Positions 1-39,436 of a stretch of DNA of 39,436 nt are shown here, in pieces. The stretch comes from Candidatus Methylacidiphilales bacterium (GTDB taxonomy: Bacteria > Verrucomicrobiota > Verrucomicrobiia > Methylacidiphilales > JANWVL01), in contig JANWVL010000132.1 of assembly GCA_025056655.1 (NCBI GenBank), positions 1-39,436 of the forward strand, given 5' to 3'. Position 1 is the first letter of the stretch. Every line of letters begins with the position of its first letter. A program made the translations under genes and the position numbers. The notes beneath the pieces are model-generated. The model saw only the letters and a program-made list of their open reading frames with translations. It did no database searches and was not told the DNA's origin.

Positions 1-271
1 GGGAGAGGATCAAGGGGGGAGGGTAGAGAGTGTTTGGCAATGAGAAGCCAAGGATAGGAGAGAGGAAGAGCTAAGGGAAGAGGCCCTCCGCGGAGAGGGG
101 GGAGGGGATCTCTGCGGAGGGGTGGAAAGCGGCGGGGCGCTTTGTTTCCCGCCGCAGTGCAAAGCGGGAGTGCGCTGCGCTTAGCTCTCGCAGTGCAAAG
201 GGGAGGAGTGGGGTGAAGTTTGGGTTTGCGTGATGGGGGAGGGTGTGTGTATTGTGGGGGCTTAGTTTTTT
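1..271. other. G-rich upstream region with no supported gene
   Basis: This stretch before the symporter gene is strongly purine/G-rich on the plus strand. I see no coding sequence that I trust; the long minus-strand open frame crossing it is a low-complexity His/Pro/Arg/Gln frame produced by the base skew. It contains the inverted-repeat element listed separately. No convincing -35/-10 pair could be picked out, and no Shine-Dalgarno-like motif lies within 5-12 bases of the start codon at 272. Confidence 0.6.
67..188. repeat. Structured inverted-repeat element, possible REP- or MITE-like unit
   Basis: A 9-bp inverted repeat (agagctaag at 67-75, cttagctct at 180-188) encloses about 120 bases. 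Inside are a 10-bp perfect palindrome (ctccgcggag, 86-95) and an 8-bp stem (gcggcggg at 129-136, cccgccgc at 148-155, 11-base loop). The 12-mer cgcagtgcaaag occurs at 153-164 and again at 189-200, overlapping the right end. These pairings are read directly from the sequence. Whether the unit is a dispersed repeat cannot be judged from one copy. Confidence 0.4.
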
Positions 272-1894
272 ATGCGGCGACGAGAGCGAGAGTTGTGGTT
301 GTCGAAGTTGGGAGTGATATTGGCGGTGGTGGGGAGTGCGGTGGGGTTGGGGAATTTTTTGAGGTTTCCGGGGTTGGCGGCGCAGTATGAGGGTGGGGTG
401 TTTTTGATTCCGTATTTTATTTCGCTGATTTTTTTGGGGTTGCCTTTGGCTTGGGCGGAGTGGGCGATGGGGCGATATGGTGGGGTGAGGGGGTATCATT
501 CTTCGCCGGGGATTTTTCGGCAGTTGTGGCGGAGTCGTCTGGCGCCGTATGTGGGGGTGTTGGGGTTGTTGGTGCCGGTGGGGGTGTATATGTTTTATGT
601 GTTGATTGAGGCGTGGTGTCTGGGGTATTTTTGGGGTTTTGTGAGGGGGGATTTTTCGGGGATGGGGTTTAATGCAGAGGGGTATCGGGCGTATTTTAAT
701 GAATTTACGGGTGCGGCTGCGGATGGGGAGCTTTTTAGGCAGGGGTTGGGTGGGGTGGGGGTGTTTTTGTTGATTTGTTTGGTGTTGAATTTTTGGACGG
801 TGTATCGAGGGGTGTCGAGGGGGATTGAGCGGGTGTGTCTGGTGGCGATGCCGCTTTTGATGTTGTGTGCGATGTTGGTGTTGGTGCGGGTGTTGACGCT
901 GGGGACGCCGGATCCGGCGCGGCCGGAGTTGAATGTGGTGAATGCGCTGGGGTTTATGTGGAATCCGCGGGATTTTGGGCGGCTTTTGGATCCTGAGATT
1001 TGGATGAAGGCGGCGGGGCAGATTTTTTTTAGTCTTTCTGTGGGGTTTGGGGTGATTATTACGTATGCGAGTTATTTGCGGCGGCGGGATGATGTGGCGC
1101 TTTCTTCGACGACGGCGGTGGCGGGGAATGAGTTTTGTGAGGTGGTGTTGGGGGGGTTGATTACGGTGCCGGCGGCGTTTATTTTTTTGGGTGCGGCGGG
1201 GGCGAGTGAGGCTTTGGGGTCGAGTTTTAATTTGGGTTTTGTGACGTTGCCGATGGTGTTTGCGGCGATGCCTGTTGGGCAGTTTTTTGGTGCGGTGTTT
1301 TTTTTGTTGCTTTTTTTGGCGGCGTTTACGAGTTCGATTTCGATGTTGCAGCCGGCGGTGGCATTTTTTGAGGAGGGGTTGGGGTTGGGGCGGCGGGCGG
1401 CGGTGCTTTTTTTGGGTTTTATTACGGTGTTGGGGAATTTGTTGGTGATGTATTTTAGTAAGGATTTTAAGGGGTTGGATACGATTGATTTTTGGGTGGG
1501 GACGGTGGCGATTTTGGCTTTGGCGGGGACGCAGATATTGTTGTATGGGGTGGCGTGGGGGAGGAGGGCGGGGCGAGCTGAGTTGGATCGGGGGGCGGTG
1601 GTGCGGGTGCCGTGGTGGTTTGAGCCGGTGATTTTGTATGTGTCGCCGATTTTTTTGGGGTTGATTTTGGTGTCGACGGTGGTGATGAAGGCGGGGGAGT
1701 ATTGGGGGGCGTTGATGGGGAGTGTGGCGGCGCAGGTGACGTTGGGGTTTGTGGGGGGGGTGGTGTTGTTGTTTTTGGGGTTGATTCATGTGGCGGTGGG
1801 GCGTTGGGAACGTGAGGAGGCGGCGGAGAAAGGGGGGGGCGTGAGGGGGAATTGTGACTTGGAAGATGGTAGGGGAAGGAGGAGGGGGGTATGA
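272..1894 (+). CDS. LeuT-like sodium-dependent amino-acid symporter (NSS/SNF family)
   Basis: 540 residues, a neurotransmitter:sodium symporter of the inner membrane expected to import an amino acid with Na+. Residues 21-33 carry the unwound first-helix signature GSAVGLGNFLRFP, and the following stretch ends in EWAMGRYGG; both closely match LeuT as I recall it. The rest is a run of hydrophobic helices consistent with the family's 12-helix fold, and the length is near LeuT's (about 519). The substrate cannot be read from sequence; Leu/Ala-type neutral amino acids are a reasonable guess. The ATG at 272 has no Shine-Dalgarno. The stop overlaps the start of the 48-aa gene at 1891 by four bases, so the two are probably translationally coupled. 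The coding strand is extremely G/T-rich. Confidence 0.93.
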   Translation: MRRRERELWLSKLGVILAVVGSAVGLGNFLRFPGLAAQYEGGVFLIPYFISLIFLGLPLAWAEWAMGRYGGVRGYHSSPGIFRQLWRSRLAPYVGVLGLLVPVGVYMFYVLIEAWCLGYFWGFVRGDFSGMGFNAEGYRAYFNEFTGAAADGELFRQGLGGVGVFLLICLVLNFWTVYRGVSRGIERVCLVAMPLLMLCAMLVLVRVLTLGTPDPARPELNVVNALGFMWNPRDFGRLLDPEIWMKAAGQIFFSLSVGFGVIITYASYLRRRDDVALSSTTAVAGNEFCEVVLGGLITVPAAFIFLGAAGASEALGSSFNLGFVTLPMVFAAMPVGQFFGAVFFLLLFLAAFTSSISMLQPAVAFFEEGLGLGRRAAVLFLGFITVLGNLLVMYFSKDFKGLDTIDFWVGTVAILALAGTQILLYGVAWGRRAGRAELDRGAVVRVPWWFEPVILYVSPIFLGLILVSTVVMKAGEYWGALMGSVAAQVTLGFVGGVVLLFLGLIHVAVGRWEREEAAEKGGGVRGNCDLEDGRGRRRGV

Positions 1895-2037
1895 GTGTGT
1901 GGGGTTGGATTTTTATGTTGGGGGCTGTGGTGGGGATTAGTGTTTTCTTTTTTTGGACGGTGTGGAGGGTGATTCGGGCGCCCAAAGATCGAGTGCATGG
2001 GGGGGTGGAGATTGAGGTGGAGGATCGGGATGAGTGA
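1891..2037 (+). CDS. 48-aa single-helix membrane protein, MetS-like small subunit of the symporter
   Basis: A short frame starting with ATG inside the symporter stop (ATGA overlap). It encodes 48 residues: a hydrophobic N-terminal helix (about residues 4-28, rich in Trp, Phe, Val and Gly), then a basic patch (RVIRAPKDR) and a strongly acidic tail (EIEVEDRDE). Corynebacterial MetP, a symporter of the same family, needs a comparably small one-helix protein, MetS, encoded next to it. Position, size, topology and coupling fit that role. The sequence is short, so homology cannot be proven by eye. The helix could alternatively be a chance hydrophobic frame in a G/T-rich region, but the charged tail and the precise overlap argue for a real gene. 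Confidence 0.65.
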   Translation: MSVWGWIFMLGAVVGISVFFFWTVWRVIRAPKDRVHGGVEIEVEDRDE

Positions 2038-2071
2038 TTGTGAGGGAGATAGGGTTTGGTTATATTGGTAA

Positions 2072-2719
2072 ATGATGGATGAGGCGAGTGGTCGAGAGCG
2101 TGTAGGGGGGGAATTGCCAGATGAGCATTATGTGCGGTTGGCGTTGGGGGGGGAGGTTGGGGCGTTTGATGTGTTGATCGAGCGGTATAAAAGGAAGTTG
2201 TATGTTTATGTTTTCAATATGATCGGGCATCGGGAGGATGCTGATGATGTGTTGATGGATGCGTTTATTCGGGCTTACCAGAATTTGCATCGATTTCGGG
2301 GTGGGGCTTCTTTTTCAACATGGCTTTATCGAATCGCACACAATCGGGCATTGGATTTTCTAAGGCGGAATAAGATGCGGCAAAATATTTTTAAGGAAAA
2401 ATGGCATGCAGAGGGAGAGGAGGCGGGAAATGAGACTGCGGAAGGGCAGGTCAAAAGCGAGGTCCAGGAGATACGGGATGAGAGTGTGGCTGGGGATGTG
2501 GGGCGTGGGGTGCAGAATCGGGAGCTGGAAAGGAAGTTGAACGAATGTTTGCAAAAATTGTCTGATAATCATAGGGCTGTGGTTGTTATGTATGATATTC
2601 AAGGAAAAAGTCATGAGGAGATTGCAGCAGTGATGGGGTGCTCGGTGGGGACGGTGCGTTCTCGGTTGCACTATGCTCACGCGCAGTTGCAAAATTGCTT
2701 GAAGGATTATTTGAAGTGA
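2072..2719 (+). CDS. RNA polymerase sigma-70 factor, ECF subfamily
   Basis: 215 residues with the two-domain ECF layout. Region 2 spans about residues 30-100 (DADDVLMDAFIRAYQNLHRF, then FSTWLYRIAHNRALDFLRR). A charged linker follows at about 105-155, then region 4 with a helix-turn-helix (HEEIAAVMGCSVGTVRSRLHYA) at about 175-205. The linker is long for an ECF factor and rich in Glu. The product redirects RNA polymerase to a small regulon, usually under control of a neighbouring anti-sigma factor. The next gene, 22 bases downstream, encodes a single-pass membrane protein suited to that. Two adjacent ATG codons (2072, 2075) are possible starts and neither has a clear ribosome-binding site. Confidence 0.93.
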   Translation: MMDEASGRERVGGELPDEHYVRLALGGEVGAFDVLIERYKRKLYVYVFNMIGHREDADDVLMDAFIRAYQNLHRFRGGASFSTWLYRIAHNRALDFLRRNKMRQNIFKEKWHAEGEEAGNETAEGQVKSEVQEIRDESVAGDVGRGVQNRELERKLNECLQKLSDNHRAVVVMYDIQGKSHEEIAAVMGCSVGTVRSRLHYAHAQLQNCLKDYLK

Positions 2720-2741
2720 GTAGAAATTTTTATGTCTTTGT

Positions 2742-3224
2742 ATGAGAAACGATGATAAGTCGGTGTTGTTGAGCCAGCTTTTGCGTGGGAGGGATCGTTT
2801 ACCGGATGGGGTTGATTTGGAGAATTTTTGTGTGCGATTTGATCGTGCACTGAGGGAGCGGATGATTCGACGGCATAGCTTGAGGATGGAGTTGCGAGAT
2901 AGGATAATGGGTCTGTTTAATTTTAATCCGATGTTGAGGCTCAGGTATCTTGGAGCGGGGGTAGCGGTGTTGGTGTTAGTGTTTGGTGTGTATTTTGGGG
3001 TGGGGTGGAGGTGGGGGGAGGAAGTCGAGTTGGCTTTGAGCAAGTCGCTTTCTCTGCCAGCACAGAACGTTAGGTATGTGGGTGGTGACGAGGTCTTTGT
3101 GGGAACGCATCAGAATGATGAGGCTTACAACGAATTGATACTGAAAAACAAAGGGGTGAGAGCTACTGTTCGATACGTTTCTGCAGACGAGCCGTATCTG
3201 GCGGATTCTGCTATGACTTTTTGA
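2742..3224 (+). CDS. Single-pass membrane protein, putative anti-sigma factor
   Basis: 160 residues: a charged, probably cytoplasmic N-terminal part (about 1-66, rich in Arg, Asp and Leu), one strong transmembrane helix (about 67-88, GAGVAVLVLVFGVYFGVGW), and an extracytoplasmic part of about 72 residues. No zinc-binding HxxxCxxC anti-sigma motif is visible and I recognise no named domain. The anti-sigma role is inferred from its place directly after the ECF sigma gene and its RseA-like topology. The chain ends ...SAMTF. A C-terminal Phe of this kind can be a ligand for DegS-type PDZ domains, and the next gene, whose most upstream possible start abuts this stop, encodes a PDZ protein. Confidence 0.6.
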   Translation: MRNDDKSVLLSQLLRGRDRLPDGVDLENFCVRFDRALRERMIRRHSLRMELRDRIMGLFNFNPMLRLRYLGAGVAVLVLVFGVYFGVGWRWGEEVELALSKSLSLPAQNVRYVGGDEVFVGTHQNDEAYNELILKNKGVRATVRYVSADEPYLADSAMTF

Positions 3225-3248
3225 TTGAATGTGGACGTTTTGTTGAGA

Positions 3249-4349
3249 ATGGAAGTAAAAGTTAACTCGTTGTGTGGAAGAAGGTGTAGGGCAATCATTG
3301 CTGGTCTTTTATTTGTATTGGAGGTGACGGTAATAGGTGGAATTTGCGAGATCAAAAAAGCGTCGTCCGTGCTAGAGAGCATTGGGGCAGAGGTTGAAGC
3401 AGTTTTTGAATCTGCGCGGCCTGCTGTAGTGAAGGTTAAGGCCCTTCATGGTGGAGTGACGTTTTGTGGCAGCGGGTTTTACATTAATGAAAAGGGGCAC
3501 GTTATTACCGCTTTGGCGATAATCGGGGATTCTCAAGAGGTGCAGATTGTGGATTCAAGCGGTAGTTATCGGGCTGATGTCCTAGGAAGAGATCCTCGCA
3601 CTGGCTTGGCCTATTTAGTCCGGAAACTCGCCATTAGTGGAAGCCATGGCGAGAAAGAATTAAATATTGATCGAACACCTTACTTAAAATTTGCCGAGGA
3701 TCATGATCTGAAGCCTTCTAGTCCTGTGATTGCGATTGGCTATCCGCTGGATTTGCCTCCGACACCAATATTTGGTTTTGTGACAGGTTTCGACGCCTTC
3801 TATAACAACAGATTATTTGCCACTACCCACATACGGAGTGATATAGGCTTAGCACCTGGCCAACTCGGAGGACCGATGCTTAATCCCAAAGGAGAGGTGG
3901 TAGGAATGATGGTAATCGCCGCGGAGAGGGGACGGTTAAGTTTCGCAATACCGGCTCGCGCGATTAGCAAGGCAGTAAAAGATATCGCGAAATACGGTAA
4001 GGTGCGGCATGGATGGGTTGGAATAGGGGTTCACGAGAGTCAAGATAACGGAGGTGGAGAGCGCAAGACGCAGGTTTCAATTCTATTTCCTAACACACCA
4101 GCAGAAAAAAGTGGGCTCCAGGTAGGAGACATTCTTCTTCAGGTAAATGGGAAGGAGATTCGTAAACCGTCAGATGTGTTGGATATTGCCTACTTTAGTC
4201 AAGTGGGTGAAAAAGTGCCCGTGACTGTCTTGAGAGGGGACAAAGTCCAAACGTTCGTTTATGAAATTGTTGAAAGGCCATCACCGAATTTAGTTACTCC
4301 CCCTCCAGCTGTAGCCGAAAACGCAAACGCATCTTTACCTGCAAAGTAG
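3249..4349 (+). CDS. HtrA/DegP-like trypsin fold plus PDZ protein, catalytic triad lost (pseudoprotease)
   Basis: 366 residues from the ATG at 3249; a TTG at 3225 directly after the previous stop would add eight residues. A hydrophobic segment (about 14-33) should anchor or export it. The middle is an HtrA-type protease domain, recognisable by GSGFYINEKGHVIT, GRDPRTGLAYL and GQLGGPMLNPKGEVVGM. A C-terminal PDZ domain (about 253-343) contains NTPAEKSGLQVGDILLQVNG. Compared with HtrA consensus, the His of TNNHV is Ala90, the Asp of RTDLAVL is Gly119 and the Ser of GNSGGPL is Leu206. All three catalytic positions are therefore replaced while the framework is intact, so this is not a decaying frame. 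It is probably a peptide-sensing or scaffolding protein acting with the sigma/anti-sigma pair upstream. Confidence 0.88.
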   Translation: MEVKVNSLCGRRCRAIIAGLLFVLEVTVIGGICEIKKASSVLESIGAEVEAVFESARPAVVKVKALHGGVTFCGSGFYINEKGHVITALAIIGDSQEVQIVDSSGSYRADVLGRDPRTGLAYLVRKLAISGSHGEKELNIDRTPYLKFAEDHDLKPSSPVIAIGYPLDLPPTPIFGFVTGFDAFYNNRLFATTHIRSDIGLAPGQLGGPMLNPKGEVVGMMVIAAERGRLSFAIPARAISKAVKDIAKYGKVRHGWVGIGVHESQDNGGGERKTQVSILFPNTPAEKSGLQVGDILLQVNGKEIRKPSDVLDIAYFSQVGEKVPVTVLRGDKVQTFVYEIVERPSPNLVTPPPAVAENANASLPAK

Positions 4350-4360
4350 ATTTTAGAGTG

Positions 4361-5377
4361 CTATTCGTCTAGCCTAATAGCTCTTCTTGTAAAATTTAGT
4401 TTGGGTTTTTCGGAGCTTCTATCCTCATCGAAAAGGGGCACTTCAGGTCTCACAGTGAGGTTCTCGGACGTTGTTGTTGGACTTTCAATGTCTTTACTTA
4501 CCGGCTGTTTGCATTCCGAAAGCTCCCCTAAAGTAGATTTATTCGATGCATCCTGACCGCTGATTTGGGCTTGCTCTTTGATAAGGTCATCCGACGTGGT
4601 CGATGAAGGATTAGATTTTGAGATCATAACCTCATTCATCTGGAGCAGCCTTAAAAGGTTAGGGGTGGAGAGGAATGTCGGACCACCTAACAAAGCTGCG
4701 CCTAGCCAAACTTGGGCAGCCTTCTCTACTGTGTAATATGCGCGTAATGCCTCTTGTTCATTGCCGCCTAAAGCAATCACTCCATGATTTTGTAGTAACA
4801 ACAATTTTATGGGGCCTACTAGAGAAGTCCGTTGACCCTCGAAATTAAATTTTATAGCGAGCGTGGTAGCAAGCCCAGGGTCTGCATAGGGAATGAACAA
4901 AGAGTTTAAGCCATATGCTAAAGTCTCCTCTGGCAGAATTCGATGCTTTGCAAATTCTCGTGCACGTGGCGAGCATAGGATTTGGTTTGTGTAGGTAGGA
5001 TGGCCATGCAAAACGCAGTTTACTACTGGCAATGAAAGAAGATAAGCACAGAAAGCAGCATCTGGACTCGGAGGAGCACCATCAGGTTCTAGTAATGCCT
5101 CCCCTAAAGCCAAACTTAACTCTTTCTCAGTAGCTCGTTCACCTTTATTCAATATTGCCAGCAATGGTGCTGAACGATACAGTTGAATAGCATAACGTAA
5201 CTCTGCTTTTCCTGCTACGTTGGGGGGAATACAGGCTAGGCAAAAATTAGCTTCATCTATTTTTATCGCTGCAGGCGCATGTCCAATCGGTAAAGTTAAA
5301 TAATTTTCTGCCGGCAAAGCCCCTAATAAAAAAGTCATCGCCTCACATGCCCGACTCGTCACAGTTTCATTGCCCAT
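4361..5377 (-). CDS. Class II aldolase/adducin-like protein with hydrophilic C-terminal tail
   Basis: 338 residues. Residues 1-250 resemble class II aldolases/epimerases: a His-x-His metal-binding pair at 124/126 in CVLHGHPTYTNQ, and the family's LLLQNHGVIALGG segment with His198. Members cleave or epimerise sugar phosphates at a zinc site. The stretch where the catalytic SSE-type acid is normally found reads PPSPDAAF here, so activity and substrate are uncertain. From about 250 the chain becomes a Ser/Thr/Glu/Lys-rich tail of about 88 residues that looks disordered and is not part of the fold. The gene ends 11 bases from the convergent HtrA-like gene and is the last of a minus-strand series. 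Confidence 0.8.
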   Translation of the reverse strand: MGNETVTSRACEAMTFLLGALPAENYLTLPIGHAPAAIKIDEANFCLACIPPNVAGKAELRYAIQLYRSAPLLAILNKGERATEKELSLALGEALLEPDGAPPSPDAAFCAYLLSLPVVNCVLHGHPTYTNQILCSPRAREFAKHRILPEETLAYGLNSLFIPYADPGLATTLAIKFNFEGQRTSLVGPIKLLLLQNHGVIALGGNEQEALRAYYTVEKAAQVWLGAALLGGPTFLSTPNLLRLLQMNEVMISKSNPSSTTSDDLIKEQAQISGQDASNKSTLGELSECKQPVSKDIESPTTTSENLTVRPEVPLFDEDRSSEKPKLNFTRRAIRLDE

Positions 5378-5413
5378 AAAAAAAGTTTTTAGGGGTATTC
5401 GATCTCTGTCCCA

Positions 5414-5647
5414 TCACGAGTGAGAGTCTCCCTTAAGCCTTTCCTTCTTCCAACGCGCACGATGCTTCGTCATCCAATCCACTAACGCACGCTCAAAGCC
5501 GATGTCATACCCGAGCCGCTCACTCTCAATCCATTTGTGTTTTAGTATCTCCTCTCTTTCAGCCAAAAATTCCTTATAGATTGCTGAATTCTTCACAAAA
5601 TCAGCCCCATTATCACTGTCCCCCTGCTGTGAAGATGCATTCGACAT
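5414..5647 (-). CDS. Conserved 77-residue hypothetical protein
   Basis: A small hydrophilic, probably helical protein without signal peptide or membrane segment. Its core (EEILKHKWIESERLGYDIG followed by FERALVDWM) matches a short motif I recall in many small bacterial proteins and at the end of DUF4032-type proteins, where HKW, SE, G.DIG and A..DW recur. No function is established to my knowledge. It lies between mrp and the aldolase-like gene in the same direction, 46 bases after mrp, and is probably co-transcribed. There is no visible ribosome-binding site. Confidence 0.75.
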   Translation of the reverse strand: MSNASSQQGDSDNGADFVKNSAIYKEFLAEREEILKHKWIESERLGYDIGFERALVDWMTKHRARWKKERLKGDSHS

Positions 5648-5693
5648 AGGATAATTTAATGACCTATCTTGATTTATGTCAACTCCTCACCCC

Positions 5694-6755
5694 TTACTTC
5701 ATCGTCGTAATCAAAAGTTCTGCCACTTTATTCACTGCTCTCATAAACGCTTTCGCCCCATCACTAAGCTCATTACGGAGCACTACCGGAATTCCGTCGT
5801 CACCGCTCTCCCTCACTTCAAGCTCGATCGGCACCTCCGCTAGTAGCGGCACTCCCATCCGCTCTGCTTCTCGCTTTCCACCCCCTTCTCCAAAAATAAA
5901 ATAACGATTCCCATCATTCGGGCAAACAAAGTAACTCATATTCTCAATCAACCCGAGCACCGGCACATTGACCTTTTTAAACATCTCACAAGCCTTGCGA
6001 GCATCAATCAATGCAACCTCTTGCGGGGTCGTTACCACTACAGCCCCACTCAGAGCGACAGTCTGAACAATCGTCAACGCTATGTCCCCTGTCCCAGGCG
6101 GTAGGTCCAATATCAACACATCCAAGTTTCCCCAGGCCACTTGCTGCAAAAATTGTTGTGTATATCGCGTAACCATAGGCCCGCGCAGCACCGCTGGAGA
6201 ACTATCCCCTAAAAAAAAACCCATACTCATCACCCTCACACCGTGAGCCACTACAGGCACCAATCGATCTTCTTCATCCACCAAAGGTTCCACATCCGTA
6301 GCTCCAAACATCAATCCCATGCTCGGTCCGTATATATCACAATCGCACAACCCTACCTCGAAGCCTACCTTCTGCAGCCCCACGGCCAAATTAGCGGCTA
6401 CTGTAGATTTACCCACACCTCCCTTACCACTCGCTACAGCGATGATATAGCGCACACCCCTGATGCCTTCGGGTGAACTTCTCCCGCTTCCCCCGATCGG
6501 ATTGATTCTTTCCACGTCTACTTTCACGTCTACTTCTGTTACGCCTTCAATACCCTGCACGGCTTGCATTACCGCTTCATATATGGCTTGAGGGACATCC
6601 ATGTTTTCTGTCCGCACAATGATCCCGACGCCGACACGACTTCCATCGATGTAGATATCCTTCACAATCCCAAATGAAACAATATCCCGAGAAAAACCAG
6701 GGTATTTCACCTTGCGCAAAGCTTCCAAGACCATTTCACGACTGATGGTTGGCAT
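5694..6755 (-). CDS. mrp: Mrp/NBP35-family ATP-dependent Fe-S carrier
   Basis: 353 residues. An N-terminal MIP18-type domain (about 1-85) is followed by a ParA/MinD-like P-loop ATPase: deviant Walker A GKGGVGKST at 110-118, switch region DCDIYGPS at 138-145, and ILDLPPGTGD at about 215-224. Proteins of this type bind an Fe-S cluster and pass it to apoproteins in the cytosol. In many homologues a CxxC near the C terminus holds the bridging cluster; here the segment is ENMSYFVCPNDG, so Cys278 is present but its partner position is Asp281. Variants of this motif exist in the family, so loss of function does not follow. The gene lies 42 bases after dnaE. Confidence 0.93.
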   Translation of the reverse strand: MPTISREMVLEALRKVKYPGFSRDIVSFGIVKDIYIDGSRVGVGIIVRTENMDVPQAIYEAVMQAVQGIEGVTEVDVKVDVERINPIGGSGRSSPEGIRGVRYIIAVASGKGGVGKSTVAANLAVGLQKVGFEVGLCDCDIYGPSMGLMFGATDVEPLVDEEDRLVPVVAHGVRVMSMGFFLGDSSPAVLRGPMVTRYTQQFLQQVAWGNLDVLILDLPPGTGDIALTIVQTVALSGAVVVTTPQEVALIDARKACEMFKKVNVPVLGLIENMSYFVCPNDGNRYFIFGEGGGKREAERMGVPLLAEVPIELEVRESGDDGIPVVLRNELSDGAKAFMRAVNKVAELLITTMK

Positions 6756-6797
6756 AAAACTTAGATAGATTTCAAACTGCTTCGCATTCCCTTAAAA

Positions 6798-9700
6798 TCA
6801 AGCGTTACTCAAAGCTTGGCCTCCCCGCTGCCGATTTTTTAAGACTCGCGATGAACCGTTATTCGCCGCCTGCTTAAAACTCACAAACCGGACGTGACCC
6901 TTCCCCAAAATACTCTCAACACCTTTTAAAAAAGCCTCTACAGGATTCACGGTCATCCGGCATTCAACCGTAACTTCTCCCCCCTTACAGCAAGCGATCT
7001 GCAAGAGCACACGTGCCTTGCCAGGATGCCGTAAGAAAAGTCGAACTAAATCTCGATACACAGATTCAATCGCCTGCTCCACATTCACCCTCAAAATTAC
7101 AGCCTGATAATAAAGGCGGCGCGCCTCATCTAGCCGCACGATTTCTTGCACGTGGAGTCTCAACGCTTCCTCCTCCCAATCCACCCGCGCCGTTACGACA
7201 TAAAAACCGTAAGTCTCGATACCTTCACGAAGTTTTTCATAGACACTGCTGGAGACAAAGGCCTCTGCCGTTCCACTCAAATCCTCTACGACAAGCTTTG
7301 CCCAAGGTCGTTTATCCCTACGCGTCAAGGCGACCTCCACGCTAGATACAATCACGCCAATCCTCACGATCCCTCCTCTTTGCTCTCCCTTTTGTAAATC
7401 CGCAATACAAGCCGTGCTTAACTCCTCAATCTCATCCCGTATTGAGTTCAACGGATGACCGCTGAAATAAAAGCCCAGATATTCTCGCTCAAAATTCAGT
7501 AACTCCGTCATACCCCACTCTTCCCCCCTTTTTTCTTCACTTTTTTCAAGCTCATTCTCCTCGACCCATTCGACATCTCCAAAAAGATGCACCTGCCCAG
7601 AAGATCGCTCACGAGCTCGCATGCTAGCTCTTGCCAAGGATTCATCCATTTTGTTGTAAAGCCTTTTTCGACTCAACCCAAGTGCATCTAAAGCTCCTGT
7701 CTTAATTAAAGCCTCCAGACATTTCTTATTAAAAGAACGGCCTGCAATCCGCTCACACAAATCATCCAAAGACCGAAATTCTCCTTTCCCTTCTCGCGCT
7801 CTTACGATTTCTTCGGCCGCGCCTTCACCCACCCCTCTTATAGCGGCTAGCCCAAAACGAATCGCATCGTCCTCCACGGTAAAACGCACGTCACTTTTCT
7901 GTATGCAGGGCGGAAGCACTTTGATCCCCATTCCACGTGCTTCTTGAACCAACGGCACGACCTCATCCGTATCTTTCGCATTTGACATTAGCGCAGCCAT
8001 AAACTCCACAGGGTAATGTGCCTTCAACCAAGCTGTCTGGTAGGCCACTAGCGCATACGCCACACTGTGCGATTTGTTAAAACCATACCCTGCAAATCGT
8101 TCAAGCGTATCAAAAATCTCCTCAGCTAATCGCTTCTCGATCTGATGACATTCCTGGCACCCCCTGACGAATCGCTCTCTTTGCCGAGCCATCTCTTCTG
8201 GCTTCTTCTTACCCATCGCACGACGCAGCATGTCCGCCTCCCCTAGCGAATAACCAGCAAGCACATTCGCGGCTTGCATCACCTGCTCTTGGTAAATAAT
8301 CACACCATAAGTTTCTTTCAAAATCGGCTCCAGCAGCGGATGAGGATAAACAATCGGCTCTTGACCGAATTTCCGCCTCACATAAGTGGGGATATTTTCC
8401 ATCGGGCCCGGCCGAAAAAGTGCCAGCACGTCGCTGATTTCCCCGATCGTTTGTGGCTTGACCTTACGACATACCTCACACATGCCTGAAGATTCTAGCT
8501 GAAAAATTCCGGTGTTTTGCGCGTTAGCGATGATTGCAAAAGCCCGAGGATCATCTAGCGGGATTTGATCCATATCGACTCGCACCCCTTTGGATTTTTC
8601 AATCAGGCGCACCGCATCCTCGATCACCGTTAAGTTTTTCAATCCCAAAAAATCCATCTTCAGAAGCCCAAGCTCAGCCACATAATCCATCGCATATTGA
8701 GTCGCCCGGACGCCCTTATCATCCTGATAAATCGGCACCACCTTAGACAAATCCTCATCCGCAATCACCACAGCCGAAGCGTGAATGCCGACTTGTCGAG
8801 TCAGTCCTTCTATGGCTACAGCAAAGTTAATCACCTCACGGACCTGATCATCTTCATCATAGAGACGCGCAAGCTCTGGTATCGCTCGAAAACCTTCTTT
8901 CCCTTTGCTTTCGCCTTTCAGAGTAAACTTCAAATCCCTCTCTGGCACAAGCCGTGCTAAGCGGTCGCCATCTGAGAAGCTTAATCCCAGTGCCCTTGCC
9001 ACATCGCGGATCGCATTCTTAGCCTTGATCGTGCCAAATGTAGCAATCTGCGCCACGCAGTCGCGCCCGTATTTATCTATGACGTATTGGATCACCTCGT
9101 CGCGTCGCCGTGTGCAAAAATCTACATCAATATCTGGAGGAGAAACTCTCTCCGGATTTAAAAACCGCTCAAAAAACAATCCATATTTAAGTGGATCGAC
9201 ATTGGTGATTCCGAGCACGTATGAAATCAGGCTTCCGGCTGCACTACCACGGCCAGGTCCTACGGGAATTCTTTGTTCGCGGGCATATCGGATAAAATCC
9301 CACACCACTAAGAAATAGCTCGTGAATCCAGATTTCTCGATGATTTCAAGCTCGTAGCGAAGCCGTTTTTCGATAGACGCCTTCTCCACATCCGATGACT
9401 GCTGGTAACGTCTTTGCATTCCTTCTAGACACAACTGCTCTAGATAAGCCTCAGGACTTAAGCCATTCGGAGTGCGATATTTTGGATAACGATTCAATCC
9501 AAACGGTAATTCCACCTTACATTGCTCGGCAATTCTCAACGTATTCTCTAAAGCATCTGGAAATTCTATAAACAACTCGTTCATTGCCCGAGCATCCTTA
9601 AACCAGAGTTGATCGGTATCATATCGAAGTCGATCCGGATTATTCCGATGCGCTCCAGTCTGAATGCACAGCAACAAATCATGCATCTCTTGATCCTCAT

Positions 9701-10352
9701 GCCTCAGATAATGCACATCATTACTTGCCACGAGGTTCACACCCAACCGCTTCCCAATCTCTCGATAGGCCTCCCGTAGCCGCTTTTCTTCAGGTGTGCT
9801 ATGGTTTTGTATTTCCAAATAAAAATTTTCTCTCCCAAAAATTTCAATCAATCGCCCAATTAACCGCTCCGCTCCTCGTATATCATTCCCCAACACGCAT
9901 TGCGCGATTTCACTCTTCATGCAGGCCGATGTGGCAATCAGTCCCTCGCTCAGCTCTCCTAACAACTCCCAATCAATGCGAGGCTTGTAATAAAAGCCTT
10001 CCAGGTAAGACCTTGAAACTAACTGCACTAGATTTTCGTATCCCTTGAAATTCTTGGCTAGGACCAAAAAATGCGAGCTTGTAAATCCATATTGAGGATG
10101 CCGTTGTCTTTCGAAACGACTGCCAGGTGCTACGTAGACTTCACATCCTAAAATCGGGTTTATCCCGCGGGCCTGGCATTCGTGGTAAAACTCGATCGCG
10201 CCAAACATGTTCCCATGATCAGTGATCGCCACAGCTGGCATCCCCCACTCGGCTGCTTGAGCCGCTAATTCTGCGGTGCGACAAGCTCCATCCAATATAC
10301 TGTATTCAGTGTGAACGTGTAGATGCACAAACGGTCGCAGCCCCTTCGACAT
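6798..10352 (-). CDS. dnaE: DNA polymerase III alpha subunit
   Basis: 1184 residues, the replicative DNA polymerase catalytic subunit and close to the usual DnaE1 length. An N-terminal PHP domain begins with LHVHTEYSILDGA (from about residue 11) and AITDHGNMFGA. The polymerase palm carries PDIDVDF at about 406-412, and other family blocks are visible (GPGRGSAAGSL, FQLESSGM, LFRPGPM, YGFNKSHSVAYA). The C-terminal part contains the helix-hairpin-helix and OB-fold region (about 960-1090). The ATG at 10352 agrees with the N terminus of homologues. It sits downstream of the amidase gene with a 53-base gap and upstream of mrp. Confidence 0.97.
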   Translation of the reverse strand: MSKGLRPFVHLHVHTEYSILDGACRTAELAAQAAEWGMPAVAITDHGNMFGAIEFYHECQARGINPILGCEVYVAPGSRFERQRHPQYGFTSSHFLVLAKNFKGYENLVQLVSRSYLEGFYYKPRIDWELLGELSEGLIATSACMKSEIAQCVLGNDIRGAERLIGRLIEIFGRENFYLEIQNHSTPEEKRLREAYREIGKRLGVNLVASNDVHYLRHEDQEMHDLLLCIQTGAHRNNPDRLRYDTDQLWFKDARAMNELFIEFPDALENTLRIAEQCKVELPFGLNRYPKYRTPNGLSPEAYLEQLCLEGMQRRYQQSSDVEKASIEKRLRYELEIIEKSGFTSYFLVVWDFIRYAREQRIPVGPGRGSAAGSLISYVLGITNVDPLKYGLFFERFLNPERVSPPDIDVDFCTRRRDEVIQYVIDKYGRDCVAQIATFGTIKAKNAIRDVARALGLSFSDGDRLARLVPERDLKFTLKGESKGKEGFRAIPELARLYDEDDQVREVINFAVAIEGLTRQVGIHASAVVIADEDLSKVVPIYQDDKGVRATQYAMDYVAELGLLKMDFLGLKNLTVIEDAVRLIEKSKGVRVDMDQIPLDDPRAFAIIANAQNTGIFQLESSGMCEVCRKVKPQTIGEISDVLALFRPGPMENIPTYVRRKFGQEPIVYPHPLLEPILKETYGVIIYQEQVMQAANVLAGYSLGEADMLRRAMGKKKPEEMARQRERFVRGCQECHQIEKRLAEEIFDTLERFAGYGFNKSHSVAYALVAYQTAWLKAHYPVEFMAALMSNAKDTDEVVPLVQEARGMGIKVLPPCIQKSDVRFTVEDDAIRFGLAAIRGVGEGAAEEIVRAREGKGEFRSLDDLCERIAGRSFNKKCLEALIKTGALDALGLSRKRLYNKMDESLARASMRARERSSGQVHLFGDVEWVEENELEKSEEKRGEEWGMTELLNFEREYLGFYFSGHPLNSIRDEIEELSTACIADLQKGEQRGGIVRIGVIVSSVEVALTRRDKRPWAKLVVEDLSGTAEAFVSSSVYEKLREGIETYGFYVVTARVDWEEEALRLHVQEIVRLDEARRLYYQAVILRVNVEQAIESVYRDLVRLFLRHPGKARVLLQIACCKGGEVTVECRMTVNPVEAFLKGVESILGKGHVRFVSFKQAANNGSSRVLKNRQRGGQALSNA

Positions 10353-10405
10353 AAGCCTGTTTATTTTAATAATAAGAATTCATCTCCGCTGGCTTTCATT
10401 TCGAA

Positions 10406-11881
10406 CTAGGAACTATGGTGTGCCGAGTTGATGACCAGCTCGCTGTCACCGTAAGCCTTCAGGAGTCCTCTGACGACTCCTTCGGCATATTCTCTAAAGA
10501 TACTTCGAAATTTTGTCCCCTCAATTTCTCGTTCTCCCTCATAGTCACCCGCTAAAAGACGCAAAGCTACTATGCGATTGTTCATAAAATAAGGCTCGGT
10601 GACCACTACAGGCCCTGGATACTCTCGATTGGCTGCTAAATTTCTGGCAATAACATAAGGATTCTCTGGATCGAGTTGACGCGTAGAAGGGCTGTCACCA
10701 TATAGCACTGGTGGCAACTTTGTTATCTCTGCAAATGCTTCGGCAATTTTACTCGCCACATAAAACTCAGTAGCATTCGTTCGAGAAAGTAGTTTTTCAA
10801 ATAACGCGAGCCGCTGCGAGGCATGGGCTAGTTCCGATGGCATATAAGCGCCGTGAACGAAAAACGTATTGCGATTATCAGTCGTCAATTCTCCACGTCC
10901 ACTCGTAGGTGTTGCATTAATGTATAACACCAAGGTGAGGTCCGCTTGAAATTCCTTTTGCAACTTCTCCGCTCTTGCCACCTTTTCAGCAGTCCGCGCA
11001 AAAATGTAATTGGCCACACGAATCAGTCGTTCACCGAGCTGACGATCTTGCTCCTCGATCGGTAAATGTCGCAGGCGTGCAGCGACATCCGGGCTTCGCT
11101 CATAAATAGCCTTTCGGGCTTGTTCATACAGATCCTTCGGTCGCACTGTTGTGACCGGCTCAGTTGTTTGGCGTGTAAGAAAGACTGTGGCACCGTATTC
11201 TTCGAGTTGTTGTCGAATTAAATGCGCGGTGATGATGTTAAAATCGCCTTCTTGCACTGTTCCTATACCTGGGAACTCGACTGAACGCATTTCGATCGGC
11301 CCCCATGCTCCGCCAATGTGTCCAGGATCGATTGCGACCCTTAAACCAGAGAGCGGTTTGGCTTGTGGATTTTGAGAACGTTGAGCTTTAAACTCTCGAG
11401 CCGTGCGATAAACACGAGGAACTGCTCTCACCTCGCTTGGACTTCGGGCAAAATTAAGCGTAAAGACGTGTTGCGCTCCTGGCTCGTCGATAGGACGGTC
11501 GTAAATTTCCACCATTTCATCATGAAGACGTATATAATTTCGGAGCGCGCCTTGTGGATCATAAAGCAAGTTGAGTTTATCCTCAAAAACGGTGCGCGTG
11601 ATAGTGTAGTGATATTTTTCTAGGCGTTGCCACTCAGAGGCCTGAATGGGTGGGGCCCAATCCTCTTCCTCTTGGGGGATATTAGCTTCGGCTGTAGGAA
11701 CTGAAGGAGCAGCTTGAGTTGAATCCGACGATGCTTCTTGTGGCTGAATTTCAGATGCAGAAGAGACTTCTGGGGCCGGATTTTGTATAGATTCCATGGC
11801 TTCTTCGTTTTGAGCAAGGACGATTGTGAGCGCAGCCAGCATAGCCACTGTAGCAGATAAGTGGACTAAGATAGGATTCAT
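10406..11881 (-). CDS. Exported N-acetylmuramoyl-L-alanine amidase-like protein (Amidase_3 fold)
   Basis: 491 residues. A signal-like helix (about 4-23, ending LAQ) is followed by a Pro/Glu/Ser-rich linker to about 75, then the amidase fold from about 178 to 478. Zinc-binding landmarks are AIDPGHIGG with His188 and VQEGDFN with Glu211; the catalytic Glu is probably Glu429 in VVTEPYFMNN. The third zinc ligand, normally the His of a SIHAN-type strand, appears as Tyr320 in ADLTLVLYINATP. Homologues cut the amide bond between muramic acid and the peptide of peptidoglycan in the periplasm; with one ligand changed, activity here is uncertain. The start overlaps the glycosyltransferase stop by four bases and has one of the few clear Shine-Dalgarno sequences in the window (AGGAG, 7 bases before ATG). 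Confidence 0.85.
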   Translation of the reverse strand: MNPILVHLSATVAMLAALTIVLAQNEEAMESIQNPAPEVSSASEIQPQEASSDSTQAAPSVPTAEANIPQEEEDWAPPIQASEWQRLEKYHYTITRTVFEDKLNLLYDPQGALRNYIRLHDEMVEIYDRPIDEPGAQHVFTLNFARSPSEVRAVPRVYRTAREFKAQRSQNPQAKPLSGLRVAIDPGHIGGAWGPIEMRSVEFPGIGTVQEGDFNIITAHLIRQQLEEYGATVFLTRQTTEPVTTVRPKDLYEQARKAIYERSPDVAARLRHLPIEEQDRQLGERLIRVANYIFARTAEKVARAEKLQKEFQADLTLVLYINATPTSGRGELTTDNRNTFFVHGAYMPSELAHASQRLALFEKLLSRTNATEFYVASKIAEAFAEITKLPPVLYGDSPSTRQLDPENPYVIARNLAANREYPGPVVVTEPYFMNNRIVALRLLAGDYEGEREIEGTKFRSIFREYAEGVVRGLLKAYGDSELVINSAHHSS

Positions 11882-13092
11882 GCGCCATCTCCTATGATCA
11901 CTTGAATGTGTTTTGGGATCAACTCTGCTTCGGTGTATCTGCTGGCTACTTCTATCATTTTGTGAGATCGACGTCCTTTACCCTTAGCCTTAAAATGTAG
12001 AATCGCCTCGACAAGCTTCTCTACCTCACCGTGAGAAATAGCACGCATAGCCTCGTCATCAGCGACTGCATCGACGAGTTCCGTCAAGTGACTTGGCCTG
12101 GGGGTTAAGCAAATACAGGGGATCCCAAGGGACATAACGTTGTAAATTTTACATGGATGAATCATCCCGACGAAGGGATTTCCCATCACGACCAAATGAA
12201 GATCTGCAGATGACAGCGAAGCTGCGAGTTTTTCAAAAGGTTGATAAGGCAGGCAAAGGATTTGATCTGTCAGGCCGTTTGCTTCACGAAAGGCTTGCAC
12301 TTTTTTATATTCAGTGCCCCCGCCTACAAAGCAAAAGAGCACTTCCCTGTCTTCTCTCAATTTTAATGCAGCCTGAAGCACTGTATCCAGAGGATGACAC
12401 GGGCTATGATTGCCGGAATACATGATAACGAAACGGTCCTCGATCCGGTGCTCTCGACGAAAAGTCTCGCGGCCTCGCAGATCATAAGCTCCACCTTCTC
12501 GTAGAGCCCATGGGGGTAAGATATGAATTTTATCTTCCTCGACGCCCTTGAGACGGATTCTTTCAGCCATGAACGAATCGAGCACGATCGCTGCTTGAGC
12601 CGCGTTCAGACTTAATCGAGAGACTTTCTCTAAAATTTTTGCTGGAGCGCTTTCTTCTGCGAGCCAGCCTGCCGCGATTGCTTCGTCTGGATTTAGATCC
12701 ATAATCCAGTAGACAAACCGTGCTTGCCATGCCTTTGAAAAAAGGACTCCTAGGACGGATATTAAAGGCGGCGTCGTTAACGTGACAATGACATCGTGCT
12801 TTTGTAGCTTGAGAAGCTCGAAGAAACAGCTTAGCGCATAAGTTGCAAAATCAATAGCTCGCTTCCATTTGGCGCTTTTGCCAAGCCCAGCATGCCATAC
12901 ACGCCGAATTTTTACGCCGTTCTTCAACTCCTTTTTCGGATATGACAAGGAAGGATTATCGTAGCCGCGACGACTTGTGACTACGGTCACTTCGTGACCC
13001 TCTTTGACAAGGGCTTCGGCCAGTGCCGCTTGCTGTTGGCCTGTAGCTGCAGGATCGGGAGGATAGACTTGGTTGATGAATAAAACTTTCAC
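11878..13092 (-). CDS. Glycosyltransferase, GT4/WbuB-like (GT-B fold)
   Basis: 404 residues starting with GTG at 13092. The N-terminal Rossmann half begins VLFINQVYPPDPAATGQQQ and continues HEVTVVTSRRGYDNP. The C-terminal half has the donor-binding features IMYSGNHSPCHPLDTVL (about 224-240), LPYQPFEKLAASLSSADLHLV (about 285-305) and KIYNVMSLGIPCI (about 318-330). Such enzymes transfer a sugar from a nucleotide donor, typically in polysaccharide or lipopolysaccharide assembly on the cytoplasmic face. Donor and acceptor are unknown. No other polysaccharide gene lies nearby; its partner by overlap is the exported amidase. Confidence 0.85.
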   Translation of the reverse strand: MKVLFINQVYPPDPAATGQQQAALAEALVKEGHEVTVVTSRRGYDNPSLSYPKKELKNGVKIRRVWHAGLGKSAKWKRAIDFATYALSCFFELLKLQKHDVIVTLTTPPLISVLGVLFSKAWQARFVYWIMDLNPDEAIAAGWLAEESAPAKILEKVSRLSLNAAQAAIVLDSFMAERIRLKGVEEDKIHILPPWALREGGAYDLRGRETFRREHRIEDRFVIMYSGNHSPCHPLDTVLQAALKLREDREVLFCFVGGGTEYKKVQAFREANGLTDQILCLPYQPFEKLAASLSSADLHLVVMGNPFVGMIHPCKIYNVMSLGIPCICLTPRPSHLTELVDAVADDEAMRAISHGEVEKLVEAILHFKAKGKGRRSHKMIEVASRYTEAELIPKHIQVIIGDGA

Positions 13093-13146
13093 GAATCTTT
13101 TGATCCGTTGCAGCTATAGGGTAGAGAGGCAGGCTGTGTGGAGATT

Positions 13147-14109
13147 TCAAGCACCCAAGGCTCGTTTGGCTTCATCCGCTAGTGGGGTGCTTAGATAACG
13201 TTCTCCAGTGCTGCAGGCAACCGTTACAATGAGTTTACCTTTGTTCTCCGGTCGCTTGGCTACTTCTAAAGCTGCATGAACGTTGGCTCCTGAGGAGATG
13301 CCTGCGAGTATGCCTTCCTCCAAAGCTAGTCGCCGAGCCATTACGAAAGCTTCTTCGTTGGTAACGGTAATTACTTCATCGACGATACTTAGGTTCAAAT
13401 TCTTTGGCACAAAGCCAGCTCCGGTTCCTTGAATTTTGTGGGGTCCGGGCTTAATAGGTTCTCCGCGGAGAGTCTGGGTGATGACGGGTGAGTCTTTTGG
13501 CTCGACGGCGATGGAGCGAAGGGAAGGCTTGCGTCCTTTGATGACTTCGCTCACGCCGGTGATCGTGCCTCCGGTGCCGACTGCTGCGACGAGGATATCA
13601 ATTTTACCATCGGTATCTCTCCAAATCTCTTCTGCTGTGGTGCGGCGATGAATCTCTGGATTGGCTGGATTTTCAAACTGTTGGGGCATCCATGCTCCTG
13701 GCGTCTCGTTTAGAATCGCATGGGCACGATTGATTGCGCCTCGCATTCCCTCTGCTGCTGGAGTTAAGACGAGTTTTGCGCCGAGCAATGCCAATAAGGT
13801 GCGGCGTTCTAGGCTCATGCTTTCCGGCATCGTGAGAATTAGCGGATAACCTTTTGCTGCGCAGACGAAAGCGAGAGCGATGCCGGTGTTGCCTGAGGTC
13901 GGCTCTACGATAACAGTGCCTGGCTTAATTCTTCCCTCACGTTCAGCGGCCTCGATCATTGCGGCACCGATGCGGTCTTTTACGCTTCCGAGCGGGTTTC
14001 TGAATTCACACTTCAGGGCAATTGTGGCCTCGACGCCTTGTGTGATGCGGTTGAGTTTAACTAGCGGGGTGTTTCCTATAGACTCGACGATATTGTTGAG
14101 AAGTGGCAT
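13147..14109 (-). CDS. cysK: Cysteine synthase A (O-acetylserine sulfhydrylase)
   Basis: 320 residues from the ATG at 14109. The frame extends to 14169 with 20 more codons, but homologues start at [21 protein letters not shown] enzyme that makes cysteine from O-acetylserine and sulfide in the cytosol. The PLP lysine is Lys44 in NPLGSVKDR; the substrate-binding TSGNTG loop is at 71-76; the phosphate-binding GTGGTITG loop is present in the middle of the chain. Length and motifs fit CysK rather than cystathionine beta-synthase, since no CBS domain follows. It is divergent from the recombinase gene across a 62-base gap with a dyad and a possible promoter. Confidence 0.94.
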
Positions 14110-14110
14110 A

Positions 14111-14140
14111 TTTGAGGAAACATAACTTCTCGCTCGAGAA
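14111..14140 (-). promoter_or_regulatory. Possible cysK promoter with an operator-like dyad
   Basis: Reading the minus strand towards cysK, TTGTCT and TATGTT are separated by 17 bases and end about 12 bases before the ATG, which would give a very short leader. The spacer contains an inverted repeat with 6-bp arms, ttctcg (14127-14132) and cgagaa (14135-14140), two bases apart. The -35-like box itself extends slightly beyond, to about 14146. The motifs are only about 4/6 matches to consensus, so this is a suggestion from the sequence. Confidence 0.3.
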
Positions 14141-14171
14141 AAGACAATATTCTTCCATATCCTCTTCATGT

Positions 14172-15143
14172 ATGCTTAACAGCGAGCCGAGTTTTTCTTC
14201 GAACTCTTCTGAAAACCTTTGGGCAAAGGAAATAGAAGCTTGCATGGCTTGGCTCGCTGTTGAGAAGAGCCACGCCGAAAAAACGCAGATCAATGATCTC
14301 ACCCATCTCCGGCATTTTCAAAATTGGGCGCATAAGCAAGGCCTCCTGGATCTCAGCTCGATCAGGGAGAGTCATCTCTACGCCTATTTTGATGAGCAAA
14401 AGCGTCAACGTCGCTGGAGCCCATCCACCCTTAAAATGGCTGCAATTGTCCTTCGGCATTTCTTCAGCTTCCTCCATGATGAAACGCTTATTCCGCACAA
14501 CCCCGCCGAGCATCTCGCCATTCCAAAAATTCCCCAACGTCTGCCGGCCTCGCTTCCGACGGACTTTCTTGAGCGCATCTTTCTAGTCGCCGCAGCCGAT
14601 AAGACTCCGCTCGGCTTGCGCAACCTCGCCATCCTCGAGGTGCTCTACGGCTGCGGTCTGCGCGTTACTGAGTTGATCACTCTTCTCATCGAAAACTATC
14701 TGCCGGCAGAGGGATTCCTGCGCGTCATCGGCAAAGGAAACAAAGAACGCCTCGTCCCGATCGGAGCGAGAGCTGCTGAAGCGCTTGAAAACTACTTTCG
14801 CGAGGCGCGTCCTCGACTTGCTAGGCCAGCGCGACCCGTTCCAGAAATTTTCCTCAATGAACATGGAGCCCCTCTCACGCGTGAGCGCATTCGCCAAATC
14901 CTTCGTGAACTGCTCAAAAAAGCTGGGATTCGAGCGAAACTCTACCCCCACTTGTTGCGCCACACTTTTGCTACGCATCTCGTCCGACGAGGAGCGGACC
15001 TCCGCGCCATCCAAGAAATGCTCGGCCACGCCAGCATCACTACGACTCAAATCTACACGCATGTCGAGATCGAGCGGCTCAAAAGCGTTCACAATCTCTA
15101 CCACCCGCGACAACGTTCTTTTGGGGCTTTTGATGGGGGCTGA
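14172..15143 (+). CDS. Tyrosine site-specific recombinase, XerC/XerD-like
   Basis: 323 residues from the ATG at 14172; the open frame reaches back to a GTG at 14103, overlapping cysK, which is unlikely. An N-terminal SAM-like core-binding domain (about 15-105) precedes the catalytic domain with Arg164 (GCGLRVTE), Lys188 ([10 protein letters not shown]), His260-x-x-Arg263 ([11 protein letters not shown]), His286 ([10 protein letters not shown]) and Tyr295 (IYTHV). All catalytic residues are present. The length and lack of an extra N-terminal domain fit XerC/D, which resolve chromosome dimers at dif with FtsK. XerC and XerD cannot be separated by eye. No integrated element or att-like repeat is visible around it, so it does not look like a mobile-element integrase. 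Confidence 0.9.
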
Positions 15144-15365
15144 GGGAATTGGGGGATGATCGGTGGGAATTGACTCTGTTGCATTTGTTGCGGGGATGCT
15201 TTTGGGGATCGGTATGCTGTGATTGGGGGGGTGGATGTCTGCGTGTTGCGGGAGATTCTTTGGGATTGGCAGTGGAGATGGGGATGGATGGCGGTTTTTT
15301 CTGGGGTGATTGATGGGAGGGGGATGGGGTTGGATGGATATGGGTTTGTGGTTGATTGTTGTTGG
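15144..15365. other. G/T-rich gap between convergent genes, no gene seen
   Basis: A 222-base stretch between the ends of the recombinase and metE. The base composition changes abruptly here: the recombinase plus strand is balanced to C-rich, and from about 15120 the sequence becomes dominated by G and T runs. Short open frames exist, but their Trp/Gly/Val/Phe-rich translations are what such composition gives by chance. No hairpin followed by a T-tract was found for either converging gene. Confidence 0.6.
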
Positions 15366-17690
15366 TTATTTGGAGTTTTGTGTGGGGGTGTGTTTTTGGC
15401 GGAGTTGGTGTGCGGCTGTGACCATGTTTTTTAGGGAGGCTTGGACTTCAGGCCAGTTGCGGGTTTTGAGACCGCAGTCGGGGTTGACCCAGAGGTTGTG
15501 TGGGGGGATGAGGGAGGCGGCTTTTTCGAGGAGCTGGGTCATTTCTTCGACGGTGGGGACGCGCGGGGAGTGGATGTCCCAGACGCCGGGGCCGATTTCG
15601 TTCGGATAACGGTAGCGGGTGAAGGCGTCGAGGAGTTCCATGTTGGATCGGGAGGTTTCGATGGAGATGACGTCGGCATCGAGTTGGCCGATGGATTCGA
15701 TGATGTCGTTGAATTCGGAGTAGCACATGTGGGTGTGGATTTGGGTGGAATCGGCGACGGGTGAGGAGGCGATGCGGAAGGCTTCGATTGCCCATTGGAG
15801 GTAGTGGGGGCGGTCGGCTTGGCGTAGTGGGAGGCCTTCGCGGAAGGCGGGTTCGTCGATTTGGATGATGCGGATGCCGGCTTTTTCGAGGTCGATGACT
15901 TCGTCGCGGATGGCGAGGGCGATCTGGCGTGCGGTGTCGCTGCGGGGGATGTCGTCACGGACGAAGCTCCATTGGAGGATGGTGACGGGGCCGGTGAGCA
16001 TGCCTTTGACGGGGCGGGAGGTGAGGGATTGGGCGTAGGTGGTCCATTCGACGGTCATGGGGTGTGGGCGATGGACGTCGCCGTAGATGATGGGGGGCTT
16101 GACGCAACGGGAGCCGTAGCTTTGGACCCAGCCGTTTTGGGTGAAGATGAATCCGTCGAGGAGCTCGCCGAAGTATTCGACCATGTCGTTGCGCTCGAAT
16201 TCGCCGTGGACGAGGACGTCGATGCCGAGGTCTTCTTGGATGCGGATGCATTCGGCGATTTTTTGGCGGATGAAGGTGTTGTAGGCTTCTTGGGTGATTT
16301 GGCCGTTTTTGAGTTGGAGGCGGGCTTGGCGGATTTCGGGGGTCTGAGGGAAGGAGCCGATGGTTGTGGTGGGGAATGGGGTGAGGTGGAGGGCGGCGCG
16401 TTGGTGTTGTTGGCGGATGGGGAAGGGGGAATGGCGGCGTGCGTCTTCTGGGCGAAGGGTGGCGAGGCGGGAACGGACTTCTGGGCGGTAGGTGTGGGGG
16501 TGGTTGCGGCGGGACTGTAGGATGGATTGGTTTTCTTGGAGGAGGGTGGCTGGGGCTTGGTGGGTGGCGATTTGGGCGAGGGCGGTGATTTCGTGGAGTT
16601 TTTCTTCGGCGAAGGCGAGCCAGCTTTTGATCTGTGGGTCTAGTTTAGTCTCGTGACGAAGGGAAATTGGCGAGTGAAGGAGGGAGCAGGAGGGGGCGAT
16701 GAGGAGGCGGTCGGGGCCGAGGGATTGGAGGGCGCGTTGGATGAGGGAGAGGGACTGGGTGTAGTCGTTGCGCCAGATGTTGCGGCCGTCCACGACGCCG
16801 AGAGAGAGGGAGAGGTTGGCGGGGATGGAGGGGAGGAGGTCATCGAGCTGGTGTGGGGCACGGGCGAGGTCGAGGTGGAGGGCGTCGATGGGGAGGGAGA
16901 GGGCGATGGGGGCGTTGTCGCGGAGGTCGCCGAAGTAGGTGGCGAGGAGGATTTTTGTGTTGGGGATGGATTGGCGGATGGTTTGGTAGGTGGGTGGGAA
17001 GGAGTTTTTCCAGGTGGGGTCGAGATCGAGGACTAGGATTGGCTCGTCGATCTGAATCCATTCGGCGCCGAGTTGTGCGAGGCGTGAGAGGATTTCTGTG
17101 TAGGTGGGGAGGAGCTTGGGGAGCAGAGAGAGTTTATCGAAGTGTGGGTCTTGGGATTTGGAGAGGTGGAGGTAGGTGAGTGGACCGAGGAGGACGGGTT
17201 TGGTGCGGATGCCTAGGGCGAGGGCTTCGTTGAATTCGTCGAAGGGTTTGGAGGTGGCGATTTTGAAGGTGGTGGTGGGGGAAAGCTCGGGGACGATGTA
17301 GTGGTAGTTGGTGTCGAACCATTTGGTCATTTCGCTGGCGGCGATGCCTTGTGGGTGGCAGCAGTCGGCTGTGGCGCCGCGGGCAATGGAGAAGTAGAGG
17401 GTGAGGTCAACGGTGGGTTGAGTGTGCGGGAATCTTTGGGGGATGTTTCCTAGGAGGCAGCTCATGTCGAGGACTTGGTCGTAGAGGCTGAAGTCGTTGG
17501 AGGGGATGAGTTGGATGCCTGCTTGTTTTTGGAGGGTCCAGTTTTGTATGCGGATTTGGGAGGCGGTGTGGAGGAGGGAGTCGGCTGTGGATTGGCCTTT
17601 CCAGAAGGATTCGAGGGCGCGTTTGAGTTCGCGATTGGAGCCGATGCGGGGGAAGCCGAGGTTGTGGGTGAGGAGATGGGATGGGGTCAT
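15366..17690 (-). CDS. metE: Cobalamin-independent methionine synthase
   Basis: 774 residues, full family length. It transfers the methyl group of 5-methyltetrahydropteroyl-triglutamate to homocysteine in the cytosol. The N-terminal barrel begins HNLGFPRIGSNRELK, and the C-terminal catalytic barrel begins around TTTIGSFPQT. The zinc ligands are visible as His654 and Cys656 (HTHMCYSEF), Glu678 (ISIETSRS) and Cys739 (NPDCGLKTR), all offset by the same 13 positions from the E. coli ligands 641/643/665/726. The start is 30 bases after the folC stop, so co-transcription with folC, which makes the polyglutamylated folate it uses, is likely. The coding strand is strongly C/A-rich. Confidence 0.97.
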   Translation of the reverse strand: MTPSHLLTHNLGFPRIGSNRELKRALESFWKGQSTADSLLHTASQIRIQNWTLQKQAGIQLIPSNDFSLYDQVLDMSCLLGNIPQRFPHTQPTVDLTLYFSIARGATADCCHPQGIAASEMTKWFDTNYHYIVPELSPTTTFKIATSKPFDEFNEALALGIRTKPVLLGPLTYLHLSKSQDPHFDKLSLLPKLLPTYTEILSRLAQLGAEWIQIDEPILVLDLDPTWKNSFPPTYQTIRQSIPNTKILLATYFGDLRDNAPIALSLPIDALHLDLARAPHQLDDLLPSIPANLSLSLGVVDGRNIWRNDYTQSLSLIQRALQSLGPDRLLIAPSCSLLHSPISLRHETKLDPQIKSWLAFAEEKLHEITALAQIATHQAPATLLQENQSILQSRRNHPHTYRPEVRSRLATLRPEDARRHSPFPIRQQHQRAALHLTPFPTTTIGSFPQTPEIRQARLQLKNGQITQEAYNTFIRQKIAECIRIQEDLGIDVLVHGEFERNDMVEYFGELLDGFIFTQNGWVQSYGSRCVKPPIIYGDVHRPHPMTVEWTTYAQSLTSRPVKGMLTGPVTILQWSFVRDDIPRSDTARQIALAIRDEVIDLEKAGIRIIQIDEPAFREGLPLRQADRPHYLQWAIEAFRIASSPVADSTQIHTHMCYSEFNDIIESIGQLDADVISIETSRSNMELLDAFTRYRYPNEIGPGVWDIHSPRVPTVEEMTQLLEKAASLIPPHNLWVNPDCGLKTRNWPEVQASLKNMVTAAHQLRQKHTPTQNSK

Positions 17691-17720
17691 TGGGCGAGGT
17701 TATGGGGGGAGGGGGATTTG

Positions 17721-19061
17721 TCAATGGTTGAGTTTGTGGTTTGGGGGGGTGGGGTGGAGGAGGTCGTTGAGGTGGCGCTCGGCAAGGAGGTCGGCGGGGA
17801 TGGAGCTGTGGTGTGCGAGGACTTCGCTGACGAGGCGGAGGGAGCCGGTGATGAGGGTGGGGATTGGGGGGAGGGTGGGAAGGCGTGCGGCGATTTCGGG
17901 GTAGGGGGCGATGAGTCTTGGGGTGATGGGGTGCCAGGCTTGGGTGAGTGTTTGGATGGAGGCGGCGCGGGGGTCGGGGAGGGGGACGAGTATGAGCTCT
18001 GCTGTGATGGGGCGGAGGGGTTCGATGAGGGCTGGGAGGTCTTTGTCGGCGAGGGCGCTGAAGATGAGGCGCGCGGGGGGGAGGCTGAAGGTGTGTTGCC
18101 AGGTGTGGGCGAGGGCTTGGGTGGCGGAGACGTTGTGGGCGCCATCGAGGAAGGTGGGGGGTGAGGGGTTGAGGAGTTGGAGGCGGCCTGGCCATTGGGT
18201 GGAGGCGAAGGCTTGCTGGGCGGCTTGGATGCGGGTGGCGGTGTTTTGTTTCAACGGTAAAAGGAGGGCAGCTTGTAGGGCTACGGCGGCGTTGTGGATT
18301 TGGTGGGGGCCGCGTAGGGAGAGGTGGAAGGGGTGGTCGGCGAGGGTGGTGGGTTGGAGGTAGTCAGGAGGCTGCGGGTTGAGAGGTTGTTTTTGTGAGA
18401 TGAGGCTGGAGGCTTCATGGATGGGGGCTTGGAGGGCGCGGGCTTTGGCGATGAGGACTTGGTGGGCTTCGGGGGGTTGTGGGGCAAGGATGAGGGGGAC
18501 GTGAGGCTTGATGATGCCGGCTTTTTCTGTGGCGATGTGGGTGAGGGTGGGGCCAAGGAGGTCTTGGTGGTCGTAGCCGATGGGGGTGATGCAGGTGAGG
18601 AGGGGTTGGACGACGTTGGTGGCGTCGAGGCGTCCGCCGAGGCCGGTTTCCCAGACGATGAAGTCGGGTTTTTCTTCGGCGAAGTAGAGGATGGCGAGTG
18701 CGGTGAGGATTTCGAAGAAGGTGGGGGTGATGGAGAGGCGTTGGGCGGTGGTGTGGAGGGTGGAGAGGTGGCGGGCGAAGGTTTCTTGGGGGATGAGTTG
18801 ATGGCTGATGCGGATGCGCTCGCGGAGGCTGATGAGGTGGGGGGAGGTGTAGAGGGCGGTGCGGTAGCCGAGGTGTGTGAGGAGGGCGTGGAGGAAGGCG
18901 GCTGTGGAGCCTTTGCCGTTGGTGCCGGCGATGTGGATGAAGGGGAGGTGGTGATGGGGGTTGCCGAGGGCTTGGAGGAGGAGGGAGATGTTGTGGAGGT
19001 CGAATTTTGCGCCGAGGTGACGGTAGTGGCTGAGGAGGGCGACGGCTTCGCGGTAGGTCAT
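17721..19061 (-). CDS. folC: Bifunctional folylpolyglutamate synthase/dihydrofolate synthase
   Basis: 446 residues of the Mur-ligase fold. The ATP-binding P-loop is GTNGKGST at 46-53. Further family landmarks are SPHLISLRERI (about 92-102), ETGLGGRLDATNVV (about 150-163) and DGAHNVSAT (about 315). It adds glutamate to dihydropteroate and to reduced folates. The order accD-folC is a common bacterial arrangement. The protein is unusually rich in Pro, His, Gln and Thr in its loops, which follows from the A/C-rich coding strand of this region. No Shine-Dalgarno is visible. Confidence 0.94.
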   Translation of the reverse strand: MTYREAVALLSHYRHLGAKFDLHNISLLLQALGNPHHHLPFIHIAGTNGKGSTAAFLHALLTHLGYRTALYTSPHLISLRERIRISHQLIPQETFARHLSTLHTTAQRLSITPTFFEILTALAILYFAEEKPDFIVWETGLGGRLDATNVVQPLLTCITPIGYDHQDLLGPTLTHIATEKAGIIKPHVPLILAPQPPEAHQVLIAKARALQAPIHEASSLISQKQPLNPQPPDYLQPTTLADHPFHLSLRGPHQIHNAAVALQAALLLPLKQNTATRIQAAQQAFASTQWPGRLQLLNPSPPTFLDGAHNVSATQALAHTWQHTFSLPPARLIFSALADKDLPALIEPLRPITAELILVPLPDPRAASIQTLTQAWHPITPRLIAPYPEIAARLPTLPPIPTLITGSLRLVSEVLAHHSSIPADLLAERHLNDLLHPTPPNHKLNH

Positions 19062-19155
19062 CGAGGAGTGGAGGATTTAAGGGGGATGGCGGCTGTTTGT
19101 TTCTCCGAAGGTGTGTAGGGAGAGTGAGGAGGCTGGAGGGCAGATGGCGGAGGGT

Positions 19156-20052
19156 TTAGCGGTCGAGGTAGCGGAGGAGTTGAGCGAGCTCGGCGCGCAT
19201 TTGGTGGCGGTGGATGATGCGGTCGATGAGGCCGCGGTCGAGGAGGAATTCGGCGGTCTGAAATCCTTTGGGGAGTTCTTGGTGGGTGGTTTCTTTGATG
19301 ACTCTGGCGCCTGCGAAGCCGATCATGGCTTTGGGCTCGGCGAGGATGAGGTCGCCGAGGGAGGCGAAGGAGGCCATGACGCCGGCCATGGTGGGGTTGG
19401 TGAGGATGGAGATGTAGGGGAGGCGTTTTTCGGCGTGGCGGGCGAGGGCGGCGGAGGTTTTGGCCATTTGCATGAGGCTGAACATGCCTTCATACATGCG
19501 GGCGCCGCCGGAGGCAGAGATGATGATGAGGGGGAGACGTTTTTCGGTGGCGAGCTCGATGGCGCGGGTGATTTTTTCACCGACGACGGAGCCCATGCTG
19601 CCGCCGAGGAAGTTGAAGTCCATGATGGCGAGGACGATGGGGATTTTTTCGATTTTGCCTGTGCCATAGAGGGCAGCGTCTTTGAGGCCGGTTTTCTTTT
19701 TGTATTCGCGGAGGCGGGAGGTGTAGGATTTGGTGCCTTTGAAGTCGAGGATGTCGACGGAGGTCATGTCGGGGTCGTATTCTTGCCAGGAACCTTCGTC
19801 GAGGAGGAAGCGGAGGCGTTGAGGTGCGGAGATGGCGAAGTGATGACCGCAATGTTTACAGACCATTTGGTTGTCTTCGAGTTCTTTGGTGTATAGGACT
19901 TCTTTGCATGAGGGGCATTTGGTCCAGAGGCCTTTGGGGATGTCGGTTTTTTTGGTGCCGGCGGGGATGGCAGGCATTTCGGGCATGGTGTCGGCTTCTG
20001 GATTGGTGGGGGTGGGGGGTGGGGCGGTGGGGGGTTGGTCGCTTGGGATCAT
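19156..20052 (-). CDS. accD: Acetyl-CoA carboxylase carboxyltransferase subunit beta
   Basis: 298 residues. After a Pro-rich N-terminal tail of about 40 residues, the four-Cys zinc ribbon appears as Cys46, Cys49, Cys65 and Cys68 (WTKCPSCKEV, MVCKHCGHHF). The crotonase-fold carboxyltransferase core follows, with ASGGARMYEGMFSLMQMAK, NPTMAGVMASFASLGD and GFAGARVI. With AccA it moves the carboxyl group from carboxybiotin to acetyl-CoA, the committed step of fatty-acid synthesis. No accA is in the window. The long Pro/Thr tail before the ribbon may mean that the true start is further in, but no better ATG stands out; the internal ATG at residue 23 is possible. Confidence 0.95.
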   Translation of the reverse strand: MIPSDQPPTAPPPTPTNPEADTMPEMPAIPAGTKKTDIPKGLWTKCPSCKEVLYTKELEDNQMVCKHCGHHFAISAPQRLRFLLDEGSWQEYDPDMTSVDILDFKGTKSYTSRLREYKKKTGLKDAALYGTGKIEKIPIVLAIMDFNFLGGSMGSVVGEKITRAIELATEKRLPLIIISASGGARMYEGMFSLMQMAKTSAALARHAEKRLPYISILTNPTMAGVMASFASLGDLILAEPKAMIGFAGARVIKETTHQELPKGFQTAEFLLDRGLIDRIIHRHQMRAELAQLLRYLDR

Positions 20053-20099
20053 AGGCTCAAAGGAGTGGTGACGTCAGGGGTGGAAAGTTTGGCACGCAT

Positions 20100-20825
20100 T
20101 TATGCACGGGCGATGGTGAGGGCTGCGACGAATCGAGCGCCGTGTTTTTTGAGGATATGGGCGCAGGCTTCGGCTGTGGCACCAGTGGTGAGCACATCGT
20201 CTATGATTAGCAGGCTGAGGCCGTGGACGTCAAACTTTGGATTGAGGATGAGGGCTTGGTTGAGGTTTTGGAGGCGTTCGGAGCGGGTGAGGAGGGATTG
20301 CTTGGGGGTGTGGATGATGCGTTGGAGGCAGGGGAGGTATGGGAGCTGGTGGTGTTTGGAAAGGGCTAAGGCGAGGTCTTCGGATTGGTTGAATGTGCGG
20401 TCTGCTTTTCGTATGGGGTGGAGGGGCACGGGGACGACGCCATCCCAGGGAAGATGCGCAGCGAATTGGCGGTAAGCCTCTTCGATCCAGGAGATGAGGT
20501 GAGGGAGCCAGGTGTGGACGTTTTGGTATTTGTATTGGATGATGGCTTGGCGGACGGTGCCTTTTTCTTGATAGGGGGCGCGCGCCCAGTCGAGGTATCG
20601 GATGAAGTCGGCGCAGTTGCGGCAGGAGGGGATGGGAATGGGATTATCTGGATGAATGGGAGTAAATATGGGTGCAGCGCAGCGGTGGCAGAATGGACGA
20701 TGGATGGGGATGAGGTCAAACGTTGAAGTGTCTGTCGGAGGGAAAAGTAGGTCTAGGGTGTCGCGGATGGTTGTTTCGATGAAGCTTATGAGTATGGGAG
20801 GGATGAGGGAGGCTAGGGTGGGCAC
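20100..20825 (-). CDS. ComF family phosphoribosyltransferase-like protein
   Basis: 241 residues starting with GTG at 20825. The N-terminal part has a four-Cys zinc-binding module (FCHRCA at 45-50 and SCRNCA at 67-72). The C-terminal part has a type I phosphoribosyltransferase PRPP loop, IDDVLTTGAT at 208-217, and the block RTFNQSEDLA. ComF/GntX proteins are linked to DNA uptake in competent bacteria and to carbon-source use elsewhere; the biochemical role is not settled. The gene starts three bases after the CPBP protease stop, suggesting one transcript. Confidence 0.9.
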   Translation of the reverse strand: MPTLASLIPPILISFIETTIRDTLDLLFPPTDTSTFDLIPIHRPFCHRCAAPIFTPIHPDNPIPIPSCRNCADFIRYLDWARAPYQEKGTVRQAIIQYKYQNVHTWLPHLISWIEEAYRQFAAHLPWDGVVPVPLHPIRKADRTFNQSEDLALALSKHHQLPYLPCLQRIIHTPKQSLLTRSERLQNLNQALILNPKFDVHGLSLLIIDDVLTTGATAEACAHILKKHGARFVAALTIARA

Positions 20826-20828
20826 GTC

Positions 20829-21701
20829 TTAAGATGGTTTGGTGGTATGAGTTTGGGGCTTGGGATTGGTGTGGGCGCGGCAGAGGAAGGTTGTAGTCAA
20901 GACCATTGCTAGCCATGCGATCGGGCTGGAGATTAGGTTTTCGCACCATGGGGGGCAATCGGGGGTGGGATGAAAGGCGCGCATGGTAGCTTTTTGTCCA
21001 AGGATCCAGGCAGCATGGAGGCCGATAGGGAGCCAGAGGGAGTCGCTTGTGTGACGTAACCATGAGAGACAAAGGCCGGCGATTAGGAGGCCGAGGCCGC
21101 GAGGTTCGGTAAAGCAGGTAAAGGCAGCGCGGTAGGCAGCTTCAGAGAGGGCTTGAAGGCCGCTTAAGGTTGTGACGGGGGCGTCTGAAGGCCAAGGGGG
21201 GACTTTGATGAAATGGAGGGTGGCAAAAGAAATGGATGTAAGGAGGAGGGCTGGCGATGTGGAAAGGGCACGGCAGAAGGCGTATTGGGCAAAGCCGCGG
21301 AAGAGGATTTCTTCAACGGGGGCGACGAGGATTGCGGGTAGAAGGCCTGCTAGGAGGGGGGTGAGGGTGTAGAAATGTTCGTTTGGGATGTGCCAGCCGA
21401 GGGCGGTGTGGATGAGGATGGTGGCTGTGGTTGAGATTAAGCCGGCAAAGAGAGCGATGAGGATTTTTGTTAGGGGTTGAGAGGAGGGTTTCCATCCGAT
21501 TGTTTCTGCAGAAGGGATTTTGAGCAAGGTAACTAGCAGCGGGAGCCAGAGAATTGCAGCGATGAGGTAAGCACGGTTGACGTATCGGTGGAAGGGGTAG
21601 GTGAGAAATTCGTTAAGAGCGTGGTAGAGAAATGGGGCTGCCAGTGCTGCCGAAAAGAGGACTAGGAAGAGGTAAAGGAGTAGTGCAGCAAGGGGATGCA
21701 A
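20829..21701 (-). CDS. CPBP family intramembrane metal/glutamic protease
   Basis: 290 residues with several hydrophobic helices. The family motifs are Glu130-Glu131-x-x-x-Arg135 in VEEILFRGFAQYAF, His163 in ATLHF and His229 in IGLHAAW. These are the residues that form the active site in Rce1/CPBP proteases, which cut substrates within the membrane. The substrate is unknown. The start is uncertain: the best candidate is a TTG at 21701, and the nearby coding sequence offers no ATG. It lies between the PEP-CTERM protease gene and comF. Confidence 0.87.
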   Translation of the reverse strand: MHPLAALLLYLFLVLFSAALAAPFLYHALNEFLTYPFHRYVNRAYLIAAILWLPLLVTLLKIPSAETIGWKPSSQPLTKILIALFAGLISTTATILIHTALGWHIPNEHFYTLTPLLAGLLPAILVAPVEEILFRGFAQYAFCRALSTSPALLLTSISFATLHFIKVPPWPSDAPVTTLSGLQALSEAAYRAAFTCFTEPRGLGLLIAGLCLSWLRHTSDSLWLPIGLHAAWILGQKATMRAFHPTPDCPPWCENLISSPIAWLAMVLTTTFLCRAHTNPKPQTHTTKPS

Positions 21702-21720
21702 GGGGGAGTGAGATTTGTTT

Positions 21721-22593
21721 CTAAGTGGAAAGCCGTTTTTTACTGCGTGAGAACCAAAGACAGGAGGCTGCGCCTAGGATCAAGAGTGCATAGGTCGAGG
21801 GTTCGGGGATGTTTGTGACGGAGAGGATTTCAGGTTTGTAGGCTGCGATGGTGGCGTGGATGGTCTGGTTGCCATTTACGGAAGTGTTGACTGGTTGACC
21901 TGTGTGGGCGGTGACAGCGAACATCATGCCGACGAGTTCCCATTCGGTGCCGTTGTAGTAGAATACCCCTCCGCCTGAATCGTGAGCTGCACCTTGTCCG
22001 TAGTCTTCGGAAAGTAGAAAAGTGGTGTTAAACGACCAATTTGGGCCATTGCCTGCATCGATAGGGGTGGGAAAGTATTGAACGATATTTCCGTAGCCCC
22101 ATTTTTTGGAGGTGGTGGGGAGCCATGGGTAGCCTTGAAAAGCGACTGGGTTGGTGCTTGGGGGGATGGTGACCCAACCGGCGTCCCATTGGATGAGGGA
22201 ACCTTGATCAAATCCGAAGCCGATCATTGTGACCTGGGAGCCTGGTGATGGGGGTGTGGAGTTTAGCGGTAAAGGTGTAAGCCCTGGGTCTCCGTTGATT
22301 TGGAAGAGGATCATGTCAGCGTCGTTGGGGCTGAGTGTGGTGAGCCGGTGTGAGGTGCCTGTGTAGGTGTAAGTGGTGCCTCCTAAGATGAGATTGCCGG
22401 GGCCGACGTGGAAGGCGGTCAGTGCCCAGCTGTTGCCGAGATAGATAGCGGATGAGCCGTTGACCTGGCCTATGTAGTTCCATGGGGCACCGTTTGTGGG
22501 GGGCATAGCGTTATTCGTAGGGTCGCCGAACGTTATAACGGCATGAAGATTGGTGGAAAAAGGAATCAGGAGGAGAAGTAAAAGTTGACGCAT
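21721..22593 (-). CDS. Exported trypsin-like serine protease with PEP-CTERM sorting signal
   Basis: 290 residues: signal peptide (about 1-18), a trypsin-fold body and a C-terminal PEP-CTERM signal (PEPST at 263-267, a hydrophobic stretch to about 282, then a basic SRSKKR tail). The three catalytic residues can be placed as His62 in WALTAFHVG, Asp93 (or Asp91) in NDADMILFQI and Ser206 in AHDSGGGVFY. The PEP-CTERM tail implies processing by an exosortase, which is not in this window, and export to the surface or exopolysaccharide. The family assignment is by motif; the substrate is unknown. The upstream 22594-22743 region, divergent from the next genes, probably holds its promoter, but no box is convincing. 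Confidence 0.85.
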   Translation of the reverse strand: MRQLLLLLLIPFSTNLHAVITFGDPTNNAMPPTNGAPWNYIGQVNGSSAIYLGNSWALTAFHVGPGNLILGGTTYTYTGTSHRLTTLSPNDADMILFQINGDPGLTPLPLNSTPPSPGSQVTMIGFGFDQGSLIQWDAGWVTIPPSTNPVAFQGYPWLPTTSKKWGYGNIVQYFPTPIDAGNGPNWSFNTTFLLSEDYGQGAAHDSGGGVFYYNGTEWELVGMMFAVTAHTGQPVNTSVNGNQTIHATIAAYKPEILSVTNIPEPSTYALLILGAASCLWFSRSKKRLST

Positions 22594-22743
22594 GGTTGGG
22601 AGGTTGAGTCCAGATTGGCATGTGTATTGGGAAGGAGTAAAGTTATTTTTTTAATTTTTCTGCCGACATTTTGAGGAGCGAGTTTGGTGAAGGTGCAAAT
22701 TTGGAAGAACTGAATATGGGTAAATTGAAAGTGAGCTCATGAG

Positions 22744-22953
22744 GTGAGGTTAGGTGGGATTCGCTACATGGATCTGGTGATGCACGTGCAAAAGAGGTTA
22801 GATTGGATGTTAGGTAAATATTTAAACTTGGTTTGGATCGATGATGTGATGATTGAGCAGTGTCTCGATAGCGCGTCAGATCACGCTGGATTCTTGACTT
22901 TTATTGGTAGCAAGGCAGCGTGTGAGGCGTCTGAGCTATGGTTCACCATATAA
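22744..22953 (+). CDS. Doubtful 69-residue open frame
   Basis: A GTG-started frame (internal ATG at 22768) of 69 residues with no motif, signal peptide or clear family. It overlaps the next gene's ATG by 16 bases. Composition is intermediate between the G/T-rich region to the left and the balanced region to the right. It could be a real small gene, a remnant, or simply leader sequence of the Dabb-like gene. It is listed because it is the only candidate in an otherwise empty 344-base stretch (22594-22937). Confidence 0.25.
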   Translation: MRLGGIRYMDLVMHVQKRLDWMLGKYLNLVWIDDVMIEQCLDSASDHAGFLTFIGSKAACEASELWFTI

Positions 22954-23258
22954 GCTTACTGGAAACCCGGACAAACCTCACTGCTGAGATGATTGAGAAG
23001 CTCATGGTAGAGTTGCGCATACGTCTTTTAAAGGTTTCGGATGTGAATAATCTTAAGGTTGGTAAGCGGATCGATGGTTCGGACAACAATTTTCAACTGT
23101 TTTATGCGTTCGACGTAGAGAACATGGACAAGCTTCGTCTCTTTAAAGAGAGCGCAGTTTATGCGCAGTTTACGCGACAGATCCTCGATCCATATGTGAT
23201 TAGGTCATGGCAAATGAATTTTGAGATGGAGCCTGGGAAAGATACTCGATATTCATAA
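22938..23258 (+). CDS. Small Dabb-like (stress-responsive A/B barrel) protein
   Basis: 106 residues. The pattern (MVHHISLLETR, an amphipathic helix TAEMIEKLMVELRIRLLKV, the strand NLKVGKRID, the strand NNFQLFYAFDVENMDKLRLF, then a helix and ILDPYVIRSWQMNFE) follows the alpha/beta ferredoxin-like Dabb fold, which dimerises into a barrel. Proteins of this fold have varied or unknown roles, so no function is proposed. It ends 19 bases before folD and is probably on the same transcript. The family call rests on the secondary-structure pattern rather than an invariant motif. Confidence 0.6.
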   Translation: MVHHISLLETRTNLTAEMIEKLMVELRIRLLKVSDVNNLKVGKRIDGSDNNFQLFYAFDVENMDKLRLFKESAVYAQFTRQILDPYVIRSWQMNFEMEPGKDTRYS

Positions 23259-23277
23259 CTTTAAGCCCTCTCAGAGC

Positions 23278-24171
23278 ATGGGTTTACCTTTGATTTTAGA
23301 TGGGCGGAGGGTTGCCTCCGAGGTTGAGGCTGAATTAGCAGTGCGCCTAGCGAAACTTCGCGCACGTCATGTTGTCCCTCGCCTGGTTTTCATACGTGTT
23401 GGCGATGATCCTGCATCCATCGTTTACGTTGAAATGAAGAATAAAAAGGCAGCTCTTTTGGGTATCCAAAGTGATACAGTGGTATTGCCTCAGGATACCT
23501 CTGAGGAGGCTTTAGTGGGGTTGATCGGTGAGCTCAATGCTGACTCGACCGTGCATGGCATCCTCGTTCAAGCGCCGTTGCCTCCTCCAATCCGATCTAC
23601 CAGAATCTTTGCAAGTGTGGCACCTCATAAGGACGTAGATGGTTTTCACCCGATCAATATGGGAAAACTTCTTTTAGGAGACCCTACGGGGTTTCGGCCC
23701 TGCACGCCTGCCGGGATCTATGAGCTATTGGTTCGCAACGGAATCTCTACAGCAGGCCGAAGAGTGGCTATTATCGGGCGTGGAGCGATTGTGGGGAAAC
23801 CTATGGCTGCAATTCTGATGCAGAAAGGCATCGACGCGACAGTGACTTTACTTCACTCGGGCAGTCGAAGTATTGATGAGCATTGTCGTCAATCTGAAAT
23901 TATCATTGCTGCATTGGGACGAGCTCATTTTGTGACGAAAGATTTTGTTTCGCCGGGGGCCGTGGTCATAGATGTGGGGGTAAACCGCCAACCCGACTCC
24001 TCTTCGCCTCGAGGTTATCGCCTTGTCGGCGATGTGGATTTTGAGAATGTTGCACCGCTGTGTTCTGCCATAACACCTAATCCCGGAGGCGTGGGTCCAA
24101 TGACTATTGCCATGTTGATGGCCAATGTGGTCTGCGCGGCCGAGAAAGCGACCGATAAATCTACGGTATGA
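23278..24171 (+). CDS. folD: Methylenetetrahydrofolate dehydrogenase/cyclohydrolase
   Basis: 297 residues from the ATG at 23278; the frame is open back to 23221, but the family N terminus is PLILDGRRVA. It interconverts 5,10-methylene-THF and 10-formyl-THF with NADP+ in the cytosol. The catalytic Tyr50-x-x-x-Lys54 is in SIVYVEMKNKKA. Other landmarks are LVQAPLPPP, HKDVDGFHPINMG, PCTPAGI, IIGRGAIVGKP (usually GRSxIVGKP, so Ser is Gly here) and TPNPGGVGPMT. It overlaps mnmA by four bases (ATGA). Confidence 0.96.
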   Translation: MGLPLILDGRRVASEVEAELAVRLAKLRARHVVPRLVFIRVGDDPASIVYVEMKNKKAALLGIQSDTVVLPQDTSEEALVGLIGELNADSTVHGILVQAPLPPPIRSTRIFASVAPHKDVDGFHPINMGKLLLGDPTGFRPCTPAGIYELLVRNGISTAGRRVAIIGRGAIVGKPMAAILMQKGIDATVTLLHSGSRSIDEHCRQSEIIIAALGRAHFVTKDFVSPGAVVIDVGVNRQPDSSSPRGYRLVGDVDFENVAPLCSAITPNPGGVGPMTIAMLMANVVCAAEKATDKSTV

Positions 24172-25307
24172 GCGTCTCATCAAAACCTCGTGTTCTTCTT
24201 GGCATGTCTGGCGGTGTGGATTCCTCTGTGGCCGCTTATTTGCTAAAGAAGGCAGGCTATGATGTGATCGGCATCACGCTAAAAATATGGCCGCAGGATT
24301 GTCTTACCCGAGCTGAAGATAAATGCTGCGGTCCACAAGCGGTCGCTGACGCGCGAATGGTGGCTCATGCCTTGGACATTCCTCATTATGTTCTCGATGA
24401 AGCTGAGAGCTTTTCGAGGATGGTGATTGATTATTTTACCGAAGAATATCGCCAAGGACGCACACCGATTCCGTGCGTGCTCTGTAATGAAAAACTTAAA
24501 TTCGGCAAGCTGCGGACGACTGCGGCCTCTCTAGGGGCAGAATATATCGCCACCGGACACTACGCACGAGTGGAGCACTTCAATGACGGTCGCCCTTCCG
24601 TTCTCCGTCGTGCCATCGATCGCCGCAAAGACCAGTCTTACTTTCTTTTTAGTCTGTCTCCAGACCAGCTCCGGAAGATTCTCTTTCCTATTGGCCACCT
24701 CAATAAAAACGAAGTCCGTGAGATTGCCCAATCGCTTGGTCTAAAAGTTTACGACAAAGAGGAGAGCCAGGAAATTTGCTTTGTGCCGAATAATGACTAC
24801 CTGGCCTTCCTCAAAAGCCATTACCAGACCCATCATTTACAATTCAAAACTGGCGGCATTTATCATCGAGATGGTCGTTATTTAGGTGAACACACCGGTA
24901 TCGAAAACTATACCATCGGCCAGCGTCGAGGCTTGCCGGGTGGACAAGGACAACCCCTTTACGTCATTCATATTGATGCCGAGCAGCATCGAATCATAGT
25001 CGGCCCGGAGTCAGATTTAATGCGCCAAGATTGTCTTTTGCAGCGAGTCAACTGGCTACAATCACCTCCATCGCCTGATGAGAACTTAGAGGTGAAACTT
25101 CGCCACAATGCACCGCCCGTCCGTGCGCGAGTTCATCAGTTGCCCGACAACCAAGCGCGTTTGGTCTTCGACGAGCCACAGTCTGGAATCGCTCCAGGAC
25201 AGGCCGCCGTCTTTTTTCGTGACGACCTTGTCATCGGTGGAGGATGGGTTACGCAGCAAGATAAAGCAACTTCTCTGGAGGTAGTTGCAGATGCAGCGAT
25301 AAAATAA
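24168..25307 (+). CDS. mnmA: tRNA 2-thiouridine synthase
   Basis: 379 residues. The PP-loop ATP pyrophosphatase motif GMSGGVDSSVAA is at about 12-23. The two catalytic Cys residues lie in IPCVLCNEKLKFG (about residue 102) and EICFVPNN (about 200). GHYARV and the C-terminal barrel (NYTIGQRRGL, APGQAAVFF) are also present. It activates and thiolates U34 of the Lys, Glu and Gln tRNAs, taking sulfur from a relay that starts at a cysteine desulfurase. It is coupled to folD by a four-base overlap. Confidence 0.96.
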   Translation: MSVSSKPRVLLGMSGGVDSSVAAYLLKKAGYDVIGITLKIWPQDCLTRAEDKCCGPQAVADARMVAHALDIPHYVLDEAESFSRMVIDYFTEEYRQGRTPIPCVLCNEKLKFGKLRTTAASLGAEYIATGHYARVEHFNDGRPSVLRRAIDRRKDQSYFLFSLSPDQLRKILFPIGHLNKNEVREIAQSLGLKVYDKEESQEICFVPNNDYLAFLKSHYQTHHLQFKTGGIYHRDGRYLGEHTGIENYTIGQRRGLPGGQGQPLYVIHIDAEQHRIIVGPESDLMRQDCLLQRVNWLQSPPSPDENLEVKLRHNAPPVRARVHQLPDNQARLVFDEPQSGIAPGQAAVFFRDDLVIGGGWVTQQDKATSLEVVADAAIK

Positions 25308-25346
25308 TTGCTCCGCAAGCCAGATTAATTCATATATTCCAATTTT

Positions 25347-25727
25347 ATGCAGCTTGAAAATTATCTGCCGATTTTTCTCCAAGTAGTGATTGCGGTCATC
25401 TTTGCGGCTGGGGCTTTGATCACCTCAGTCCTCATAGGCCAAAAAGGCCGAAGAAGCCCCCTCAAAGATACCCCCTACGAATGCGGGAAACCAGCCATCG
25501 GAGTCACCAATCCGCGATTTTCCGTTAAATTCTACATGATCGCGATGCTCTTTATTCTTTTTGATATTGAGACGGTTTTCATTTTGACCTGGGGGCTCAT
25601 TTACCGAGAAGCGGTTTTACAAGGGCTAGGAGTTCTTTGGGGTATGATCAGTTTTATAATTATCCTGTTGATCGCTTTTCTTTACGCATACAAACGACGC
25701 GTCTTTGAGTGGGTTAAAGAATCTTAA
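25347..25727 (+). CDS. nuoA: NADH-quinone oxidoreductase subunit A
   Basis: 126 residues with three transmembrane helices (about 7-29, 62-84, 91-113) and the conserved loop YECGKPAIG followed by RFSVKFYMIAMLFILFDIE. NuoA is a membrane subunit of complex I next to the quinone chamber. It normally starts a nuoA-to-N operon, but here DUF423 and yjbQ genes follow and no other nuo gene is in the window. The ATG at 25347 has no Shine-Dalgarno. Confidence 0.93.
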   Translation: MQLENYLPIFLQVVIAVIFAAGALITSVLIGQKGRRSPLKDTPYECGKPAIGVTNPRFSVKFYMIAMLFILFDIETVFILTWGLIYREAVLQGLGVLWGMISFIIILLIAFLYAYKRRVFEWVKES

Positions 25728-25736
25728 ACTCAGTCT

Positions 25737-26087
25737 ATGACCACACGTCTGGCTGGTGTTTTAGGTTTTCTGGGGGTGATATTAGGTGCATGGGGGGCTC
25801 ACGGTTTGCGATCGCATCTTACCCAACTCGGCACACTCCATTACTGGGAGACAGCCGTGTTATATCACCTTATCCATGCAGTAGCGCTCTTAACGATTGG
25901 CATGCAGGGAAAATTTCGAGCTCGCGTTGCGCGTGTAGCTTTCTTTCTGGGGGTGCTTATTTTCAGCGGAAGCCTCTACTTACTTGCGATAACGGGATGG
26001 AAGTGGCTGGGTGCGATCACGCCGATAGGAGGCTTGATGTTTGTGCTCGGCTGGGGGTCTCTCCTCTTCACGCGCTCTGAATACTAG
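25737..26087 (+). CDS. DUF423 family small membrane protein
   Basis: 116 residues with four predicted helices and the family pattern GVLGFLGVILGAWGAHGL near the N terminus, then HYWETAVLYHLIHAVALL and GSLYLLAITGWKWLGAITPIGG. Function is unknown; homologues are widespread inner-membrane proteins (YwdK/YgdD type). It begins nine bases after nuoA and ends just before yjbQ, so these genes probably share a transcript. Confidence 0.9.
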   Translation: MTTRLAGVLGFLGVILGAWGAHGLRSHLTQLGTLHYWETAVLYHLIHAVALLTIGMQGKFRARVARVAFFLGVLIFSGSLYLLAITGWKWLGAITPIGGLMFVLGWGSLLFTRSEY

Positions 26088-26091
26088 GGCT

Positions 26092-26517
26092 ATGGCTTGG
26101 GTTCATTATGCTGAGATGATCGAGGTCGCAACCCAGGGGCGCGGCACATATGAAATCACAGATACAGTGCGGCGGCATTGCGCTGCTTCAAAGGTCAGGG
26201 AGGGTCAATGTGTGATCTTCGTCCAACATACTAGCGCAAGCCTGGTGATCTACGAAAACGCAGACCCTACAGCTCGCTGCGACCTACATGCATTCATGGA
26301 CCAGCTCGTGCCGGATCGTGGTCACTATCAACACGACTTAGAAGGCCCTGATGATGCTACCAGCCATCTTAAAATGGCTCTCACGCGCACTTCTGAGGCC
26401 ATCCCGATAGTGAATCAGCGACTTGCCCTTGGCACATGGCAAGGAATTTTTCTTTTTGAACATCGTGATACTCCTCACCGCCGTCGCCTTGTCATTTCGA
26501 TTCTTGGCATTGCATGA
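26092..26517 (+). CDS. yjbQ: YjbQ/UPF0047 family protein
   Basis: 141 residues from the ATG at 26092; an upstream frame to 26041 overlaps the DUF423 gene and is not needed. Family motifs are IFVQHTSASLVIYENADP, a run with HDLEGPDDATSHLK, and the C-terminal LGTWQGIFLFEHRD. The His and Asp residues in the first two motifs form the presumed metal/active site. A thiamine-phosphate-synthase-like side activity has been reported for E. coli YjbQ, but the physiological role is unclear. The start lies four bases after the preceding stop. Confidence 0.92.
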   Translation: MAWVHYAEMIEVATQGRGTYEITDTVRRHCAASKVREGQCVIFVQHTSASLVIYENADPTARCDLHAFMDQLVPDRGHYQHDLEGPDDATSHLKMALTRTSEAIPIVNQRLALGTWQGIFLFEHRDTPHRRRLVISILGIA

Positions 26518-26574
26518 AGACAAGTGGAAAATGGCGCTTGTCTGCCTTCCCTTGGTGATTAGCTTGATAATAAG

Positions 26575-27570
26575 ATGCGTCACGGTTCAGCATTATTTAA
26601 TTTTGCAATCCTGATTTTTTTAGGTGCGACTCAGACCGCCTTCGCACAAATTGAACTCGCTGCTCGACTCGAGCGCACACTCTTCCTTCTCTACGAGCCA
26701 ATCCACGCTGAAGTAAGCGTCACTAACAAAGCAGGCTACGATTTAGTCCTCGATGGCAGCGGGTTGCGGCCGTGGCTTTCATTTATCATTCTCCGTCCTG
26801 ACAACTCTTCGGTCCGTCCAGATCAAAGTTTTGAGTTTTCTCCCGTCGAATTAGCTGCTGGAGAGACGCGCACTTTTAGAGTTAATATCACCCCACTTTA
26901 TGCCATACGCGACACAGGCTCGTATCGTTTGAAGGCTGTTGTGTCCGTCGGAGGCGTCGAATTCGTCACTCAACCAATCGAATTTTCCATAGCTAATGGA
27001 CACACCATATGGAAAGAAAAACGGCCTGTGGAAGGCTCAGAGCGCACGTATTCCCTTATCCGTTTCAACTATAACATGGAGGCGACCGGCCTTTATCTCC
27101 GTGTCGAAGATGAAAAAGAAAACGTGGTTTACGTCACTCATCCGATCGGTGAGATTGTGGATTTCACAGCTCCCCGGACTGCTTTTGATGAACAAGGCCG
27201 CTTGCACATACTCCACGTCATTGGCAGAGGTCTTCATCGCTATACAGTCGCTTCTCCTGTCGGAGCAATTCTAAACCGTGATGAGTATCAAAGTGTTGGA
27301 GATTTCTCTCCATCGCTAGTTAAATTAAAAGACGGCTCTGTGAACGTCCTTGGAGCTAGACCTCGCCCTCCCAATCGACGCGAACGCCTCTCGGAAGCTC
27401 AATTGCTCTTGGCTGAATCGTCTGCCTCTGAACCATCCGGGGAATTTTCCAAGGATAAAATAGCCACTAAAGAGCTGCCTGCGACAACAGCGTCGGCAGA
27501 TGATTCTCCTAAACAAAGGAGACAACAAGCTGTGCGAGATACAGCCTTGCCGGAAGGCGGTTTATTTTGA
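26575..27570 (+). CDS. Exported protein of unknown function
   Basis: 331 residues. A signal peptide (about 1-25, cleavage after FAQ) is followed by what looks like an all-beta, Ig-like domain (about 27-140: ERTLFLLYEPIHAEVSVTN, LAAGETRTFRVNI, GSYRLKAVVSV) and a second beta-rich part to about 262. The last 65 residues form a Pro/Ser/Glu-rich, probably disordered tail. No catalytic motif is visible and I do not recognise a named family. It is the last gene before tRNA-Gln on this strand and could share a transcript with yjbQ, 57 bases upstream. Confidence 0.8.
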   Translation: MRHGSALFNFAILIFLGATQTAFAQIELAARLERTLFLLYEPIHAEVSVTNKAGYDLVLDGSGLRPWLSFIILRPDNSSVRPDQSFEFSPVELAAGETRTFRVNITPLYAIRDTGSYRLKAVVSVGGVEFVTQPIEFSIANGHTIWKEKRPVEGSERTYSLIRFNYNMEATGLYLRVEDEKENVVYVTHPIGEIVDFTAPRTAFDEQGRLHILHVIGRGLHRYTVASPVGAILNRDEYQSVGDFSPSLVKLKDGSVNVLGARPRPPNRRERLSEAQLLLAESSASEPSGEFSKDKIATKELPATTASADDSPKQRRQQAVRDTALPEGGLF

Positions 27571-27599
27571 GGTGTCGGGTTGATTTTTTGATCTTCCCT

Positions 27600-27637
27600 T
27601 TTCGGAATCTTGACCAAATCCGAAACCAACGTATTTT
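27600..27637 (+). promoter_or_regulatory. Candidate tRNA-Gln promoter with a dyad around the -35 box
   Basis: TTGACC (27610-27615) and TATTTT (27632-27637) are 16 bases apart and end 13 bases before the tRNA, a plausible sigma-70 promoter. A perfect 7-bp inverted repeat, TTTCGGA (27600-27606) and TCCGAAA (27619-27625), places the -35 box in its 12-base loop. It might be an operator, or the hairpin could act as a weak terminator for the upstream gene, but no T-tract follows directly. Confidence 0.4.
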
Positions 27638-27650
27638 TCTATTGTCTCAC

Positions 27651-27726
27651 TGCCGTGTGGTGCAATTGGTAGCACACCTGACTCTGGATCAGGGTGTTCT
27701 TGGTTCGAGTCCAAGCGCGGCAGCCA
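27651..27726 (+). tRNA. tRNA-Gln (anticodon CTG)
   Basis: A 76-base cloverleaf. The acceptor stem is TGCCGTG with CGCGGCA, including one G-T pair. The D arm contains AATTGGTA. The anticodon stem CCTGA/TCAGG encloses loop CTCTGGA, giving anticodon CTG. The T arm is CTTGG-TTCGAGT-CCAAG. The discriminator is G and the CCA end is encoded. A U1-A72 pair, as here, is typical of tRNA-Gln. Confidence 0.95.
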
Positions 27727-27809
27727 TACGTCTCATCTCGTGGGTGTCTACTTGACCAATGACCTCACATTATGCTGAAGTGTCAAAGCAAAGCTAACAT
27801 ACATCACTG

Positions 27810-28397
27810 ATGAATCATTCCCTCACTACTCCGTTGACGGCAGAAGCCGTAGCAGCGCTTCATGTAGGAGACCAAGTCTCTCTCTCAGGTGTAATCTATA
27901 CAGGGCGTGACGCCGTTCATAAATACCTCTACAAAGGTGGGCAGCTCCCAGAAGGTTTGGATTGGCGAGGCGCGGCTCTCTATCATTGTGGCCCGGTGAT
28001 GCTGCCTCAAGATGACGGCACCTATCGCTGCATCGCAGCGGGCCCTACGACTTCCAGCCGTGAAGAGCCGTATCAATGGAAGATCATCCGGGACTTTGGG
28101 ATTCGCGCAGTGATTGGCAAAGGCGGAATGGGCGAACGCACAGTGCAAGCCTGCCGAGAACACGGTTGCGTCTATCTTCATGCTATCGGAGGAGCTGCAC
28201 AAGTCTATGCCGAGACGGTTAAAAGAGTGCGAAATGTATATTTCCTTGAAAAATTCGGCTCTCCTGAAGCGATCTGGGAACTTGAAGTCGAGGGATTTAT
28301 CGCCACGGTGACGATAGATTCTCACGGACAATCTCTCCATCAAAAAGTGTGGGAAGCTTCAAGCAAACAGCTTGAAGCCCTGTATCGTGCAGTGTGA
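27810..28397 (+). CDS. Fumarate hydratase class I beta-domain protein (fumarase/tartrate dehydratase beta-type)
   Basis: 195 residues. Recognisable blocks are LTAEAVAALHVGDQVSLSG, GRDAVHKYL, YHCGPVML, AAGPTTSSREEPY and IGKGGMGERTV, then HAIGGAAQVYAETV. These match the C-terminal domain of FumA or the small subunit of two-subunit fumarase and tartrate dehydratases. That domain completes the active site for reversible hydration of fumarate with a 4Fe-4S alpha subunit. No alpha subunit gene is present here, so it must be encoded elsewhere. The ATG at 27810 has no Shine-Dalgarno. Confidence 0.88.
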   Translation: MNHSLTTPLTAEAVAALHVGDQVSLSGVIYTGRDAVHKYLYKGGQLPEGLDWRGAALYHCGPVMLPQDDGTYRCIAAGPTTSSREEPYQWKIIRDFGIRAVIGKGGMGERTVQACREHGCVYLHAIGGAAQVYAETVKRVRNVYFLEKFGSPEAIWELEVEGFIATVTIDSHGQSLHQKVWEASSKQLEALYRAV

Positions 28398-28479
28398 TGA
28401 TTGAGAGATTCGACTTTACTCGAGCCGCTTGCGTCACACGAGTTTGCTTGTAACTTGGGGAGCCTGATTCTTCAAAAGT

Positions 28480-29790
28480 ATGGATTCCAACATATACCCG
28501 CAAGTCATCCGTGATTTTCTGCCCGACTCAAATGCTCCTGAGTGGTGGGAGAGTGCGAGAAAGAAAGCATGGGAGCGATATCAATCCAGCCCTATGCCAA
28601 CGATGAAAAACGAGCAGTGGCGATTTACGGATATTCGCAAGATCAATTTGGAAAGTTACTGTCTAGATGTTCCGTTTAGCAATGAAGATGTGTCGAGATG
28701 CCTGCGATTTATTGAGGAGCTTTCGCTTCCCTACCTAGCAGCAGCTCGATTGGTTTTTTTGAATGATCGCTTGATTGATTACACACGCTCCGTGGGGTCT
28801 CAGGGTCTGATTTGTATGCCGTTAAGTGAAGCTATTAAGGAGCGTCCTGATCTTGTGCAATCAAGTTTTGAAGATGATCGAGCCTCGCTCGGCTCCCAAA
28901 AATTCCTATATTTGCAGCAGGCACAAGGCAAATCTGGGGCTGTTGTGATTTTTCCACGCGGCCTCATTCTTGAAGAGCCGATAGAAATACATCATTTTCT
29001 TACAGAAGATTATGCTTCATGTTTCCCGCGGCTTTTGGTGATAGCGGAGGAGCAATCGCAAGGAGAGATCGTTGAATTTTGCCATGGACTAAGTCGAGAT
29101 CAAGGTGGGCTTTGTGTTGGCAGGAGTGAATTGATATTGAAACCGGGAGCTAATTTGCGACTGATACGAACGCAAAATTGGGGTGAAAAAGCGCAATCTT
29201 ACTACGTCAATGCCTCCCTTCTCGAACGTGATGCGGCACTTGTTACGTTTATATTGAATTTGGGTTCTGCCTACGCTCGCACGGAGTCTAAATCTCGTCT
29301 TGTGGGCAGTGGAGCGCGCTCAGATATGTTGTCGCTTTCGGTTGCTCATGGTGTGCAAGAATATGATCAACGCACGTATCAAGATCACATAGCCGCTCAC
29401 ACCACCAGTGATTTGCTTTATAAAAATGCCTTGTGTGATGGATCTCGAACGATTTTTTCTGGGATGATCCGTGTGGAGCCTGAGGCTCAGCACACCGATG
29501 CTTATCAATCCAATCGCAATCTTTTGCTTTCGGAAGAAGCAGAGGCGAATTCGCTTCCGGGACTAGAAATTCAGGCGAACGAAGTCCGTTGCACGCACGG
29601 CGCAACCACTGGACAGATCGATCCTGAGCAACTTTTCTATCTGTTGTCGCGCGGGTTGTCCTTAAAGGTCGCTCGAAAACTTTTTATTTTTGGCTTCTTC
29701 CAGGACGTCTTTGACCGTGTCGGGGATCCGAAACTTGTTGGCTTTCTGACTCAAATGATCGAGGATAAGCTCAAATCTGATATTGATTGA
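28480..29790 (+). CDS. sufD: Fe-S cluster assembly protein SufD
   Basis: 436 residues of the SufB/SufD beta-helix family. An N-terminal helical segment with MKNEQWRFTDIRKINLE precedes the parallel beta-helix core (about 150-400), with LEEPIEIHHF and the C-terminal block EVRCTHGATTGQIDPEQLFYLLSRGL. The last of these contains the conserved His and the ends typical of SufD. In the SufBC2D scaffold SufD partners SufB and the ATPase SufC. No sufB or sufC lies beside it here. It ends six bases before the sufT start. Confidence 0.92.
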   Translation: MDSNIYPQVIRDFLPDSNAPEWWESARKKAWERYQSSPMPTMKNEQWRFTDIRKINLESYCLDVPFSNEDVSRCLRFIEELSLPYLAAARLVFLNDRLIDYTRSVGSQGLICMPLSEAIKERPDLVQSSFEDDRASLGSQKFLYLQQAQGKSGAVVIFPRGLILEEPIEIHHFLTEDYASCFPRLLVIAEEQSQGEIVEFCHGLSRDQGGLCVGRSELILKPGANLRLIRTQNWGEKAQSYYVNASLLERDAALVTFILNLGSAYARTESKSRLVGSGARSDMLSLSVAHGVQEYDQRTYQDHIAAHTTSDLLYKNALCDGSRTIFSGMIRVEPEAQHTDAYQSNRNLLLSEEAEANSLPGLEIQANEVRCTHGATTGQIDPEQLFYLLSRGLSLKVARKLFIFGFFQDVFDRVGDPKLVGFLTQMIEDKLKSDID

Positions 29791-29795
29791 ATCGT

Positions 29796-30347
29796 ATGCC
29801 TACGGAGTTAGTAAAACTTATTCGAGATTGCCCAGCGATTCGTATTCCGACAGGAGAACCCTTTACTCTTGCCGCTGGAACGGAGGGATACATTACTCAA
29901 AGACTCGGCGACACCATCACGCTTGCCTTTTCTGGGGGACTAGCTCGTGTGGAGGCAAAGGATGCTGATGCTCTGGGATTAAAAGTTTCAAAAGAGGAAC
30001 AAAGAAGCTCTTCTGGGGAAGGGCCTACTGAACCTCCTACACAGGAAGCGCTGCTTAAAGCCCTGAAGAATGTCTATGACCCGGAGATCCCTGTCAACAT
30101 AGTGGATCTAGGCTTAGTCTATTCAGCAGAGATTTTTCCGGTTGGAGAAGACCGTTACCGTGCGGAGATCAAGATGACGCTTACAGCACCAGGATGCGGG
30201 ATGGGGCCAGTGATTTCGGCGGATGTTCAGAAACGGGCTTTGAGCGTCCCCGGTATTGTAGAGGCGAACGTGGAGTTGGTCTGGGATCCTCCGTGGAACC
30301 AAAGTATGATGTCGGAACTCGGCAAGATGCAGCTCGGTCTGATCTAG
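29796..30347 (+). CDS. sufT: SufT-type Fe-S maturation protein (MIP18/DUF59 domain)
   Basis: 183 residues from the ATG at 29796; a TTG at 29787 overlapping the sufD stop is an alternative. The first about 70 residues are the SufT-specific N-terminal part (IRIPTGEPFTLAAGTEGYITQ). After a Ser/Glu linker, the MIP18 domain (about 82-165) runs from ALKNVYDPEIPVNIVDLGL to TLTAPGCGMGPVI and LVWDPPWNQSMMSE. The Cys in APGCG is the conserved one. SufT helps mature Fe-S proteins under high demand. The gene directly follows sufD, supporting the assignment. Confidence 0.9.
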   Translation: MPTELVKLIRDCPAIRIPTGEPFTLAAGTEGYITQRLGDTITLAFSGGLARVEAKDADALGLKVSKEEQRSSSGEGPTEPPTQEALLKALKNVYDPEIPVNIVDLGLVYSAEIFPVGEDRYRAEIKMTLTAPGCGMGPVISADVQKRALSVPGIVEANVELVWDPPWNQSMMSELGKMQLGLI

Positions 30348-30368
30348 CCAGCCTTCTAGCCTGGCTGG
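30346..30368. terminator. Weak hairpin between convergent sufT and branching-enzyme genes
   Basis: AGCCAG (30346-30351) can pair with CTGGCT (30361-30366), or alternatively CCAGCC (30348-30353) with GGCTGG (30363-30368), both with nine-base loops. It lies just after the sufT stop and beyond the stop of the opposing GH57 gene. No T-tract follows on either strand, so intrinsic termination is only a possibility. Confidence 0.3.
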
Positions 30369-30394
30369 GTGGGTGTAGGGCGTGGAGCGACGAG

Positions 30395-31978
30395 TTAGAT
30401 GTAGTAACGCCAGTTGATATTTGGGAAGATATTATCGCGCCACTCGCAGTTGCTGAGAAAATCGGTGTCGATTGAGTTATTCTTGATCTGCTCGTAGAGT
30501 CGGTTGAATCGAAGGATGTGATCTTTGGTGCGTTTGATGGCGTAGGGGACCATGGTGCCAGTCTTCATGATGAAAGCCCAGTCTGAAGACTGCGCTAGGA
30601 GCAGCTCTCGAGCTGCTTGTTTCATGGCGCGTTCCGTCAAGCCGTAGCAATCGCGGAATTGATTGGCTAGCTCGATCATGCGCTTGGCTGCTTGATGCAA
30701 GTGAGGATAGATCCAGTCGTTTGAGCCTTCGAGCCAGACTTCCCAGTAACCTTTATTCCCCCACGAGGAGGCGGAAGGTTGAGCGAGCTGCTGTGTCGGG
30801 TATCTCTGTAGATATTCGGAGGGGGTGATGGTTTTGAAAATGTTTTGATCGTAGGCTACTTTACGGAGGAGAAAATTCAGGAAATCAGGACCTTCAAACC
30901 ACCAGTGACCGAATAGCTCGGCATCGTAAGGCGCGACGACTATGGGGCGGATACCTAGTGTGCGATGTAGGTGCTCGATTTGTCTTTCGCGATTAAACAT
31001 GAAGTTGCCTGCGTGGATGGCAGCTTTTTCTCTGGCTGCTCGTGGGCGGTAAGGCTCTTTGTGCTGAGTGCGACCTGTGATGCGATAATATTTTAGGCCG
31101 GTGAATTTTCGAAGGCCGTTTGATTGTATGTATGGTTTGATGTAATCATAGTCGAGGTCATAGCCGACATCTCGATAAAATTCGCGATAGTCGAAATCGC
31201 CGGGATAGCCCTCCTCTGCGCTCCATACTTGTTTGGAAGATTCGATGTCGCGGCCGAAAGCTGCAGGACCTGTGCGGGTGTAAAGAGGCGCGTAGACGCC
31301 GAAGCGTGGTTGAGGGTCAGCAAGCATGATTCCGTGGGAGTCGAGGATGAACCATCGGATGTTTGCCTCTTGCAGAAACTTATCTACGCCTGGGACGTAA
31401 GCGCATTCTGGGAGCCAGATTCCTCGTGGGTCGCGGCCGAAGCATTCGCGATAGTGATCGCGAGCGATCAGGATTTGGGCGCGAACGGCTTGTGGATAAT
31501 CCATCATGAGGGGCAGATAGCCGTGTGTGGCGCCGCAGGTGATGATTTCGAGTTTGCCGGCGTCTTGGAATTTGCGGAAAGCTGCGACCAGATTGCGGTG
31601 ATATTTATCGCAGAAGACCCAGCGGCAGTTTTCGAGGCGGTCTTTATAGAACCAAGCGAGCTCGTGGAAGGCGGGGTCGTGTTTTGTGCGCTCGATTTCT
31701 TTGTAGCAGAGCTCGATGAGTTTGTTGAGGTGGCGAATGTAGCGTTCTTGTAAGAGTCCGTCCATGAGCATGGAGCAGAGTGGGGGGGTCAAGGACATGG
31801 TGAGGCGGAAATCGACTCCATCGTTGAGGAGGCCATCCATCATGTTGATGAGAGGGATGTAGGTCTCGGTGATGGCTTCGTAGAGCCAGTCTTCTTCGAG
31901 GAATTCGTCGTATTCGGGATGTCTTACGAATGGGAGGTGGGCATGGAGGACGAGTGCGAGGTAGCCTTGTGGTTCCAT
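30395..31978 (-). CDS. GH57 family 1,4-alpha-glucan branching enzyme
   Basis: 527 residues, the usual size. The N terminus LVLHAHLPFVRHPEYDEFLEE is a GH57 signature. The catalytic nucleophile is Glu191 in GIWLPECAYVPG and the acid/base is Asp352 in APYDAELFGHWWFEG, close in position to Glu183 and Asp354 of the Thermococcus enzyme as I recall them. A helical C-terminal domain follows (about 410-520). It moves alpha-1,4-glucan segments to form alpha-1,6 branches in glycogen-like polymers in the cytosol. No other glycogen gene is nearby; it follows the TPR gene by 59 bases on the same strand. Confidence 0.92.
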   Translation of the reverse strand: MEPQGYLALVLHAHLPFVRHPEYDEFLEEDWLYEAITETYIPLINMMDGLLNDGVDFRLTMSLTPPLCSMLMDGLLQERYIRHLNKLIELCYKEIERTKHDPAFHELAWFYKDRLENCRWVFCDKYHRNLVAAFRKFQDAGKLEIITCGATHGYLPLMMDYPQAVRAQILIARDHYRECFGRDPRGIWLPECAYVPGVDKFLQEANIRWFILDSHGIMLADPQPRFGVYAPLYTRTGPAAFGRDIESSKQVWSAEEGYPGDFDYREFYRDVGYDLDYDYIKPYIQSNGLRKFTGLKYYRITGRTQHKEPYRPRAAREKAAIHAGNFMFNRERQIEHLHRTLGIRPIVVAPYDAELFGHWWFEGPDFLNFLLRKVAYDQNIFKTITPSEYLQRYPTQQLAQPSASSWGNKGYWEVWLEGSNDWIYPHLHQAAKRMIELANQFRDCYGLTERAMKQAARELLLAQSSDWAFIMKTGTMVPYAIKRTKDHILRFNRLYEQIKNNSIDTDFLSNCEWRDNIFPNINWRYYI

Positions 31979-32037
31979 ATTTAGAGGGTCTATTTACTGG
32001 AGGGATGTTGAAACAAAAGCATTATTTTTCGGCGAAG

Positions 32038-34425
32038 TTAAGAATTGGGCGGGCGGTAATCGGGGTAGCGGGTTCGCAAGCGTAGCCGCCATTCGGCAGC
32101 GGATTTGACATCGCCAGCTTTTTCGAAGGATTGAGCAGCGCGGTATAAGATGAGAGGGGTGAGTGTGGCGTCGGAATGTAGGTAGCTTAGTGTAGCGAAG
32201 GCGCGGGCTGCTTCGGCATAGTTTTGGCGTGAGTAGTGGATTTCTGCGAGCCAGTATTGAGCTTGGAGGTTGTATTCGCCTTCGGGTTCTTGTTTGAGGA
32301 TTTGCTCGGCGATGGCGGCGGCTCGGTCGAAGTTGGCTGTGTGGTAGAGGGTGCGGAGTTGTGCGAGGAGGTATTCGGAGGTGCGAGCTTGGTCGGGGCG
32401 GAGGCGTGCGAAGCGTTCAAGGTGGGTGAGTGCATCGCGCCAGGAGTGGAGCTCGATATTGATTTTGGCTAGTTGCCATGTGGTGGCGGCGATTTCGTCT
32501 TCTTTGGTGCAGGTGGCAAGGAATTGTTCCAGGAAATTTTTTGCATTGGGATAGTCTTTACGTTGGTAGGCTTTATCGCCGAGCCAGTAGTAGGTGGCGG
32601 GAGTTATGGGGGGTAGATCGGGGTTATTTTTTTTGAGCTCGGTGTAGTGGGAGAGGTGTTGGATTGCGGCCTCGGCGTTGTCGGTGATTTGGGCTAGGGC
32701 GAGGAGTTGGTAGGTGGCGCGTGCGTCCCAGGTTTTGGGGTCGAGGGTGCGGGCTTCTTCGAGGAGGCTTGTTGCTTGCGGGTATTGTTTTTCTTGGATT
32801 GCCTTTTGTGCGAGGACGAAGGCAGCGGTGGGACGGAGTGTGGAATTTGGGTAGTCGTTGTAGAGGGTCAAGAGGGTAGCGATTTTTTCGTTTTCTTGTT
32901 TGGTAATGGAGTAGAGGGCAGCAAGTTGCTCGAGAGCTGTCTGATGGAGGGTTGAGAGAGGGGGTGCGATGGAGGTGATGCGTTTCCAGGTGTTGATGGC
33001 TTGGGTGTATCGGTTGGCTTTTTGCCAGGCGTTGGCGATGTGTTGGAGGATGGGGAGGGGGTCTGGGAGTTGGGGATTGAGGTCTAGGTATTGGGTGAGG
33101 GTTGTTGCGGCGGAGTCGTAACGTTCTGTGCGGAGGTAGGCTTCGCCGAGTTGGAGAAGGATGTTGCTGAGTGAGAGTTGAGGGGGGAGGTTGTTTTTTT
33201 GTAAGGAGAGTTGTTCCCAAAGGGGGATGGCTTCATTATATTTTTTTTGTTGTTGTAGATGAGCTGCGCGTAGGTAACGGACGCTGTAAGCTAGGGGTGA
33301 GGTTGGATATTGGCGTAGAAAAGCGGCGGTGTCGGCATCGAGTGAGTCTGGGTTTATCTGAGATCGTGCGCGTATGCGTTCAAAGGCGGCTTGAGGGGCG
33401 ATGGGATGTGTGGGGAATTTTTCGAGTAGAGTATCAAGGACTGAAATGGCCTCGGTGGGTGAATTGATGGCCATGTAGGATTGGGCTACTTTTTTTAGGA
33501 CGTCTGGCAGCATGGACTCAGGAAGAGTCTGGCTGTGAGGGAGGTATAGGGCGATGGCCTCAGCAGGCTGGTTAAGATCAGCGTAGAGCTGGATCAGGGC
33601 TGCACGGATGAGGGGGGTGGCTGGTGATGTGGGGGCGAGGTCTAATGCTTGACGAAGGGAGGCAAGCGCAGCAGGTAGGTTTTTCAGTTTCCATTGTAGG
33701 AAGCCAGCTCGGGCATGGGCTTTGGAAAGAATTTGTGTGTCGTTTGGTGGGGCCTCAGAGATGAGTTTTTGCCATATTTCGAGGGCGGCTTCAGGTTGGT
33801 TGAGTTTTTCGTTGTAGTCTGCGAGGACCTCTAGGGCTGCGGTTTTGAAAGGGGATTGGCTGGGGATGTTGATGAGTTCTTCGAGGAGCGGAAGGGCTTG
33901 GGAGGTCTGATTTTGTTTGAGGTAAGCTTGGGCAAGGGCGAGAGTGGTGGTGTGGTGGGTATCTGGAGGAAGATTAGGCCTCTGCCTGAGGTCGATGAGG
34001 GTTTTGATTGCTTCTTGTGTCTGGGCAGTGGCGATTTGGAGTTGTGCTATTCGGAGGTAGGTGGGGATGGAGTAGATGCCGTCGGGGTATTTTTCTAGGG
34101 AATATTTAAAGGCAGAGAGAGCGTCGTTAGGGCGGTTCAGTAGGCGGTAGCATTCGGCTATGCGATAGAGGACTTCTTCTATTTTTGAGAATGATGGAAA
34201 TTGCCGCGAGAGAGCGATGTATTCTTGTAGGGCTGCAGGGTATTGTCCTTCACGAAAGAGTTTTTGGGCTTTTTCAAATTGTTCGAGAGCAGGGTTGTGG
34301 AGAGTTATTTCTTGGAGGGGTGAGGATGTGGGTGTGGTGGGTGGAGGTGATTGTGAGTGAGCAGGTAAGGATAAGCAGGGGAGTGCTGTGATAGCAAGGA
34401 GGCAGGTTTTTACCAACCAGGGCAT
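32038..34425 (-). CDS. Large exported TPR-repeat protein
   Basis: 795 residues. A signal peptide (about 1-25, cleavage near AHS/Q) and a short Pro/Thr linker precede about 740 residues of helical repeats in the TPR pattern, for example FEKAQKLFREGQYPAALQEYI, EVLYRIAECYRLLNRPNDALSAF and QYWLAEIHYSRQNYAEAARAF near the C terminus. TPR arrays are protein-binding scaffolds. The gene follows exbB and exbD on one strand (30 bases after exbD), so it may be the periplasmic partner of that proton-driven motor, in the way YbgF/CpoB accompanies Tol. The coding strand is A/C-rich and the protein is accordingly rich in Pro, Thr, Gln and Leu. Confidence 0.88.
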   Translation of the reverse strand: MPWLVKTCLLAITALPCLSLPAHSQSPPPTTPTSSPLQEITLHNPALEQFEKAQKLFREGQYPAALQEYIALSRQFPSFSKIEEVLYRIAECYRLLNRPNDALSAFKYSLEKYPDGIYSIPTYLRIAQLQIATAQTQEAIKTLIDLRQRPNLPPDTHHTTTLALAQAYLKQNQTSQALPLLEELINIPSQSPFKTAALEVLADYNEKLNQPEAALEIWQKLISEAPPNDTQILSKAHARAGFLQWKLKNLPAALASLRQALDLAPTSPATPLIRAALIQLYADLNQPAEAIALYLPHSQTLPESMLPDVLKKVAQSYMAINSPTEAISVLDTLLEKFPTHPIAPQAAFERIRARSQINPDSLDADTAAFLRQYPTSPLAYSVRYLRAAHLQQQKKYNEAIPLWEQLSLQKNNLPPQLSLSNILLQLGEAYLRTERYDSAATTLTQYLDLNPQLPDPLPILQHIANAWQKANRYTQAINTWKRITSIAPPLSTLHQTALEQLAALYSITKQENEKIATLLTLYNDYPNSTLRPTAAFVLAQKAIQEKQYPQATSLLEEARTLDPKTWDARATYQLLALAQITDNAEAAIQHLSHYTELKKNNPDLPPITPATYYWLGDKAYQRKDYPNAKNFLEQFLATCTKEDEIAATTWQLAKINIELHSWRDALTHLERFARLRPDQARTSEYLLAQLRTLYHTANFDRAAAIAEQILKQEPEGEYNLQAQYWLAEIHYSRQNYAEAARAFATLSYLHSDATLTPLILYRAAQSFEKAGDVKSAAEWRLRLRTRYPDYRPPNS

Positions 34426-34455
34426 GATGTAAGGGGAAGGATGTTGTCGCTTATT

Positions 34456-34878
34456 TTATGAGGCGGGTTGTTTGATCGTTGGAAAAGCGATGTTCCAAAG
34501 ACCGATGCCTTGGCAGAGGTCAATCACGCTGACGACGTGTTTGTAAGGCGTATTTTCATCGGCACGTATAATCACGGTTTGGTCAGGATATTGGCGGTAA
34601 ACACCGAGAAGTATCTCACGGAGCTCGGAGAGAGAGAGTTCACGGCGGTTTAAGACAATTTTACCGTCTTGATGAATATTGACAATCACTTCACCTGGCA
34701 GACGTTTTGGTTCTTTGCCTTCTTTAGCAAGGGGGACTTTGACGTTTAGATCGGCTTCGTAATTGGAGGCGATATTCCATGTAAGAAGAAAAAAGGTCAG
34801 AAGGAAGAGGATGACGTCAATCATTGGTGCAAGTTGCATCCCGATGGGATCAGTATGAGTGCGACGTCGAAAATTCAT
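34456..34878 (-). CDS. ExbD/TolR family biopolymer transport protein
   Basis: 140 residues. A short basic cytoplasmic N terminus is followed by one transmembrane helix (about 16-38) containing the proton-carrying Asp21 in LAPMIDVILFLLTFFLL, then a periplasmic domain (VIVNIHQDGKIVLNRREL, TVIIRADENTPYKHVVSVIDLC). Together with the ExbB-like product of the gene 27 bases upstream it forms a proton-driven inner-membrane motor. Whether it serves a TonB-like, Tol-like or other partner cannot be read from this gene; no tonB or tolA is present. Confidence 0.92.
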   Translation of the reverse strand: MNFRRRTHTDPIGMQLAPMIDVILFLLTFFLLTWNIASNYEADLNVKVPLAKEGKEPKRLPGEVIVNIHQDGKIVLNRRELSLSELREILLGVYRQYPDQTVIIRADENTPYKHVVSVIDLCQGIGLWNIAFPTIKQPAS

Positions 34879-34905
34879 GATTTTTGAATAGGCAAGGTAT
34901 GGAGG

Positions 34906-35736
34906 TTATTTTTGCGATGCTGACAAGCCGTGAATTATGCGCGTGGTGGTGCCTTCAAGGTAGGAGGTGAGGTGATTGACTCTGCCTCGAAAGTAAGAAA
35001 AGGCTGCCATTGCAATTAGGCCAACCATCAAACCACTTGCAGTAGCTACCAGAGCTTGTGAGATGCCCCCTGCGAGGTAAGTTGTACGAAGAGTTGACTC
35101 GCTTGCTGCAACTACGTTTCCGAAGGCTCGTAGGATGCCGACTACGGTGCCCAATAATCCGAGAAGAGGTGCGAGCACTCCTAAATCGTAGAGATAAGTT
35201 ATGCGTTGGGTCATATGAGCAGTGATTCGCGATCCTTCGGTCTCTGCTATAGCCTCAATCGATGCCATTTCACACTTTGGAAATTTGTAAGCGAACTTTA
35301 AAACTGCATCTAGAATGCGAGCTACTGCCTCAGGGCGCTCCGCTACATAAGAGGCAAGTCCCGAGAGATCTTGCTTGGAAATATAGTTGTCTATTCTCCT
35401 AAGCAGATCGGGAGTAGCTATGGATTGTTTACGAAGCGATATAAAAAAGTGCACAATTAGGTAAACGACTATTAGTGAGACAATCGCCAGAGGAATCATT
35501 GGCCATTCACCCGATTTGACCAGATCCCAAAGGGTGGGATTTGATTCGCCTTTTGCTGTAGGGATGGGCATAGCTTCTAGGGCGGCTGTGTTTAACGGGG
35601 ACGTTGGGGGTTGGGGCGGTGCGGCAGGTGCAGGCGCAACAGTCTGTGCTGTGGTGTTAATAACAAGAATTGATGCAAGGATTATGAGTAAAAATATTCG
35701 CACGGGCGCAGCTTTTGTGAGTTGGCTTTTGAACAT
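34906..35736 (-). CDS. ExbB/TolQ family proton channel protein
   Basis: 276 residues. It has a signal-like N-terminal helix (about 11-31) and a Pro/Ala-rich segment, then three transmembrane helices (about 75-97, 182-204, 226-248). The conserved LGLLGTVVGILRAFGNVVAA and AGGISQALVATASGLMVGLIAM regions give the family away. The extra N-terminal helix and periplasmic stretch resemble the longer ExbB variants found with TPR proteins. The start codon is 24 bases from the divergent adenylate kinase-like gene. Confidence 0.92.
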   Translation of the reverse strand: MFKSQLTKAAPVRIFLLIILASILVINTTAQTVAPAPAAPPQPPTSPLNTAALEAMPIPTAKGESNPTLWDLVKSGEWPMIPLAIVSLIVVYLIVHFFISLRKQSIATPDLLRRIDNYISKQDLSGLASYVAERPEAVARILDAVLKFAYKFPKCEMASIEAIAETEGSRITAHMTQRITYLYDLGVLAPLLGLLGTVVGILRAFGNVVAASESTLRTTYLAGGISQALVATASGLMVGLIAMAAFSYFRGRVNHLTSYLEGTTTRIIHGLSASQK

Positions 35737-35760
35737 GGGCAGACTATGGTGAGACTCTCG

Positions 35761-36339
35761 ATGAAATTCAAGACTATACTACTTTTCGGAGCACCCGGAT
35801 CGGGTAAGGGCACCTTAGGAAAAATCATCGGAACGATTCCCGGTTTTTTTCACAGTGCATGCGGAGATGTCTTCCGTTCCTTGAATCTCAACTCACGCAC
35901 AGGACGCATCTTCATGGAGTATTCGAGCAAAGGCCAACTGGTTCCCGATGCTATCACCATCGAGGTGTGGACTAACTTCATTAAGAACATGGTGGCTTTG
36001 GAACGATACAAACCAGACCTCGATTATCTTGTGCTTGACGGCATCCCGCGAAATATCCGCCAGGCGGAAATGTTGCAGGAGATGCTTCAGGTGGATTATT
36101 TATTTCATTTGGTATGTCCCGATCGGAATTTAATTTATGAGCGCTTACGCCGGAGAGCCTTGAAAGAAAATCGTTTCGATGATGCCTCTGATGAAATTAT
36201 TGCACAGCGTCTGGCCACTTACGAGAAAGAATCCAAGCCCGTGCTCGATTTTTATCCTCGCGAAGTTCGTTATGACATCGACGCAACGCAGTGGCCTTAT
36301 CAGGTTTTGCGGGACATTCTTTGCAAAATAAAACGTTAA
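35761..36339 (+). CDS. Adenylate kinase-like nucleoside monophosphate kinase
   Basis: 192 residues from the ATG at 35761; the frame is open to 35722, but that would overlap the divergent exbB gene. The P-loop GAPGSGKGT lies near the N terminus, followed by the NMP-binding part (SACGDVFRSL, KGQLVPDAITIEVW) and DGIPRNIRQAEML. The LID is short, with no zinc Cys set, as in small adenylate kinases. It transfers phosphate from ATP to AMP or a related monophosphate. The sequence is divergent enough that Adk itself is likely but not certain; another adk may exist elsewhere. Confidence 0.82.
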   Translation: MKFKTILLFGAPGSGKGTLGKIIGTIPGFFHSACGDVFRSLNLNSRTGRIFMEYSSKGQLVPDAITIEVWTNFIKNMVALERYKPDLDYLVLDGIPRNIRQAEMLQEMLQVDYLFHLVCPDRNLIYERLRRRALKENRFDDASDEIIAQRLATYEKESKPVLDFYPREVRYDIDATQWPYQVLRDILCKIKR

Positions 36340-36354
36340 TCCATCCTCTTTTAT

Positions 36355-37188
36355 ATGGCAATAGGTCTCATCGGCGCAGGCAAAATGGGCACAGCTTTGG
36401 CAAAAAACATCACCGCGGCTTTGCCTGATCAACCCCTTCTTGTCGCGGAACCCAACGACGCGGCATGGCAACATTTTGCAAATACCCTTTCCTCTCCCTC
36501 GCACATTCAGCGTGTAGATTGCATCCATGATCTGGTATCAAGAGTCCACACGATCATTCTTGCGGTCAAACCTCAACACATTCCCGACGTTCTGACTGTG
36601 ATTGGCCGTCTTACACAACCCACACGCGTCATTTCTATCGCTGCTGGTGTTACCATTAGACGCATCGCCTCCAGTCTCGGGGAGCAAGCTCGAATCATCC
36701 GTGTGATGCCCAACACTCCCTTGCTCATCGGCGAAGGTTTCTCAGCCTTCACCCTAGCCTCTAACTGCCTCCCGGAAGACGAAATTTTTGTTAATCGCAT
36801 CTTCTCAAATTCGCCTCGCATCTTTGCAGGACTTGGCTCTATCGCGCGTCCAGTAGAAGAGGAAAAACTGGATGCCATCACTGCAGTGAGCGGGAGTGGT
36901 CCTGCATACGTCTTTCATTTTGTCCATGCCTGGATTCAAGAGGCAGAGAATCTTGGATTAACTCCAGAGCTTGCTCGAGAAGCCGTTCTCCACACGATCC
37001 ACGGCGCTCTCGCTATGATGCGCGAGCACCCTGAGCGTCCTCCTCTACAGCTTGCACGGGATGTAAAAAGCCCTGGTGGCACGACAGAAGCCGCTTGCAG
37101 AGTCCTGGAGGAGAAAAATTGGGAGAATATCTTCCGTCAAGCCATTCGTGCCGCTGAAGAGCGCTCCCAACAACTCAGCTCAAATTAA
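36355..37188 (+). CDS. proC: Pyrroline-5-carboxylate reductase
   Basis: 277 residues. The N-terminal Rossmann domain begins AIGLIGAGKMGTALAKNI, with AVKPQHIPDVL and RVMPNTPLLIGEG. The C-terminal dimerisation domain holds the substrate-binding block AVSGSGPAYVFHFVHAW and SPGGTTEAACRVLE. It makes proline from pyrroline-5-carboxylate with NAD(P)H in the cytosol. It starts 15 bases after the adenylate kinase-like gene and ends just before the opposing tRNA-Ser. Confidence 0.95.
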   Translation: MAIGLIGAGKMGTALAKNITAALPDQPLLVAEPNDAAWQHFANTLSSPSHIQRVDCIHDLVSRVHTIILAVKPQHIPDVLTVIGRLTQPTRVISIAAGVTIRRIASSLGEQARIIRVMPNTPLLIGEGFSAFTLASNCLPEDEIFVNRIFSNSPRIFAGLGSIARPVEEEKLDAITAVSGSGPAYVFHFVHAWIQEAENLGLTPELAREAVLHTIHGALAMMREHPERPPLQLARDVKSPGGTTEAACRVLEEKNWENIFRQAIRAAEERSQQLSSN

Positions 37189-37190
37189 AA

Positions 37191-37280
37191 TGGCGGACGA
37201 GGTAGGATTCGAACCCACGTTACCCTTTCGGGTAAAGCTGATTTCAAGTCAGCCGCATTCGACCACTCTGCCACTCGTCC
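37191..37280 (-). tRNA. tRNA-Ser (anticodon TGA)
   Basis: A 90-base minus-strand cloverleaf with acceptor GGACGAG/CTCGTCC, discriminator G and an encoded CCA. The anticodon stem GCTGA/TCAGC surrounds loop CTTGAAA, giving TGA. The long variable arm (TACCCGAAAGGGTA-type hairpin) is typical of class II tRNAs such as Ser. The T arm contains GGTTCGAATCC. Upstream on the minus strand is an A/T-rich stretch with TATATT and TATTAT boxes and a 10-bp palindrome (37311-37320). Confidence 0.95.
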
Positions 37281-37375
37281 GTGTGTCTATAATATATCTT
37301 AACTCTTCGAATTCATGAATCAATTATAAAACGCTGCCAAAAACATAGCTGTTTTTCTCTCAAGCCTTTACCGCA

Positions 37376-37993
37376 ATGCACACCTCCGAGCTACATAGAA
37401 AACTTCTCTACAATGCTACTCAGCTCATGAACACTTGGGAAATTGAGCCAGCCCACGTTTTGCATGTCGCTCAACTCGCAGTGAAGCTTGCGCATTTCTG
37501 GCGAGCCTACCAGCCTGTTGCACCCGATGAAATAAGCATACTCGAGGCTGCAGCTCTCCTCCACGATATTGGCTGGGCTCAGACTGCAGATCGCGACGGC
37601 AAAGGACACCACAAAATTTCGGAACGCATGATCCTTGAAGCAAATTGGGACCATGATCTTGCTCCTTACGTGCCAGTAGTGGCAGCTGTTGCGCGTTATC
37701 ATCGCAAACGCGGCCCTAAAGACACCGATCTTGCCTACTCGCAGCTCTCGCCCCAGTCGAAGCAAACAGTCTATCGTATGGCCAGCCTTCTACGTCTGGC
37801 TGATGCACTCGACCGTATGCATCAACAAATTTGGGATATTATCAACCTTGAACCTGTATCCTCTCACTCAGTTTGCGTATGGGTGCAAGCTCGCCAAAAA
37901 ACCTCTATTCGCGAGGTTGAATCAGCATGGCAGAAAAAATCCGATCTCGCTCGTGAAGTCTGGAACTGCGATTGGGTTTTGCGCCAAGTCTAA
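37376..37993 (+). CDS. HD-domain protein (Ppx/GppA C-terminal-like)
   Basis: 205 residues. It has an HD phosphohydrolase core: His30 in HVLHVAQLAVKLAH, the His63-Asp64 pair in ALLHDIGWAQ, His78/79 in GKGHHKIS, His109 in VARYHRKRGP and Asp143 in LLRLADALDRMH. Spacing and the ARYHRK and LRLADALD blocks resemble the HD domain at the C terminus of exopolyphosphatase/guanosine pentaphosphate phosphatase proteins, here standing alone. The substrate is probably a phosphate ester or nucleotide, but it cannot be named. It lies between two minus-strand tRNA genes. Confidence 0.85.
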   Translation: MHTSELHRKLLYNATQLMNTWEIEPAHVLHVAQLAVKLAHFWRAYQPVAPDEISILEAAALLHDIGWAQTADRDGKGHHKISERMILEANWDHDLAPYVPVVAAVARYHRKRGPKDTDLAYSQLSPQSKQTVYRMASLLRLADALDRMHQQIWDIINLEPVSSHSVCVWVQARQKTSIREVESAWQKKSDLAREVWNCDWVLRQV

Positions 37994-38003
37994 ATTTGCA
38001 GGG

Positions 38004-38076
38004 CAGTCCCAACGGGATTCGAACCCGTGCGCCAGCCTTGAGAGGGCTGTGTCCTAACCAGCTAGACGATGGGACC
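38004..38076 (-). tRNA. tRNA-Glu (anticodon CTC)
   Basis: A 73-base minus-strand cloverleaf. The acceptor GGTCCCA pairs with TGGGACT (first pair G-T). The D arm contains TCTAGCTGGTTAGGA. The anticodon stem CAGCC/GGCTG has loop CTCTCAA, giving CTC. The T arm is ACGGG-TTCGAAT-CCCGT. The CCA end is not encoded; CCC follows the discriminator G. Confidence 0.93.
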
Positions 38077-38138
38077 TCGAGCGTTAAACCAACTTATGGT
38101 GCCACCTGAGATTTACCAAGACCAAAATAATTTCACAA

Positions 38139-38987
38139 CTACTGATTTGCTTCTGTGAGCCAAAACTTATATTGCGGACGAGACGTCTTTTGACTCACCA
38201 CGCACTGAAAGGGACGAAATGGTGGATACAGATAGATCAGACTCCCCAAGATTTTTTTAATTGGCGTTTGCCTTCTCTCATCAGCATAAACGTGAAACGA
38301 TCTATGGATCACTTTGTAGCCTGTGATTTCTAAAAGCTCGCGAAGCTCATCCGAAGAATATTCCCTCCAATGCAATCCCACAATCATGTTATCCTCCGGA
38401 TCGAGTTGGCTTAAAAATTCTCTGATGGGGTGATGAATGGAACGTCCCAGCAAAAAGCGGACCCGATTGGTCAATTTCACGAGGTTAGGAGTGCCAAGAT
38501 ATAATAAGCCTTCTGGCTTGATCGTGCGGTTTATTTCGAGCAGGGGCGGGATAGGATTGAAATTCAAATGCTCAATCACCTCGCACATGATCACTCCATC
38601 AAAGCTTTCGTCCGGATAAGGAAGAGAAGCGCTTCGAAGATTTATGCCGGAATAAGGAATCTTCCGCCGCTCATACACTGCGCGCAACCTCGGCGCGTTA
38701 TGAAATTCAGGAATGTCACAAGAGTGAATGCAGTAACCTAGTTCCTGCAGCGCGATTGAGACCACCCCTAGGTAAGAACCAATTTCAAGCAGGCTTGCCC
38801 GACGATTTGAGAAGAACGTCAGCACATCACTCACCGTGCGAATGTAAGAAGCTCTTAAAAATTTGAGATAATTCGTCTCCCCCTCATGATGGCCCTTGCC
38901 AAAAATATCTACTGGGCTTTTGAAGTAAGACTCCAGGACAGCGTCAACCACACGTTTCGCCTCTGAAAGGCAGGAATTATAAGGCAT
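38139..38987 (-). CDS. Class I SAM-dependent methyltransferase
   Basis: 282 residues. The SAM-binding motif I is LLEIGSYLGVVSIAL (about 67-81), with an acidic residue at Asp91 after the second strand. Post-motif features are SLPYPDESFDGVIMCEVIEHL and LLYLGTPNL, typical of the Methyltransf_11/23 group. The acceptor is unknown; relatives often act on lipids, quinones or surface glycans. A hydrophobic stretch near 249-262 might touch membranes. It stands alone between tRNA-Glu and ribD on the minus strand. Confidence 0.85.
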   Translation of the reverse strand: MPYNSCLSEAKRVVDAVLESYFKSPVDIFGKGHHEGETNYLKFLRASYIRTVSDVLTFFSNRRASLLEIGSYLGVVSIALQELGYCIHSCDIPEFHNAPRLRAVYERRKIPYSGINLRSASLPYPDESFDGVIMCEVIEHLNFNPIPPLLEINRTIKPEGLLYLGTPNLVKLTNRVRFLLGRSIHHPIREFLSQLDPEDNMIVGLHWREYSSDELRELLEITGYKVIHRSFHVYADERRQTPIKKILGSLIYLYPPFRPFQCVVSQKTSRPQYKFWLTEANQ

Positions 38988-39043
38988 GAGCGAAGATTCC
39001 TTTTTCTAGAGAAAGAAGCAAGTAAGTTTTTTTAATCCGCCTT

Positions 39044-39436
39044 TCAACATAAGCTTGACCGAATTGATAGCGAAAAGAAGTCACTCCCTACGCGGCGATA
39101 CAATCGTGGAGTGAAATCGTTCAATCCAACTTCGCGAAATGTCCATGGAGGAATTGTTCCATCAGACCCTAGGATTTTAGGAGCAAGGTAACAGTGTATC
39201 TCATTCACTATGCCTGCTTCGAATGCTGAGGCCAAAGTCTTAGGTCCCCCCTCGATAATCAAATGCATCACCTCGCGCTTTCCTAGGTCGCAGAGAATTT
39301 CAGTCCATGATTGTCCTTGGTAAATGATCGGGCGCGGCTCTTGTTCTGGACGAAGTAACCATGCGTCTTTAGGAAGATTACCGGAGTGAGTCAAAATGAT
39401 CGGAATCAAAGGACGTTTCGAGCGATGAGTCGAAGG
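39044..39436 (-). CDS. ribD: RibD reductase domain, 5'-truncated by the window edge
   Basis: 130 visible residues. The frame stays open through the right edge, so the start, and probably the deaminase domain of a bifunctional RibD, lies outside. The C-terminal pyrimidine reductase domain is recognised by HLIIEGGPKTLASAFEAG followed by VNEIHCYLAPKILG, the NADPH- and substrate-binding end of the fold. It reduces the ribosylamino-pyrimidine intermediate of riboflavin synthesis. A stand-alone RibD-C-like reductase is an alternative, to be decided by the missing part. A TTG at 39409 is in frame but is not the likely start. Confidence 0.82.
   Translation of the reverse strand, partial: PSTHRSKRPLIPIILTHSGNLPKDAWLLRPEQEPRPIIYQGQSWTEILCDLGKREVMHLIIEGGPKTLASAFEAGIVNEIHCYLAPKILGSDGTIPPWTFREVGLNDFTPRLYRRVGSDFFSLSIRSSLC

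Follow-up and report, generated by a model that had tools for sequence, protein, structure and literature searches.

A triad-less HtrA-type protein encoded after an ECF sigma factor and an aromatic-tailed putative anti-sigma factor in Verrucomicrobiota

We describe an HtrA-type Trypsin_2 and PDZ protein without a catalytic triad (hereafter pseudo-HtrA), encoded within the window, the whole 39,436-nucleotide stretch of DNA that was analysed, which lies on contig C132 of a draft genome (2.44 Mb, 178 contigs). Homologous loci were gathered from the order, the class and the phylum, and our tally covers 95 distinct homologues for which upstream DNA was available. The pseudo-HtrA gene stands third after a same-strand ECF sigma gene and one small gene for a one-TM protein in 95/95, a sigma gene upstream being an entry condition for this tally (Table 1). 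What is new here is that the product of the middle gene, very probably an anti-sigma factor, ends in Phe or Tyr in every one of the 95 orthologues found next to pseudo-HtrA. This aromatic carboxy-terminus is a candidate ligand of the pseudo-HtrA PDZ domain.

Table 1. Features of the sigma factor, anti-sigma factor and pseudo-HtrA locus, in window coordinates.
Feature	Position	Strand	Length or basis
ECF sigma factor, 215 aa, first operon gene	2072..2719	+	Sigma70_r2 69 bits, Sigma70_r4_2 56 bits; TIGR02937 117.6 bits, over cut-off
Putative one-TM anti-sigma factor, 160 aa	2742..3224	+	Hydrophobic segment near residue 70 (hydropathy scan); zf-HC2 in orthologues
Last three anti-sigma residues M-T-F, proposed PDZ ligand (phi-x-F-COOH)	3213..3221	+	F/Y end in orthologues
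Pseudo-HtrA: N-terminal hydrophobic helix, triad-less trypsin-like domain, single PDZ	3249..4349	+	366 aa
N-terminal hydrophobic helix, residues 11-30, signal peptide or membrane anchor	3279..3338	+	Sequence and AlphaFold2 helix (low confidence there)
Ala90 at catalytic His position	3516..3518	+	Alignment; His replaced in 95/95 of the family, kept in 7/7 active controls
Gly119 at catalytic Asp position	3603..3605	+	Alignment; Asp replaced in 95/95
Leu206 at catalytic Ser position	3864..3866	+	Alignment; Ser replaced in 87/95
PDZ domain, about residues 253-340	4005..4268	+	Pfam PDZ_6, PDZ_2 and PDZ over cut-offs; AlphaFold2 model
PDZ carboxylate-binding loop G-W-V-G-I, residues 255-259, x-phi-G-phi type	4011..4025	+	Conservation

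Both domains of pseudo-HtrA score above their Pfam cut-offs, Trypsin_2 at 59.1 bits over residues 74-220 (cut-off 27.6) and PDZ_6 at 46.7 bits over residues 281-329 (cut-off 27), and the protein falls under the curated NCBIfam cut-offs for Do (TIGR02037, 135.4 bits vs 416) and DegS (TIGR02038, 84.4 bits vs 423). An in-frame TTG at 3225 is an alternative start that adds eight residues. An AlphaFold2 model built on an alignment of 47 family members reached a mean pLDDT of 87 and a pTM of 0.81, and its top structure matches were DegP (3otp, Z 32.1), DegS with a YQF peptide (3gdv, Z 30.7) and MucD (8k2y, Z 30.3), AlgW also being found among these matches at Z 30-32. The carboxylate-binding loop of the PDZ domain is kept across the family (W256 in 87/95, G258 in 94/95), and a family-specific helix is also conserved (D309, F315). 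Three other Trypsin_2 proteins are encoded in the same genome (L001-L003), each with an intact triad.

The three catalytic positions lie in recognizable HtrA contexts, with ITALAII, DPRTGLAYL and APGQLGGP in the window protein vs TNNHVV, DxxTDLAVL and NPGNSGGP in HtrA. Ordinary active HtrAs, handled identically as controls, kept His, Asp and Ser in 7/7. At the catalytic Asp position the 95 homologues carry G (65), N (25), S (3), R (1) or C (1); Ser is kept in eight of them, all eight without His and Asp. Since every family member lacks both His and Asp, these two losses are most simply read as ancestral, Ser probably having been lost later in most lineages. A search for an alternative catalytic set found no conserved His/Asp/Ser set among the 95 homologues: the polar residues that are invariant or nearly so are D115, which active HtrAs also have, D245 and D294, and H194 is kept in 77/95 only. 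A sequence-only reading of the window had proposed an intact protease framework, a well-preserved PDZ domain and the replacement of His, Asp and Ser by Ala90, Gly119 and Leu206. The domain scores, the conserved carboxylate-binding loop and the confident HtrA-fold model agree with the first two points, and our alignment with HtrAs arrived at the same three residues. That reading had also suggested a structural comparison with DegS and DegP, now carried out with the matches given above, and had named a His-Asp-Ser set elsewhere in the fold as evidence against it, of which none is conserved in the family.

We further investigated how far the family extends. The best order-level matches share about 36-46% identity with pseudo-HtrA and are mostly of similar length. 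Scanning genome contigs with the single protein gave no match, and a profile from a closer alignment did find loci. Matches at E<=1e-8 were present in 96/98 related genomes, a loose threshold under which some ordinary active HtrAs are counted too. In the tree, the pseudo-HtrA family separates from active HtrAs with a support of 100/100. Named contigs assign it to Verrucomicrobiota, to Methylacidiphilales and to Chthoniobacterales including Chthoniobacter flavus Ellin428; one member (L091) belongs to a different class within this phylum. Class-wide, the same replacements are found again in intact reading frames, which puts them well beyond chance or decay. Judged by alignment and tree, triad loss cannot be put down to a local accident or to decay, and the family is one well-supported clade of Verrucomicrobiota pseudoproteases. 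One genome (G046, contigs C15 and C24; L010, L155) carries the whole module twice, with tails RLAF and RIAF, through duplication or a mixed bin. Four module-bearing MAG records (L114, L128, L133, L134) are titled Betaproteobacteria, Bacteroidetes, Paceibacterota or Blastochloris and are probably mislabelled bins.

The few family members outside the tally are loci at a contig edge or with a short flank, and L042. Active HtrAs recovered by the same searches (L101-L104) had no such sigma neighbour. The middle protein of the window has no Pfam or NCBIfam match, so no zf-HC2 domain was detected in it. Among its orthologues that bear the cytoplasmic motif of this protein (consensus LqkLLrLKR.E.P..eYFdrFL.eFHrRQR), seven were scanned, of which five had zf-HC2 over the Pfam cut-off (L057, L060, L064, L066, L072) and one was just below. 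The middle gene adjoins the ECF sigma gene, and its product combines an N-terminal cytoplasmic domain with one TM segment (topology from a hydropathy scan), as in class I (ASDI) anti-sigma factors. Roughly half of the class I anti-sigma factors have a zf-HC2 or Hx3Cx2C domain, and a single group can contain zinc-bearing as well as zinc-less forms (PMC7406223). Given zf-HC2 over cut-off in relatives and such mixed groups, the middle gene very probably encodes an anti-sigma factor; as the domain is absent from the window protein yet present in five orthologues, it was presumably lost in this lineage. The sequence-only reading had noted an ECF sigma factor and a membrane protein upstream and had suggested looking for orthologues with the same replacements beside sigma and anti-sigma genes. 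Both neighbours are found in the window and at the 95 homologue loci, where the replacements recur; the position of the membrane protein holds, and its description is now refined to a very probable anti-sigma factor through its relatives.

A by-eye comparison of the DNA upstream of the sigma gene for an ECF promoter motif, as expected of autoregulation, found none shared. This gene is preceded in the window by an SNF-family sodium symporter (272-1894, +), overlapped by a 48-aa one-TM ORF (1891-2037, +; MSVWGWIFMLG...) that resembles the small subunit of some bacterial NSS transporters; both are possibly co-transcribed with sigma. At L042 (G024:C1), phmmer found no sigma gene in about 3.8 kb upstream, and the operon may be rearranged. 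Three anti-sigma factors (L068-L070) carry an N-terminal cytoplasmic motif, LLAxKRxExPxxxxxxFLxEFHKRL, twice in tandem.

The aromatic end is the most conserved feature in the tail of an anti-sigma factor whose periplasmic part is otherwise variable: position -1 carries 3.88 bits and every other position among the last 30 at most 1.7 bits, position -3 being mostly L, V, F, I, Y or M. An F/Y end was seen in 33/33 low-similarity clusters of the anti-sigma factor, and as controls in 0/95 pseudo-HtrA and 1/95 sigma proteins. The 95 anti-sigma factors comprise 93 picked by script and two (L049, L058) that end in F once the frame is corrected, the script favouring the aromatic-ending ORF where candidates compete. 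When ORFs were picked on length alone, 56/56 ended in F/Y in an earlier set and 91/95 in the full set, the four exceptions being picking errors, with L062 and L148 also ending in F; the aromatic preference of the script therefore does not make the result. Similar ends occur on outer-membrane proteins (OMPs) of the same genome, where BamA ends in ...VGYQF and a second Omp85 protein in ...SWLF. In characterized systems, the DegS PDZ binds YxF and the AlgW PDZ binds the WVF tail of MucE (PMC8545111). We also modelled a read-through fusion of the anti-sigma factor and pseudo-HtrA with AlphaFold2, in which the tail was undocked and disordered (pLDDT about 30); this model says little on docking, because it offers no free carboxylate and the anti-sigma portion was modelled without an alignment.

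We propose that pseudo-HtrA, a stable third member of this Verrucomicrobiota ECF sigma and anti-sigma operon, would act in the periplasm, where its PDZ domain would bind the anti-sigma factor by its phi-x-F/Y carboxy-terminus and thereby shield, guard or gate this tail. Misfolded or stalled outer-membrane proteins, also phi-x-F-ended, would compete for the PDZ groove and displace the tail, leaving the anti-sigma factor open to attack by other proteases. Its degradation by an active site-1 protease, drawn from the three intact HtrAs, and by an RseP-like site-2 protease would then set sigma free; two M50 pieces are present in the genome, on separate contigs. We put the chances of this proposal at about even; that the tail is bound, which way regulation runs, what ligand competes and which proteases finish the work are all inferred. 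A search with PF03888 found RseB/MucB neither in the genome nor in pseudo-HtrA, which leaves room for an RseB-like guard. RseB and MucB guard RseA and MucA (PMC8545111). A more specific version, to which we give somewhat less than even credence, is that a dead HtrA replaces RseB as guard, its PDZ clamping an OMP-mimicking anti-sigma tail that unfolded OMPs would displace. If true, this would be a competition switch without catalysis built on the same chemistry as the textbook system, in which an active HtrA is turned on by an OMP tail. The sequence-only reading had taken the protein for a sensor that kept peptide binding and lost cutting. The orthologues give strong backing to lost cleavage and to an association with an ECF sigma factor, and the conserved carboxylate loop together with the candidate tail ligand indirectly supports peptide binding; a sensor would be one role among others, and an RseB-like guard fits at least as well.

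To examine the coupling of tail and pseudo-HtrA, sigma orthologues were followed into lineages outside the first search. Seven f11 loci outside an Akkermansia-like genus (L206, L207, L263-L265, L267, L268) encode a pseudo-HtrA that is strongly degenerate but retains its PDZ, and their anti-sigma tail ends in F in 7/7; one further f11 genome (G347) lacks the pseudo-HtrA gene and has a tail ending in F. Three Akkermansia-like genomes (L208, L209, L272; from their placement, probably Akkermansia) carry a very degenerate copy, and the tail ends in IEM at both loci read (L208, L209). In the 11 f20 genomes (L199-L205, L212, L213, L261, L262; by placement, probably Opitutaceae) the anti-sigma orthologue bears a phi-x-F tail with no adjacent pseudo-HtrA, and a regex check of Trypsin_2 matches in four of them saw no clearly triad-less HtrA elsewhere. 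Six f28 genomes without pseudo-HtrA have anti-sigma factors ending in R or Q in five cases and in Y in one. The tail thus accompanies pseudo-HtrA almost always, yet it can persist alone. An exclusive coupling of the two is ruled out by the f20 genomes. Their anti-sigma orthologue is longer, reaching about 280-340 aa, and its periplasmic part is long and of low complexity. The most extreme pseudo-HtrA form, in L208, L209, L272 and the relatives L206/L207/L263-L268, has a barely recognizable N-terminal trypsin-like half and retains the PDZ and the operon.

Persistence of the tail without an adjacent pseudo-HtrA means that another reader has to be allowed for. It could be an active HtrA of the Do or DegS type or the PDZ of a site-2 protease, to which the tail would offer an entry point for regulated proteolysis; pseudo-HtrA would then leave the tail unbound and bind other ligands such as OMP C-termini or lipids, or serve the active protease as a decoy or scaffold. 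We consider this doubtful, if the most serious competitor. Besides the f20 tails, it can draw on the active HtrAs present in all genomes checked, including the f28 genome scanned. HtrAs form trimers or higher-order oligomers, so mixed oligomers of active HtrA and pseudo-HtrA are possible, which also counts for it. It sits poorly with the non-aromatic tail in five of the six f28 genomes without pseudo-HtrA, since the one scanned keeps its active HtrAs, and with a pseudo-HtrA that keeps its own PDZ carboxylate loop and stays at its operon position.

Less probable is the positive sensor of the sequence-only reading, whose PDZ would sense OMP C-termini, the loaded pseudo-HtrA pressing on the anti-sigma factor or recruiting an active protease, much as a DegS that leaves cleavage to another enzyme. 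The DegS/AlgW-like fold with its PDZ and the YQF and WLF tails of OMPs in the genome would suit it, but alone it leaves the like tail on the anti-sigma factor in 95/95 unexplained. There is very little room for residual or relocated catalysis, in which pseudo-HtrA would still be a peptidase through other residues: the Ser of eight members and H194 might hint at it, and against it stand the lack of a conserved His/Asp/Ser set family-wide and the largely degenerate N-terminal barrel of Akkermansiaceae-like members that keep the PDZ part. A decaying, functionless gene, for which the lost triad could be cited, can practically be dismissed given an open reading frame, an operon and structural and PDZ residues conserved in 95 distinct members, besides the matches in nearly all related genomes under that loose threshold.

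Envelope-stress signalling is known in detail in Proteobacteria and hardly in Verrucomicrobiota. A widespread module of sigma factor, anti-sigma factor and pseudo-HtrA would represent a protease turned regulator and held over deep time, along a decay gradient that starts with members retaining Ser, passes through loss of the whole triad and ends in forms with little beyond the PDZ part. The module is present in a named strain, Chthoniobacter flavus Ellin428.

HtrA-derived pseudoproteases (MamO) and PDZ-sensing HtrAs in sigma signalling (DegS, AlgW) are already known. Our literature search found no description of a dead HtrA in a sigma/anti-sigma operon with a PDZ-type anti-sigma tail, a search result that does not prove absence. 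Like DegS and AlgW, pseudo-HtrA joins a trypsin-like domain to one PDZ, has an N-terminal hydrophobic helix and is partnered with an ECF sigma factor and a one-TM anti-sigma factor; unlike them, it lacks the triad and is encoded directly after the anti-sigma gene, and the phi-x-F tail is on the anti-sigma factor itself. The PDZ ligands of DegS and AlgW end in phi-x-F (PMC8545111). MucD, DegP and DegQ are its nearest relatives in fold and sequence, but they are active, usually have two PDZ domains and are not tied to this sigma/anti-sigma operon. MamO, an HtrA-derived pseudoprotease of magnetotactic bacteria (PMC4794232), likewise has an HtrA fold, no functional triad and a non-proteolytic role beside active HtrAs. 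MamO for its part retains His and Asp, carries Thr in place of Ser, has a metal site of surface di-histidine type and a transporter domain, and belongs to no sigma/anti-sigma operon. Pseudo-HtrA finally recalls RseB and MucB in its place after sigma and anti-sigma and in its proposed role as a periplasmic non-proteolytic regulator. RseB too comes third, in the order rpoE-rseA-rseB, whereas the HtrA pseudoprotease fold is unrelated to the RseB fold.
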